From Chloroflexota bacterium (GTDB taxonomy: Bacteria > Chloroflexota > Chloroflexia > Chloroflexales > Roseiflexaceae): 54,762 nucleotides of DNA. Under the pieces are notes generated by a model. That model was not told the origin of the DNA and did no database searches. It worked only from the letters and a program-made list of their open reading frames with translations. The stretch lies in NCBI GenBank assembly GCA_013388755.1, contig JACAEQ010000081.1:1-54762 (forward strand). The letters are read 5' to 3'. The translations under genes were made by a program, and so were the position numbers. This document shows, piece by piece, positions 1 through 54,762 of the stretch. The number at the start of each line of letters is the position of its first letter. Position 1 is the stretch's first letter.

Positions 1-70
1 CCGGTCTACCGAACGCCCACGCCATCGGGATGATGGAGATTGAGCATGTAATCCGGTATGCGCCTCTTGC

Positions 71-121
71 CGTCGGGCTGAAGCCCTCGGCTATGCAAGG
101 CGAAGCCCGCCTGCGCGGGCT
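71..121. repeat. palindromic dispersed repeat fragment
   Basis: This non-coding stretch contains two short inverted repeats. The clearer one is AGCCCGC-CTGC-GCGGGCT at 104-121. The GGGCTGAAGCCC-type composition is a kind seen as scattered intergenic repeats in GC-rich genomes. It runs straight into the next repeat and lies downstream of the transglutaminase gene, so it could also act as a terminator hairpin, but no T-run follows it. Confidence 0.45.
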
Positions 122-123
122 AG

Positions 124-189
124 AGCGGACGCGCCGCCGTTCCTGCGCGCCGCGCGACCCACTGGGGCGCACGGTTGTTGCACGTTGCT
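124..189 (+). repeat. dispersed repeat family 2, copy A
   Basis: This segment matches two other places in the window (8106-8200 and 45154-45250). The shared core reads GCGCCGCCGTTCC, then a GC-rich arm, then a GGGGCACAGG-like block, then TTGTTGCAC(T/G)TTGC. It sits just past the 3' end of the transglutaminase gene. This copy lacks the left part found in the other two. No coding potential is evident. Confidence 0.65.
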
Positions 190-234
190 CCAGCGCCCGC
201 ACTCTTGAGATGAGAGCCTGGGACGCAGGCACCG

Positions 235-1188
235 CTACTGCTGGTGTTGCTGCAGAGAGGTTTCGTCGTCGGCGATCGCCGGCTCGACGGTGCGCCATTC
301 CGGCGGTACAGCATCATCCATGCTTGCGTCGACCGGCGCATCTACCAGCGTTACCCGCACCGATACATCCAGCTCGCTCGATACCTGGCCTTTGTAGACG
401 CCGCGCGATGGTGGGACGTCGGCATAGTCGCGACCGACGGCGACGCGAATGTGCCGCGCACCGGCAAGCAGGTTGTTGGTGGGATCGAACCCGATCCAGC
501 CAATGGCCGGTAGTAGCGCTTCAACCCAGGCATGGGTCGCGTCCGCCTCAGACCGGTCATGATCCTCAAGGCGGTGGAAGAGGTAGCCACTGACATAGCG
601 ACACGGAATACCCAGCATGCGGCACAGTGCAATCATAATGTGGGCAAAATCCTGGCAGACGCCACGACGGACACGCAGTGCATCGTCAACCGGCGAATGG
701 ACGTGGGTCGAGTCGGGTGAATAATCAAAGCTACGATAGATGCAGGTATTCAGCCGGCGCAGGGTGGTCAACGGATCATCGGCGCGCTGCAGGCCGATCT
801 CGGCGGCAAACGCGTGCAGTAGATCGCTTGGATATGCGAAACGGCCGGGCTGGAGCATGTCCCAGTGTTCACCCGCGGCAGTAAGTGTATCGAGCGCGCT
901 CCATGCGTCAGGTTCGAGCGCTTCGACCGGCGGTGGCTCGGTCACCTCAACGAGCGCCTCGGATGTGACGGTCAGCAGCATATGACGCCCCGGCACATCG
1001 AAATGATGGACGGTGTTGCCGAGGACATCACGATAGCTGTTGACCATTGCACGCGGTAGCGTCGTGATCTGAAAGTGATGCAGACGCTGCTGACCATCGC
1101 TGCGCGGCTGCATGCGCACTTCCATCACGCTCTCACTGACTGGTGCGCTGTAGCGAAAACGGGTGAGGTGGCGGATTGCGTAGAACAT
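235..1188 (-). CDS. transglutaminase-like cysteine protease family protein
   Basis: The product has 317 residues from the ATG chosen here; a TTG three codons upstream is an alternative. The N-terminal third carries the beta-rich domain that precedes bacterial transglutaminase-like domains (YAIRHLTRFRYSAPV). The middle holds the papain-like core: a catalytic Cys in RRGVCQDFAHIM, a His in DATHAWVEAL and an Asp in GFDPTNN. The gene overlaps the end of the alpha-E gene by a few bases and is the last of three tightly coupled genes. In the family literature this trio is linked to peptide synthesis or modification by ATP-grasp ligases, the protease-like member presumably cleaving or transferring the product. 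No signal peptide is visible, so a cytoplasmic location is likely. The family assignment is firm; the substrate is unknown. Confidence 0.88.
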   Translation of the reverse strand: MFYAIRHLTRFRYSAPVSESVMEVRMQPRSDGQQRLHHFQITTLPRAMVNSYRDVLGNTVHHFDVPGRHMLLTVTSEALVEVTEPPPVEALEPDAWSALDTLTAAGEHWDMLQPGRFAYPSDLLHAFAAEIGLQRADDPLTTLRRLNTCIYRSFDYSPDSTHVHSPVDDALRVRRGVCQDFAHIMIALCRMLGIPCRYVSGYLFHRLEDHDRSEADATHAWVEALLPAIGWIGFDPTNNLLAGARHIRVAVGRDYADVPPSRGVYKGQVSSELDVSVRVTLVDAPVDASMDDAVPPEWRTVEPAIADDETSLQQHQQ

Positions 1189-1189
1189 A

Positions 1190-2158
1190 TCATCCAAGCA
1201 TGGTATCGACGGAATAACTGATGTATGTGTGGTAGATGGCGTCGTGCACCTGGAGACACATGCGACGGACGCTCATCAGATAGGCATGCATATCGGCCAT
1301 GATCTCATCAACCTGGCCATAATCAAGTGCGGCGCGCAGGCGCCCGGCAAGGCGTTCCACACGCGCCGTTCCGCGCGTTGCGCTGGCGCGACCAATCGCC
1401 TGAGCGGCATCCTGGATCATGTCGGCGGCGAAGCGCACCGAGCGCGGGAAGTCGGCATTGAGCAGCAGAAATTCGACTACGTGCTCAGGCCGGATGCTGG
1501 CAGTATACACCTTGCAGTAGGCTTCGAATGCGGTGCAACTCTTCAGCAGACTGACCCATTCCAGATAGTCGAAACCTGCGGCGAGATCGTCGGCACCTGT
1601 GTCAAACGCACCAAAATGGCCATCGAGTAATGTCGCCGTTGCCAGGGCACGCTCAAGGTACCGCCCGATCTGAATGAACCACCACCCTTCATCGTAGCTA
1701 AGCGTTGCATCGGTAATGCCCTGGAACAGGTGTGCGCCCTCTTTGATAGCACGGAAGAACACATGCGGCTCGCCGGACCACATCTCGTGCATGGATGTGC
1801 GACGCACTTGCAGGTAGAGACGATTGATCTGTTCCCACATCTCGGAACTGATCTGTTCGCGCACCTGGCGCGCGTTTTCGCGCGCGGCGGCAATGGAGGC
1901 GACGATCGAGTCGTTGTTGGCAGTATCGAACGTCAACGCCTGTGTAATCGCGTAGGGGGTTGCGCCACAATCAGGGGGCACACTGTGGAGCGTGACAAGC
2001 AATCGCTCCCAGCGACGCGCAGCAGCGGACGGCGTCTGATCGAGGCCGCTGTGCAGGTTGACATCGAGCAGGCGTGCCGTATGCTCGGCGCGCTCGAGGT
2101 AGCGCGCCATCCAGTACAGGCTGTCGGCGACCCGGCTCAACATTGGCGTCTTAGTCAT
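1190..2158 (-). CDS. alpha-E domain protein (DUF403)
   Basis: The 322-residue protein begins with the typical alpha-E signature [20 protein letters not shown] and is predicted to be all alpha-helical along its length. Alpha-E proteins are found beside circularly permuted ATP-grasp ligases and transglutaminase-like proteases, as here, and are thought to be partners of the ligase. No catalytic function has been proven to my knowledge. The start overlaps the last codons of the ATP-grasp gene (CTGAATGAC), implying translational coupling. An internal ATG five codons later is the start seen in many relatives and cannot be excluded. Confidence 0.9.
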
Positions 2159-3581
2159 TCAGCACCCAGGTGTCTTTGCTGCCGCCACCCTGCGACGAAT
2201 TGACCACCAGTGAACCGCGGCGCAGCGCGACACGGGTAAGCCCGCCAGGAACAATCACCACCCTTTCGCCATACAGAATGTATGGCCGGAGATCGACATG
2301 GCGAGCTTCGACGCAACCGTCGATAAAACATGCGGCGCGCGAGAGGGAGAGGGTCGGCTGCGCGATATAGTTGCGCGGATCGGCCAGAATGCGGCGGCGA
2401 AACTCATCGCGTTGTTCACGGGTACTCTGCGGACCGATCAACATGCCATACCCGCCCGACTCACCGACCGCTTTGACCACCAGTTCGTCCAGGTGTTCGA
2501 GCACATAGCGGCGATCGGTCTCATCAGTGAGCAGGTACGTCTCGACATTTGGCAGGATCGGCTCTTCGCCCAGATAATACGAAATGATCCGCGGCACATA
2601 GGCGTAGATCGCCTTATCATCAGCGATGCCGGTACCGATGGCGTTGGCGAGGCCGACGTTTCCGGCGCGATAGGCATTGAGCAACCCGGCGACACCGAGG
2701 GTAGAGTCAGGGCGAAACGCCAGCGGATCGACAAAATCGTCGTCAACCCGGCGATAGATGACATCCACGCGGCGCAGGCCTGCCGTGGTGCGCATATAGA
2801 TAATGTTATCGTGCGCCAGGAGATCGCGGCCTTCCACGAGTTGAATACCCATCTGGCGCGCCAGAAAGGTATGCTCGAAATAGGCCGAGTTATAGACGCC
2901 GGGCGTCAACAGCACAATGGTTGGATCGGGGCGATGCTGCGGCGCGAGGGCGCGGAGCGTTTCGAGCAATGCCTGGCCGTAATGCTCGGTCGGGCGGACA
3001 TTGTAGCGGTTGAAGAGGGTCGGAAAGGTGCGTTTCATCACCTGGCGGTTGACCAGCATGTAGGAGACGCCGCTCGGTACACGCAGGTTATCTTCAAGCA
3101 CCACAAAGCGCCCGTCAGCGTCACGCACCAGGTCGGTGCCGACCACGGCGATGTACACGTCGCGCGGGACGTGAATGCCGCGCATTTCGCGCCGGTAGTG
3201 GCGGCAACTGTAGAGCAATTCGCGCGGGATGACACCGTCGGCCAGGATGCGGCCTTCGTGATACACATCGCGGAGGAACAGATTGAGCGCGATAATGCGC
3301 TGGGTCAGGCCGCGCTCGATTTCCGCCCATTCGGCTGCGGTAATGATCCGCGGAATCAGATCATACGGAAAGATTTTCTCGGTACCCTGATCATGGCCAT
3401 AGACGGTGAACGTGATCCCCTGGTTGAGGAAGGTCGCATCAGCGGCTTGCTGGCGCTGGCGCAACTCCTCGGCGGGCAACTCCGCCAGCCGTTCATACAG
3501 TGCCAGGTACTGCGGGCGCGGGCGCCCCTCCCTGGCGAACATTTCATCGTAGACGGAACCAATTTCATAACTGGTGAACAT
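2151..3581 (-). CDS. circularly permuted ATP-grasp protein (DUF404/DUF407)
   Basis: This 476-residue protein has the marks of the circularly permuted ATP-grasp type 2 family: an N-terminal YDEMF segment, a conserved [17 protein letters not shown] block, [16 protein letters not shown], and the [13 protein letters not shown] and LVEGRDL motifs typical of these amidoligase-like enzymes. The length is normal for the family. Such enzymes are predicted to form amide bonds, perhaps making a small peptide, using ATP. It is first in a minus-strand operon followed by the alpha-E and transglutaminase-like genes, each overlapping by about 8 bases or fewer. No good Shine-Dalgarno is seen before the start. 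A terminator-like hairpin lies in its leader. The product of the pathway is unknown. Confidence 0.9.
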
Positions 3582-3644
3582 GGCCGGGCCGTCGTGCTAA
3601 ATACAGAGGAGCGTGACCCAGAAGAGCGTTTGTACGATCAATAC

Positions 3645-3671
3645 AAAAAGACCCCACAGACATCTGCGGGG
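3645..3671 (-). terminator. terminator-like hairpin in ATP-grasp leader
   Basis: Read on the minus strand, CCCCGCAGA-TG-TCTGTGGGG forms a stem with one mismatch and is followed by TCTTTTTG. This is the structure of an intrinsic terminator, but it lies about 65 bases upstream of the ATP-grasp start with no minus-strand gene before it, so it may work as an attenuator or stop stray transcription. Confidence 0.55.
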
Positions 3672-3860
3672 AGGCTGCATCGCCGCCATGCTCTTTACTG
3701 GAACGTAACAATGGTATAGTACTTGCCTGTGCATGTTTCGTCAAGATCAGCGCAGAGGCGGGGGCGACCTTACGGTGTGCAGACACTACACGAGTAAGCT
3801 TCGTTGAAGCTGTGCATCAAGGGTTCGTTGCCGGAGTGTCACCCAACGTACCATAAGGCG

Positions 3861-3869
3861 TGCTATACT
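3861..3869 (+). promoter_or_regulatory. extended -10 promoter for two-component genes
   Basis: TGCTATACT is a good extended -10 (TGnTATAAT-like). No convincing -35 is present, which fits an extended -10 promoter. It would start transcription about 85 bases before the histidine kinase. Confidence 0.45.
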
Positions 3870-3963
3870 GGTATGTTGAGGAGCGCCAGGTAACTCGCGG
3901 CGCGGAGGGGGCGTCCAGCATTGCGCATTTCGAACGATGTTCAGCTCATCGAGGAGCACCGGC

Positions 3964-4983
3964 ATGGACACAACACTCGCGCTGGCCGATGCCTACCAGC
4001 GCTTGCTCGGCGAACTGAGCCGGCGCCTGGGCGCTATACAGGCAGAATTGCTGCTGCGCACCGATCCACGGCTGCCGGCGCAGATCGTGGCCTGCTACAG
4101 TGATCCCGGCGCACGTGGGGAAGCCGCGCAAACGCTGGATATTCCGATCAGCGAAGGAGCGATCGAGGTCGGGCGGCTGCGCATGACATTTGCACCCGGC
4201 TCGCCATTGCCAGGGCCGGCGGAGCTTGGTATGGCGCAGGCACTGGTTGAACTGGCTGCCCTGCTGGTCGAAGATCATCACCAGCACACCTGGGGGCCGC
4301 TGTTGCAGGCCGGGCGCCGTATGCTGGAAGTCACGGAAGAAGAACTCCAGCGCATCATCCTCGATATACACGACGGGCCAGTGCAGAAATTGTTTGCCGT
4401 GTCATCACACCTGGCGCTGTTGCAGGCGCGCCTCGCCGAGCGTGGCAACACGGCGTTGCTGCACGATCTCGGGCCGATGATCGAGCGCATGAATGGGCTC
4501 ATGGAGAGCGCGCTGCAAGAGATCCGCGCCACGCTCAGCGGCTTCAGGCTGGCGGAGTTTCAACTACGGCCACTCAGCTCTGTGTTGCGCGGGCTGGCAA
4601 TGCAGCACGAGACGTTGACCGGCAACCATGTCGCGCTCGAGATCGAGGGAGAATTGCCGCCGGTAGAACTGCCGGTGAAGATTGCGCTGTATCGCGTGCT
4701 GCAAGAGGCGCTCTCTAACGGCTACCGCCATGCCGGCGTCGATCGGCACGAGGTGCATGCGCGCGCTCGCAACGGCTGGGTGGAACTGGAGGTTGTGGAT
4801 CATGGGCGCGGCTTCAATCCGCCGCCGCTTGAAGGCCCGGGAGCGACCGAGCGCCAGGAGCATATCGGGCTGCGCGGCATGCGCGAACGCGTCCACCTGG
4901 TCGGTGGTCAACTCCAGGTGTTGAGCCGGCCAGGGCATGGGACACGGGTGATTGTGAAGGCGCCGGCCAGGGAGGCGGTATGA
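3964..4983 (+). CDS. NarL/LiaS-type sensor histidine kinase
   Basis: The 339-residue protein has an N-terminal sensor-like region of about 120 residues without obvious membrane helices. A HisKA_3 dimerisation domain follows, with the phospho-acceptor His in ILDIHDGPVQKL. The C-terminal HATPase domain shows an N-box (ALSNGYRHAG), a G1-type motif VVDHGRGF and the GLRGMRERV block. The start was placed at the ATG with GAGGAG seven bases upstream, rather than an ATG nine codons earlier. It overlaps the response regulator start by ATGA, so the two form a two-component pair. The kinase appears cytosolic, so it probably senses an intracellular cue or works with a membrane partner. The signal is unknown. 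Confidence 0.9.
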   Translation: MDTTLALADAYQRLLGELSRRLGAIQAELLLRTDPRLPAQIVACYSDPGARGEAAQTLDIPISEGAIEVGRLRMTFAPGSPLPGPAELGMAQALVELAALLVEDHHQHTWGPLLQAGRRMLEVTEEELQRIILDIHDGPVQKLFAVSSHLALLQARLAERGNTALLHDLGPMIERMNGLMESALQEIRATLSGFRLAEFQLRPLSSVLRGLAMQHETLTGNHVALEIEGELPPVELPVKIALYRVLQEALSNGYRHAGVDRHEVHARARNGWVELEVVDHGRGFNPPPLEGPGATERQEHIGLRGMRERVHLVGGQLQVLSRPGHGTRVIVKAPAREAV

Positions 4984-5627
4984 CCGATCTCAATCGTCCG
5001 ATTCGGGTTGCGCTCGCCGACGATCACGAACTGGTGCTCGAAGGCCTGCGTGGCTTGCTGGAGCGCGAGACCGATCTGGAAGTCGTAGCAACCGCTACCG
5101 ATGGAGAGGGATTGCTCACCATTATTGACCGTGATCGCCCCGATGTCGTGGTGATGGACCTGGCGATGCCGACACGCGATGGTCTCTCGTGCCTGAGCGA
5201 AATCCGGCGGCGCGGCCTGCCGGTCAAAGTGGTCATTCTGACCGCGTTCGGTGATGGCGGTGCGCTGCAGTCGGCGTGGGAGATGCAGGCGGATGGGTTT
5301 GCCCTCAAGACGGACCCGCCGCGACAGACGGTGGCAACCATTCGGAACGTGGCGCATGGCCAGATCGTCTTCCCGCGCGTTGTGCGCCAGGCGGTCAGTG
5401 GGCCAGCGGTGCAGGGCCATTTGCTGGCGCGGCTGACGCAGCGTGAACGCGATGTCTTGCGCCTGCTGTCGGAGGGCCTGCCGAACGCGCAGATCGCGGA
5501 ACGGCTGGTGGTTCAGGAGAGCACGGTCAAGTACCATCTGCAGAATATTTTCCAGAAACTGGGTGTCACCAATCGAACCGAGGCGGCACAGGTGTATTAT
5601 CGAGAGGGTGGCAGCGTTGAACGTTGA
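4980..5627 (+). CDS. LuxR/NarL family response regulator
   Basis: The 215-residue protein has an N-terminal receiver domain with acidic residues in ALADDHE, the phosphorylated Asp in VVMDLAMP, the Thr in ILTAFGD and a Lys in FALKTD. A C-terminal LuxR-type helix-turn-helix follows (LTQRERDVLRLLSEGL ... STVKYHLQNIFQKLGV). It is translationally coupled to the histidine kinase and is presumably phosphorylated by it. The downstream ABC permease gene may be a target or just co-transcribed. The last codons and the stop lie in a heptamer repeat array. Confidence 0.93.
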   Translation: MTDLNRPIRVALADDHELVLEGLRGLLERETDLEVVATATDGEGLLTIIDRDRPDVVVMDLAMPTRDGLSCLSEIRRRGLPVKVVILTAFGDGGALQSAWEMQADGFALKTDPPRQTVATIRNVAHGQIVFPRVVRQAVSGPAVQGHLLARLTQRERDVLRLLSEGLPNAQIAERLVVQESTVKYHLQNIFQKLGVTNRTEAAQVYYREGGSVER

Positions 5628-5642
5628 ACGTTGAACGTTGAA
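5615..5642 (+). repeat. heptanucleotide array (CGTTGAA)x4
   Basis: Four perfect copies of CGTTGAA span the 3' end of the response regulator gene. Because the period is seven, one copy supplies the TGA stop in frame. A related drifted array lies at the end of gcvPA. Such arrays are typically expanded by slippage. Confidence 0.85.
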
Positions 5643-5651
5643 GACCGGCGG

Positions 5652-6482
5652 ATGCATACGATTCTTACGATTACCTGGCTCACGTTTCACGAGGCGCGGC
5701 GGCGGCGCATGGCGCTGGTGGCGCTCATTGTGGGGGCGCTGTTTGTGGCGCTGTTTGGCGTGGGGGTCTGGTTGATCGCGCGCGAGCTGCGCGGTGAAGG
5801 CGTTCCACTGCCAATCCAGAACCAGGCGTACAGTTTTCTGCTCATCGCTGGATTGTATGTCGTCCATTTCCTCACGGTGATGCTGGCCATCTTCGCCTCG
5901 GTAGACACCGTGGCAGGGGAGATTGCGTCGCACACGATTCAGGCGCTGGTGACACGGCCAATCCGCCGCTGGCAACTGATGCTCGGCAAGTGGCTCGGCT
6001 TTGGGATCATGCTGGTGGTTTACCTGGGGTTACTCAGTGTTGGCGTGGTCGTAACCATGGGGTTGATGGCAGGTTACTGGCCACCGAACATGGCGGCCGG
6101 GCTTCCCTTACTGGCGCTGGAAGCGATCGTGTTGCTTTCGCTCTCACTGCTCGGCGGCACACGCCTTTCCACGCTGACCAACGGCGTTGCGCTGTTCATG
6201 CTGTATGGTCTGGCATTCATTGGATCGTGGGTGGAGCAGATCGGGTCGCTCCTGCAATCGAGCGACGCAGTACGTATCGGGGTGATTGCCAGCCTGCTGC
6301 TGCCGGTTGAGGCGCTCTGGCGACGTGCGGCATACCTGATGCAGCCACCGCTGGCGAACAGTTTCCCCGGGCCATTCGCCACATCATCGGTGCCGAGTGA
6401 GGCAATGGTGCTCTATGCCGTGGCGTATGCGGGGATCATGTTGTTGCTGGCAATGCGATCGTTCGGTCGAAGGGATTTGTAG
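5652..6482 (+). CDS. ABC-2 type transporter permease
   Basis: The 276-residue protein starts MHTILTITWLTFHEARRRR, the usual entry of ABC-2/NosY-like permeases, and shows about six hydrophobic segments. The conserved loop DTVAGEIASHTIQALVTRPI after the second helix is characteristic of this family, where it contacts the ATPase. No ATP-binding subunit is encoded nearby, so its partner must lie outside the window. The start downstream of the heptamer array was preferred to an ATG seven codons upstream that lies inside it. Co-transcription with the two-component genes is likely from the short gap. The substrate is unknown. Confidence 0.85.
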   Translation: MHTILTITWLTFHEARRRRMALVALIVGALFVALFGVGVWLIARELRGEGVPLPIQNQAYSFLLIAGLYVVHFLTVMLAIFASVDTVAGEIASHTIQALVTRPIRRWQLMLGKWLGFGIMLVVYLGLLSVGVVVTMGLMAGYWPPNMAAGLPLLALEAIVLLSLSLLGGTRLSTLTNGVALFMLYGLAFIGSWVEQIGSLLQSSDAVRIGVIASLLLPVEALWRRAAYLMQPPLANSFPGPFATSSVPSEAMVLYAVAYAGIMLLLAMRSFGRRDL

Positions 6483-6601
6483 CCGTTCTGCACACGTCCC
6501 GCCGGTTCGATCACCCCGTGGGCCCGGCGCACCGTCTTCCCGTACAGGCGCATATACCACCAGGTATCATGACGATGCGCCGCCTCCCCGTGAGGTGGGC
6601 C

Positions 6602-7012
6602 ATGTCTTCCCGTACCAACCGGCTGGCAATCGTAAGCGTTATGAGCGGCCTGGCCGCCGTTTCCGGCACCGGCCTGATTGCGCTGATCGCCGGCACGGGG
6701 GCCTGGTCAACGACGCCACTGGCCGTGACCATTGTTCAGTTGACCGCCAGTATCACGCCGGCCTGCGCGCTCCTGGCGTGCGTCAGCGGCATTATCGCGC
6801 TGCGCCGGATCGGGTCTGGCACGGGTGAGAAGGGCAAGGGCCTCGCGCGGGCAGGCATCATGCTGGGGGCCGGCTGGTTCTTGCTGATGGCGCTGATCGC
6901 CGCCGCGTTCATCCTGCTGCTCCTGGCGTCACAGCCAGACGGTCAGGGTGTGCTGCCGGAGTACCTGAGCAGATTGTGGACATGTTGTTCCTGTCTCGCA
7001 ATAGCTCCGTAA
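6602..7012 (+). CDS. DUF4190-like small membrane protein
   Basis: The 136-residue product opens with SSRTNRLAIVSVMSGLAAVSG and contains the motif pattern of DUF4190: a helix ending in a small-residue run, a second helix (CALLACVSGIIALRRI), a short Gly/Lys loop GTGEKGKGLARAG and a third helix. It is an integral membrane protein of unknown role. Two in-frame ATGs lie upstream, but GAGGTGG sits just before the one chosen. The C-terminus WTCCSCLAIAP is unusual and may not be under strong selection. A terminator follows about 140 bases later. Confidence 0.65.
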   Translation: MSSRTNRLAIVSVMSGLAAVSGTGLIALIAGTGAWSTTPLAVTIVQLTASITPACALLACVSGIIALRRIGSGTGEKGKGLARAGIMLGAGWFLLMALIAAAFILLLLASQPDGQGVLPEYLSRLWTCCSCLAIAP

Positions 7013-7154
7013 CCGTACTCCAGAATCGACGAACGCTACTGTCTTCCGATAGTTGTGATCAAACGGCTGGCAACCGAAGGAGAGATCGTGATCAATACAT
7101 AAGGTCCGATCGGTTCGCCATAACCGGGAAGGTGCCGGCATACGCGGTATAATG

Positions 7155-7177
7155 GGCTGCGATCGCGCAGCCTTTTT
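7155..7177 (+). terminator. intrinsic terminator upstream of rbsK
   Basis: A perfect 7 bp stem GGCTGCG-ATCG-CGCAGCC is followed by TTTTT. It would end transcription from the DUF4190 gene. It lies only 18 bases before the ribokinase start and just after a TATAAT sequence at 7148-7153, so it may also influence rbsK expression. Confidence 0.75.
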
Positions 7178-7194
7178 CATTCCGAGGGGGACGT

Positions 7195-8127
7195 ATGGCG
7201 ATTGCCGTCTTCGGTAGCATCAACATGGATCTGGTGGTACGCACGCCGCGCCTTCCCGTGCCTGGCGAGACGCTGACCGGGCATACATTTTTCACTGTAC
7301 CCGGTGGCAAGGGCGCGAACCAGGCCGTCGCCTGCGCACGACTCGGTGTGCCAACCCGCATGGTCGGGCGGGTCGGCGATGACGGTTTTGGCGAGCAACT
7401 GCGGGCCAGTCTACGCGGGTACGGCGTGAACGATGCAGGCGTCCTCACCACGCCCGGATCATCGGGAGTTGCCGTCATCGCAGTTGATGACTCAGCCGAG
7501 AACACGATCGTGATCGTTCCGGGGGCGAATGGGACGGTGAGCGTCGCTGATGTTGCGCGGCTTGAGCAGGCGCTGAGTGATGCGCATGTCCTGCTGCTGC
7601 AACTGGAAGTGCCACTGGATGCCGTGATCTCGGCCGCACGCGCAGCGCGGGACCGTGGCGTGGTCGTCATTCTCGACCCGGCGCCGGCTCAGGCGCTGCC
7701 GGAGGAACTGTATACTCTGGCGGATATTATCACGCCGAATGAGAGCGAGGCGACGATACTTACCGGTCTGACGGTCGCAGATGACGCCGGTGCGGCGGAA
7801 GCTGCCCGGGTTCTGCTGGCGCGCGGCGCCCGGCGGGCAATCATCAAACTTGGCGCGCGCGGTGTGTGGGTCGCCGACTCTGCCGGCGAACGCCTGGCGC
7901 CGGCATATGCGGTGACGCCGGTTGACACGGTTGCCGCGGGCGACGCATTTAACGGCGGGCTGGCCGCCGCGCTCAGCGAAGGGCGCTCATTTGACGAAGC
8001 AGTACGCTGGGGGCTGGCAACAGGCGCGCTGTCGGTACTGAAGAGTGGCGCACAGCCCTCGATGCCGGAGCGGGCCGAACTGATGCGGTTCCTTGGGGCA
8101 ATCTACAGCGGCGCGCAGCAACCGTGA
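7195..8127 (+). CDS. rbsK: ribokinase (PfkB family)
   Basis: The 310-residue enzyme phosphorylates D-ribose at O5 with ATP. It has the N-terminal signature GSINMDLVVRTPRLPVPGET, the first PfkB motif in GGKGANQAVACARLG and the second PfkB motif DTVAAGDAFNGGLA, which carries the catalytic Asp and the anion hole. The length is normal. A GAGGGGG Shine-Dalgarno precedes the ATG. No ribose transporter or RbsD is nearby, so salvage of ribose from nucleosides is a reasonable role. The last eight codons lie within a dispersed repeat also found non-coding elsewhere, so the extreme C-terminus may have been acquired from it. Confidence 0.93.
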   Translation: MAIAVFGSINMDLVVRTPRLPVPGETLTGHTFFTVPGGKGANQAVACARLGVPTRMVGRVGDDGFGEQLRASLRGYGVNDAGVLTTPGSSGVAVIAVDDSAENTIVIVPGANGTVSVADVARLEQALSDAHVLLLQLEVPLDAVISAARAARDRGVVVILDPAPAQALPEELYTLADIITPNESEATILTGLTVADDAGAAEAARVLLARGARRAIIKLGARGVWVADSAGERLAPAYAVTPVDTVAAGDAFNGGLAAALSEGRSFDEAVRWGLATGALSVLKSGAQPSMPERAELMRFLGAIYSGAQQP

Positions 8128-8200
8128 TCCGCGGACGCACCGCCGTTCCTGCTCGCCGCGCACCCCATCGGGTCACAGGGTCTGTGCACTTTGCCATAAC
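8106..8200 (+). repeat. dispersed repeat family 2, copy B
   Basis: This copy begins inside the 3' end of rbsK (TACAGCGGCGCGCAGCAAC) and runs through the stop into the spacer, ending TTTGCCATAAC. It matches the non-coding copy at 45154-45250 over almost its full length. The repeat supplies the rbsK stop codon. Confidence 0.75.
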
Positions 8201-8214
8201 GTGAAGATCGACAA

Positions 8215-8245
8215 CGCAAGGACACGTTCAGCATGTGCCCTTGCG
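8215..8245 (+). promoter_or_regulatory. hairpin abutting the HAD gene ribosome-binding site
   Basis: CGCAAGGACAC and GTGCCCTTGCG pair over 10 of 11 positions around a 9-base loop. The hairpin ends four bases before GAGGTGAT, the Shine-Dalgarno of the next gene. There is no T-run, so a role in translation or RNA stability is more likely than termination. Confidence 0.45.
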
Positions 8246-8256
8246 CGTGAGGTGAT

Positions 8257-8940
8257 ATGCTGGAAGCGCTGATTTTTGACTTTGATGGATTGATTCTTGA
8301 CACGGAGACGCCGGATTTTGTTGTGCTGGGTGAGCAGTATCGCCGCTATGGCGCGGAACTGCGACCAGAACGCTGGGCAAACGGCCTGGGAACGACGGGC
8401 GGATATGATCCATATGGCGAACTGGAACAGTTGACGGGAGCATCACTGGATCGCGACGCGCTGTGGCACGAGCACCGGGCGCGCTACCTGGAACTATGCG
8501 CGCTACAACCCCTCCAACCAGGGGTGCGCGAACTCATTGGCGCGGCAAAGGAGCGTCACCTCCGGCTGGCGGTTGCATCAAGCGCGACCCGCGAATGGGT
8601 CGAGGGATGGCTGGCGCGACACGACCTGCGCGACTCTTTTGACTGCGTCCGGACACGCAGTGACGGGTTGAGGGTGAAACCGGCGCCCGACCTGTTTCTG
8701 AGCGCAGCCGCGTGCGTCGGGGTCAGCCCGGAACGCTGCGTCGTGCTGGAGGACTCGCCCAACGGTATGCGCGCGGCAGCCGCAGCAGGGATGCGTTGCG
8801 TCGCGGTGCCGGTCGCATTGCTGGATTTCGTGCCCTTGCCGCCGCACACGTTACGACTGCGCTCGCTGGCGGCATACCCCGCTACAGCATTACTTGAGCT
8901 GTTGAATGGTGAACATGCCGCGCAGGATGAATCACGGTAA
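8257..8940 (+). CDS. HAD hydrolase, beta-phosphoglucomutase-like
   Basis: The 227-residue protein begins with the HAD motif I FDFDGLILDTE, containing the nucleophile Asp and general-acid Asp. Motif II is the Ser in VASSATREWVEGWL, motif III the Lys in LRVKPAPDLFL, and motif IV is VVLEDSPNGMRAAAAAGM. The cap lies between motif I and II, as in the beta-PGM/YcjU group. Phosphosugar phosphatase or mutase activity is plausible next to ribokinase, but the substrate cannot be told from sequence. It is preceded by a hairpin and a strong Shine-Dalgarno. Confidence 0.9.
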   Translation: MLEALIFDFDGLILDTETPDFVVLGEQYRRYGAELRPERWANGLGTTGGYDPYGELEQLTGASLDRDALWHEHRARYLELCALQPLQPGVRELIGAAKERHLRLAVASSATREWVEGWLARHDLRDSFDCVRTRSDGLRVKPAPDLFLSAAACVGVSPERCVVLEDSPNGMRAAAAAGMRCVAVPVALLDFVPLPPHTLRLRSLAAYPATALLELLNGEHAAQDESR

Positions 8941-8953
8941 TCGGAGAGGCGAT

Positions 8954-9328
8954 ATGCTACGCGCAATGACGGTCTTGCTGGCGTGCCAACTGGCGGGGGA
9001 GATCATTGCACGCTCGTTTGCTCTGCCGATCCCCGGCCCGGTGCTTGGCATGCTGGCGCTCTTCGGCATGCTCCTGCGGCGCGGTGCGCCGGCCTGGCTC
9101 GACGACAACGGCCAGGGGCTGCTGCGTTTTCTGCCGCTGTTGTTCGTGCCTGCCGGCGTCGGCATTATGAGTTATGTCGATTTGATGCGTGACGAATGGA
9201 TCGTGATCGTGGCGACGTTGCTTATCAGCACCATCGTCACCATGCTGGTCACTGCGGGCACGTTCCTGTTGTTCGCGCGGCTGGCCACAGGCAGGAAAGG
9301 CGCCCATGATACGGCACAACGTGGCTGA
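8954..9328 (+). CDS. CidA/LrgA family membrane protein
   Basis: The 124-residue protein matches the LrgA/CidA family: a first helix with CQLAGEIIARSFALPIPGPVLGM, then LPLLFVPAGVGIMSYVDLM, then a C-terminal helix. The family forms small holin-like membrane proteins implicated in murein hydrolase control or in export of pyruvate and other small acids. GGAGAGG lies just before the chosen ATG; a longer reading frame upstream overlaps the HAD gene. It overlaps lrgB, its usual partner. Confidence 0.9.
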   Translation: MLRAMTVLLACQLAGEIIARSFALPIPGPVLGMLALFGMLLRRGAPAWLDDNGQGLLRFLPLLFVPAGVGIMSYVDLMRDEWIVIVATLLISTIVTMLVTAGTFLLFARLATGRKGAHDTAQRG

Positions 9329-10031
9329 AATCTGGGTTTACCTGGCCCAGACGCCGCTGCTCTGGCTCACAGCAACACTGGCGGTGTACTGCCTGGCCGA
9401 TAGCGTGTATCAACGCCTGGGCCAGTTGCCGCTGATCAACCCGGTGCTGGTATCAATTACCTTGCTGGTGGCGCTGCTGGTCGTCACCCGCACACCCTAC
9501 CAGCGCTATTTCGATGGCGCGCAGTTCGTCCACTTTCTCCTTGGCCCGGCAACGGTGGCGCTGGCGCTGCCATTATGGCATTATGCCGGCCGCCTGCGCC
9601 AGATGCTGCTTCCGGTGGCAGGCGCGTTGCTCGCCGGGTCGCTGACCGCGATTCTCTCAACGGTGATCCTCGGGCGATTGCTGGGCGTCTCGACCATAGC
9701 GCTCCGCTCACTGGCACCCAGATCGGTGACGACGCCCATTGCTATGGGTATCTCGGAGCAGATCGGCGGCCTGCCATCATTGACAGCGGTACTGGTCATT
9801 CTGACGGGCATTATCGGCGCAGTGACCGCGCGTGACCTGTTCGATCGGCTACGAATCAGCGATCAGGCGGCGCGCGGCCTGGCCATCGGGGTCGCGTCCC
9901 ATGGGATCGGTACGGCACGCGCGCTCCAGTTGCATGCCGAGGCGGGAGCGTTCGCCGGGCTGGCCATGGGACTGAACGGCGTCGTGACTGCGATCCTGAC
10001 GCCGTTGCTGGCGCGATGGCTCGGCTTATAA
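9306..10031 (+). CDS. LrgB/CidB family membrane protein
   Basis: The 241-residue polytopic protein shows the LrgB hallmarks: NPVLVSITLLVALL, YFDGAQFVHFLLGPATVALALPLW, the SVTTPIAMGISEQIGG motif and the SHGIGTARALQ motif near the end. LrgB works with LrgA in the membrane, with roles reported in autolysis control and in pyruvate or glycolate transport. The start overlaps lrgA by about 23 bases, which suggests coupled translation. No LytSR or LysR-type regulator is adjacent. Confidence 0.93.
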   Translation: MIRHNVAEIWVYLAQTPLLWLTATLAVYCLADSVYQRLGQLPLINPVLVSITLLVALLVVTRTPYQRYFDGAQFVHFLLGPATVALALPLWHYAGRLRQMLLPVAGALLAGSLTAILSTVILGRLLGVSTIALRSLAPRSVTTPIAMGISEQIGGLPSLTAVLVILTGIIGAVTARDLFDRLRISDQAARGLAIGVASHGIGTARALQLHAEAGAFAGLAMGLNGVVTAILTPLLARWLGL

Positions 10032-10059
10032 GCCAGGAGTGACGCGGTGGACCGCGCAG

Positions 10060-10130
10060 CGCGCGAGCGATAACCTGCAGCGAGCGACGCGTGGCGGAAG
10101 CAATCTCGGCGTTTGATGATGAGATCACGC
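10060..10130 (+). repeat. partial copy of dispersed repeat family 1
   Basis: The stretch CTGCAGCGAGCG ... GGAAGCAATCTCGGCGTTTGAT is a decayed fragment of the family best seen at 24374-24472 (both contain AAGCAATCTCGGCGTTTGAT). It occupies most of the spacer between lrgB and the SDR gene. Confidence 0.65.
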
Positions 10131-10171
10131 CGCCCGCCACGTTTGATGTTGTGCTGACCGCGGGATAACCT

Positions 10172-10924
10172 ATGGGTGCATTTGACAATCAGGTCGTGCT
10201 GGTCACCGGCGGCGGGTCGGGCATCGGTCGCGCGACGGCACTGGCCTTTGCGCGGCAGGGCGCGCGGGTGGTTATTGGCAATCGCGACGTGGCGCGCGGC
10301 GAGGCCACGGTGGAAACCATTCGCACCAGCGGCGGCACGGCGCTGTTTCTGCCGACGGATGTCACCCGGGCGACTGAGGTGCGCGCATTGATCGATTATG
10401 CCGTCGCGGCATTCGGGCAACTGGATATCGCTTTCAATAACGCCGGATGGTTTGGCCCGGTCGCGCCGCTGGCGGAACAGGATGAAGCCGATTTCGATCC
10501 AATCTTCGATACGAATGTCCGTGGCGTGTTCCTCTGTATGAAGTATGAACTGGAACATATGCTCCGTCGCGGCCAGGGCGTCATCATCAACAATGCCTCA
10601 ACCACCGGCCTGCGCAACTCAACCAGAGGCGTCGCGCTCTATTCGGCGGCCAAAGCCGCCGTGGCATCGCTCACCCGTTCTGCGGCAATGGAATATGCCG
10701 CCGCCGGCGTGCGGATCAATGCCGTCGCGCCGGGCCGGATCGACACTGCCATGCTGGCCAGGGCAGGCGGCGGGAACGCCGAACACTTCGCGGCTGTCGT
10801 GCCGATGAAACGCCTGGGAACACCGGAAGAAGTCGCCGAGGCGGTGCTCTGGCTTGCCACGCCGGGCGCCTCATTCGTCACCGGCCAGGTACTGGGCGTT
10901 GATGGTGGATATCTGGCATCATGA
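10172..10924 (+). CDS. SDR family oxidoreductase
   Basis: The 250-residue classical short-chain dehydrogenase has the cofactor motif TGGGSGIG near residue 13, the structural motif NNAG, a Ser in NNAST and the catalytic YSAAK. After the glycine motif GNRD leaves Arg at a site that often favours NADP(H). The C-terminus ends VLGVDGGYLAS as in FabG-like SDRs. The substrate cannot be assigned. The stop overlaps the start of the methyltransferase gene (ATGA), so it heads a compact group of four genes. The Shine-Dalgarno is weak. Confidence 0.9.
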   Translation: MGAFDNQVVLVTGGGSGIGRATALAFARQGARVVIGNRDVARGEATVETIRTSGGTALFLPTDVTRATEVRALIDYAVAAFGQLDIAFNNAGWFGPVAPLAEQDEADFDPIFDTNVRGVFLCMKYELEHMLRRGQGVIINNASTTGLRNSTRGVALYSAAKAAVASLTRSAAMEYAAAGVRINAVAPGRIDTAMLARAGGGNAEHFAAVVPMKRLGTPEEVAEAVLWLATPGASFVTGQVLGVDGGYLAS

Positions 10925-11421
10925 CCACGCTGACGCTGACATACGCGCCTGCGCCGCCTGGCGACCTCGTGCTGGCGCTGTATGATGGCGTGCTGGTCGG
11001 GCTGGAATTCGCGGACTGCGCCGACCGGCTGTGGCCATGGCTGCGACGGCGCTTTGGCGAATATACGACGAGACCCGCAAGCGGCCCGGGCGACGCGACC
11101 GAACGGCTCCAGGCCTATTTCGCCGGCGATCTCCGCGCAACTGACCGCATTGTCATTGACGCGGGTGGTACGCCGTTTCAGCGCGTGGTATGGCACGCCT
11201 TACGCGCTATTCCGCCAGGCGAACGCTGGAGCTATGGCCAGCTTGCGACGCGGATCGGGCGACCGCTGGCGGCGCGCGCGGTCGGTGCGGCGAATAGCCG
11301 TAATCCGATCGCAATCATTATTCCTTGCCATCGTCTGGTAGGCGCACATGGCAACCTGACCGGCTATGGTGGTGGTCTGGCGCGCAAAGCCTGGCTGCTG
11401 CGCCATGAAAAAGGGGAATGA
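10921..11421 (+). CDS. ogt: methylated-DNA-protein cysteine methyltransferase
   Basis: The 166-residue protein repairs O6-alkylguanine by suicidal transfer of the alkyl group to Cys in the IPCHRLV motif. The DNA-binding helix region GQLATRIGRPLAARAVGAANSRNP precedes it, and GNLTGYGGGLARKAWLL follows as in MGMT/Ogt. The N-terminal domain is the short non-Ada type. It is translationally coupled to the SDR gene and followed two bases later by the LOG-family gene. Confidence 0.93.
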   Translation: MTTLTLTYAPAPPGDLVLALYDGVLVGLEFADCADRLWPWLRRRFGEYTTRPASGPGDATERLQAYFAGDLRATDRIVIDAGGTPFQRVVWHALRAIPPGERWSYGQLATRIGRPLAARAVGAANSRNPIAIIIPCHRLVGAHGNLTGYGGGLARKAWLLRHEKGE

Positions 11422-11422
11422 A

Positions 11423-11983
11423 ATGCATGTCTGTGTCTACTGCGCATCGAGTGACGATGTACCGGCGCTCTACATCGAAGCTGCCTATACCTTCGGCGAG
11501 GGACTGGCGCGGCGTGGCTGGCCGCTGGTCTATGGCGGGGGAAGCATCGGGTTGATGGGAACCGTTGCCAGGGCCGTCCACACGTCGGGCGGGCGCGTTA
11601 TCGGGGTCATTCCGCAGACATTGCTGGAGCGCGAGGTGGGGTATCGCGAGGCGGATGAACTGATCGTCACCGGCACGCTGCGCGAGCGGAAACAGATCAT
11701 GGATGATCGCGCCAACGCCTTCGCGGCTTTGCCTGGCGGTTTCGGTACGCTCGAAGAACTGCTGGAAATCATGACGTTGCGCATGCTCGGGTATCACACA
11801 AAACCGATCGTGATCGTGAACGTTGGCGGTTACTTCGACCCGTTGCTGGCACAGTTTGAGCGCATCTTCGCGCAGAATTTCGCCCATGAGCGTTACCGCC
11901 GGCTCTACGCGGTCAAGGCTGATCCTGACAGCGCCCTGGAATACCTGGAGCATTTCGCTCTGGGAGCCGAAATCAGAGGTTGA
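11423..11983 (+). CDS. LOG family protein (TIGR00730)
   Basis: The 186-residue protein carries the LOG signature PGGFGTLEELLE and the Rossmann-like start VCVYCASSDDVP. LOG proteins are cytokinin riboside 5'-monophosphate phosphoribohydrolases; bacterial members cleave the N-glycosidic bond of nucleoside monophosphates. AGGGGA five bases before the chosen ATG decides the start over an ATG six codons upstream within the ogt gene. The gap to the following DUF58 gene is only a few bases. Confidence 0.9.
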   Translation: MHVCVYCASSDDVPALYIEAAYTFGEGLARRGWPLVYGGGSIGLMGTVARAVHTSGGRVIGVIPQTLLEREVGYREADELIVTGTLRERKQIMDDRANAFAALPGGFGTLEELLEIMTLRMLGYHTKPIVIVNVGGYFDPLLAQFERIFAQNFAHERYRRLYAVKADPDSALEYLEHFALGAEIRG

Positions 11984-11986
11984 CGG

Positions 11987-13378
11987 TTGCAGTTTCGCAG
12001 GTCCATCACGTCGGTCCGTGTGTGGCTCACGCTTGGCGGGAACATCCGGGCGGTGCAGCCCTGGGCGCTTCTGCCCGGCCCGTTGCTGTTAGTGCTGGCG
12101 CTTGCCGCGCCATACCGCTGGCTGTTCTTCCTGGCATATGCCTACCTGATCGTGTCTGTCGCAGCGTACTGGTGGGTACGACGAGTCGGCCCGCGTTTAC
12201 GGCTCCATCGCTCACTGCGCAGCGCGTGGGCCCAGGTAGGCGACCGCCTGGAAGAGGAATGGGAGCTGGCCAATCATTCGCGCCTGCCTGCGCTCTGGCT
12301 TGAGATCGATGACGCTTCGACCGTGCCTGGTTACAGTGGCCGGCGAGTCGCTTCGGCGGAAGGGGGCGAGCGGCGCGGATGGACCACAAGCGCCGTCTGT
12401 GTGCAGCGTGGCATCTACAGTCTTGGCCCACTCCAGGCGCGCACCGCCGATCCGCTGGGTTTGTTCAGCTACGAATGGCATCAGGGAGGGACGCGCCAGA
12501 TTGTCGTCTACCCGCCGCTGGCGCGACTCGCGAACGTCCACCTGCCGTGGGGACAGCGGGGAGGAACGGCGCGCGCCGAATTGCTCCAGCAACACGCAAC
12601 GCCAAGCGTCGGTGGCTTGCGCGAGTATGTACCGGGTGACCTGCCGAGCCACATTCACTGGCCGACCGTGGCACACACCGGCCGGTTGATGGTCAAAGAG
12701 TTTGATCAGGAGCGCGCAGGCGCGTTATGGATCGCACTCGATCTGTGGGCCGGCGCATACCAGGATGCCAGGCCGCCATCCACCAGCGGCGCGACGGGTG
12801 TGCAGGGTCATGCGCGTGGCACCCTGCAATCGTCGGTGATGCGGGAAACATTCACGATCCAGCCATGGGACACGCCGCTGGAACTGGCCGTGGTGATCGC
12901 AGCGTCGCTGGCGGCCCAGGCATTGAGCGACGGGCGGCTGGTAGGATTGCTGGCCGACGATGGTCGCCGGCGACTGGTGCATCCCGGGCGCGGGCCACGG
13001 CAGTTGTGGCGCATTCTTGAGGAACTGGTAGATGCCCGGGCCGCTGGAGCGTTTCCGCTCAGCGAGGTCATCCGGCAGGGGCGGGCGTCGCGAGTCGTGG
13101 TAAGCGACGGTGCTGCGCTGGCGGTTGTGACGCCGGCGCTCGACGGCGCATGGCTGGCCGCGCTGGCCGAGTGGCAGCGTGGCCGCCCGGGAGCAGCAAT
13201 GGCCCTTCTTATCGTCGCAACGCCGTCGAGCGCCGGCGCGCTCGAAGCGCGCCTGGCAACCATCGGCGCAGCATCGTACACATTCACCGTCGGCCAGGCG
13301 TTACCACTGCTCAACCCGCCCAGGCCGCAGGCCACGGCGCGCGTCTCACCGCTGGGGCGGGTGATCATGGGCGCATAA
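11987..13378 (+). CDS. DUF58 domain protein
   Basis: The 463-residue protein has two N-terminal hydrophobic segments (around residues 25-60) and the DUF58 core: RTADPLGLFSYE, then GGLREYVPGDLPSHIHW and TGRLMVKEFDQE, followed by the vWA-like LWIALDLW strand. The reading frame begins with TTG preceded by AGAGG. DUF58 proteins usually pair with MoxR ATPases and membrane transglutaminases; neither lies in this window. The C-terminal half is longer than the core domain and is not recognisable to me. A role in envelope or protein-complex maturation is inferred only from the family. Confidence 0.82.
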   Translation: MQFRRSITSVRVWLTLGGNIRAVQPWALLPGPLLLVLALAAPYRWLFFLAYAYLIVSVAAYWWVRRVGPRLRLHRSLRSAWAQVGDRLEEEWELANHSRLPALWLEIDDASTVPGYSGRRVASAEGGERRGWTTSAVCVQRGIYSLGPLQARTADPLGLFSYEWHQGGTRQIVVYPPLARLANVHLPWGQRGGTARAELLQQHATPSVGGLREYVPGDLPSHIHWPTVAHTGRLMVKEFDQERAGALWIALDLWAGAYQDARPPSTSGATGVQGHARGTLQSSVMRETFTIQPWDTPLELAVVIAASLAAQALSDGRLVGLLADDGRRRLVHPGRGPRQLWRILEELVDARAAGAFPLSEVIRQGRASRVVVSDGAALAVVTPALDGAWLAALAEWQRGRPGAAMALLIVATPSSAGALEARLATIGAASYTFTVGQALPLLNPPRPQATARVSPLGRVIMGA

Positions 13379-13406
13379 CACCCCACGATGACGCACCGCG
13401 CTCACG

Positions 13407-14903
13407 CTACGCACGATACACCATGTCGAGATACCGGCGGAGGAGATCACTCACAACACCGCGAAACGGGAGCGACGCCGCCATCCCATAGACCGGTGCC
13501 ATGCCGCCACTGCCACGTGGCTCACGCCGCACCGCAGCGACCGAGTCGCGCAGATCGGCAAGGAAGCGCGCCGCGATGCCAGGCTGCGTGTGGGGCAGCG
13601 TGACGCACAGATGGATCGCCGGCGGATGATGCAACCCGTTGAGGTTCCAGCCCCGGCGCGACATCTGGTCGAGCACACGATAAATGTCGAGCCGCGGCGA
13701 TGAAAACGCCACCACCCACAACGGATCGCCGAGCACTCGCAAGTCGGGCAGAGCCTCGATGCCGGCGCGAATCTCGCGCGCGGTCTCCAGGATGCGCCGG
13801 GTCGCGTCGAGGTAGCCGGCCTCGCCAATACTGACCAGCGCGGCCCAGGCGACGGCGCTGAGCGCGCCGGGGCGGCTGCCGGCAAGGGTTGGCGAGACAT
13901 ACAGGCCGCCGGGCCAGTCGGCGACAACATAGTACTGGAAGCGCCGCAAGGCCTCGGTACGATAGAGGATGACCGACGTGCCCTTGGCGGCATATCCATA
14001 TTTGTGCGTATCAACCGATATCGAGGTCACCCCCGGCACGGCGAAATCGAACGGCGGCACGGAATACCCGAGTCGGCGCGCCCAGGGCAGCACAAAGCCA
14101 CCGAGACATGCATCAACATGCATCCCGACGGCGTGGTCGTGCGCAAGGGCGGCAAGTTCGGCGATCGGGTCAATCACCCCGTGCGGGAAGGATGGTGCCG
14201 AACCGACCAGCGCGATCGTGTTGCGTGTTATGGCCCGCCGCACCGCCGCCACATCCACGCGAAAGTCAGCGCCGACAGGAACGCGCACCAGCCGGATGCC
14301 AAAGTATTGCGCTGCCTTGTCGAAGGCGGCGTGCGCCGTATGTGGCACGACAATCTCCGGGTGGTAGATTCCCCGGCGTTCGCGCGCCCAGTCGCGGTAG
14401 GTTTTCATCGCCAGCAGGATGCTTTCAGTACCGCCCGACGTGACCGTGCCGCACACACCTGGCCCACCGCCAAGCATCGCCGCCGTCATGGCCACGACCT
14501 CGGCTTCATACCTGGCGATACTCGGCCAGAGATCAGCATGCAACGGGTTACTCTGGGCATTGAGCGCATACACCTGGTTGAGAAACGCAACATGTTCGGC
14601 ATCGCCGTGGTAGACGGCGCCGGAAACGTACCCATCGCGCCAGCGTGGCGTCTCGCGTGTGGCAAGGCGTTCCATCTCGGCCAGAATCTCGGCGCGGGCG
14701 CGCCCGGTGGAGGGAAGCCGGAGGCAGGATGGCCGTTCGTTACGGTATGGCTTGAGCCCTGGCTCGAGTTCGGCAAGCAACACATCGTACTGTGCCTCGA
14801 GGCGGCGGCGAACGGACGGTATGCGTCGCAGTACTGCTTCGAAAGCGTGCGCAGCGCGTGCGCCGAGCGCAGCCGGGAGTTCTCGGAATCGACGATACGA
14901 CAC
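13407..14903 (-). CDS. PLP-dependent lyase, sphingosine-1-phosphate lyase-like
   Basis: The 498-residue fold-type I enzyme shows the group II decarboxylase/S1P lyase layout: [18 protein letters not shown] around residue 155, HVDACLGGF near 262-270, and the Schiff-base lysine K301 in [32 protein letters not shown] is particularly S1P-lyase-like. S1P lyase splits a phosphorylated 2-amino-3-hydroxy compound into phosphoethanolamine and an aldehyde; decarboxylation is the alternative for this family. No membrane anchor is visible. It begins one base after the stop of the FGGY kinase gene, so the kinase may provide its phosphorylated substrate. The family is sure, the reaction is not. Confidence 0.85.
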
Positions 14904-14904
14904 A

Positions 14905-16470
14905 TCACCTCCGGTTCAGCCGGGCGTAGATCGCCCGATTCTGGCGGTAAATCTGCACAAAGGCGTGGAACAATTCATCGTACAGGCGCGCATACTCGCG
15001 GCGCGGCTGGTACGTAGCGGCAATCGGCGCGGCCGCAGCAGCAGAGAAGGTGCACCGGCCAATCGCCACGGCGGCGATCAGCGCCGCGCCACGCGTGTTC
15101 ACGTGCAGCGGATCAGCCGCCTGGCGGATCGGCACCCCGAGCACATCAGCGAAAATCTGGCACCAGACTGCCGACTGCGCACCACCGCCGGCCATCACGA
15201 TCGCACCGGGTGCGCGCCGCACAAAGCGCCGGACCGCCTCGTACAGCCAGCGTGTATTGAGGGCCACCCCCTCGAGCACGGCGCGTATCATCTGCGCGCG
15301 GGTCGTATGCAGTGAAAGGTTATGAAAACCGCCGCGCACCGTATGATCCTCGACCGGCGTGCGTTCGCCATACAGCCACGGGGTAAAGATCACACCACTG
15401 CATCCCGGCGCCTCGCGCCCGGCCATACGATCAAGGAGAGCATAGACACCCTCCGGGCGCGGCACGGCCAGTTCGTCATCGGGAAAGAGCAGGTTATCGC
15501 GCAGAAAAGTCAGGCATGCGCCGGCGCATTCCTGCGCATTGGTCAGCAGGTAGCGCCCGGGGATCGCCGACGGCAACGATGCCATGTTGTGCGCCAGGTC
15601 GGTACGTTTGAACGGCACGTGGCATGTCAGCCACGACGATGTGCCGACATACAGGTTGCCGTCGTAATCGTGGACTGCGCCAGCGCCCACCGCTGCCGAC
15701 TGGACGTCCGCCGAGCCGGCAACCACCGGCGCGCCGGGGGCGACACCAAGGTGTGCGGCGGCGCTGCCCGTCAACGGCCCAAGTACATCAACCGAGCGGC
15801 GCAACTCAGGCAGCTTCGCACGCTCGATCCCTGCCAACGCCAGCAATGGCGGCGCATACCTCACACGCGTGATCGTCCGGTTATCGGTCAGCCAGTGCAA
15901 CACGATCGAGTCGAAAGACGCGGCGCGTATGCCGGTCAGGCGCAGGTTAAGGTAATCCTTCGGCTCGAGAAAGACGCTCGCCTCACGGAAGATTGCGGGC
16001 CGGGCGCGTTTGAGATACAGAATGTGCGCCAGCGGATCTTTTCCGGCCAGTCCAGGCGCCCCGCCCGTCAACCACAGCCAGATCGCCAGCTTTGCGGCGC
16101 CATACCCGGCAATCGTCAGGCGACCGGACATCAGCGCCCGGATATCGGATGCACCACGCGAGTCCATCCAGATCAGCGCATTCGCCAGCGGTCGGTCGTC
16201 GCGCCCGACCACCACCGTACCGGACCACTGGGCCGTCGTGCCGACGGCAGCGACCCGCGTGACGCCGGTAGCGGCAACCAGGCGGCGCGCAGCGACCCCG
16301 ACAGCGTCCCACCACTCATCAGGGCTCTGTTCAGCGCCGCCGCCCGGCAGCAACGTCAGGCGCACCGGCTCGAACTCCCAGGCCAGGATCGCACCGTCGA
16401 GCGACACCAGCGCAACTTTCGGGCCGGACGTACCGAGATCGATGGCAAGAATGGGATCAGTCGCATTCAT
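14905..16470 (-). CDS. FGGY family carbohydrate kinase
   Basis: The 521-residue protein has the two-domain FGGY architecture: [19 protein letters not shown] at the N-terminus for phosphate binding, [22 protein letters not shown], and the C-terminal ATP-site segment [23 protein letters not shown]. It resembles xylulokinase-type members, but the exact sugar or polyol cannot be inferred. The ATG chosen gives the family N-terminus; a GTG nine codons upstream is possible. It is immediately followed by the S1P-lyase-like gene, so the two probably act in one pathway. Confidence 0.88.
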
Positions 16471-16605
16471 CCATACCGTATCCCCGGCCCCTTCCACATG
16501 CGGGGAAGGATGCCATAATCAACGGGCGCATAGAATCGTGACGCACCTTCCCCGCACGCGAGAACGGGGTCACGCAGGCAATGCGCCGGCGCGGAGGTGC
16601 CTGTA

Positions 16606-17379
16606 TCAGGCGCGTTCGTGCGCCGGCACACTCAATTCGCGCCAGTTATCGGTACGGCTGGCAACCTCTGCATACAACCGGCGCACCTGTTCAAGCCCTT
16701 CGTCGGTGACGACCGGCATGTTGCGGTACACCTGCTTGTCGAGCATACGCTCCTTCGCGCCACCGGGCCAGATCCGCCACGAGTCATTGTCAATCACGTC
16801 GGCGACAATCAGCGCACCGGCCATATCGCGACCAAACTCAATCTTCATGTCGCAGAGCGTGACATCCTGCGCCGCCCAGGCCCATTCGACCAGCAGAAAC
16901 ACCCGGCGCGACTCAGACGCCATGCGTTCGACCTCTGCGGCGCTCGCGATTCCCTGGGCAACGATATCTTCCGGCGTCACCTGCGGATCGTGGCGCGCAT
17001 CATCCTTGAGGAAGAACTCGAGCAACGGCGGATCGAAACGCGTCCCTTCCAGAACAGCAGGATTCCGCCGCACATAGGAGCCGGTCGCAACCCGGCGGTT
17101 CACGACCTCGAGGGGGATCATGGCGCAACGGCGAACGATCATCATTGCCGGCTCGGGCGCGGCAACGAAATGGGTGGCAATACCGGCGCGGTTCAGCAGC
17201 GCGAAGACATTGGCGGTTGTGCGCCCGCTCAACGCGCCTTTACCGGGAACCGTATGCCGTCGCGCGCCGTCGCCGGCGCTGATACCGTCCTTGTGAACAA
17301 TAATCGCCAGCGCCGGATCGTCAGGATGGGCATAAACGATCTTGGTTTTGCCCTCGGCCAGTTGCGCTCCAAGATTCAT
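16606..17379 (-). CDS. purC: SAICAR synthetase
   Basis: The 257-residue enzyme joins CAIR and aspartate with ATP to give SAICAR in purine synthesis. It has the N-terminal LAEGKTKIVY motif, the HKDGISAGDGARRHTVPGKG loop, PLEVVNRRVATGSYVRRN and LCDMKIEFGRD, all typical of PurC. The ATG overlaps the stop of the Uma2 gene by four bases, so translation is coupled to a non-purine gene. This means the regulated promoter upstream of uma2 probably also drives purC. Confidence 0.95.
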   Translation of the reverse strand: MNLGAQLAEGKTKIVYAHPDDPALAIIVHKDGISAGDGARRHTVPGKGALSGRTTANVFALLNRAGIATHFVAAPEPAMMIVRRCAMIPLEVVNRRVATGSYVRRNPAVLEGTRFDPPLLEFFLKDDARHDPQVTPEDIVAQGIASAAEVERMASESRRVFLLVEWAWAAQDVTLCDMKIEFGRDMAGALIVADVIDNDSWRIWPGGAKERMLDKQVYRNMPVVTDEGLEQVRRLYAEVASRTDNWRELSVPAHERA

Positions 17380-18143
17380 ACATCGCTCCCTGCGCGTAAT
17401 CGCGCCAGTTCCTCCTCCATGGCGGCAAGACGCGCCGCCAGAGCATCGGCGCGCTCACGTTCGGCATTGGCGCGCTCACGTTCGACCTCGGCTGATACCA
17501 GGACAAGCGTACCATCAGGATGAAACAGGCGTGGCCATGTATGCTCTTCGCCCAGATAGACGCCACGCCAGGAACCGATCCAGCAACCAAGTTCCTCGCT
17601 CCAGAGCCGGCCATGCTCATCAGGCATCAATGCATGGTAGCGCAGATCCGCACCCAGGCGCCATCCAGACAGACGCTCTACTTCCGGCGCGATGCAGAAG
17701 TATTCAGGCGTGCGGAAATGCTGCTCGTACAGATCCTTCTTTGCACCAAGATCTTCCTGTTCGGTGCTCGGCGACAATAACTCGATGATGACATCGGGAT
17801 ACCGGCCGTCTTCATCCCAGGTCGCCCAGTACAGGCGGGGCTTCGTTCCATCTACGTTCTTGACCACATACAGATCCGGGCCGCGATACTCGTTGTTACG
17901 TATCTGCTTCCAGCTATAGTAGACGAACATGTTGACGCCGATGTAGTAGTCGGTCATCAACCCGCCATGCGCTGCAACATAGCTATCTTTCAGTAGCATT
18001 GCACTGTGTGCATGCCACGGCGACTCCATACGTGCTCCATCGTCGTACGGCAGGTCGCTGGGCGGCGGCGTCACGAGCACGCCAAACGGAAGCGACGACT
18101 CAGCCGGGGTCGCGTCCGATTCAGTGATGGTCGAGGCGCTCAC
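17376..18143 (-). CDS. Uma2 family endonuclease-like protein
   Basis: The 255-residue protein contains the Uma2 (DUF820) PD-(D/E)xK-like core: the VNMFVYYSW segment, then PDVIIELLSPSTE carrying the acidic pair, then GAKKDLYEQH with the Lys. The C-terminus is a charged coiled coil (AEVERERANAERERADALAA). The start is a GTG placed eight bases after GGAAGG; the open frame continues upstream but crosses the promoter. Uma2 proteins are abundant in Chloroflexi and cyanobacteria and their biological role is unsettled. Its coupling with purC is unusual. Confidence 0.85.
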   Translation of the reverse strand: MSASTITESDATPAESSLPFGVLVTPPPSDLPYDDGARMESPWHAHSAMLLKDSYVAAHGGLMTDYYIGVNMFVYYSWKQIRNNEYRGPDLYVVKNVDGTKPRLYWATWDEDGRYPDVIIELLSPSTEQEDLGAKKDLYEQHFRTPEYFCIAPEVERLSGWRLGADLRYHALMPDEHGRLWSEELGCWIGSWRGVYLGEEHTWPRLFHPDGTLVLVSAEVERERANAERERADALAARLAAMEEELARLRAGSDV

Positions 18144-18248
18144 ATTCACATCCTTCCTGCCTGCCAGTGCCAGATGAGGCTGCGTGGCAACCACTGCATT
18201 CGTGGCCTGGCTTCCCGGCACACACCAGACGTTTGCCCGATCCAGCCC

Positions 18249-18270
18249 TGTTACACGGAGTAGTGTAACA
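18249..18270. promoter_or_regulatory. operator-like palindrome over uma2-purC promoter
   Basis: TGTTACAC and GTGTAACA form a perfect 8 bp inverted repeat with a 6-base spacer. It covers the -10 box and the expected start site of the minus-strand promoter described next, the classic place for a repressor. A related GTTACAC-N2-GTGTAAC repeat lies before the gene at 38925. Confidence 0.6.
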
Positions 18271-18290
18271 TATTCACGGCAGGATGTCAA
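18262..18290 (-). promoter_or_regulatory. sigma-70 promoter of uma2-purC
   Basis: On the minus strand a perfect TTGACA (18285-18290) is followed after 17 bases by TACACT (18262-18267). The start site would fall near 18255, leaving a leader of about 110 bases before the GTG of the Uma2 gene. Confidence 0.75.
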
Positions 18291-18446
18291 ACATCTGTTC
18301 GCATGCAACTGCTTATGCTTCTCCGCGAAACGGTGTTGTTCCATGGGCGGAGCGACGGTGCTGGCGCATGTGGAAGCCTTCCCGCCGCCGACCCTGTTGT
18401 GCGGCGACCTCCCCCGAATCCCGGATCGCGAACAGTTGCGTTCGTA

Positions 18447-19472
18447 TCAGTCAATCAACCGAATACCGTCCCCGGCGACGACTTCACCCACCGGCCGCGC
18501 TTCCGGTAGCGCGCGCAACGCTGCATCGGCATCGGCGGGTGAGACGATCAGCAGCATGCCGAGGCCCATGTTCAGCGTCCTGAATGCTTCATGCTCATCA
18601 AGGCCCGCAGCGCGCGCCAGCAACCCACAGACTGGCGGGATCTCCCACGAGCCGCGTTGAATCACGGCGCCACATCCCGGCGGCAGGACACGCGGCAGGT
18701 TCTCGAACAGGCCGCCGCCGGTAATGTGCGCCAGCGCGTGCAGGGGAACGCCAGCGTCTTCCAGTGTATTGAATGCCGGCAGGTAGGTGCGATGCGGCAC
18801 GAGCAACGCCTCGCCCACACTGCTGCCACCCAGTTCGGGCGGGCGCGCATCATAGCCGTAGGCGCTGCCCGGGCCAAGCGCCCGCCGCGCCAGCGAATAG
18901 CCGTTGGTATGCAATCCACTCGATGGCAGCGCCAGGATGGCATCGCCGCTCGCCACGCCCTGCGGTAGCATGCGCTCACGCATGACCACACCCACAATGG
19001 TTCCCGCCAGTTCGAAGGCGCCGGCGCGGTAAACATCCGGCATCTGCGCCGTCTCGCCGCCGAGCAGGGCGCATCCTGCCTCGCGACACGCGGCAGCTAC
19101 GCCAGCCACCAGCAACGCCGCACGCTGCGGCTCAAGCCGATCAACGGCCAGGTAATCGAGCATGAATAGCGGGCGCGCTCCCTGCACCAGGATATCATTC
19201 ACACAATGGTTGACCAGATCATACCCCAGGGTATCGTAGCGCCCCAGCGCCGCAGCCACCAGCGTCTTGGTGCCGACGCTGTCGGTTGACGCAACCAGCA
19301 CCGCCCCGGCGATGCCATCGCCGAGTGCGGCGCGCAGATCGAAGCACCCGCCGAATGCGCCCATGCCGGCCAGCACCGCCGGCGAATAGGTGGCACGGAC
19401 AGCTGCTGTCATCAATTGTTTTGCGTGGGCGGCGGCATCAATGTCAACGCCCGCCTCGCGGTAGCTGGTCAT
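18447..19472 (-). CDS. purM: phosphoribosylformylglycinamidine cyclo-ligase
   Basis: The 341-residue AIR synthetase closes the imidazole ring in purine synthesis using ATP. Diagnostic segments are the N-terminal SYREAGVDIDA, the loop FGGCFDL, the STDSVGTKTLVAAALGRYDTLGYDLVNHCVND region split across the active site, GCALLGGETAQMP and the LPSSGLHTNGYSLAR motif. GGAG eight bases before the ATG supports this start over an ATG fifteen codons upstream. It is transcribed alone here, about 100 bases downstream of the uma2-purC promoter region and on the same strand as purC. Confidence 0.95.
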   Translation of the reverse strand: MTSYREAGVDIDAAAHAKQLMTAAVRATYSPAVLAGMGAFGGCFDLRAALGDGIAGAVLVASTDSVGTKTLVAAALGRYDTLGYDLVNHCVNDILVQGARPLFMLDYLAVDRLEPQRAALLVAGVAAACREAGCALLGGETAQMPDVYRAGAFELAGTIVGVVMRERMLPQGVASGDAILALPSSGLHTNGYSLARRALGPGSAYGYDARPPELGGSSVGEALLVPHRTYLPAFNTLEDAGVPLHALAHITGGGLFENLPRVLPPGCGAVIQRGSWEIPPVCGLLARAAGLDEHEAFRTLNMGLGMLLIVSPADADAALRALPEARPVGEVVAGDGIRLID

Positions 19473-19835
19473 GGAGGGTGCTCCATTCAATCGTCCGGTA
19501 TATGCGGTGGCCTGCATACTCTGGACGCCCGACAGCGTACATTCGCCTGTATCTTACCACGAACGTGGTGAGTTTCATGTTCGTGCGAACAATGCCATAT
19601 GTGCCTTCGGCAGAGCGGAAGTATCTATACTATGCTGTCGCGGCGGCCAGCCTTCGCAACCGGCAGCCTTGATGAGCAGTACCACGCTGCCACATGCTCA
19701 ATGTAGAGAGATGACCAGCGAGAACGCGAGTATTCATCACCACGGATGCAACAATATGGGTCTCCCCGCCATAAACACATGGTAAGCAAGCGGTGTGCTA
19801 TACTGCATCCATCCGCGAACAACCGGAGGTGAGTG
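19473..19835. other. divergent intergenic region purM / beta-rich membrane protein
   Basis: No credible gene is present. Around 19558-19590 there are overlapping inverted repeats (CACGAAC-N14-GTTCGTG and GTTCG-TG-CGAAC) that would lie in the purM promoter region and could bind a regulator. The plus-strand promoter is listed separately. Confidence 0.5.
19796..19804 (+). promoter_or_regulatory. extended -10 promoter
   Basis: TGCTATACT, identical to the boxes at 3861 and 35775, lies 32 bases before the start of the next gene. There is no recognisable -35. Confidence 0.45.
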
Positions 19836-20489
19836 ATGGCACAGGCGACCGTCGAAGCGTGGCCGGGCCGGGTTGCCCGTCTGCTGCGCCGTGAACACCC
19901 GGCGTCTCGCGACCATGTCGGAGCCGAGGTTGTAGAACTGAGCGATGCATCGGTTGGCACGGTCGAGGCGTCGAAGGTCACCCTCTCACGCACGCTGGTC
20001 CGCTCGGTGTCTGCAGGCGACGATGTCATGATGACCCTGAGCGGTGCCCTGAGTGTGCAGGCCACCGGTGATGTGACCATGACGGGTGGTGTGGCGCCGC
20101 TGGTGTTTGCCGGGCGCGACCTGCGCATGCGGAGCGCGACGGCCGTGATTGCGGCAGCGCCAGAGGTGCGCGTCGAGTCGGGAACCGTCGGGGTACTGCT
20201 GGCACGTTCGGCCGAACTTGGCGACCGTGCACGCGTGATACTGACGGCACGCGACGCATTGCTGCTCGGCGGCGCACTCGGCATACTGGTGCCGCTCATC
20301 GCCTATCTGTTGCGCCGTTTCGCGCCCCCGCCGGCGGAGGCCGAACCGCAGCCGTGGTATCGCCGCCTTGGCTTCTGGTTCTTGCGCCGGCTTCTTGTGC
20401 TGGGAAGCACCGGGTTGCTCGGCTGGCTCGTCTATCGCAGCGTGCGTGGCCAGATCGCCCGGCGCTTCTCGCGCCTGCCCGGATTATGA
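19836..20489 (+). CDS. uncharacterised beta-rich membrane protein
   Basis: I do not recognise a named family. The 217-residue product has a long middle part (about residues 25-145) of alternating small and hydrophobic residues in short irregular repeats (for example SVGTVEASKVTLSRTLVRSV and GDVTMTGGVAPLVFAGRDL), as expected of a beta-solenoid. A hydrophobic helix (DALLLGGALGILVPLIAYLL), a Pro-rich loop and a second hydrophobic segment (LVLGSTGLLGWLVY) follow, then a basic tail. It may be a membrane-anchored scaffold. GGAGG six bases before the ATG fixes the start. The stop overlaps the next start (ATGA). Confidence 0.7.
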   Translation: MAQATVEAWPGRVARLLRREHPASRDHVGAEVVELSDASVGTVEASKVTLSRTLVRSVSAGDDVMMTLSGALSVQATGDVTMTGGVAPLVFAGRDLRMRSATAVIAAAPEVRVESGTVGVLLARSAELGDRARVILTARDALLLGGALGILVPLIAYLLRRFAPPPAEAEPQPWYRRLGFWFLRRLLVLGSTGLLGWLVYRSVRGQIARRFSRLPGL

Positions 20490-20812
20490 GTCGCCAGCCG
20501 GTACAGACGATCCGCTTGCGGCTGACCTGCGCCAACCCGCCACCCGCCATCCACGCCGGCCAGGCAACCAGGTTCGGCATCCTGGATCAATCTGGAGTGC
20601 AGACGCCCGGCATGCACCTGCCCGGCGGCACGCTCCGATTCGATATTGAGGTACAGGTGCCGCTGGCGGCGATACCATGGCCGCTTGTTGAAGCTGCCGG
20701 CGACGGCAGACTCGATGCAACCGTCGCCGGCGATCGCGGCGCGACCGTGCCGCTGCTGGTTGCATGGCACGCGCCCTCACACAGACCGATTGCAGACGAT
20801 GGCACCGGATGA
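20486..20812 (+). CDS. DUF5990-like small protein
   Basis: The 108-residue protein starts SRQPVQTIRLRLTCANPPPA and has the pattern FGILDQSG ... PGGTLRFDIEVQV and IPWPLVEAA, which I associate with DUF5990. Compared with my recollection of the family, the central block before the IPWPL segment seems to be missing, so this may be a shortened member. It overlaps both neighbours (ATGA with the previous gene, about 14 bases with hypF). The function is unknown. Confidence 0.55.
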   Translation: MSRQPVQTIRLRLTCANPPPAIHAGQATRFGILDQSGVQTPGMHLPGGTLRFDIEVQVPLAAIPWPLVEAAGDGRLDATVAGDRGATVPLLVAWHAPSHRPIADDGTG

Positions 20813-23123
20813 ACCCACCGTTGCGCGACGCCGCCTGGTCGTGCGCGGCATTGTCCAGGGCGTCGGCTTCCGCCCGTTTGTCTATGGCCTGGCGCAGCGC
20901 CTTGGCCTGGCCGGTTTTGTGCTGAACGACAGCGACGGTGTGACGATCGAGATCGAAGGTCACGCTGGCGCACTGGATGCGTTCGAGCAGGCGTTGCAGG
21001 CAGAGGCGCCACCGCTGGCGCGAATCGATACGGTCACCTGCACCGACGCTGTACCCCGCGGCGAACTGGCGTTCCGCATCGAACATAGTCGCGTTCATGC
21101 GGAGCGTAACACGTTCATTTCGCCGGATGTCGCCACCTGCAGCGATTGCCTGAACGAGCTGTTCGACCCCACAGACCGGCGCTTCGGCTACCCATTCATC
21201 AACTGTACCAACTGCGGCCCGCGTTTCACGATCGTGCTCGACGTGCCGTACGACCGGGCGCAAACGACGATGCGCGTATTTCCGCTCTGTCAGGCATGCC
21301 GCGCCGAGTATGACGACCCGCTCAATCGCCGCTTTCACGCCCAGCCGAATGCCTGCCCGGTATGCGGGCCGACACTCGCGTTTCACTGGTGGGGAGACGG
21401 AGACGGCCCCCCGGCATCGGGGACGCCGCTGGAACGAGCCGCAACCGCGCTGGCGGGCGGCGCCATCCTGGCGATCAAGGGCCTGGGCGGCTATCACCTG
21501 GCATGCGACGCGCTCAACCAGGAGGCGGTCGCGCGCCTGCGCGCACGCAAGCGCCGCGAGGCCAGACCATTTGCGCTGATGACGCCCGATATGGCGACGG
21601 TACACCGGTTATGTCGTGTAACTGATGACGAGGCGCATCTTCTTCAGTCGCACCGGCGACCGATCGTTCTGCTCGATGCGCTCGCTGGCGCGCCGGTCGC
21701 GCCAGCGATTGCGCCAGGGTATGCCACACTCGGCATCATGCTGCCATACACGCCATTGCATCATCTCCTGCTGCGCGCCTTCGCCGCCGCCGCACCGGTG
21801 ACCCTGCCGGTCCTGGTGATGACCAGCGGCAACCTGAGCGACGAACCGATCGCCTACCGTGATGATACTGCCGCCGCGCAACTGGCGCCGATCGCCGATG
21901 GCGTATTGACGCATAACCGCGACATTCACATACGTTGCGACGACTCGGTTGCACGGATCGTGGCCGGCGGTGTCCAGTTGCTGCGCCGCTCGCGCGGGTA
22001 TGCGCCCGAGCCGATCACACTGGCATTGCGCTTTCCTCAGCCGACGCTGGCGGTCGGCGGGCACTTGAAGAACACCTTCTGCCTGGCGAAAGGGCATGAT
22101 GTGTTCATCAGCCACCATATCGGCGACCTGGAGAACCTGGAAACGCTCACCTCGTTCCGTGAGGGAGTGCGGCACTATGCCCGGCTCTTCGACTGCGCGG
22201 CCGAAGTTGTTGCCTATGATCTCCACCCCGAATACCTGACGACCAGAGAGGCGCTGGCGTCGGATGTACCGCTCAAGATCGGGGTACAACATCACCACGC
22301 GCATATCGCCAGCGTGCTGGCCGAACATGGGCTGGAGGGACCAATCATTGGTGTGGCGGCCGATGGCACCGGGTACGGGACGGACGGCGCGATCTGGGGC
22401 TGCGAGGTGATGATCGCCGATCTGCGCGACTTCACACGCTTTGCCCACCTGGCCTACGTGCCGTTGCCGGGAGGCGACACGGCCGTGCGGCAAGTCTGGC
22501 GCATGGGTGCAACATACCTGCAGCACGTCTTCGGCGCTGCGTTCCTCGATCTGAACGTTCCGTTTGTGCAGCGGATGAATCGCCAGCAGTGGACGGTCAT
22601 TGCCCGCATGATCGAGCGCGGCATCAACGCCCCACCGTCATCGAGCCTGGGCCGGCTGTTCGACGCCGTTGCCGCAATGATCGGAGTACGCGACGAGGCG
22701 GTCTACGAAGGGCAGGCCGCGATCGAACTGGAAACCATCGCGGTTGATGATGGCCAGGCGTACCCGTTCGAGTTCCTGGAAGGAACGCCACAGCAGATGG
22801 ACGTTCGCCCCACCATTCGTGCAATCTGTACAGATATTCAGCATGGCGAGCCAGTGGGGCGAATCGCCGGGCGCTTCCACCGGACCGTTGCAGAGATGCT
22901 GGCGCAGGCGTGCGAGCGCGCCCGCGATGCCAGCCATCTGGACGTCGTGGCACTGAGCGGCGGCGTGTTCCAGAACCGGCGGCTCACCGAACTGCTGGTT
23001 ACACGGCTGGCACAGGCCGGCATACGGGTGCTGCTGAACCGGCGCGTGCCGCCGAACGACGGCGGACTGTGCCTGGGACAGGCGGCGGTTGCGGCAGCGC
23101 GGCTCGCCAGCCGGCAGACGTAG
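20799..23123 (+). CDS. hypF: carbamoyltransferase HypF
   Basis: The 774-residue protein makes the carbamoyl-derived cyano ligand precursor for [NiFe]-hydrogenase maturation. Domains in order are an N-terminal acylphosphatase (VRGIVQGVGFRPFVYGLAQ), two zinc fingers (CSDCLNELFDP ... INCTNCGPRF and CQACRAEYDDPLNRRF ... CPVCG), a YrdC-like domain with IKGLGGYHLACDA and a C-terminal Kae1-like domain with VQHHHAHIASVLAEHG and ALSGGVFQNRRL. All key motifs are intact and the length is normal. No hypCDEAB or hydrogenase genes lie in the window, so the partners must be elsewhere. The start at MAPDEPTVARRRL overlaps the DUF5990-like gene. Confidence 0.95.
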   Translation: MAPDEPTVARRRLVVRGIVQGVGFRPFVYGLAQRLGLAGFVLNDSDGVTIEIEGHAGALDAFEQALQAEAPPLARIDTVTCTDAVPRGELAFRIEHSRVHAERNTFISPDVATCSDCLNELFDPTDRRFGYPFINCTNCGPRFTIVLDVPYDRAQTTMRVFPLCQACRAEYDDPLNRRFHAQPNACPVCGPTLAFHWWGDGDGPPASGTPLERAATALAGGAILAIKGLGGYHLACDALNQEAVARLRARKRREARPFALMTPDMATVHRLCRVTDDEAHLLQSHRRPIVLLDALAGAPVAPAIAPGYATLGIMLPYTPLHHLLLRAFAAAAPVTLPVLVMTSGNLSDEPIAYRDDTAAAQLAPIADGVLTHNRDIHIRCDDSVARIVAGGVQLLRRSRGYAPEPITLALRFPQPTLAVGGHLKNTFCLAKGHDVFISHHIGDLENLETLTSFREGVRHYARLFDCAAEVVAYDLHPEYLTTREALASDVPLKIGVQHHHAHIASVLAEHGLEGPIIGVAADGTGYGTDGAIWGCEVMIADLRDFTRFAHLAYVPLPGGDTAVRQVWRMGATYLQHVFGAAFLDLNVPFVQRMNRQQWTVIARMIERGINAPPSSSLGRLFDAVAAMIGVRDEAVYEGQAAIELETIAVDDGQAYPFEFLEGTPQQMDVRPTIRAICTDIQHGEPVGRIAGRFHRTVAEMLAQACERARDASHLDVVALSGGVFQNRRLTELLVTRLAQAGIRVLLNRRVPPNDGGLCLGQAAVAAARLASRQT

Positions 23124-23150
23124 CCGACACGAGTTATAGCAGGTAGCATT

Positions 23151-23195
23151 CGATCGAGATGGAGAGTGCTTCGCTATCGCTCGCAATGCGATGGT
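23151..23195 (+). repeat. decayed fragment of dispersed repeat family 1
   Basis: GAGAGTGCTTCGCTATCGCTCGCAATG resembles the right half of the family (GAGATTGCTTCGCTTCGCTCGCAATG). It lies upstream of pyrC and creates a spurious N-terminal extension of that reading frame. Confidence 0.55.
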
Positions 23196-23251
23196 ATCCC
23201 TCAACAAGGTATCCTGACGCGCTCACTGGAACCGATTGCCAGTATGGCAGG

Positions 23252-24286
23252 ATGGAACATCTCGTGAACACTCATGAAATCGTACTGACCTCACCACTCG
23301 ACATGCACATCCACTTCCGCGAAGGCGCAATGCTGCGCGTGGTTGCGCCGCTTTCGGCGGAAGCCTTCGCCGGTGGCGTGATCATGCCGAACCTGACGCC
23401 GCCGGTAGATGGCCTCGACCGCCTGCTACAGTATCGCACCGAGATTGATGAAGCCATTGCAGGCGCGATATTCGCGCCGTATATGACGCTTTTCTTCCGC
23501 GCCTACGACGAGGTGGAACTGCGCGCGGCGCGACCGCATATCATCGGCGTCAAGTTGTATCCCGCCGGGGTGACGACCAACAGCGAAGCGGGCGTGCAGC
23601 GTATTCGTGATGCCGAACCGACCCTGGCCATCATGGAAGAACTCGGTATACCCTTACTCGTCCATGGCGAAACCAGCGGCTTTGTACTCGACCGCGAGCG
23701 CGAGTTCCTGTCGATCTATGCGCGGCTGGCACAACGCTTTCCCCGGCTCACGATTGTGATGGAGCATATCACAACCCGCGACGCAGTGGCGCTGCTTGAT
23801 GAATATCCTAATCTCTACGCCACGATCACGCTGCACCATCTGCAGCTCACCCTCGATGATGTAGCCGGTGGATTGTTGCAGCCGCACCTGTTCTGCAAGC
23901 CAATCGCCAAGCGCCCTGAGGATCGCGACGCCCTGCTGCGAGCCGCGCTCGCGCCGCATCCCAGAGTCATGTTCGGCAGCGACTCGGCGCCGCATCCGGT
24001 CAGCGCAAAAGAAGCCGCCGGTTGCGCCGCAGGTGTCTTCACCGCACCGGTTGCGTTGCCGCTACTGGCCGAAATGTTTGAACAACACGACGCGCTCGAC
24101 CGGTTGCAGACGTTTGTATCGGACAATGCCCGGCGGATCTATGGCGTTACGCCGCCGGAAAAGAAGGTCCTGCTGTGGCGCGAGCCATGGCAGGTTCCGG
24201 CACGTTATGGCGATGTGACGCCATATTATGCCGGTCGAACAGTCGCCTGGCAGTTGGCACAGAGGCAGAGTCGCGCAGGACCCTGA
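23252..24286 (+). CDS. pyrC: dihydroorotase, PyrC (class II) type
   Basis: The 344-residue enzyme interconverts carbamoyl aspartate and dihydroorotate in pyrimidine synthesis. The zinc site is visible: [10 protein letters not shown], the carboxylated Lys in [17 protein letters not shown], His in LLVHGET and MEHITT, and Asp in [18 protein letters not shown] is typical of the homodimeric E. coli-like class. The start is uncertain: the ATG used here has GGCAGG directly before it, and a GTG four codons on is possible. The open frame further upstream crosses a repeat fragment and was rejected. No other pyr genes are adjacent. Confidence 0.92.
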
Positions 24287-24373
24287 GCCTGGATAGCGGT
24301 AGAGGTATTGAGCAACTGTTTACTGTCAGGTGTACTGCTTCATCGTGTTGACGCACCTTCGCCCACGCAACGA

Positions 24374-24472
24374 TCATTGCGAGGAGCGTCAGCGACCGCC
24401 TGCAGCGAGCGCAGCATGGCTGAAGCAATCTCGGCGTTTGATCAGGAGATTGCTTCGCTTCGCTCGCAATGA
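24374..24472 (+). repeat. dispersed repeat family 1, core copy
   Basis: The element is bounded by a perfect 10 bp inverted repeat, TCATTGCGAG (24374-24383) and CTCGCAATGA (24463-24472). Internally it carries AGCGACCGCCTGCAGCGAGC and AGATTGCTTCGCTTCGCTCG, shared with the copies at 35867, 38606, 38747 and 54575, and in reverse at 29433 and 31600. It sits between pyrC and the GNAT gene. Confidence 0.85.
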
Positions 24473-24536
24473 CCTGGAGGAGACAAGGTGCGCTAACGTT
24501 GCGAAGCAATACAATCATTTTGCGGAGATCAGCACC

Positions 24537-25265
24537 ATGGACCTACCCACCACCAACCACCTCGGCCAGCCCATCGGCTTCGCCCTCCCGGGCTGGACAC
24601 CGCCGCCATTCCCACCGCGCGCGACACTCAGCGGACGTACATGCCGGGTCGAACCGCTCGATGTGGATCGACACGCGGCCGCACTCTACAAAGCATTCGC
24701 GACAGATACCGACGATCGCGGCTGGACATACCTGCCCTACGGACCATTCGCCGACCTGGCAAGCTTCACTGACTGGCTGAGTGCTCATACGGTCGGCAGC
24801 GATCCCCAGTTCTATGCGATTATTGACCTGACCAGCGGCAGCGCGACGGGCATGGCCAGTTATCTGCGCATCACCCCATCCGCCGGGTCGATTGAAGTCG
24901 GGCATATTCACTACTCGCCCGCGCTCAAACAAACGCCGCCGGCGACCGAGGCGATGTATCTGATGATGCGGCAGGCGTTTGAACTGGGGTATCGCCGCTA
25001 TGAGTGGAAATGCGACGCATTGAACGCTCCATCGCGAGCGGCGGCGCAACGCCTGGGATTTTCATTTGAAGGGATCTTCCGCCAGGCGACGGTTTACAAG
25101 GGGCGCAATCGCGATACTGCCTGGTACGCCATCATTGACCGGGAATGGCCGGCGCTGCGCCAGGCATTCGAACGCTGGTTGGAACCCGAGAACTTCGATG
25201 CCGACGGAATACAACGTACCCGCCTGTCGGATCTCACCGGGATACCTCCGCGGGCGCGAATATGA
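24537..25265 (+). CDS. GNAT family N-acetyltransferase (RimL-type)
   Basis: The 242-residue protein has RimJ/RimL-like features: an N-terminal GRTCRVEPLDVDRHAAALYKAF, a beta-4 strand region SIEVGHIHYSPALKQTPPATE and the C-terminal YEWKCDALNAPSRAAAQRLGFSFEGIFRQA split here for length: YEWKCDALNAPS, then AAQRLGFSFEGIFRQ. It would transfer an acetyl group from acetyl-CoA to an amine; the acceptor is unknown. GGAG ten bases upstream supports the start. It converges with gcvPB across a GC-rich tandem repeat. Confidence 0.88.
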   Translation: MDLPTTNHLGQPIGFALPGWTPPPFPPRATLSGRTCRVEPLDVDRHAAALYKAFATDTDDRGWTYLPYGPFADLASFTDWLSAHTVGSDPQFYAIIDLTSGSATGMASYLRITPSAGSIEVGHIHYSPALKQTPPATEAMYLMMRQAFELGYRRYEWKCDALNAPSRAAAQRLGFSFEGIFRQATVYKGRNRDTAWYAIIDREWPALRQAFERWLEPENFDADGIQRTRLSDLTGIPPRARI

Positions 25266-25289
25266 ACCGCGGACGTGCGGGCACATCCC

Positions 25290-25487
25290 GTGGGCGGGGC
25301 ACGCGCGGGCGGTGCACGCACCGCCCCGACCCTTGCCGCGTGGGTGGTGCGCGCACCGCCCCGACATGTGGGTGGTGCCCCCGGGCGGGGCACGCGCGAG
25401 CGGGGCACGCACCACCCCGACATGTGGGTGGTGCCCCCGGGCGGGGCACGCACCGCCCCGACATGTGGGTGGTGCACGCGCCGCCTC
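25290..25487. repeat. GC-rich tandem palindromic array between convergent genes
   Basis: Four cores of the form CACC(G/A)CCCCGAC...TGGGTGGTGC begin at 25319, 25354, 25410 and 25451. They are separated by CCCCGGGCGGGGCACG-type spacers. Each core has GCACC/GGTGC ends, and CGGGGC/GCCCCG pairs form between neighbours, so both strands can fold into strong hairpins. It fills the whole gap between the convergent GNAT and gcvPB genes and could serve as a bidirectional transcription stop. Confidence 0.8.
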
Positions 25488-26975
25488 CTACCCCTGCACC
25501 CCCTCGGCACGCAATTTCGCGAACACCTCGGCGTCATATTTGAGGATTGGCTGGCGCGCTGCGCGCACCTCGTCCAACCGCCGCACCGGCGTAGTCGTTG
25601 GCGCCTGGTGCAGCGTCTCTATGTCGCGCGCCGCCTCCTCGGCAATTGCCAGCAACGCATCGCAAAAGGCATCGAGCGTGCGCTTCGACTCGGTCTCTGT
25701 CGGCTCGATCATCAATGCTTCCGGCACAATCAATGGGAAGTAGACCGTCGGCGGGTGGAAGCCATAGTCTATCAATCGCTTGGCAATATCGAGTGTGCGC
25801 ACCTCTGGCGCGGCAGCCAGTTTGCCCTGCAAGACGGTCTCGTGCATACAGGTGCGATCGACTGCCACCGGGTAGACATGTTTCAGCCGCGCCTGGATAT
25901 AGTTTGCGTTGAGCACCGCCGTCTCGCTGACCTTGCGCAGGCCGGCAGCGCCAATGGAGCGAATATAGGTCCATGCCCGCACCAGCATGCCGAAATTGCC
26001 GTGGAAGGTCTTCATCCGCCCGATCGATTTCTCCGGAGTGAAGAACTCAAAGCCACCGGCCCCCTCCATGCGGCGTACACGCGGGCCGGGCAGATACGGC
26101 GCGAGCGTCGCGGTGCACCCCACCGCACCCGACCCCGGGCCGCCGCCGCCATGCGGCGTGGTAAAGGTCTTGTGCAGGTTGTAGTGCATGAAGTCAAAGC
26201 CCAGTTCGCCCGGCCGGGCAATGCCGAGCAGTGCGTTGAAATTCGCGCCGTCACCGTACACCAGCCCGCCAGCTTCGTGCACCAGCCGCGCGACTTCCAC
26301 CACATGCTCCTCAAATAACCCCAGCGTATTCGGGTTTGTCAGCATAAACGCGGCGGTGCGCGGCGTCAGTTTGCGTTGCAGATCCGCAAGGTCAACGTTC
26401 CCGCGCGCGTCGCTCTTCACCTCGACGACCTTGTAGCCGGCCATAGCCGCGGTCGCCGGATTCGTGCCATGCGCCGAGTCGGGTACCAGCACCTCGGTAC
26501 GCTCATGATCGCCACGATCCAGGTGGTAGGCGCGAAACACCAGGATGCCGGTCAACTCCCCCTGCGCGCCGGCCGCCGGCTGCAACGACACTGCATCAAA
26601 GCCGGAGATCTCGCCAAGATACTCCTGCAGTTCATACATCAACTGCAACGCGCCCTGCGAAAGTTCATCGCCCTGCAACGGGTGAGCGGCGGCAAACCCT
26701 GCGAGACGCGCCGCTTCCTCGTGGAGCCTGGCGTTCGCTTTCATCGTGCAACTGCCGAGCGGAAAAAAGACCGTATCAATACTGAAATTCCGCTGGCTGA
26801 TACGTGTGTAGTGCCGTACAACCTCCGGCTCAGTAAGTTCCGGCAGCGACGCCAGATCATCACCACGCAGCAGATGATCGGGCAGCGCACTGGCAGGCAC
26901 GTCGAGTTGCGGCAGATTAGCGCCAAACTTGCCAGGCGCCGATAGTTCAAAAATCGGTGGCTCATAGTTATGCAT
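25488..26975 (-). CDS. gcvPB: glycine dehydrogenase subunit 2 (P protein, GcvPB)
   Basis: The 495-residue PLP subunit contains the catalytic region of glycine decarboxylase: PLGSCTMKANARLHEEAARL, LQPAAGAQGELTGILVFRAY, DSAHGTNPATAAMAGYKVVE and the PLP lysine in MHYNLHKTFTTPHGGGGPGSG. With GcvPA it forms the split P protein that decarboxylates glycine and loads the lipoyl arm of GcvH. AAGGTG five bases before the second ATG decides the start. It is the last gene of the operon and is separated from gcvPA by a pseudokinase-like gene. The SCTMK(A)NAR segment has Ala where Tyr is common (MKYNPR), a small deviation. Confidence 0.95.
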   Translation of the reverse strand: MHNYEPPIFELSAPGKFGANLPQLDVPASALPDHLLRGDDLASLPELTEPEVVRHYTRISQRNFSIDTVFFPLGSCTMKANARLHEEAARLAGFAAAHPLQGDELSQGALQLMYELQEYLGEISGFDAVSLQPAAGAQGELTGILVFRAYHLDRGDHERTEVLVPDSAHGTNPATAAMAGYKVVEVKSDARGNVDLADLQRKLTPRTAAFMLTNPNTLGLFEEHVVEVARLVHEAGGLVYGDGANFNALLGIARPGELGFDFMHYNLHKTFTTPHGGGGPGSGAVGCTATLAPYLPGPRVRRMEGAGGFEFFTPEKSIGRMKTFHGNFGMLVRAWTYIRSIGAAGLRKVSETAVLNANYIQARLKHVYPVAVDRTCMHETVLQGKLAAAPEVRTLDIAKRLIDYGFHPPTVYFPLIVPEALMIEPTETESKRTLDAFCDALLAIAEEAARDIETLHQAPTTTPVRRLDEVRAARQPILKYDAEVFAKLRAEGVQG

Positions 26976-27118
26976 CATGTCACCTTCTTCGAAAGCAGAG
27001 CGAATCGAACCTCAGTACATGTCAGGCAGACGTTTACCCGCAGCAGACTCCTCGCCTGGAAGAATGGAACACAGGCGTTTTTTGCGAATAGCCAGGCCTA
27101 TCTCTCATCTCTCACGAC

Positions 27119-28024
27119 TCACCGCACCAGCCCGATCAACACCGCCTTCCGCCGTTGCGCCTCGTCGCGCGCATTGCGCCCGGCGCACTCAACCGCGCGG
27201 CGGAGCGCCAGCAGGACCCGATACGGGCGAAGCACCGGCTCGCGCACCTGCTCATACACGCGCTGCGTCTCACCATCGTATCCATTGCCATAGCCAACGC
27301 GCAGACTGAACAGCCGCGGATCGTCCGCAGCATCCAGAAACGTCACATGCTCCCAGGCCGGGCTCCAGCTCAACGCATGCTCCCAGCCGAACACGCCACT
27401 CAACATCCAGCGCCCCTCCTGCTGCCGCACCAGCAACGCCTCCGGTGCCAACCCGCCAATGAGGAGTGCCGCCTGGCGCCCCGGTGGAACAAACGTCAAC
27501 AGTCTGTTTCGCACCTGCCCGGCTTCACCATCGGTCAGCACCTGCAGGGCAATCGCCCGATCAAGATCATGTTCCAGGCGCGCCATCAGGTAGCGCTGCT
27601 CATCATCGGCAGCACATGGATCGACGCCTGCCAGTGCACCGTAGCGCCCGCCTGCCAGCCGGTGCACCCGGCAGGCGACCTGCCCCAGGCGTGCGCCGAC
27701 CCGGTACAGGTGCTCTTCGGACAGTTGCGGCAGTTTGCGGGTCAATGGCTCACCTGCGACTCCGCCGAACAATGCCCACGGCCCGCCGAGATCGGCACTG
27801 GCTGCATTCGCGCGCTGCACCTGCGGGACTGGCAGATCGATCTCTGCGCGCAATCGCTCAAGCGCCGTTTCAGCCGTCGCCAGCGCATCGCCTGACGCGA
27901 ACCGCTGCAATACCAGGCGTTCGCCATCGGCCAGCACCAGCGCCCAGCGATCGGCACCCAGCGCGACATACTCACGAATGCGCGCTCCGATCGCGGTTTC
28001 GATCTGTTCGCGGATGAGCTCCAT
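27119..28024 (-). CDS. degenerate aminoglycoside-phosphotransferase-fold protein
   Basis: The 301-residue product looks like the APH/choline kinase fold with its active site erased. The catalytic-loop equivalent LIGGLAPEALLV (188-199) aligns with VHGDLHPGNLLV, so His, Asp and Asn are replaced by Ile189, Gly191 and Ala196. The metal-binding GVIDWE equivalent is GVFGWE, with Gly213 for Asp. The beta-3 segment LVLQRF has Gln40 where Lys is usual. The surrounding framework (LYRVGARLGQVACRVHRL, SPAWEHVTFLD) is retained. It lies inside the glycine cleavage operon between gcvPA and gcvPB. A non-catalytic binding or scaffolding role is inferred. The Shine-Dalgarno is weak, and the alignment is from memory of the family. 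Confidence 0.6.
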   Translation of the reverse strand: MELIREQIETAIGARIREYVALGADRWALVLADGERLVLQRFASGDALATAETALERLRAEIDLPVPQVQRANAASADLGGPWALFGGVAGEPLTRKLPQLSEEHLYRVGARLGQVACRVHRLAGGRYGALAGVDPCAADDEQRYLMARLEHDLDRAIALQVLTDGEAGQVRNRLLTFVPPGRQAALLIGGLAPEALLVRQQEGRWMLSGVFGWEHALSWSPAWEHVTFLDAADDPRLFSLRVGYGNGYDGETQRVYEQVREPVLRPYRVLLALRRAVECAGRNARDEAQRRKAVLIGLVR

Positions 28025-28042
28025 GGCATTCGTTCAATCTGC

Positions 28043-28082
28043 AACGTTCCCACGTTCCCACGTTCAACCTTCAACCTTCAAC
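28043..28082 (-). repeat. drifted 7/8-mer array at gcvPA 3' end
   Basis: On the minus strand GTTGAAGGTTGAAGGTTGAA is followed by two CGTGGGAA octamers. The gcvPA stop TGA is provided by one heptamer. It resembles the (CGTTGAA)4 array at 5615. Confidence 0.75.
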
Positions 28083-29401
28083 GCCTCAACCAACCCATCA
28101 ATATCCCCACGCGAATTCATCTCGGTAACGCACAGCAGCATCGCATCGCCCAGGTGCGGGTAATCGCCGGAAAGGTCATACCCGCCAATGATGCCGCGCT
28201 CGCGCAGCGTCGCGTTGATCTCAGCCACCGGACGCGGCGTGCGTACCACGAATTCCTTGAAGAACGGCCCCTGATCAAGCACCAGGTACCCCGGAAGACG
28301 CGCGATCTGTGCCGCCGCATAATGGGCGCGGTGGTAGCACAGTTCCGCGACACGGCGCATGCCCTGGCGACCGAGCAGGCTAAGATACACCGCCGCAGCC
28401 AGCGCCATCAATCCCTGGTTGGTGCAGATATTGCTGGTTGCGCGTTCACGGCGAATATCCTGTTCGCGGGCGCGCAGCGTGAGCACATACGCCAGCCGGT
28501 TCTCGACATCGCGCGTCACACCGACCAGGCGCCCGGCAATCTTGTGCACGTACTGCTGGCGACAGGTGAAGATCCCCAGGTATGGTCCGCCGAACGACAG
28601 ACCAACCCCCAGCGGCTGCCCTTCTGCCGTCGCAATATCCGCACCGGCCTCACCTGGCGTCTGGAACAGGCCAAGCGCAATCGGGTCAAAATGCGCCACC
28701 ATCAGGGCGCCGGCGGCGTGCGCCGCCGCCGTCAACGGGCGAAGGTCGTGCAGCGTGCCCAGGAAATCCGGGCTCTGCACCATCAGCGCAGCGGTCGATC
28801 CATCAACCAGCGCCGCGACCTCCGCCAACGACGCTTCGGGGTTCTCGTCGCCCGTGATCTCAATATCAACACCCTGGAGCAACGTGCGCATGACCGCGCG
28901 ATACTGCGGGTGAAGCGTGGGCGCGACCACAATCTTGCGCCGGCCACGCACCACATTCACCGCCATGATCGCCGCCTCAGCCAGCGCCGTGCCGCCATCA
29001 TAGTGTGACGCATTTGCGACATCCATGCCGGTCAACGCACACACCAGACTCTGGTACTCGAAAATCGCCTGCAGCGTACCCTGGCTGACCTCAGGCTGGT
29101 AGGGCGTATAGGTGGTGTAGAACTCACCGCGCCGAAGGATCTGATCGACGGCGGCAGGCACAAAATGATTGTAGGCGCCGGCGCCGAGAAAGATCTGGTG
29201 GCTGCCGGCGTGGGCGTTCGCGCGTTCCAGCCGGCTCAATTCACGGCGCAGTTCTGGTTCTGACAGCGGAGCAGGAAGGTCAAGCGCCGGGAAGCGGCGG
29301 TCCGGTGGTATGGCGTCAAACAGATCCTCAATACGCTCACTGCCGATCGTGTTCAGCATCACGACACGATCATCATCAGTAATCGGAATATAATGCGTCA
29401 T
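28064..29401 (-). CDS. gcvPA: glycine dehydrogenase subunit 1 (P protein, GcvPA)
   Basis: The 445-residue subunit is the N-terminal half of the two-subunit glycine decarboxylase. It contains RGEFYTTYTPYQPEVSQGTL, ANASHYDGGTALAEAAIMAV, QSPDFLGTLHDL and SNICTNQGLMALAAAVYLSL, all characteristic. GAGGG six bases before the ATG at codon 3 of the longest frame supports this start. It precedes the pseudokinase-like gene, with a heptamer array providing its stop. Confidence 0.95.
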   Translation of the reverse strand: MTHYIPITDDDRVVMLNTIGSERIEDLFDAIPPDRRFPALDLPAPLSEPELRRELSRLERANAHAGSHQIFLGAGAYNHFVPAAVDQILRRGEFYTTYTPYQPEVSQGTLQAIFEYQSLVCALTGMDVANASHYDGGTALAEAAIMAVNVVRGRRKIVVAPTLHPQYRAVMRTLLQGVDIEITGDENPEASLAEVAALVDGSTAALMVQSPDFLGTLHDLRPLTAAAHAAGALMVAHFDPIALGLFQTPGEAGADIATAEGQPLGVGLSFGGPYLGIFTCRQQYVHKIAGRLVGVTRDVENRLAYVLTLRAREQDIRRERATSNICTNQGLMALAAAVYLSLLGRQGMRRVAELCYHRAHYAAAQIARLPGYLVLDQGPFFKEFVVRTPRPVAEINATLRERGIIGGYDLSGDYPHLGDAMLLCVTEMNSRGDIDGLVEALKVEG

Positions 29402-29432
29402 TCTCATCCCTCATCAGATTAACGGATTGGAT

Positions 29433-29521
29433 GTCATTGCGAGCGAAACGAAGCAATCGAGCGGCGCGAGCAGAGATTGCATCAGCCACGCGTCGCTCGC
29501 TGCGCGCTCCACGCGGTGACA
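29433..29521 (-). repeat. dispersed repeat family 1, reverse copy
   Basis: TCATTGCGAG at the left end and the inverted TGCAATCTCTG and CAGCGAGCGACGCGTGGC segments identify a shortened member of the family in reverse orientation. It lies inside the gcv operon, between gcvH and gcvPA. Confidence 0.7.
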
Positions 29522-29549
29522 GGCGGCGGAGCGTTGTTCGGATCGGCAC

Positions 29550-29939
29550 TCAGTGCTTCAACGTCTCAACATACGCCGCATATGCGTCCGCACTCATCAG
29601 CGCACCAATCCCCGGCGCAACCTTGATCTTCACCAGCCATCCTGCGCCGTAGGGATCGTTGTTGATCAACTCAGGGTTATTGGCTAGCGCTTCATTCACG
29701 GCCAGGATTTCACCGGCAACCGGCAAGTAGAGATCTGACGCGGCCTTCACCGACTCAACCACGCCAAACACGGCCTCGGCGTCAAAACGTGCCCCGACCT
29801 GCGGCAGATCAACGTACACGACGTCACCAAGCGCATCCTGCGCATAGTCAGTGATGCCGACCGTCCCTTCATCACCCTCGATCCGAATCCATTCGTGCGA
29901 CTTGCTGTACTGTAATTCGACAGGTGTATTGAACGCCAT
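29550..29939 (-). CDS. gcvH: glycine cleavage system H protein
   Basis: The 129-residue lipoyl carrier has SKSHEWIRIEGDEGTVGITD at the N-terminus and the lipoylation lysine in GVVESVKAASDLY. It shuttles the aminomethyl group between the P, T and L proteins. GGAGGAG just before the ATG fixes the start; the open frame upstream is not coding. The length is standard. Confidence 0.97.
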   Translation of the reverse strand: MAFNTPVELQYSKSHEWIRIEGDEGTVGITDYAQDALGDVVYVDLPQVGARFDAEAVFGVVESVKAASDLYLPVAGEILAVNEALANNPELINNDPYGAGWLVKIKVAPGIGALMSADAYAAYVETLKH

Positions 29940-30048
29940 GATCTCCTCCAAGACACATCGAGAACTGAGAATTGAGAACCGGGAATGATATGACAAACCC
30001 ACAACCTGCGCCGAGGGAACGGGGTCCACGATCCACGGTTCACAATTC

Positions 30049-31161
30049 TTACTTCTTGTACCGTGGCCGATAGAATGGCATCTTTACCACGCGGGCGCGC
30101 ACGGGCTTCTCGCGCACGATGACATCGAACTCGGTGCCTTCGGTGGAGAATTCGACCGGCACATACCCCATGCCGAGGTTCTTACCGAGCGTCGGCGACG
30201 GCATACCGCTGGTCACACGCCCGATCGGCGTGCCGTCCGTCGTGTGGATGGCATAGTCACCGCGGGCAATGCCGCGCCCCACCATCTCAAAGCCGATCAA
30301 CCGGCGCTTCACGCCTTCCTGTTTCACCTGCTGCAACGTCTCACGACCGATGAAGTCTCCCTTGTCGAGTTTCACCACCCAGCCGAGGCGCGCCTCGTAC
30401 GGGTTGATGTCATCGGCAATCTCGTGACCATACAGCGCCAGGCACGCTTCAAAGCGCAGACTGTCGCGCGCGCCCAGGCCACAGGGCTTCACGCCCGAAT
30501 CGCGCCCGGCATCGAGCAAACCATCCCAGAGGCGGTCAACATCGGCGGTGGCGACGAACAGTTCGAATCCATCTTCGCCGGTGTAGCCGGTACGTGCGAC
30601 GAGTGCGGGCACGTCCAGCACACTGCCACGCGCCACGGCATGAAACGGCAACGCCGCAAGTTCCCTGCCAGCGACGTGCGCCAGCAGTTCCTCCGCAGCC
30701 GGGCCTTGCAGCGCCAGCATGCCGATCCGGTCGGAAGCATCGGCCAGATCGACATCGAAGCCCGCCGCGTGATCGCGCATCCAGGCGACATCCTTCGCGA
30801 TATTGGCGGCATTGATCACAACCAGGTAATCATTGCCCAGGTTATAGATGAAGATGTCATCAACGATCCCGCCATCAGGGCGGCACATGAGCGCATAGTT
30901 CGCCCGCCCTGCCGGGATCGCAGCCACATCGAACGTCACGAGGCGCTGGAGGAATGAGAGCGCATCGGGGCCACGCACTTCAACCTCGCCCATGTGGCTG
31001 ATGTCGAACAGGCCGGCAGCCTCACGCACCGCGCGATGCTCATCAATGATCCCGCTGTACTGGACAGGCATCTCCCAGCCGCCAAACTCAACCATGCGCC
31101 CGCCAAGCGCCAGGTGGCGCTGATACAATGGCGTGCGCCGCAACGCACCCTGGCCGGCCAT
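30049..31161 (-). CDS. gcvT: aminomethyltransferase (glycine cleavage T protein)
   Basis: The 370-residue T protein transfers the methylene group from aminomethyl-GcvH to tetrahydrofolate and releases ammonia. It has RTPLYQRHLALGGRMVEFGG, the folate-site region FDISHMGEVEVRGPDA, ANYALMCRPDGGIVDDIFIY, TGYTGEDGFELFV and GLGARDSLRFEACLALYGHE. GGAG six bases before the ATG sets the start. It is the first gene behind the glycine riboswitch. Confidence 0.96.
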   Translation of the reverse strand: MAGQGALRRTPLYQRHLALGGRMVEFGGWEMPVQYSGIIDEHRAVREAAGLFDISHMGEVEVRGPDALSFLQRLVTFDVAAIPAGRANYALMCRPDGGIVDDIFIYNLGNDYLVVINAANIAKDVAWMRDHAAGFDVDLADASDRIGMLALQGPAAEELLAHVAGRELAALPFHAVARGSVLDVPALVARTGYTGEDGFELFVATADVDRLWDGLLDAGRDSGVKPCGLGARDSLRFEACLALYGHEIADDINPYEARLGWVVKLDKGDFIGRETLQQVKQEGVKRRLIGFEMVGRGIARGDYAIHTTDGTPIGRVTSGMPSPTLGKNLGMGYVPVEFSTEGTEFDVIVREKPVRARVVKMPFYRPRYKK

Positions 31162-31207
31162 CAGGCAATCTCCTTCGTAAACAAAAACGGACGGAATCAA
31201 GCTCTAT

Positions 31208-31395
31208 GCCTGACTCTGTCCGTTGACCTGAGAGATGCCCCGCAGAGCGGGTTTCTCCGTCGGTGCCCGCAGAGCGGGCTCTCCAGAGGATCGTCGGGGC
31301 GCAGTCCTTCAGCCTGAGAGATTCACACAGGGCTCGGCAACCCCGGCTTGCTCCTTCGGCGACCGCTGGGCGGCGCTCTCCCGCGCCCGTCATTC
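31208..31395 (-). promoter_or_regulatory. tandem glycine riboswitch
   Basis: Read on the minus strand, the leader holds two glycine aptamers. The first has GGGAGAGCGCC, CCGAAGGAGCAAGCC and AATCTCTCAGGCTGAAGGACTG, which I split as AATCTCTCAGG then AAGGAC. The linker CTCTGGAGAGCCCG starts the second, which has CACCGACGGAGAAACC and ATCTCTCAGGT...ACGGACAGAG. The conserved sequence and order match the known glycine riboswitch. It lies directly upstream of gcvT and should turn on the cleavage operon when glycine is abundant. Confidence 0.95.
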
Positions 31396-31415
31396 GTCGG
31401 TATTGGTTTGTTCTC

Positions 31416-31424
31416 AGTATACCA
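31416..31424 (-). promoter_or_regulatory. extended -10 promoter of gcv operon
   Basis: On the minus strand TGGTATACT is an extended -10 box. Transcription would start about 10-15 bases before the first riboswitch aptamer, which is the right spacing. A good -35 is not evident. Confidence 0.55.
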
Positions 31425-31856
31425 CTGAATGGCCCGTAGCGTGCGGCATCCTACGCCGCGCGCGGTGTCCTGCGCCGCTCTGTCGCAGGGCTCGTGCAGT
31501 AGCACTGCCGGCGAACCCGGCGTGGAAAAAACGGAATTTGCCCGTCTCAATGCTTCCAGGTTCTAGTGCGGCCCCATCCGCATCACGGGTGAGGGATGCC
31601 ATGTCCTTGCGAGCGCTAGCGAAGCTCCATGTCAAACGCCGCGATGGCTTCCGCCACGCTGCGCTCGCTGCAGGCGGTCGCTGACGCTCCTCGCCACGAC
31701 CGCCTGCGGGCCGTTCATACGCCCGCACGCGCGTGCCGTCACATGTATGGGAACGGTCTGCCGCGGTATCAATCGGGAAGCGTGGAGCAAAAACACCCCA
31801 CCGCTGGAGACGGATGTCGCTCAAGCCCTGAGCCGGGGGGTTGCATCTGGGAGCCG
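31425..31856. other. gene-free region upstream of the gcv promoter
   Basis: About 430 bases lie between the gcv promoter and the 3' end of the receiver-HTH gene. I see no gene. A reversed repeat family 1 copy occupies 31600-31700. Open frames in the rest look like shadows of repeat and GC-rich DNA. Confidence 0.5.
31600..31700 (-). repeat. dispersed repeat family 1, reverse copy
   Basis: The segment reads CCTTGCGAGCGCTAGCGAAG ... CTGCAGGCGGTCGCTGACGC, the reverse complement of the family core at 24374 with some decay in its left arm. Confidence 0.75.
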
Positions 31857-32654
31857 TTACAGGAAGTAGATGCCCGCCATTAGCATCACCAGCAGCACTG
31901 CCACGGCAAGTAGCGGCGTCAGCACACCCGGCTGTGGGCGCTGCGGTCGTGGTTCACGCAGTGTGACGCCAAGATAGCCGGCATAGGCTCTCAGGACTGC
32001 GCGCCGCTGCGGCGAAGGAATGTAATCCCACTGCTCCTCTTCAACAGCCTGAAGAAAATCCCAGCGAACGCGACATTCGCGCTCGGCCTGATAGAGCGAC
32101 AGTCCGCGCCGACGACGCGCATCGCGCAGCACCGGGCCAGGGCGCGGGCGTGGTATTGCCGGGGAACGAGGGTCGGCAGTCTGTGGCGCAGCCTGTCTTT
32201 CCGGCAACACCGGCATCTCGAGAGGCGTGGCAAGTGATGGTGCAGCGGTCGGCACAGCGCCACGCGCCCGTAACGGCGAATCCGGGCGGCATACGGCCCG
32301 GTTCAGCGTCGCCTCAATGCGGGCATGTAGCTGAGCAATGCGAAACGGCTTCATGATATAGTCGTCTGCTCCCGCAGCAAAACCAGCCATGACATCGGCA
32401 TCGGCATCCTTCGCGGTAAGCAGAATAATCGGTACGGCGGAACTGGCGCGAATCTGGCGACAGATGTCCCACCCGTTCAGACACGGCATCATGACGTCAA
32501 GGAGTACCAGATCCGGTCGTATCACGACGAATTGCTGGAGTGCCTGCATACCATCATACAGGCAGACGGTACGATAACCCAGACCACGGAGCTGGTGACT
32601 GATGAGACTATTGATCGCCGGGTCGTCATCAACGACCATGATCGTCGCTTGCAT
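31857..32654 (-). CDS. receiver domain fused to RodZ-like HTH and a membrane helix
   Basis: The 265-residue protein starts with a CheY-like receiver: VVDDDPAINSL, the phospho-Asp in LVLLDVMMP, Thr in ILLTAKD and Lys in YIMKPF. A Pro-rich linker (about residues 130-175) leads to a RodZ-type (HTH_25) helix-turn-helix: LRDARRRRGLSLYQAERECRVRWDFLQAVEEEQWDYIPSPQ, given in parts as LRDARRRRGLSLYQAE and VRWDFLQAVEEEQWDYIPSP. It ends in one membrane helix, GVLTPLLAVAVLLVMLMAGI. The start has AGGGTGA five bases before it. It begins six bases after the HEAT gene stop, so the two form an operon. The layout is unlike the usual DNA-binding response regulators. Confidence 0.82.
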   Translation of the reverse strand: MQATIMVVDDDPAINSLISHQLRGLGYRTVCLYDGMQALQQFVVIRPDLVLLDVMMPCLNGWDICRQIRASSAVPIILLTAKDADADVMAGFAAGADDYIMKPFRIAQLHARIEATLNRAVCRPDSPLRARGAVPTAAPSLATPLEMPVLPERQAAPQTADPRSPAIPRPRPGPVLRDARRRRGLSLYQAERECRVRWDFLQAVEEEQWDYIPSPQRRAVLRAYAGYLGVTLREPRPQRPQPGVLTPLLAVAVLLVMLMAGIYFL

Positions 32655-32659
32655 GACTG

Positions 32660-35611
32660 TCACCCTGTCACCTGGCCGGCCGGCTGAAGCAGCGCGTACA
32701 GTTCGTGCATCGCCAGCGCGCTCACACACGGATCCGTTTCGTCTTCCGCCAGTGTGCTTAACTCCAGCCACGCATCCACGCCACCCTGCCTGCCAAGATG
32801 AGCGATACACGCGGCGCGCAGGGTCACTGGTGCCAGCGGATCGCGCACTATCGCCAGCACCTCCAGCGGTGTTTCGCCAGAGGGCAGGCTGGCGACTGCT
32901 GCCGCACGAAGCTGCAGATCCTCAGTGGCATCACCCAGCAGTGCCGCACATACCGGCGTTGCCTGCTGTCGCCCGGCCAGATGCATCAGCGCGTGCAGGC
33001 GAAGCGGCAAGGGGCACAGGCGATCACGAGCGATCTGCTCCGCAATCATGCCCAGATGGCCATGTTCCGCCAGCAGGCTGGCTGCCCGCATACGCAGCAG
33101 CAACGATCCGTGCCCCAGGTATGGTCGCAGCAAACGGGGGGCATCTGCATCGCCAATTCGCAGTAGCGCCTCGATAGCGGCCAGCTTCAACGCCGCATCG
33201 GCGTACGGATTGAGCGCGGCGCGCACCAGTACCGGACTGATACTCAGATCACCGCAACTCGCCAGCGCCTCGATGGCAGCCCGTGCCACTTCCGGCCGCG
33301 CATCCGCGCTGAAACGAATCATCAGTGGTCGTGCGGCGACATCACCTGCCCGGCCCAGCGCCCGCAACGCGCCGGCAATCAGCGGTGCCGGTGGGCGTTC
33401 ATCCCGCACCAGATCGCGCAACAGACGACACGTCGCGTCGCTGATTGCTGCCGGTAGACTGGCCGCAGCCGTGCCGCGCTCTTCCGGTGTATGATCGGCA
33501 CTGGCTGCTATGCGCGCCAGCGTGGTCTCGGCTGCGGGGTTTGCCAGGCGCCCGAGCGCCATGAGCGCCCGTTCACGTAGCACAGGCGTGCTTGCCAGAT
33601 CATCAATCAGGCGAATAAGCAGCGGTGCGGATGCCACATCATTGGCACGGCCCAGCGCCTCGATCGCCAGTTCGTGAGCATACGCGTCACACCCAGGCTG
33701 TGTCAGGATGCTGCGTACCAGTGCCGGGCCATGATCGCGCACGATCAACCGCTCAAGAATCTGCCAGCGTATTGCTGCATCAAGGCCGGCATCAAGGAAA
33801 TGGCGTAACAGCGCATCATCACTGGCAGACGTATCAAGTGCAGCAACGAGCGCCGCCGCAACGCGGGCACCAGCGCCAGCGCGCATTGCCGCCTCGATCG
33901 CTGCCGTCGCTGGCGCACCGCTGCAGCGTGCCAGGGCCGCCGCAGCCGCACAGCGAATCTGGTCAACTTCCATCGCCAGAAACTGCTCGAGCGTTGTCGG
34001 TTGCTCCGCCGAGGTGGAGGCCGTAGCCATCACACGTGCCAGGCGCATGGCCAGCGGCGCCGTCAACGCACCTTTCGTAAGACAGGCGCCGGCGGGTTGC
34101 GCCAGCATGTCAGCCGGTACGACACCACGTAAGCGCATCGCAGCCCCGGCTCCGGCCAGTGATCCCAGGACGCCAACCGCCTCCTCGTCGCCAATCTTTC
34201 CCAACGCAGCAATCACCGCCAGTGTCAACTCGACATCGGCACACGTCACAGCCAGGAGCCGTATCATCGCCCGGCGCGCAACAACCGCATAGGGCCGGAA
34301 GGCCGGCGCTGCCAGCGCCTCACAGGCGGCAGCGACAACCGGCGCCGGTGCGGTTGCATCAAGTAACAGGCGCACAAGATCGGGAACTGCGGCAGGACCG
34401 GTCGCCACGCGCGCGGCGGCGGCACGCACTTCGGCGTGGAGCAATGGATCGCGCAACAATGCCAGCAAGCGAGGATGATCGGCGGCCCGGCGGCCCGCCG
34501 CCGCCGCCGCGCGCACCCGCGCCGCAAGCGGCAACGTACCATCCCCGGCACAGCGCTGCAGCACCGGCGCCACATCCCATGTCGTCTCTATGCTCAGACG
34601 CAGCACACTCTCGAGCCGGACGTCCGCCGGCGCATCCTTGCGCAACGCCAGGCGCACCAGCGCGGCAATTGCGTCGCGCGCCGGACTGGCCGTCAGCAAC
34701 TCGACGGCGCCTCGTCGTAGCGAACTACTACCGTCCAGGCAAGCCATGGCAACCACGTTCCAGAATGCACCGGTATCTAGCTGCGCCAGAATGTGAAGCG
34801 CAGCCAGCCGCAATGCCGGGCCACACGCAGCATTGGCGACGAGCGCGCACGTGACATGCTCACAACGCATCACACCGGCTGTCGAGGTCGAGAAGAACTG
34901 CAGGCAAGCAAGCGCGTCCGTTTCCGGCAGCGACCGCAGGCCAGGGGCACCATGCAGTGCATCAACATGCACCCAGCGCGAAATCGCGCCAGCCAGTACA
35001 GGCGGATCGACGGCAATGCTGCTATCCAGAGCCGCCAGTCGATCGGCCGCATCCCATGCCAGAACCGCAGGTGTTGCCTCATCAAACGCCAGGCGGAGCA
35101 GCCGGGGGAGCGCCAGTTCCGCAGGAAGCACATCGAACAGGCGACCCAGCAGGCGCCGCGGCGACTTCCCACGCCGTACCAGGTCATCGAGCGCATCATC
35201 GAGTGAAGGAAGACAATCGAGCAATGCCTGAAGCACGCCGTCTGATTCCACCGGCCCGCTCCGTCCCTCGGCCAGCGCCGTCACGACACGCACCGGCCAG
35301 AGTGCGCTGCCACGCGAACCAGCCCTGAGACAGGCGGTCAGTGTCAGCAAATCGTGCGGCGAATCCACGCTATGACGCCAGAGCATCGTAAAGAGGGGGG
35401 ACGGATCCTCCAGCCAGGCGGCAAGGTGTAACGCGACAGCAGCACGATCCAGAGGCGCCAGGGCCGCCAGCATGGTGTAGTGACCAGTTGTCGCGATGTC
35501 ACGCGCCAGCCTGATCGTGGCGCCGGCATCACCGGGTGGCGCAGCGACCGCATCCGGTACAGCGCCGGGCACGTGGCGCCGCAACCGGCGGAACAGATCG
35601 ATTCCAATCAT
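32660..35611 (-). CDS. large HEAT-repeat protein
   Basis: The 983-residue protein consists almost wholly of helical repeats of about 30 residues of the HEAT/PBS-lyase type, for example LVRLLLDATAPAPVVAAACE, AIEALGRANDVASAPLLIRL and ALGRLANPAAETTLARIA. Such solenoids bind other proteins. No enzyme motif, signal peptide or membrane helix is visible. The ATG chosen lies after the promoter at 35657-35685; an in-frame TTG further upstream lies inside that promoter and is rejected. It is co-transcribed with the receiver-HTH-membrane protein, so it may be the partner that this membrane protein recruits or senses. Confidence 0.85.
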   Translation of the reverse strand: MIGIDLFRRLRRHVPGAVPDAVAAPPGDAGATIRLARDIATTGHYTMLAALAPLDRAAVALHLAAWLEDPSPLFTMLWRHSVDSPHDLLTLTACLRAGSRGSALWPVRVVTALAEGRSGPVESDGVLQALLDCLPSLDDALDDLVRRGKSPRRLLGRLFDVLPAELALPRLLRLAFDEATPAVLAWDAADRLAALDSSIAVDPPVLAGAISRWVHVDALHGAPGLRSLPETDALACLQFFSTSTAGVMRCEHVTCALVANAACGPALRLAALHILAQLDTGAFWNVVAMACLDGSSSLRRGAVELLTASPARDAIAALVRLALRKDAPADVRLESVLRLSIETTWDVAPVLQRCAGDGTLPLAARVRAAAAAGRRAADHPRLLALLRDPLLHAEVRAAAARVATGPAAVPDLVRLLLDATAPAPVVAAACEALAAPAFRPYAVVARRAMIRLLAVTCADVELTLAVIAALGKIGDEEAVGVLGSLAGAGAAMRLRGVVPADMLAQPAGACLTKGALTAPLAMRLARVMATASTSAEQPTTLEQFLAMEVDQIRCAAAAALARCSGAPATAAIEAAMRAGAGARVAAALVAALDTSASDDALLRHFLDAGLDAAIRWQILERLIVRDHGPALVRSILTQPGCDAYAHELAIEALGRANDVASAPLLIRLIDDLASTPVLRERALMALGRLANPAAETTLARIAASADHTPEERGTAAASLPAAISDATCRLLRDLVRDERPPAPLIAGALRALGRAGDVAARPLMIRFSADARPEVARAAIEALASCGDLSISPVLVRAALNPYADAALKLAAIEALLRIGDADAPRLLRPYLGHGSLLLRMRAASLLAEHGHLGMIAEQIARDRLCPLPLRLHALMHLAGRQQATPVCAALLGDATEDLQLRAAAVASLPSGETPLEVLAIVRDPLAPVTLRAACIAHLGRQGGVDAWLELSTLAEDETDPCVSALAMHELYALLQPAGQVTG

Positions 35612-35656
35612 GGCCAGTTGTCCACGGGCAGACGCAGAGACCTCGTTTCTCTCCTG

Positions 35657-35685
35657 GTTATACGCTATTGACAGCAATACGGTAA
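35657..35685 (-). promoter_or_regulatory. sigma-70 promoter of HEAT/receiver operon
   Basis: On the minus strand TTACCG (35680-35685) and TATAAC (35657-35662) are separated by 17 bases. The predicted start near 35650 leaves about 40 bases before the chosen ATG. Confidence 0.6.
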
Positions 35686-35728
35686 GCTAGTGACATTACA
35701 AGCGGTTCACGTCACGGATGCACAATGC

Positions 35729-35744
35729 GTAACGGTATTGTTAC
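35729..35744. promoter_or_regulatory. inverted repeat between divergent promoters
   Basis: GTAAC-N6-GTTAC lies about 45 bases upstream of the HEAT operon -35 and about 35 bases upstream of the kinase -10. It is placed where a shared regulator could act, but the half-sites are short. Confidence 0.3.
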
Positions 35745-35774
35745 AAGATCGCCTACTCCGCGAACAGGAGAGCA

Positions 35775-35783
35775 TGCTATACT
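35775..35783 (+). promoter_or_regulatory. extended -10 promoter of Ser/Thr kinase gene
   Basis: TGCTATACT matches the boxes at 3861 and 19796. It lies upstream of the MITE-like element, so the mRNA would carry that element in its leader. Confidence 0.45.
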
Positions 35784-35866
35784 CGCTCCAGCCCCGGGCG
35801 TCACGGGTCTGGTGCAGGTGCTCTGTGATATGTCTCCATCACCCGGGATACGGCGACGTCAGGCTA

Positions 35867-36030
35867 TAAGAGCCTATCCGAAAACCCAGGGGCATGCTGT
35901 CATGCCGCGGAGCGCCAGCGACCGCCTGCAGCGAGCGCAGCGTGGCTGAAGCCATCGAGCGGCGCGAGCGGAGATTGCTTCGCGCGCGCTCGCACTGACA
36001 GTGACCATCTGGTGTTCGGATAGGCTCTAA
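35867..36030 (+). mobile_element. MITE-like element, full-length repeat family 1
   Basis: This 164 bp element has terminal inverted repeats TAAGAGCCTATCCGAA (35867-35882) and TTCGGATAGGCTCTAA (36015-36030) that match at 15 of 16 positions. Between them lies the family core with CGACCGCCTGCAGCGAGCG and GAGATTGCTTCGCG. It has no coding capacity. The right end touches the ribosome-binding site of the Ser/Thr kinase gene 13 bases before the ATG. The size and ends suggest a miniature inverted-repeat element, but I cannot name the parent transposon and see no clear target duplication. Confidence 0.75.
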
Positions 36031-36043
36031 GGGGTGTCTCGAT

Positions 36044-38368
36044 ATGCTAGAAGCCAACCACATCCTGCAGGGACGGTATCAGATTGTCGAGCCGATCGGG
36101 CGCGGCGGCATGGGGGCTGTCTATAAGGCGATTGACACACGCCTGCGCGCGATTGTCGCCTTGAAAGAGATCCTGGTCGAAGGTGACGCGCCACGTCGCG
36201 CCTTTGAACGCGAGGCGCAACTCCTTGCCGGCCTGCGCCATCCAGCGCTCCCCAAGGTCAGCGATCACTTCATTGAAGGTGATGGCCAGTTTCTGGTGAT
36301 GGAGTTTATCCCTGGGGACGATCTCGGTTCACTGCTGAATAAGCGCGAGGGGCCATTTCCGCTTGCCGATGTGCTGCGCTGGGCCGATACCTTGCTGGAT
36401 GCCCTGGAGTACCTCCACAGCCACACGCCACCGATCATTCACCGCGACATCAAACCGCAGAACATGAAACTCACCGATCGCGGCGAGATCATTCTACTTG
36501 ACTTTGGTCTTGCCAAGGGTACGGTTTCGGCTGCAACGCGCTCGGCATCAACCGCGAGTATCTTTGGTTATACGCCGCACTATGCGCCACTCGAACAGAT
36601 CAAGGGCGCTGGAACTGACCCGCGCAGCGATCTGTACGCGCTCGCGGCAACGCTGTATCACCTGCTTACCGGCACGCCACCGCCAGATGCGCTCACGCGC
36701 GCGGCGGCCCGCATCAATGATGAGTCCGACCCGCTGACCTCTCCGCATACCCTCAATCCTGAAGTCACGTCCGCAGTGGCCGCGGTACTGCTCCGGGCAA
36801 TGTCACAGCGCCCGGATCAACGCTACCAGTCAGCGGCGGCGCTACGCAGCGCCCTGCGTGATGCAGCCCGCGGCGGTGCAGCAGCCACGCTCCTGATGGA
36901 CTCGGCAACACGGGTCACCCCCCCGGCTGACACCATGGTCATGGTTGCCGGTGCCACCGAGGTACAGGCGGCGCGGGCAGGTGCGGCTTCGCTGGCATCA
37001 CCCGGCGCTGAGGCGATCACCGGGACGACGCAGAGCAAACCCGGCGCGACGCAACCCGCGCCCGCCGCGGCGCGCCCACGCTGGATCTGGCCGGCGGCAG
37101 GCGGGGCGCTGGCACTTGTGCTGGCGCTTGGCGCCTGGATCGCTCTTGGCGGGAGTGGCACCGGGTCGCAACCAACCCCGCCGCCAACAGCGGGAGGCGC
37201 AGCTGCTGCCATAGATACGCCGGCCCCCACCATGACCCTGCTCCCTACATCCGCGCCACTGAGCAACGAACAGATTCTCGAAACCGCGATTGTGCTCCAG
37301 ACGGCCGCGGCTGAACGCCGCACGGCTGAAATCGCCACAGCCCGTGCGCTTGTTAATGCTGTTGACGGAGCGCAAACCCAGACGGCCATCGCGCTTGTTC
37401 CGACACCAACATCACTGCCGCCTACCGACACGCCCGCACCTACCGATACACCCGCACCCACCGATACTCCGCGCCCGACCAGCACACGCGGGCCAACCAA
37501 TACGCCCCGCCCGACCAGTACACCCAATCCGGACGCGCCGACCCAGGCGCCCGCCAGTACACCGCCTCCTGCAGCAGCGCCCACCGGCGCGGTGCTCGGC
37601 ATCGGCGGCAGTGGCGATCTGTTCCGCGGCACAGCGCGGCGTGGAACGATCGACCCGGCGCTGGGCGAAGGTGGGTCGTGCATCCAGGGGCGCGTCGTGC
37701 AGGCGGGTGGCGGTCTGTTCCAGAACTTCTATGTGCAGGTCGACAATCGCGGCACGACAAAGCCGGCGAAGCATTTCTATGATACCGGCAACTACCGTAT
37801 CTGCGGCCTCGGCGAAGGTGAATGGGGCGTGGCGGTCTATGCTGTCAATAATAAGCCGACCAGTGGTACTGAACAGGCCGGCCACCAGGTACGCGTCCGC
37901 CTGAGCGGCCAGCCAGGCGAGATCTTTTATGTCGATTTTACCGCCCGGCAGGATCTCGTCGTACCGACGGAGGTTCCAACACCGACACCGGAGCCGCCAA
38001 CCCCGACGCCGGAGCCCGGTCCCTACGATGGCGTCTGGCGCGGTACCAACGCAGGATCGACCACCACCGGCGACTATCCGCCGGGCCGCTTTGAGATCGA
38101 GGTGCGCAATGGCGCGATCTATCGTATCTCGGTTGATGGGCCGTCGTGCCCGTTCGAGACGTATCCCAACTTCCCGAACGGCATCCGGATCGGCGGCAAC
38201 GGTTTTGCGGTATCAGGGAGCGTATTCAATCCAGTAACCGGCGGTAACCCGAGCCATACGATTAATGTGAGTGGTACCTTCGTGTCCGGTGCATTGGCGA
38301 ATGGCTCCCTGAGCGCACAACTTGACGGCGCTCCGTGCGCCAATGCAACATGGAGCGCTCGCAGATAA
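36044..38368 (+). CDS. Ser/Thr protein kinase with extracellular tail
   Basis: The 774-residue protein has an N-terminal Hanks-type kinase (about 10-275): [11 protein letters not shown] glycine loop, Lys41 in VALKEI, catalytic Asp135 in HRDIKPQN and Asp153 in DFGLAKG. A linker leads to a single membrane helix (about 347-368, [18 protein letters not shown]). Outside follow a helical TA-rich stretch, a Pro/Thr linker ([16 protein letters not shown]) and two beta-rich segments separated by another PTPEP linker, which I do not recognise. No PASTA domains are present. It probably senses something outside and phosphorylates cytosolic targets. AAGGGG nine bases before the ATG is partly formed by the end of the upstream mobile element. 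Confidence 0.92.
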
Positions 38369-38407
38369 CAGCGTTACGGTAGCTGGTCACAGTCGGGGGC
38401 CTGCGGT

Positions 38408-38431
38408 AAAGACGCCCGGCGGGGCGTCTTT
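38408..38431 (+). terminator. intrinsic terminator after Ser/Thr kinase gene
   Basis: AAAGACGCCC-GGCG-GGGCGTCTTT is a perfect 10 bp stem with a tetraloop and A/T flanks, 40 bases after the kinase stop. Its A-run and T-run would let it work in either direction. Confidence 0.85.
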
Positions 38432-38605
38432 CCATCGGCGGCGGGAAGGCTTCCGCTGGCGCCAGTTCACGTCGCCCCGCCGATGAGGAAGGACCATTTC
38501 CAGGAGAAGTCTAAGTTCGACTTTATCCATCTGCGCCGCTCACGCGGCGTAGGCGAGGGCGTCGGTCAGGCGAGCGAACAATGCCTTCGGAATTTTGACC
38601 ATGTC

Positions 38606-38746
38606 GGCTCCGAAAACCCATGGGCCTGCGGTCATGGCGCGGAGCGTTAGCGACCGCCTGCAGCGAGCGCAGCGTGGCTGACGCAATCGACCGGCCCGAG
38701 CGGAGATTGCGTCGCTTCGCTCGCAATGACATCCAATAGGCACTAA
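38606..38746 (+). repeat. repeat family 1, tandem copy 1
   Basis: This is the first of two adjoining copies. It starts CTCCGAAAACCCATGGGCC with a damaged left end and finishes CCAATAGGCACTAA. It differs from the next copy at only a handful of positions, indicating a recent duplication. Confidence 0.8.
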
Positions 38747-38890
38747 ATGCCTATCCGAAAACCCATGGGCCTGCGGTCATGGCGCGGAGCGCCAGCGACC
38801 GCCTGCAGCGAGCGCAGCGTGGCTGACGCAATCACCGGCGCGAGCGGAGATTGCTTCGCTTCGCTCGCACTGACATCCAATAGGCACTAA
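38747..38890 (+). repeat. repeat family 1, tandem copy 2
   Basis: The second copy begins ATGCCTATCCGAAAACCC and ends CCAATAGGCACTAA. Its ends form an imperfect inverted repeat (ATGCCTAT / ATAGGCAC). It ends four bases before the palindrome in front of the queuosine glycosyltransferase-like gene, so it abuts that promoter. Together the two copies and the terminator fill the 556-base spacer after the kinase gene. Confidence 0.8.
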
Positions 38891-38893
38891 GCG

Positions 38894-38909
38894 GTTACAC
38901 ACGTGTAAC
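38894..38909. promoter_or_regulatory. GTTACAC palindrome before the glycosyltransferase gene
   Basis: GTTACAC-AC-GTGTAAC is a perfect 7 bp inverted repeat, 15 bases before the ATG of the next gene. The half-site equals that of the uma2-purC operator, with a 2-base instead of a 6-base spacer. It may overlap the -10 and the start site. Confidence 0.45.
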
Positions 38910-38924
38910 ATCCAGACGCCTTCC

Positions 38925-40076
38925 ATGCATATTCTCTGGCTCGACGCATTTCACGGCGGTTCACACGCGGCCGTTTCCCAGGGCTACGCGCGCTTCAGCC
39001 AGCACACGGTTACATTGCTCACACTCTCAACCGCCGGCGGATGGCGCTGGCGCATGCGCGGCGCCGCTATCACCTTTGCACGCGAACTGCGCCGGCGTGC
39101 ATTGCCGCCCATTGATCTGGTGGTTGCCACCGATATGCTCGACCTGGCGACGTTCCTCGGCCTGACGCGCGACCTGACAGCGCGAGCCGCGGTCGCGTTG
39201 TACATGCACGAGAATCAACTGACCTACCCGCTGCCACCGGGGCGCACGCGCGATCTGGCCTTTCCCTGGGTCAATTACACCTCTGCTCTGGCAGCCGATG
39301 CGCTGTTCTTCAATTCCGCGTTCCATCGCAACGCTTTTCTTGCCGCCCTCCCTGGCCTGCCTGGCCGCTACCATGACCATCAGGAACTCGATCTCATCGA
39401 GACAATCGCTGCTCGATCCTGCGTCCTTCCGCCCGGGATCGACCTTACTCGCCTCGATCCGCCGCGCGCTGCCGCCCCACTCCCTCCCCGGTCGTCGTCC
39501 ATGCCCGTCATCCTCTGGAACAGCCGCTGGGAATACGACAAGGCGCCCGAGATCTTTTTTGCGGCGCTGGATGAACTTGAACGGCGCGGTATTGACTTTC
39601 GGGTCATCGTGATTGGCGAACATATCGATCCACGGCACCCGGCCTTTCTGTCGGCCCGTGAACGCCTGGCGACACGCGCGCTGGCGTGGGGGTACGTGCC
39701 TGACCTGGAAACGTACCGTCGCCTGCTGCATCAGGCCGACATCATCGTCAGCACCGCAATCCAGGAGTTCTTCGGGATTGCGGTGGTCGAGGCCATGTAC
39801 TGCGGCTGCATCCCGTTGCTACCGCACCGCTTGAGTTACCCGGAGATTCTTCCCGCACAGTACCACGAATGGTGCCTCTATGACAGTCCTGAGCAACTGA
39901 GCGATCGTCTGTGTGCTATGATCCCGACACCAGCGGAACGACGGGCTGACGGTCTCCGCGCTGTGGCCGCCCAATATGACTGGTCGCAGATGGCTGCGCG
40001 CTATGACGCAGCGTTTTCACAGGTTGTCACAGGGCGGGCCTGTGGTACAATACCCGGCGCTACTGGAACATCGTGA
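38925..40076 (+). CDS. tRNA-queuosine alpha-mannosyltransferase-like glycosyltransferase
   Basis: The 383-residue protein matches the DUF3524/GTDC1 type: LWLDAFHGGSHAAVSQGYA at the N-terminus, DLVVATDMLDLATFLGLTRD, YMHENQLTYPLPPG, WNSRWEYDKAPEIFF and the donor-site STAIQEFFGIAVVEAMYCGC with Glu residues as in GT-B enzymes. The eukaryotic relative adds mannose to queuosine in tRNA(Asp); bacterial members may do the same or modify something else. No queuosine genes are in the window. The gene lies just after a palindrome and a repeat pair, and its 3' end houses the promoter of the next gene. Confidence 0.88.
   Translation: MHILWLDAFHGGSHAAVSQGYARFSQHTVTLLTLSTAGGWRWRMRGAAITFARELRRRALPPIDLVVATDMLDLATFLGLTRDLTARAAVALYMHENQLTYPLPPGRTRDLAFPWVNYTSALAADALFFNSAFHRNAFLAALPGLPGRYHDHQELDLIETIAARSCVLPPGIDLTRLDPPRAAAPLPPRSSSMPVILWNSRWEYDKAPEIFFAALDELERRGIDFRVIVIGEHIDPRHPAFLSARERLATRALAWGYVPDLETYRRLLHQADIIVSTAIQEFFGIAVVEAMYCGCIPLLPHRLSYPEILPAQYHEWCLYDSPEQLSDRLCAMIPTPAERRADGLRAVAAQYDWSQMAARYDAAFSQVVTGRACGTIPGATGTS
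40024..40051 (+). promoter_or_regulatory. sigma-70 promoter of DUF3048 gene
   Basis: TTGTCA (40024-40029) and TACAAT (40046-40051) with a 16-base spacer lie in the last codons of the upstream gene, about 37 bases before the lipoprotein start. Confidence 0.6.
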
Positions 40077-40088
40077 TGAGGATCTGCG

Positions 40089-41273
40089 ATGCACCGCCGT
40101 CTTCAGTTGTCCATGCTCTATGCACTGCTTGCCAGTGCGCTGGTGCTGGGTGCATGCGGTACAACCGTGCCGGCCGAGGTGCCTGCCGCGGCGCCGACCG
40201 CCGCACCGGCAGCGGTGCCGACCGCCGTGCCGACGGCCGTGCCGACAACTACGCCGACCGCCGCGCCAACAACCGCGCCGACCACCGCGCCAACTGCCGC
40301 GCCAACAACTGCGCCGACTGCCGCACCAACAACCGCGCCAGCAAACAGTGGCCTGACACGGGACCCGATCACCGGTGCGCCGGCGCTTGCGCGCGGGGCG
40401 CTCCAGCAAAGGCCCATCGTGGTCATGATCGATAATCACCCGAACGCATATCCACAGGCCGGTCTCAGCAATGCGGCAGTTATCTTCGAAGCGCTGGCGG
40501 AGTTCGGCCTGACGCGCTTCATGGCGGTCTATGCACCAGGCATCACCCCGGATGCGACCTCGATCGGGCCAGTACGTAGCGCGCGGCTCTACTTCGTCCA
40601 GTGGGCGATGGGGTTCGGCGGCCTGTATGTTCACGCCGGTGGTGCGCCACAGGCGCTTGAGTTCCTGCAGGGTACCACGGCCTTGATAGATGTTGATGCG
40701 CTGTTCCGTGCCAGAAGCATCTATTTTAGCCGTAGCAACGAGCGCGCCGCGCCACATAACCTGTACACCGACAGCGCCACACTGAATCGCGCGGCCAGCG
40801 AACTGGCGCCTGGTCCATACACTGCTGCAACGACCGGTTTCGTCTTCAAACCCGACGCTCCACGTGAGGCGCGCCCGGCAGCGAAACGGATCGAGTATTT
40901 CTTTATTTATCGTGAGGATCCGGCAGGCTGGACATACGACCCGTCCACCAATAGTTATTACCGGCTGCGGCGTGGCCGGCCGGCGATCGACGCCACTACC
41001 GGCGCGCAGCTACGGGTGAAAAATGTCGTCGTCATGGAAGTGACCGAGGCGCCAATCCCTGGCGATGACAAGGGGCGCATCGAACAGGTGGTAATTGGCT
41101 CCGGGCGGGCGCGTGTCTTTCTTGATGGCGTGGAACGCGAAGTGACCTGGCGCAAGGATTCTGCCGAGGGGCAACTGGGATTCTACGAGGCCAACGGCAA
41201 TGAAGTCGCTTTTAATGTCGGGCAGGTCTGGATCGTAGCGTTACCATCGCTCGACAACCTGACCGTCTCCTGA
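40089..41273 (+). CDS. DUF3048 domain lipoprotein (YerB-like)
   Basis: The 394-residue protein has a lipoprotein signal ending LVLGAC (lipidated Cys23). A low-complexity linker of PTAAPTTAPTT-type repeats (about 30-85) follows, then the DUF3048 core: RPIVVMIDNHPNAYPQAGLSNA, given in part as VVMIDNHPNAYPQAGL, plus TRFMAVYA, IGPVRSARLYFV and the C-terminal QVWIVALPS. It is anchored on the outer face of the membrane. The function is not established. It has its own promoter and converges with recR across an 11-base gap. The linker is encoded by tandem GC-rich codon repeats that may vary in copy number. Confidence 0.9.
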   Translation: MHRRLQLSMLYALLASALVLGACGTTVPAEVPAAAPTAAPAAVPTAVPTAVPTTTPTAAPTTAPTTAPTAAPTTAPTAAPTTAPANSGLTRDPITGAPALARGALQQRPIVVMIDNHPNAYPQAGLSNAAVIFEALAEFGLTRFMAVYAPGITPDATSIGPVRSARLYFVQWAMGFGGLYVHAGGAPQALEFLQGTTALIDVDALFRARSIYFSRSNERAAPHNLYTDSATLNRAASELAPGPYTAATTGFVFKPDAPREARPAAKRIEYFFIYREDPAGWTYDPSTNSYYRLRRGRPAIDATTGAQLRVKNVVVMEVTEAPIPGDDKGRIEQVVIGSGRARVFLDGVEREVTWRKDSAEGQLGFYEANGNEVAFNVGQVWIVALPSLDNLTVS

Positions 41274-41284
41274 GGCGCGCCATC

Positions 41285-41914
41285 TTACAGTTCGCGCCGT
41301 CCTTCAAGCGCCGAGCTCAGCGTGCCGGGATCGGCCCACTCAAGATCGCCGCCTGTGGGCAAACCGCGTGCCAGACGAGTTATGCGCACACCCAGCGGCG
41401 CAAGCGCCCGTTGCAAATGAAATGCGGTCGCTTCACCCTCAAGGTTGGGATTGGTTGCCAGAATCACCTCTTCCACGGGCTCGGTGCGCACCCGATCGAG
41501 CAGTTCATCAAAGTAGATATCCTCGCGGTTCATGCCCTCCAGCGGCGCAATACGACCATGCAGGACATGGTACAGCCCGCGAAAGACACCGGTTCGCTCA
41601 ATCGCCACGACATCGAGCGGCTCCTCCACAACACAGATCAGGCGCTGATCGCGCGCAGGGCTGGTGCATACGACACACAGTTCGCCCTGCGCAATAAAAT
41701 AACATCGTGCGCAAAAGTGAACCTGCTGCTTGAGCGCAATCAGCGCCTCTGCCAGCGAGCGTGCAGCTTCATCGGGTGCGCGCAGCATGAAGAACGTCAG
41801 GCGAGACGCGGTCTTCGGGCCGATGCCGGGCAAACGGCTGAACTCCTCGATCAGGCGGGCCACCGGCTCGGTGAGTATCTGCGTTTCGTTTGCCGTGTGC
41901 ATGGATCCTACCAT
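41285..41914 (-). CDS. recR: recombination protein RecR
   Basis: The 209-residue protein has the helix-hairpin-helix EEFSRLPGIGPKTASRL, the zinc finger CARCYFIAQGELCVVC and a Toprim domain (ICVVEEPLDVVAIERTG ... EVILATNPNLEGEATAFHL). RecR acts with RecO and RecF to load RecA at gaps. The ATG overlaps the ybaB stop (TAATG); an ATG four codons on is also possible. The dnaX-ybaB-recR order is the widely conserved one. Confidence 0.96.
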   Translation of the reverse strand: MVGSMHTANETQILTEPVARLIEEFSRLPGIGPKTASRLTFFMLRAPDEAARSLAEALIALKQQVHFCARCYFIAQGELCVVCTSPARDQRLICVVEEPLDVVAIERTGVFRGLYHVLHGRIAPLEGMNREDIYFDELLDRVRTEPVEEVILATNPNLEGEATAFHLQRALAPLGVRITRLARGLPTGGDLEWADPGTLSSALEGRREL

Positions 41915-42219
41915 TACAACATACCGGGCATCTTCATACCACCCGTCAGAGGGCCCAGGCGTTTCTCAGCCAGTTCCTGCGCCTTCTTGCTGGCATCATC
42001 GATCGCTGCCACGATCAGGTCCTGCAGCGTCTCGACATCGTCCGGGTCAACCACTTCCGGCGCCAGCTTGATGGCCTTGACTTCGCGATGGCCGTTCATT
42101 GTGACCGTCACATAGCTGCCGGCCGATCCTTCGACATTGGTATTGGCCAGTTCTTCCTGGATTCGCAGCATCTCCTTCTGCATCTGGCGGGCCATCTGCT
42201 CAAGCTGTCGCGGATTCAT
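41914..42219 (-). CDS. ybaB: nucleoid-associated protein YbaB/EbfC
   Basis: The 101-residue DNA-binding protein shows NPRQLEQMARQMQKEMLRIQ, the core GSYVTVTMNGHREVKAIKLA and DLIVAAIDDASKKAQELAE. GGAG six bases before the ATG sets the start. It begins about 10 bases after the dnaX stop and is coupled to recR. Confidence 0.95.
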   Translation of the reverse strand: MNPRQLEQMARQMQKEMLRIQEELANTNVEGSAGSYVTVTMNGHREVKAIKLAPEVVDPDDVETLQDLIVAAIDDASKKAQELAEKRLGPLTGGMKMPGML

Positions 42220-42229
42220 GGGTTGCTCC

Positions 42230-43948
42230 TTACTCTGTCTGGTCTTCCACACCAATAATGTCGGCATCGAAGATATTGAGGGCGGCCTTGATCAGCGGAT
42301 CTTTGCGTGTACTACGGATCTGTTCACGCAGCGCCCCGGGGTTTTCGCGCTGCTGGGCCTCAACCACGCACCGGATGCCATAATTCGCACCCATGTGTCT
42401 ACTCAACACACGCTCGATGGTCTGGCGCAGATTGGGTTGCTCCAGTTTGTTCATCAGCCATTCGCTCGGCGCTTCCAGCACCAGCACGCCATCCTTGACA
42501 TCGATCGGCCGTACGCCGCTATTGAGCAATGCTTGCAGCGTCTTGTCATACACGCGCACGTCACGAATAATATCGGGCCAGAGCCCCTCGATACGTTCCA
42601 GGGTCGCGGCGTCGGCATTGGCTGCAGCGACGCCATCGCCCTGCACTTCGGGAAGCACCACGCCGCCGGGCGCCGCAGATGGGCGCTGCTCGCTCGCCAG
42701 ATGGCGCAGGAATGGATCATCAACAGCCGGGGCAGCCTGCCGAACCGGATCAGGCACAGCTGCGGACGGTGCCACGTGCCCCTCCTGCGGTGCCGGCTCA
42801 ACTGCCGGGCGCGCCGGCGCACGCCTGGCGGCCACAACCGGGCGCGCCGGTATGGTGGCCGGCGCCGGCGCAACAATCGCCTCAACGATGGCCAGTTCAA
42901 GCGGCAGTTGACCATACGGGCTGACGCGTAACTGGTGATCCAGCTCGCTAAACAGCTTCACCCAGCGCAGCAGCGCGCCCAGATCGGCTGTGACGGCCTG
43001 GCGTTCAATCTGGGCCAGTTCGTCGTCGGCGGCATCAATCAATGAGCGATCGGCGCCGGCGCGCACCAGCATCAGCGCGCGCAGATGCTCGACCAGGTCG
43101 CGCACGAACTGGCGCAGATCGGCGCCGCTGGCGGCGACATCGGCCACTACCCGCAACGCACCTGGCAGGTCCATCGCCAGTAACGCATCAACAAGCGCCG
43201 CCACTTCCTGCATTTCGCTGGCGCCGAGCAGATTGCGCACCTGTTCGAGCGTGATGGTTGTTCCACCATACGCCATCAACTGGTCCAGTACGCCAAGTGC
43301 GTCACGCATACTGCCGGTCGCCGCGCGTGCGATCGTCTCGGCGACACCGGCCTCCAGCGCAAACCCTTCGCGCGACGCGACCTCGCGCAGATGAGTTGAC
43401 GTGGACGCCAGCGAGTGGCGGTGAAACACGAAGCGCTGACACCGTGACAGGATGGTTGCTGGAACCTTGTGCACTTCGGTGGTCGCCAGGATGAACAGCG
43501 CATGCGGTGGCGGCTCCTCAAGCGTCTTCAGCAGTGCATTGAAGGCCGCCGTTGAAAGCATATGCACTTCGTCAATGATGTAGACTTTGGTGCGTGCCAG
43601 CGCCGGGCGAAATTGGACACGCTCGATGATCTCGCGCGCATCCTCCACGCTGGTGTGCGATGCGGCATCCATTTCGATCACATCAACTGCACGGCCTTCG
43701 GCAACGGCGCGGCACGAGTCGCACTCGCCGCACGGGCGCTGTGGCTGCGGTGCGGTGCAGTTGACGGCCTTCGCCAGCAGCCGCGCGACCGTCGTCTTGC
43801 CGACGCCACGCGGCCCGGTAAACAAATAGGCATGCGCAACGCGCCCCTCTGCCAGCGCATTTCGCAGCGTCTGGACAATATGTTCCTGGCCGATCAACTC
43901 ATCGAACGTCTGGGATCGATAGCGTCGGTAGAGCGCCTGTGAGGCCAT
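42230..43948 (-). CDS. dnaX: DNA polymerase III subunit gamma/tau
   Basis: The 572-residue clamp-loader ATPase has the N-terminal RRYRSQTFDELIGQEHIVQTL, Walker A GPRGVGKTT, zinc site CGECDSCRAVAEG, Walker B IIDEVHML and the LSRCQRFVFH sensor region. The C-terminal half is an Ala/Pro-rich linker followed by a tau-like domain. I see no obvious slippery A-run for a programmed gamma frameshift. It heads the dnaX-ybaB-recR operon, with a clear promoter upstream. Confidence 0.96.
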   Translation of the reverse strand: MASQALYRRYRSQTFDELIGQEHIVQTLRNALAEGRVAHAYLFTGPRGVGKTTVARLLAKAVNCTAPQPQRPCGECDSCRAVAEGRAVDVIEMDAASHTSVEDAREIIERVQFRPALARTKVYIIDEVHMLSTAAFNALLKTLEEPPPHALFILATTEVHKVPATILSRCQRFVFHRHSLASTSTHLREVASREGFALEAGVAETIARAATGSMRDALGVLDQLMAYGGTTITLEQVRNLLGASEMQEVAALVDALLAMDLPGALRVVADVAASGADLRQFVRDLVEHLRALMLVRAGADRSLIDAADDELAQIERQAVTADLGALLRWVKLFSELDHQLRVSPYGQLPLELAIVEAIVAPAPATIPARPVVAARRAPARPAVEPAPQEGHVAPSAAVPDPVRQAAPAVDDPFLRHLASEQRPSAAPGGVVLPEVQGDGVAAANADAATLERIEGLWPDIIRDVRVYDKTLQALLNSGVRPIDVKDGVLVLEAPSEWLMNKLEQPNLRQTIERVLSRHMGANYGIRCVVEAQQRENPGALREQIRSTRKDPLIKAALNIFDADIIGVEDQTE

Positions 43949-43980
43949 GGCCGCCTGCTCCGGGTCGTTATCTCGCAGGC

Positions 43981-44009
43981 ATTATACCTGAGGCAATGGT
44001 GCGCGGCAA
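43981..44009 (-). promoter_or_regulatory. sigma-70 promoter of dnaX-ybaB-recR
   Basis: On the minus strand TTGCCG (44004-44009), a 17-base spacer and a perfect TATAAT (43981-43986) lie about 35 bases upstream of the dnaX ATG. Confidence 0.75.
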
Positions 44010-44039
44010 CTTTTCCAGCACCATCCCGGAACAACTTTG

Positions 44040-44065
44040 CCTACTCAAACGTTCATATGAGTAGG
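44040..44065. promoter_or_regulatory. inverted repeat upstream of DUF4349 gene
   Basis: CCTACTCA and TGAGTAGG form a perfect 8 bp inverted repeat with a 10-base loop, 59 bases before the lipoprotein ATG and 30 bases upstream of the dnaX -35. It may be an operator or an mRNA hairpin; no promoter element for the plus strand is clear. Confidence 0.4.
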
Positions 44066-44124
44066 AGACAGACAATGTATGACAGGCAGGCGCAGGGCAG
44101 GAATTCGCATAAAGGAGGGCATCA

Positions 44125-45087
44125 ATGACAACCTTCAGACTCACCCTCATCGTGATCATGGCGCTGACGCTGGCGGCATGCGGCGGCGCATCCCAGCCAG
44201 CGATGGCACCCATGCCGACCGCCGGCCCATCCATGGCCGCCGAAGCGCCCGCCGGTCTGCCGGCACTCGAACGAGGCGCCGCCGACCAGGGTGGCAATGT
44301 GGCCGGAGGATCGGAGTCTTCGCAACAGATCCCTTCGCAACGCCTGATCGTTAAGAACGCCACGGTCTCGCTGGAGGTGACGAGCGTGCCGGAGGCCGAA
44401 GCTGCCATTCGTGCCAGAGCAGAGCAGCTCGGTGGATTTGTCGTAAGTGTCGAAACGAACGGCACTGGCGATCAGCAAAGCTCGACCATCACCTTCCGCG
44501 TACCGGCGCAACGCTTTGAGGAAGCGCTCAGCGGCGTTGAGGGTCTGGCAACCAGGGTGTTTAGCCGCAACGTCAGCGGTGAGGATGTCACCGAAGAGTT
44601 TGTTGACCTTGAGTCGCGATTGCGCAATCTGGAAGCAACGCGCGATCGCCTGCTCGACCTGCTGGCCCGCGCCGAGAAGGTCGAGGATGCATTGAGTGTA
44701 AATCAGGCGCTCACAGACGTGCAGGGGCAGATCGAGCAGATCAAGGGCCGGATGCAGTATCTGAAACAGAGTGCGGCAATGTCGACGATCACTGCCGAAC
44801 TGCGCCCGGTGCCACCGCCGCCGGCCATTATCGAGGAGGATGCCTGGCAACCAGTGCGCGTGGCACGCGAGGCATTGCGTGGCCTGCTGGAGTTTGGCCA
44901 GGGTCTGGTCAACCTGGCGATCGTCTTTGCGATCTGGACACCGGTGTGGTTGCCGTTGTTCCTCTTCGGGCGCTGGAGCTGGCGCAGGTTGGCGCGCGGC
45001 GGCAAGAAGGCGCCGCCGGAAATGCCTCCACCGCCAGCGCCCGAGCAGCCGCCGGCTGCACCACCAGCCGATAAGCCGGCATCGTAG
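44125..45087 (+). CDS. DUF4349 lipoprotein
   Basis: The 320-residue protein has a lipoprotein signal ending LTLAAC (Cys19). The DUF4349 core follows: RLIVKNATVSLEVTSVPEAE, QLGGFVVSVETNG, TITFRVPAQRFEEAL and the coiled coil EEFVDLESRLRNLEATRDRL. A membrane helix near residue 265-285 (VNLAIVFAIWTPVWLPLFLF) and a Pro-rich cytosolic tail end it. The family is of unknown function, probably envelope-located. AAAGGAGGG before the ATG is a strong ribosome-binding site. Confidence 0.92.
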   Translation: MTTFRLTLIVIMALTLAACGGASQPAMAPMPTAGPSMAAEAPAGLPALERGAADQGGNVAGGSESSQQIPSQRLIVKNATVSLEVTSVPEAEAAIRARAEQLGGFVVSVETNGTGDQQSSTITFRVPAQRFEEALSGVEGLATRVFSRNVSGEDVTEEFVDLESRLRNLEATRDRLLDLLARAEKVEDALSVNQALTDVQGQIEQIKGRMQYLKQSAAMSTITAELRPVPPPPAIIEEDAWQPVRVAREALRGLLEFGQGLVNLAIVFAIWTPVWLPLFLFGRWSWRRLARGGKKAPPEMPPPPAPEQPPAAPPADKPAS

Positions 45088-45153
45088 CGGACGGGAATGG
45101 TCAGGGGACAGGGATTATCTGATCGCGATCCTTGCTTTCACAGATCCAGCCCT

Positions 45154-45250
45154 TACAGCGGCGCGCAGCAACTGTGATCTGCGGGCGCGCCGCCGTTCCC
45201 GCGCACCACGCGCCCTACCGGGGCACAGGATTGTTGCACTTTGCTATAAC
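45154..45250 (+). repeat. dispersed repeat family 2, copy C
   Basis: TACAGCGGCGCGCAGCAACT through TTTGCTATAAC matches copy B across its length. Here it is entirely non-coding and fills the spacer between the convergent DUF4349 and helicase-like genes. Confidence 0.75.
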
Positions 45251-45255
45251 GCTGA

Positions 45256-47904
45256 TCAACCCGACCGATCGCCATCATCGGCCTGAGGCGCATCGAGCTT
45301 GCGCACCAGGCTCACGGCAGGGTCAATCGTCAGGTCGCCATGATCGGGGAAGCGCACCGTCAGGATTTCTCGCCCTCCCTCAATGCGGCTGGCAATGATC
45401 TCACCATCGCCGTAGGGCAGGCAAAAGATCCGTTCACCGCTGGCAAAACGTGGCTCGACGTCCGGCGCGCCAGAAGGCGCCGCTGGCGTCGCCCTGGTCT
45501 GCTGGTCACGCTGCGCTCGCTGGCGACGCAACCGGGCAATCAGCGCTGCTGCATCCGGCATACCGTCTTCATCTGTGCTGCCGGGCGGCGATGCGTTTGC
45601 CGGCGTCGTTCCACCATACGCAGGAGGCGCACCCTGTCGCTCTGCACCCGAAAGCGGCGTCTCTTGCACATCGCGGAACGGCAACGATTCCTGGCCTGCT
45701 GGCGACCTGTCTGTGGCGGCGGGCGCAGTACCAGAACCCTGATCGCGTGACCGGCGTTCTTCACGCCGCTGCGCGCGGCGTTCCTCGCGCGCCACTGGCG
45801 CGCCGCGCTGTTCGGCATGCGCACCTTCCGGCGATCGATCGCGGACCGAAGGCTGCAGCAGCGTCTCATCACGCGCCTGCGACGACTCGAGCGCCGTTCT
45901 TCCAAGCAAGGCCAGTAACCAGTCCTGATCGATACGACTCAATGGCTCAAGCAATGGATCAACGCGGCACGCGAGGGCCACATCATACGCCACGGGCAGC
46001 AATTCTTCGGCATGCTGGTAGATCCATCGGGCCAGGCCATTTCCACCCGGCTGCGCATCGACGAAGAAGAGCCGGCGCCGTTCGTGATCGTAGAACGGCG
46101 CCACGTCGGTAAAACTTGCCAGCACACGGAGCGGCAATGCCGCCGCCAGGCACCATCCCACAAACTGACCCAGGACCTGCAACCCGGTGGGCAGATCGAA
46201 CCAGCATGCCGGCGCGATCCAGCGGCTTTCGAGTGGTGCGCGCAGCGCAACGTCAGCCACCGCCGCGCCCGGTGCCGACTCGCGATATGCATAGATCGTC
46301 TCCTGAACGACCACACGCCCCCAGGCAACACGCCGTTCGCTGGCAAGCGAGCGTTCCTCACGCACTTCACGGATCGTCACATCACCGCGGCGGAGCGGAA
46401 ACGTCCGCCGGGAGCTGGTTTCCAGCCGTAGCGAAATAGCGCCGGATTCTTCATCACGCGTCACAACGCGCAGGCCACCCACACCAGGTGGAAGCGACGC
46501 ACCGGTGAATGCCCAGCGCTCATACAGCGTCGGGTCGAGCAACGCATGAATCCTCGGCTGCTCCGAACGCGCTACGATCGCATCACCACTGGCGGCCAGC
46601 ATACTGAATTCCGCGTATGGGTCCCCCTCACCAGCGGGAATCCAGCAGATATCATTGTCCGGCAGGGCAGTAAGTTGCCGGCTGGCCGCCATGCGCTCGA
46701 CGATCTCGGCACATCCCCAGGCATCAATCTCTACAGTTGACAGCGGCAGTTCGTTTGCGGCGCACAATACATGCTGCGCCATGGCATAGGCATTGGCCGG
46801 CGGCGTGGGCCACGCGCTGAGCGGGCCGCTGACCAGGGTCGAAACGTGGCGCGCCAGTGCCTGCTCGTGCGGTACCTCACCCAGCACAACGATCACCGCC
46901 TGATAGCCCGAGGCCAGCAGACGTTTCAGCGCGCTGATCGAGCCCGGAAAGCCGGCACAGACCAGGATCTGTGCCTGGCGCGCCTCCGGCCCCACCGTGA
47001 CGCCGGCCAGATCGCCAATCGCTGGCATGAGCACTGCGCGCTCCATCACACTACATGCCACATGGATGCGGTATGACTGCCGCTGCATAGCCGTCACCAG
47101 ATCGATCGTTTCACGCAGTCGTGTGGCGCCACCCTGCCATGCTGCGACGATGGTCGCCGGTCGTGGGCCATCGTCGGCACGCACAATGCGCCAGGAATGG
47201 CCAAGTAGCACCGCGAGCGCCGGCGCCGGATCAGCCAGTTCGAGGATCGTTGCCAGAAAGGCGGGAATGGCACCATGCGCAGTAGCAACCCGCTGCACGC
47301 GCAGCAGGAGATCGTCGAGGTGTGCGCCGGCGATGCCCGCATACCGGTGCGCATCGGGGATCGCGATCAGCCGTAACGCATTCCAGAGCCTGCTCCAGCC
47401 ACGCTCGTGATGGCGCAACAGGCGAGCATGGAGCGATTCGGGCGTGGTAATGACCAGGCGTGCAAACGGATCAACACGCGGCGCGCCGACAGACGTCGTA
47501 CTCATATGAAGCTGGCGCGGCAACGCCTGGTTCGCCGTGTCAAACGCCGCCTGCAGGGCCTGTCCGTCGCTCTCGTTCGCAACGATCAGCAGTGCGGCCG
47601 TATCGTGATCCTCCGCCAGAATTGCGCGCGTCAACAACTCGACGGTCGCCGCGACATCGGCGGATGATGCCTGAAGCGCGACCGGATCGCCACGCCGCAA
47701 TGCAGCCAGCGCCTGCGCCTGGTGCGGGCGGAACGGCTCACCACTGTACGCCAGCCATGCCTGCGCCAGCTGCGGATCGATCGGCAGATGGCTCACACGC
47801 TCGCCTGCTACGGCATCCAGTGAACGCAACATGAGCAGCGGGCCATGTTCACCGCGCCCGCGCTGCCGCGCAATCGCCTGGATAATGTCGCCAATGCTCT
47901 GCAT
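45256..47904 (-). CDS. inactive Hrq1/MrfA-like helicase-fold protein with UvrD-type tail
   Basis: The 882-residue protein follows the layout of DUF1998 (MrfA/Hrq1) helicases but lacks their motifs. FRPHQAQALAALRRGD (58-73) matches their Q-motif region. The Walker A position reads QASSADVAAT with no GKT. VITTPESLHARLLRHH matches motif Ia/Ib, and the DEAH position is AIPDAHRYAGIAGAH, with Pro183 and Asp184. The C-terminal DUF1998-like part retains VDAQPGGNGLARWIY but the four zinc cysteines that normally follow are gone. A charged disordered linker (EERRAQRREERRS) leads to GERIFCLPYGDGEIIAS ... VRFPDHGDLTIDP, like the C-terminal Tudor-like domain of PcrA/UvrD. It cannot hydrolyse ATP by this mechanism; a DNA or RNA polymerase scaffold role is inferred. 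It has its own promoter. Confidence 0.65.
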   Translation of the reverse strand: MQSIGDIIQAIARQRGRGEHGPLLMLRSLDAVAGERVSHLPIDPQLAQAWLAYSGEPFRPHQAQALAALRRGDPVALQASSADVAATVELLTRAILAEDHDTAALLIVANESDGQALQAAFDTANQALPRQLHMSTTSVGAPRVDPFARLVITTPESLHARLLRHHERGWSRLWNALRLIAIPDAHRYAGIAGAHLDDLLLRVQRVATAHGAIPAFLATILELADPAPALAVLLGHSWRIVRADDGPRPATIVAAWQGGATRLRETIDLVTAMQRQSYRIHVACSVMERAVLMPAIGDLAGVTVGPEARQAQILVCAGFPGSISALKRLLASGYQAVIVVLGEVPHEQALARHVSTLVSGPLSAWPTPPANAYAMAQHVLCAANELPLSTVEIDAWGCAEIVERMAASRQLTALPDNDICWIPAGEGDPYAEFSMLAASGDAIVARSEQPRIHALLDPTLYERWAFTGASLPPGVGGLRVVTRDEESGAISLRLETSSRRTFPLRRGDVTIREVREERSLASERRVAWGRVVVQETIYAYRESAPGAAVADVALRAPLESRWIAPACWFDLPTGLQVLGQFVGWCLAAALPLRVLASFTDVAPFYDHERRRLFFVDAQPGGNGLARWIYQHAEELLPVAYDVALACRVDPLLEPLSRIDQDWLLALLGRTALESSQARDETLLQPSVRDRSPEGAHAEQRGAPVAREERRAQRREERRSRDQGSGTAPAATDRSPAGQESLPFRDVQETPLSGAERQGAPPAYGGTTPANASPPGSTDEDGMPDAAALIARLRRQRAQRDQQTRATPAAPSGAPDVEPRFASGERIFCLPYGDGEIIASRIEGGREILTVRFPDHGDLTIDPAVSLVRKLDAPQADDGDRSG

Positions 47905-47986
47905 ACAGAGGGAGGCCCTTCGGGTCGCTCACGCTCCATTCACACCGCCGCCGTGCATCATGCTACGTAGCTGTTCATTGCGCACA

Positions 47987-48015
47987 AGTGTATCATGCCA
48001 GCCCCCCATAGGCAA
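47987..48015 (-). promoter_or_regulatory. sigma-70 promoter of helicase-like gene
   Basis: On the minus strand TTGCCT (48010-48015) and TACACT (47987-47992) are 17 bases apart and the latter carries an extended -10 TG (TGATACACT). The leader would be about 75 bases. Confidence 0.65.
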
Positions 48016-48071
48016 TGATGGGGGTGGGTTCATCAGCGCCGGCGCGACCATATGCCGCCTCGATGGCGGTA

Positions 48072-49028
48072 CTACGGCACCAGCAGCAGGCATTCGACCT
48101 GCGGATACGGGTCCGGGTCGTAGTCGACGATCCCGGGATCAGGAATGCCCTGGCCGCTGATTCGGCAGCGCAGGTCGCCATACTCATCGAGTCCGTCGGC
48201 CAGGAGCAGCACTTCACTGCCCGATTCCGCCTGTACGGTGAAGACCCAGGGCAATACGACTTCGCCATTGCGGCCGGGCACGCTCTCCCGGCCGTTGATC
48301 TCGTAGACGACATCCGCCCTCGGCTGGGTTCCTTCAACCAGCAGAGTCAGCGTGCGCAGCGCCGCGTCGGGCGTCGGTGTGGTCGTGCGCGTCGGTGTGG
48401 TCGTGCGCGTCGGTGTGGTGGTGGATACAACGAGCGTCGGCGTGGCCGGCGGGGCGGTTAGCACAAGCGTTGCAGTCGGCGTGGCCGGTGTCACGCCCGG
48501 CGCAGGCGTTGCGGTCGGCTGGAACGGAGTAGCGCTACGAACCGGCTGCTCGGCTGGTGGCGACGCCGGCGAGGCGGTGGGGGGCATTGCCGGCGGCAGC
48601 GTCGGTACGATGGCCGGCGGGGCGGTTGGCGCAATTGCCGGTGGTGCCGCTGGCGTGATTACCGGTGGCGTGAAGGTTATGGCAGGGGACGGCGTGGGCA
48701 CGGCTGTCGCAATCGCGAGCACAGTGGTCTCTGCGGGAGCAGGCGTGTCCGTGGGAGAGAGCGGCGGCGCGGTCGGTGACGGCGTGACCGGCGGGGGTGC
48801 CGCTGCTGGCGCAATCCCGGTGGCCACCGGCGCCAGCGTAACGATTGGCAGAGTTTCTGTCACCCGCCCTGCAGGCGTACGTGTGGCAGGCAGGTTGGTT
48901 GGGGCAGGAGCGACCGGCAGCGGCGGGCGCACAGCGAAACGCATTGCCAGGATCACGACGCCGGCGAGAAATGCAAGCGCAGCGGCCAGCAATGTGAGAT
49001 TCCATCTCTGTGGCGGTCGAGGCACCAT
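48072..49028 (-). CDS. membrane-anchored Pro/Thr-rich protein with MmpS-like domain
   Basis: The 318-residue protein has a short cytosolic start and one membrane helix (LTLLAAALAFLAGVVILAM, about 11-29). A low-complexity Pro/Thr/Ala region of about 180 residues follows, with tandem TPTRTT units. The C-terminal domain has VVYEINGRE, VVLPWVFTVQAESGSEVLLLA and GDLRCRISGQG ... VECLLL, a pattern like the beta-sandwich of MmpS-type proteins (VTYEV, NVSLPW, CKI, VSC). The two cysteines could pair. It is probably a surface-exposed protein of unknown function. The tandem DNA repeats in the linker at about 48352-48425 may change length. Confidence 0.7.
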   Translation of the reverse strand: MVPRPPQRWNLTLLAAALAFLAGVVILAMRFAVRPPLPVAPAPTNLPATRTPAGRVTETLPIVTLAPVATGIAPAAAPPPVTPSPTAPPLSPTDTPAPAETTVLAIATAVPTPSPAITFTPPVITPAAPPAIAPTAPPAIVPTLPPAMPPTASPASPPAEQPVRSATPFQPTATPAPGVTPATPTATLVLTAPPATPTLVVSTTTPTRTTTPTRTTTPTPDAALRTLTLLVEGTQPRADVVYEINGRESVPGRNGEVVLPWVFTVQAESGSEVLLLADGLDEYGDLRCRISGQGIPDPGIVDYDPDPYPQVECLLLVP

Positions 49029-49100
49029 GTAGTTCCGTCAGGCGAACAGGCGATATCGGCCAGGGATTGTACCGCCTTTGCCATCGCAATGTCAACGGCA

Positions 49101-49228
49101 CGCCGGCGCGTAAGCGTTCACACCTGGGGTAACACTCGCGCCCGGGAGCAAGGGCGTCCCGCCCTCGGCGCGTCTACGCGGGCAAGATGCCCGCGCTCCC
49201 AGGAAACATGTGAACACTTACGCCGGCG
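49101..49228. repeat. small element with 5' and 3' inverted repeats
   Basis: CGCCGGCG(CG)TAAGCGTTCACA on the left and TGTGAACACTTACGCCGGCG on the right are near-perfect inverted ends. Inside is a second palindromic block bounded by CGGGAGC and GCTCCC with GGGCGTCCCGCCC-type GC repeats. It lies between the two Pro/Thr-rich protein genes, ending six bases before the lipoprotein stop codon. No coding capacity is seen. Confidence 0.65.
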
Positions 49229-49234
49229 CCGCTG

Positions 49235-49888
49235 CTACGGCCGTTCACAGAGAACGAAGGCGCCACGCCTGCCGACCCGATAGTCGTACTCGCGCCCATC
49301 AACCCGTAACACCACGCGATACCCCTCGACCTGCTCCTGCGTATAGAGCACACCGGGTCGCGGGCATCCGAGCGAGCCATCGTTCCAGATAACGGCCTCA
49401 GCGCCTGACAACGCAATGGCAGCCGGATCACTGCCAGTACGCGCCGCAAGATCATCGATCAGGCGCGTGAGCACTTCGGGCGGCAGCACCGCCTGGCCGT
49501 CACCCTGGCCAATCAGTGGCGGTTGCTGTGCCGGCGCCGGCAACGCCAGTGCAGTCATCCGTGCCGGCGGCGGGGGTAGCGATGGTGGTACGGTTACAAC
49601 CGAATCCGGCGACCGGGTTGCAGTGGCCGGCGACACGGCGGGTGCAGGTGTGCCGGATGCTGGCCCGGCTTCCACCGGCGGTACAGGCGTCGAGAGCGGT
49701 GATCCGGCGGATGGCTCGGGCGTCGGTTGTCCGGTATTCACTGGCTTTCCTGTAGGCAACGGTGTGGCTGACGGCAGCGCCGCCACGCCGATTGTCGGCG
49801 ACGAGGGGGGAGCCGTCACCGCACCGGGTGACGCGCCACAGGCGGCAACCAGTAGCGCCAGGCCCACCAGAATCGCAAATACGCGCAT
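49235..49888 (-). CDS. lipoprotein with conserved C-terminal Cys-pair domain
   Basis: The 217-residue protein has a lipoprotein signal ending LLVAAC (Cys17). A Pro/Thr/Ser-rich linker reaches about residue 125. A compact C-terminal domain follows, with DDLAARTGSDPAAIALSGAE, then WNDGSLGCPRPGVLYTQ, VEGYRVVLRVDGREYDYRV and FVLCERP. This domain with the SLGCP...PGY and final Cys is widespread in bacterial lipoproteins but has no assigned function that I know of. GGAGG six bases before the ATG supports the start. Confidence 0.82.
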   Translation of the reverse strand: MRVFAILVGLALLVAACGASPGAVTAPPSSPTIGVAALPSATPLPTGKPVNTGQPTPEPSAGSPLSTPVPPVEAGPASGTPAPAVSPATATRSPDSVVTVPPSLPPPPARMTALALPAPAQQPPLIGQGDGQAVLPPEVLTRLIDDLAARTGSDPAAIALSGAEAVIWNDGSLGCPRPGVLYTQEQVEGYRVVLRVDGREYDYRVGRRGAFVLCERP

Positions 49889-50001
49889 CGGCGTCCTCCA
49901 TCACCCTCAACATCAGGCTTGCAGTTGTACTCTTGACGGTCATGCGCGCCGATTCGTTCCGTTGCGGTTGTGAGGAATGATTCCCCAGGAGACAGACAAT
50001 C

Positions 50002-50039
50002 GCCCCGGCTGCACAGCCACTGCCGTGCAACCGGGGCGT
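50002..50039 (-). terminator. terminator of S8 peptidase gene
   Basis: CGCCCCGGTTGCAC and GTGCAGCCGGGGCG (minus-strand reading) pair at 13 of 14 positions around a 10-base loop, followed by ATTGTCTGTC. It lies about 35 bases past the peptidase stop. Confidence 0.65.
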
Positions 50040-50072
50040 GTTCCTACCCGAATCATCCGCACGACGACGGTA

Positions 50073-53000
50073 CTACCGCACCGTAATCGCGCGCGCTTCG
50101 TTTCCGGACGGAGCGTAGTAGAACATCAGCAGCACCCCGCTCTCGGTTGTGGTGGCCGTTGAACCGGTCGCACCAATCGCCAGCGGCAGCGTACCACCGG
50201 CCGGCACCACGCCGGAGCCGACCGCGTCCACATAGCGTGGCGCGCCGATCACCGTGCTCATACCCTCAATGTAGCTCAACTCCGTCCCAGTAAAGTAGTT
50301 ATCGTAGACGTAAGCGCTCACGTCGATCTGCTGACCGGGCGACCGGACGCCAATCTGGTCGCCGCAGATCGTCACGACGGTGTTCGCGCTGTTGGTCGGA
50401 TGGTCAGTATAGAAGTACGCCGTCGCCGTGGGGGCCCCGACCGGAGCCACAAAGAAGAGATTCTGCCCGGTCGAAGCGAACGATCCCAGTTCCGCCGTGA
50501 AGCCGACATAATCCGGCCTCCCGTCGCGATTGGTATCGAACACCAGGTCAATCTCCACCGGGTAGTTCGAGTGAGTGATGCGCTGATGCGTATTGATCGC
50601 AAACTGGATCACCGGCTCGTCGAAATCACAGACCCCGGTTCCATCGAAGGCCCGCACACCGACATACCGCAGATCCATCGGCGGGGCATTCTGGCCCGCA
50701 CCCGGAGATGCGGTCACGAATGGATTCGTGCCGATCAGCGCGAAGGTCTCAACCGCTGTATCATTCGCTCCACTGTTCGACAGCATCGCAATTGCCGGAC
50801 CGCCGGCCAGATTGACACTGGCTGGAGCACGCACATGACCTGCTGCACGCGGCAGGATCTGCCACGGCATGGTCAGATCGTTGGCCGTTCCCGGCGCGTC
50901 AAGCGCCAGATACCCATCATACTCAGGGATCGTCAACGCATCACCATTGCCACCCGCCGGGCCTGAATTCAGCGTCCAGAGCGGTAGCTTCGTCGGGTCC
51001 ACCGTCAGCGACAGGACGAACGAGCGCTGGCCGTAGGGCGGAACCGTAATCGCCGCCGGGGCGTCTGGTGTCACGGCGCCGCTCGCTGCATCATCAGCGA
51101 AGCGGAAGCCGGGAACGATCGTATACGTCAGCGGCGTATGGCCATAGTTGCGCACCACCACCGTGCGGTGCAGTGTACGCGGGTTGCGGGTGACGTCGAT
51201 CATACCAAACGACAGCGCGCCACCGCGGCTAATGCTCTCCCAGGCCGACGCCTGCGCGGCGACCGCCCGATCAATACGCATTTCGCCGCCGCCGATGCGT
51301 GTGATTGGCGCCAGGCCACCACCAAAGATCGTCGGCTTGTTCAGAATGCTGGTCTCGGCCGTATTCATCAGCCGTGACTTCAGTTCCCACGGCGAGAGCT
51401 GCCAGTTCGTGGCGTTCATCAGCAATGCCGCCGCGCCCGAGACCATCGGCGCCGCACCGGAGGTGCCGCCAAACGGCTCGGTGCCACCACCGCTGCCGGC
51501 TACCGCCGAGACCGAAGCGCCAGGCGCGCCGATCTCTGGCTTGATGATCTGGCCGTACATCACCTGGTTACCGTAGAACATCTGGCCCATCGTCGGGCCA
51601 CGCGACGACGACGCAACGACACTGCCCACAATCGGTACGCCTGAGGCCGGGTCAATCGTCGCCACCTGGCCGGCTCGCGCCTTGAGGAGCGTGCCTGCCG
51701 CGCGCGTCGCCGTAAAGGTCGGCACGGTGACAGTGCCGCCTCCATAGCCAAACACCGGCGGCGTATCACCGGCAACATTATTGGCGACGATCACAGCAAC
51801 CGCGCCTGCCGCAGAACCATTGGCACCCTTGATGCTGACGTTGCATGTGCCGCGATCCACAAGTAGCACACGCCCGGTCAGCGAACCGGCCGGGAACGCT
51901 GTACAACCATTGAGATTACCGCCCGCCCCGTTGCCATACTGCAGCGGCCCGCTGATCAGCGTTGTCGGTACCGGCGCCCACGGCTGCGCCACCAGCCCGA
52001 TCGTCAACCCGCCAATCTGCACCGTATACACCGTATCGCTCGGCACCGCCGTCTGCGCCACCGAGAGTGCGCTGCGGGCCGCCGAAGGCGTACCGACAAT
52101 GTAGGGACGATCGGCGCTGTTGCCGGCCGAGGCCACCACCAGAATACCAAGCGGCGTGATATTGTCGACCAGGATCGACGAATCGTCATCATAGTTCTGG
52201 CCATACGATGAGCCAAGCGACATATTGACGATGTGCACATGGTCGTCGGTCTTGCCATCGCCATTCGGGTCAGCTGCGTACTCAAGGCCTTGCAGAATAG
52301 CAATGCCGCTGCATGCAGACGAGACCGCCGAGCAGACCTTGACGGCGTAAAGGTCAACCTTCGGCGCAACGCCACTACCGGCGGTGACATTATCCTCGCT
52401 GAGCCCGGCGCCAAGCGCCTGGTCACCCGTACCGCCCACCAGCCCGAAGGCATAGGCGGTGTAAACCTTCCCGGCTGCCAGGGTCACTCCCGGGATCGGC
52501 AATACCACCGTCGTCGTGCCTGCCAGACGCACCTCAAGGTTATACGTCCCGGCAGGAACCGGCGTATACGTGCCAACTTCACCAAACGCAACATTCGCGA
52601 AGATCACCGGCCCGCCACCGGCCACGGCGACATCCACTGCCGGCGCATTGGGCGACAGGTGAATGAAGCGGACGTGAGCGTTACCGGCAGCCGGGGCGCT
52701 ATTGTCGTCCACCAGCACCAGCGGAGCGATGCTCGCAAGTTGACCGGTCGCCGCAACCGTGTAATCCTTCCCGGCCGCGACGGTCACATTCGCATCAATC
52801 ACCACCGGGGTCGTCGCACCTGCCGGCACTACCTGGATGTTATAGGTTCCGGGAGGCAACAGCGCATAATCACTGATCGCACGGAAGGGCACATTCGCGA
52901 AGGCCACTCCACCGTTCACCAGGATGTCAACTGCCGGCGCGTCAGGCGAGGCATGCACCGCGCGAACACGCGCCCGCTCCGGGTCAGGAATGGCGTTACC

Positions 53001-53822
53001 ACCGATAATATCGGCAACATGCGTGCCATGACCTTCGTAATCAATCGGATCGGGGTCGGGCTGCAGCGGATCATTGAAGCCGCCCGGCCCATTCGGCCAC
53101 ACCTCACCGACAAAGTCGTACCCCTCAACCACGCGCGCCGTAGGGAAGAGGCCATCGCGGGTCGTAGTGCGCGGATCGGACGGATTGGCGCCATAGGCCG
53201 CCCGGTAGGCCGCCAGGGTACCGACGCCGCCCAGTTTCGCATGGGTATAGTCAATACCGCTGTCGAGCACGGCCACCCGCACATCCTCGCCCTTGAACGC
53301 CAGTTCCTGAACGGCGCGTGTTGCGCCGATATAGGGCACGGTCTCGGCCAGATCGCGCTCATAGTTCACAACGGCGCTGATGCGCGAAATCTCGCCATCG
53401 CGCGCCAGCGTCGGCAACGCGGCGGCGTCGACATTCATGATCACCGCATTAAGGCCAATCCGCAGGCGCGCATATTCGGTCGCAGCCGGATCGATCGCGC
53501 GAATACGGGCGACAACCCGATCCTGTTGCTGCCTGATGCGCTCACCTTGCGCGAGTTGCGCCGCACCTTCGGCAACTGTCGCGACCGGTGCCTCGCGCAA
53601 ACGTATGACCACCTGCCGGCGGCCAGTCGCGCCTTCCAGGCCGGGAGACAGCACAGCGCGCGGATTCGCGATCTGTGCCGGCGTATCCAGGCGTAACCGG
53701 TCAATGCGGGCCGGATCGATTCGGGGCGGGCTTACCTGCGCCGCTGCCGGCGCGACAAGCGCAAACGCCAGCAGAAGCATCATCACCACGGTCAGGTATC
53801 GTAACGTTGCATGTCGACTCAT
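50073..53822 (-). CDS. secreted S8 (subtilisin) peptidase with inserted DUF4397 pair
   Basis: The 1249-residue protein has a signal peptide (VVMMLLLAFALVAPAAAQ), an I9-like propeptide region and a subtilisin domain with Asp187 (VAVLDSGIDYTH), His265 (EGHGTHVAD), Asn568 (VVASAGNSADRP) and Ser788 (GGTSGAAPMVSG). Two DUF4397 beta-domains (about 284-465; VRAVHASPDAPAVDILV and VRFIHLSPNAPAVDVAV) are inserted between the His motif and the strand GVAPKVDLYAVKVC. A PA-like domain (about 605-725) lies between Asn and Ser. The 400 or so residues after the Ser are beta-rich. It is probably an extracellular protease; whether the tandem inserts control access or bind a surface is unknown. Confidence 0.92.
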   Translation of the reverse strand: MSRHATLRYLTVVMMLLLAFALVAPAAAQVSPPRIDPARIDRLRLDTPAQIANPRAVLSPGLEGATGRRQVVIRLREAPVATVAEGAAQLAQGERIRQQQDRVVARIRAIDPAATEYARLRIGLNAVIMNVDAAALPTLARDGEISRISAVVNYERDLAETVPYIGATRAVQELAFKGEDVRVAVLDSGIDYTHAKLGGVGTLAAYRAAYGANPSDPRTTTRDGLFPTARVVEGYDFVGEVWPNGPGGFNDPLQPDPDPIDYEGHGTHVADIIGGNAIPDPERARVRAVHASPDAPAVDILVNGGVAFANVPFRAISDYALLPPGTYNIQVVPAGATTPVVIDANVTVAAGKDYTVAATGQLASIAPLVLVDDNSAPAAGNAHVRFIHLSPNAPAVDVAVAGGGPVIFANVAFGEVGTYTPVPAGTYNLEVRLAGTTTVVLPIPGVTLAAGKVYTAYAFGLVGGTGDQALGAGLSEDNVTAGSGVAPKVDLYAVKVCSAVSSACSGIAILQGLEYAADPNGDGKTDDHVHIVNMSLGSSYGQNYDDDSSILVDNITPLGILVVASAGNSADRPYIVGTPSAARSALSVAQTAVPSDTVYTVQIGGLTIGLVAQPWAPVPTTLISGPLQYGNGAGGNLNGCTAFPAGSLTGRVLLVDRGTCNVSIKGANGSAAGAVAVIVANNVAGDTPPVFGYGGGTVTVPTFTATRAAGTLLKARAGQVATIDPASGVPIVGSVVASSSRGPTMGQMFYGNQVMYGQIIKPEIGAPGASVSAVAGSGGGTEPFGGTSGAAPMVSGAAALLMNATNWQLSPWELKSRLMNTAETSILNKPTIFGGGLAPITRIGGGEMRIDRAVAAQASAWESISRGGALSFGMIDVTRNPRTLHRTVVVRNYGHTPLTYTIVPGFRFADDAASGAVTPDAPAAITVPPYGQRSFVLSLTVDPTKLPLWTLNSGPAGGNGDALTIPEYDGYLALDAPGTANDLTMPWQILPRAAGHVRAPASVNLAGGPAIAMLSNSGANDTAVETFALIGTNPFVTASPGAGQNAPPMDLRYVGVRAFDGTGVCDFDEPVIQFAINTHQRITHSNYPVEIDLVFDTNRDGRPDYVGFTAELGSFASTGQNLFFVAPVGAPTATAYFYTDHPTNSANTVVTICGDQIGVRSPGQQIDVSAYVYDNYFTGTELSYIEGMSTVIGAPRYVDAVGSGVVPAGGTLPLAIGATGSTATTTESGVLLMFYYAPSGNEARAITVR

Positions 53823-54071
53823 GGTTGCTTTCTTTCCCTCAGCAGAACGGTACTACCGATCGAACCGTCACACTGGCCAGGTGATCGCCGGCTTATACCC
53901 GGCAGCATTCGATCGTCCAGGATGACAGCACCCTGAGCAGCCGTGCAGCGGCGCATCGATCGAAGGGTACATGGCGTCTCGGCTGATGGTTGTGTGTCTG
54001 AATGCTACCTGGTATGACACGTACCGCCTGTTGCGTATCCAGGCGCCATCGTTGCGCGCACAGGATACCCT

Positions 54072-54172
54072 GCAACGGTGCAGTGGACGGTCGTATGTTC
54101 GGTCGCCTCAATGTAACGCGCCGACTGCGCAGCGTGAACCGCAACGACGCAATGGACGGTTGTATGTTCGGT
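54072..54172 (+). repeat. degenerate direct repeat, period 69
   Basis: GCAACGGTGCAGTGGACGGT then CGTATGTTCGGT at 54072-54103 is repeated with four changes at 54141-54172. The flanking DNA shows weaker similarity with the same 69-base offset. Confidence 0.6.
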
Positions 54173-54574
54173 GTGCCCTCCTTTCCAGCCACCCTACGCC
54201 GCACACTTCACCTGACAACACGCGTACCCTCGGCAGAGCAGTGCGTTTCGCTACTTTGAAGGAAGTACCACACTGCCGCAGGCTGCCACGAAACGGAGTC
54301 CGCGCCACTGCGTAACTCCTGAAACTGATAACTATGAAACGTCAAGAAGTGTGATCGCATTATACGATCGCCTGTCAAAACCCTCCGCTGCGCCCCTTTA
54401 CAAAAAAACCGGCCTGCATGGCTTCGCAAAGATGAAATCTTCATTTCTGGTCCCACACGAATATGAAAAGATTGTAATATATTGTGCCGGCGCAGCGTGG
54501 CGATCCAGGAGAGAACTCGCCCCTAAATCTCGGCGCGTGAGAAGGAGTGGGGTGTCTGATGCGTCGTTGCCCAC

Positions 54575-54714
54575 ACCATGGTCATTGCGCGAGGAGCGCC
54601 AGCGACAGCGTGCAGCGAGCGCAGCGTGGCTGAAGCCATCGAGCGGCGCGCGAGGAGAGTGCTTCGCGCGCGCTCGCCATGACAGTGACCATCTGGTGTT
54701 CGGATAGGCTCTAA
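54575..54714 (+). repeat. repeat family 1 copy with intact right end
   Basis: The copy ends TTCGGATAGGCTCTAA (54699-54714), identical to the right terminal repeat of the element at 35867-36030, with the shared TGACAGTGACCATCTGGTG inside. The left end has no recognisable inverted repeat. Confidence 0.75.
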
Positions 54715-54762
54715 TGCCAATACCTTGCAAATAAGGCTTTCTGCACCGCACCGTCCCCCACC

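Follow-up and report, generated by a model that had tools for sequence, protein, structure and literature searches.

The 54,762-nucleotide stretch of Roseiflexaceae DNA analysed here (the window) carries an open reading frame whose product resembles a DUF1998 helicase with its catalytic motifs replaced, which raises the question of whether the gene is decaying or encodes a retained protein and, if retained, what a helicase fold without a motor might do. The frame is intact from the ATG at 47904 to the stop at 45256 on the minus strand (882 codons, 0 internal stops), as an earlier note on this DNA had described it, and the position of the ATG matches the start in most orthologues. The window's genome is 5.08 Mb in size and 100% complete, and the named relatives matched are two MAGs, one assigned to Roseiflexus and the other to an uncultured Chloroflexi.

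Homology, predicted fold and replacement of motor residues

A phmmer search of the PDB with the 882-residue protein returned a sole match, MrfA/YprA from B. subtilis (6znp, E = 6.4e-22). The window protein matches Pfam MZB at 30.2 bits (cut-off 24.2) and the NCBIfam model DECH_helic (TIGR03817) at E = 2.2e-36 and 125.4 bits, far under the family cut-off of 874; for the Hrq1 winged-helix model PF22982 it reaches 20 bits against a cut-off of 27, and 47 of 51 family members match that model at E values up to 0.1. The AlphaFold2 model, built with the 51 family members as input, predicts a helicase fold with high confidence (mean pLDDT 86.4, 677 residues scoring at least 90). The top four Foldseek matches of this model are MrfA chains (E = 1e-38 to 1e-27), and VIA-align against MrfA gave Z scores of 33.3 and 33.2 over 569 and 601 aligned residues, with the next family at 23.6. 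The match spans residues 1–668 and keeps the RecA1–RecA2–winged helix–OB/CON–MZB architecture, OB/CON and the other domain names being taken from PMC12458937. The homology between the window ORF and the repair helicase MrfA/YprA goes far beyond chance, and the MrfA-type fold proposed in the earlier note was borne out by structure prediction.

Motif columns were compared in an alignment of 52 family members and 24 active relatives; the RecA1 motifs are covered by 22 of the latter. The Walker A lysine is present in 0/52 pseudohelicases and 22/22 active proteins (Ala85 in the window, within SSADVAAT), the DEAH aspartate in 0/52 versus 22/22, and the last arginine of motif VI in 0/52 versus 24/24 (Y334 in the window). 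The DEAH column, where the window reads PDAH, holds Glu in 2 and His in 38 of the 52 members; at the SAT motif (ILE in the window) Ser is found in 4 and Thr in 1, and the motif V Asp is kept in 4 (E307 in the window). Neither a GK[ST] near motif I nor a DExH/D near motif II was found among the 52 members, so that the loss of all catalytic motifs claimed for this one protein, including the replaced Walker A lysine and the PDAH, holds for its orthologues too. The claim that the C-terminal zinc cysteines are missing stands for the second MZB pair, which is absent from all 52 members, and fails for the first position, where 22/52 members, the window protein among them (C646), retain Cys.

Residues outside the ATP site show the opposite pattern. 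R164 is found in 49/52 family members versus 2/22 active proteins and W174 in 52/52 versus 0/22, and together with W50, W396, W562 and W662 these are the near-invariant residues specific to the family. By entropy within the family, motif I is variable (percentile 77), and residues 154–163 and 378–388 are among the most conserved (percentiles 15–25), which indicates that constraint has gone from the ATP site and not from the fold. The ATPase activity of SF2 helicases depends on the motifs lost here; we therefore infer that it is absent, and the window protein is almost certainly a dead helicase. Its core has a pI of ~6.0 (family mean 6.2; active relatives 7.4, whole proteins), and this lack of basic character is what chiefly argues against the pseudohelicase binding nucleic acid. 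As a separate observation, 2 of the 51 members in the alignment still match Pfam DEAD (best E = 1.1e-9), though the Walker A Lys and DEAH Asp are absent in all.

Table 1. Features of the pseudohelicase gene, in window coordinates; residue bounds marked ~ are approximate.
Feature	Residues	Position	Strand	Basis
Complete ORF, almost certainly ATPase-dead MrfA/YprA-type helicase fold with C-terminal Tudor-like domain	882 aa	45256..47904	-	
RecA1-like domain, folded without Walker A/B	~36-247	47164..47799	-	AF2 pLDDT mostly >90, MrfA match
Motif I (Walker A) remnant SADVAA, Lys replaced by Ala85	81-86	47647..47664	-	Alignment with active relatives
Kept, elaborated stretch TPESLHARLLRHHERGWSRLW, including R164 and W174	154-174	47383..47445	-	Alignment columns
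Motif II (DEAH) remnant PDAH	183-186	47347..47358	-	Alignment columns
Motif III (SAT) remnant ILE	220-222	47239..47247	-	Alignment columns
RecA2-like domain	~250-365	46810..47157	-	AF2 model, MrfA match
Motif V remnant TVGPEA, motif V Asp = E307	303-308	46981..46998	-	Alignment
Motif VI (QQAGRAGR) remnant KRLLASGY, arginine fingers gone	327-334	46903..46926	-	Alignment
Winged-helix region, Hrq1/MrfA type	~366-445	46570..46809	-	PF22982 (window under cut-off)
Beta-rich OB/CON-like region of MrfA	~446-586	46147..46569	-	AF2 model, MrfA match
MZB (DUF1998) fold remnant, without second zinc Cys pair	587-668	45901..46146	-	Pfam MZB, Cys columns
Disordered linker, with short predicted helix 707-718 inside	672-784	45553..45891	-	pLDDT mostly <50
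Short conserved helix N-terminal to Tudor domain	785-804	45493..45552	-	AF2 model
Tudor-like domain, PcrA/UvrD C-terminal type	820-872	45289..45447	-	Profile and fold matches

Distribution and selection across the order

A search for the pseudohelicase gave matches in 58 of 60 relatives. The 52 orthologues form a single clade (FastTree support 0.997) on a stem of 1.44 substitutions per site, with active helicases of other Chloroflexota families as its neighbours in the tree. The order carrying the family would be Chloroflexales in the GTDB sense, comprising families f1 to f4. In the class sample, every order genome more than 90% complete has the pseudohelicase, and completeness is 71–86% in the four listed genomes of the order that lack it. 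No pseudohelicase was found outside the order in the class and phylum samples; matches there are weaker (E = 1e-37 at best, versus 1e-66 or lower for members spanning the whole query region), and those inspected have intact motifs wherever these are covered. In the main-text passages searched, a YprA-family survey from 2025 (PMC12458937) makes no mention of a dead branch of this kind.

Selection on the core was estimated by the Nei–Gojobori method from 12 close pairs, giving dN/dS of 0.03–0.19 versus 0.09–0.12 for the active paralogue (three pairs), and the tail gave 0.00–0.13 except in genus g3. The pseudohelicase is ancient and under purifying selection, and the earlier view that it was selected rather than decayed is supported by the 52-member clade, the dN/dS values and the retention across the order. 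A decaying pseudogene has next to no chance of being the right description: the motif losses and a divergence faster than that of the active paralogue (~62% versus ~78% identity to Roseiflexus-type relatives) are all that speaks for it, whereas frames are open across the order and the fold is confidently predicted. A recent pseudogene is ruled out by the orthologues, the dN/dS and the tree. Neither of the two outcomes that the earlier note had named as refuting, a predicted structure with no helicase fold and close orthologues in which Walker A and DEAH are intact, was seen.

Two local departures were seen. Tails of genus g3 (L019 and L021) appear relaxed, with a dN/dS of 0.80 in a single pair. 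In another genome (G055, contig 1), ~25 kb separates the N-terminal portion of the gene from the C-terminal one (L143 and L144, at 171619–173280 and 198048–198761) and the middle is absent, through rearrangement or misassembly.

The Tudor-like tail and the gene neighbourhood

The C-terminal tail was compared with known domains by both profile and fold. Searched against the PDB, a profile of 37 tails matched domains of UvrD, PcrA and CarD (best E = 0.0012); searched against the host genome, it ranked the tail of the host's own PcrA/UvrD (E = 3.7e-6) second, behind the pseudohelicase tail itself. Modelled alone, the tail forms a five-stranded barrel (pLDDT 81) whose seven top Foldseek matches are without exception C-terminal Tudor domains of PcrA/UvrD; the same domains make up the four top VIA-align matches (Z = 8.5 to 7.6), with CarD and Mfd ranking below them. 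Since such Z scores can arise by chance at the tail's size, the Tudor assignment rests on the agreement of sequence and fold. Pfam PF21196 is reached by 6 of the 37 tails, the window's own not among them. Four active helicases of other Chloroflexota families (L130–L133) bear a small C-terminal domain at the position of the Tudor tail, which hhalign relates to the tail with a probability of 3%; the dead lineage may have added its tail, as the earlier note has it, or may have inherited it.

PcrA binding to RNA polymerase requires H681, W684, K712 and L714 (PMC5397179). When the tails are aligned to the host PcrA tail, the H681 position is Cys and the K712 position is non-basic (L, I, V, T or A) in 37/37, the W684 position is aromatic in 34/37 and the L714 position is aliphatic. 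The PcrA/UvrD-like tail of the earlier note is upheld as a fold, and its suggested contact with RNA polymerase is not implied, as two of the four required residues are replaced in every tail. A surface that is re-specified yet conserved suggests a different or modified partner. The PcrA Tudor domain, tethered by a disordered linker, binds both UvrB and RNA polymerase, and its docking motif is [VIL]-D-x-x-T-G-E-[VIL]-[VILT] (PMC8318588). Host UvrB contains FDPLTGEVL, which fits this motif save for the first residue. The strict motif is absent from host RpoB, where loose matches are LSTGEL and RDLRTGELI; the motif is also missing from some other RpoB (PMC8318588).

Clustering of neighbours by BLAST at 20 loci revealed no order-wide conserved neighbourhood. 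An SSB gene lies directly downstream on the same strand in 7/7 genomes examined of genus g8 (L050, L053, L052, L028, L041, L040 and L037; also L128 and L129), identified at L128 by PF00436 (E = 7e-38); the pseudohelicases of this genus are ~28–37% identical to the window's. The adjacency may be passive, as a comparison of two 20-kb loci places it within a longer shared gene-order block. The earlier note had also credited the gene with its own promoter; none was found in a sigma-70 consensus scan of 47850–48250, a type of scan that says little in this phylum. An anti-phage YprA system (DISARM, Druantia, Dpd or ARMADA) was considered and is unsupported by defence helicase models, the sole PADLOC match being a weak one to SngC (E = 3.4e-5 across 99 residues).

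Elsewhere in the window, dnaX (clamp loader) and then ybaB (41914–43948, minus) share the strand of the pseudohelicase gene and lie downstream of it, with a convergent DUF4349 gene in between. A subtilase S8 protein of 1249 residues is encoded at 50073–53822 (minus), with DUF4397 stretches and a PA domain inside the span of the peptidase match.

Proposed role and comparison with known systems

Loss of the motor in a protein that carries a docking module makes a motorless DNA-binding adaptor the most likely reading, and we give even chances to the specific form in which an ATPase-dead, nucleic-acid-binding protein uses its Tudor tail to dock to a protein of repair or transcription. A MrfA/YprA-type SF2 repair helicase in the order's ancestor would have lost the zinc site and the ability to bind and hydrolyse ATP, and would have retained the two-RecA, winged-helix, OB/CON and MZB architecture. 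The core may still hold on to a strand or junction of nucleic acid, though it would not translocate, and the linker-tethered Tudor domain is predicted to dock it to a DNA repair or transcription partner, for which UvrB would be somewhat favoured over RNA polymerase. The pseudohelicase would then hold this partner on a DNA intermediate, or mark the intermediate, motor-free. The MrfA homology and fold, the family-wide motif loss, the single clade, the dN/dS and the retention across the order support this reading, as do the PcrA/UvrD-like tail, the near-docking motif in UvrB, the SSB neighbour in genus g8 and the Deinococcus radiodurans PriA precedent; besides the non-basic core, the replacement of H681 and K712, the lack of an order-wide neighbourhood and the possibly passive SSB adjacency count against it. 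The earlier proposal of a scaffold in repair or transcription-coupled repair is a plausible candidate role. More tentatively, it is possible that a one-time conversion at the order's root yielded a dead MrfA body that acts as a clamp on, or a sensor of, a strand of DNA or RNA where an excision-repair or transcription complex has stalled, with the re-specified PcrA-type Tudor domain recruiting a partner, possibly UvrB.

Other roles would place the protein differently. It seems unlikely to be a transcription-coupled factor bound to RNA polymerase, as the earlier note had proposed, with its tail contacting the beta subunit in the manner of PcrA/UvrD or Mfd and its dead body on nearby nucleic acid; the tail fold, which matches the UvrD C-terminal domain on the polymerase lobe (7egs) and then CarD and Mfd, and the side chains kept at the W684 and L714 positions are consistent with such a factor, whereas the residues at the H681 and K712 positions and a host RpoB without the strict docking motif argue against it, the latter tempered by the RpoB proteins that lack the motif. 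A scaffold for proteins only, with nucleic acid binding also lost and an unrelated role, would suit the slightly acidic core and the degraded motifs III, V and VI, and is improbable given that the stretch 154–174 and the start of the winged helix are among the best conserved parts.

RecC and AddB provide the precedent of a dead helicase fold serving as a sensor subunit, reading DNA sequence or structure inside a helicase or nuclease complex. A fold kept with family-specific W50, R164, W174, W396, W562 and W662 suggests a new binding surface of that kind, but no nuclease or helicase gene consistently adjoins the pseudohelicase among the clustered neighbours and the protein has a tethered docking domain of its own, so we hold a sensor subunit to be improbable as well. 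Some genomes, including the window's own, have both the pseudohelicase and an active MrfA relative, as would be needed if the pseudohelicase were an allosteric partner of the cell's active MrfA-type helicase. Full-length active relatives, scored as TIGR03817-type matches of more than 400 bits, were not found in family f4, most of family f3 and genus g8, lineages that still retain the pseudohelicase; with so many genomes carrying it alone, it is not an obligate partner of active MrfA, and we disfavour the allosteric role as highly improbable.

A motorless adaptor would be of wider interest, in that the family shows that a whole SF2 motor can be discarded while the scaffold stays under purifying selection, and pairs a dead SF2 scaffold with a docking domain from another repair helicase. 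Strand engagement and translocation, usually mixed in repair helicases, could be told apart experimentally in this family.

Among characterized proteins, the MrfA/YprA (DUF1998) SF2 helicase of B. subtilis (6znp, 6znq and 6zns) shares domain order and fold over the homologous region, whereas the pseudohelicase lacks the Walker A Lys, the DEAH Asp, the last motif VI Arg and a complete zinc site, and has a linker and Tudor tail that MrfA lacks. With the catalytic and zinc features of MrfA gone, it is not filed as a MrfA helicase, though it descends from MrfA/YprA. The nearest active branch consists of MrfA-like proteins from other Chloroflexota families (L130–L135; joint clade support 1.0), which, unlike the pseudohelicase, keep the covered motifs and the zinc cysteines intact. 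The tail shares with the PcrA/UvrD C-terminal Tudor domains (5dma, 7egs, 7egt and 6yi2) both its barrel and its tethering by a disordered linker C-terminal to a helicase fold; it differs in being joined to a dead SF2-type core and not to an SF1 motor, and in the residues that replace H681 and K712. Lineage-wide conserved bacterial pseudohelicases are rarely described, and the sole biochemically shown case that we found is PriA of D. radiodurans, which has neither ATPase nor unwinding activity, yet keeps DNA binding and contact with DnaB (PMC4504706). PriA belongs to a different family and has a known role, whereas the MrfA-family protein described here is known from sequence and models; in both, a bacterial repair helicase fold has lost its ATPase within a lineage and a functional protein has been kept, and the D. 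radiodurans PriA pseudohelicase is the closest working analogue.
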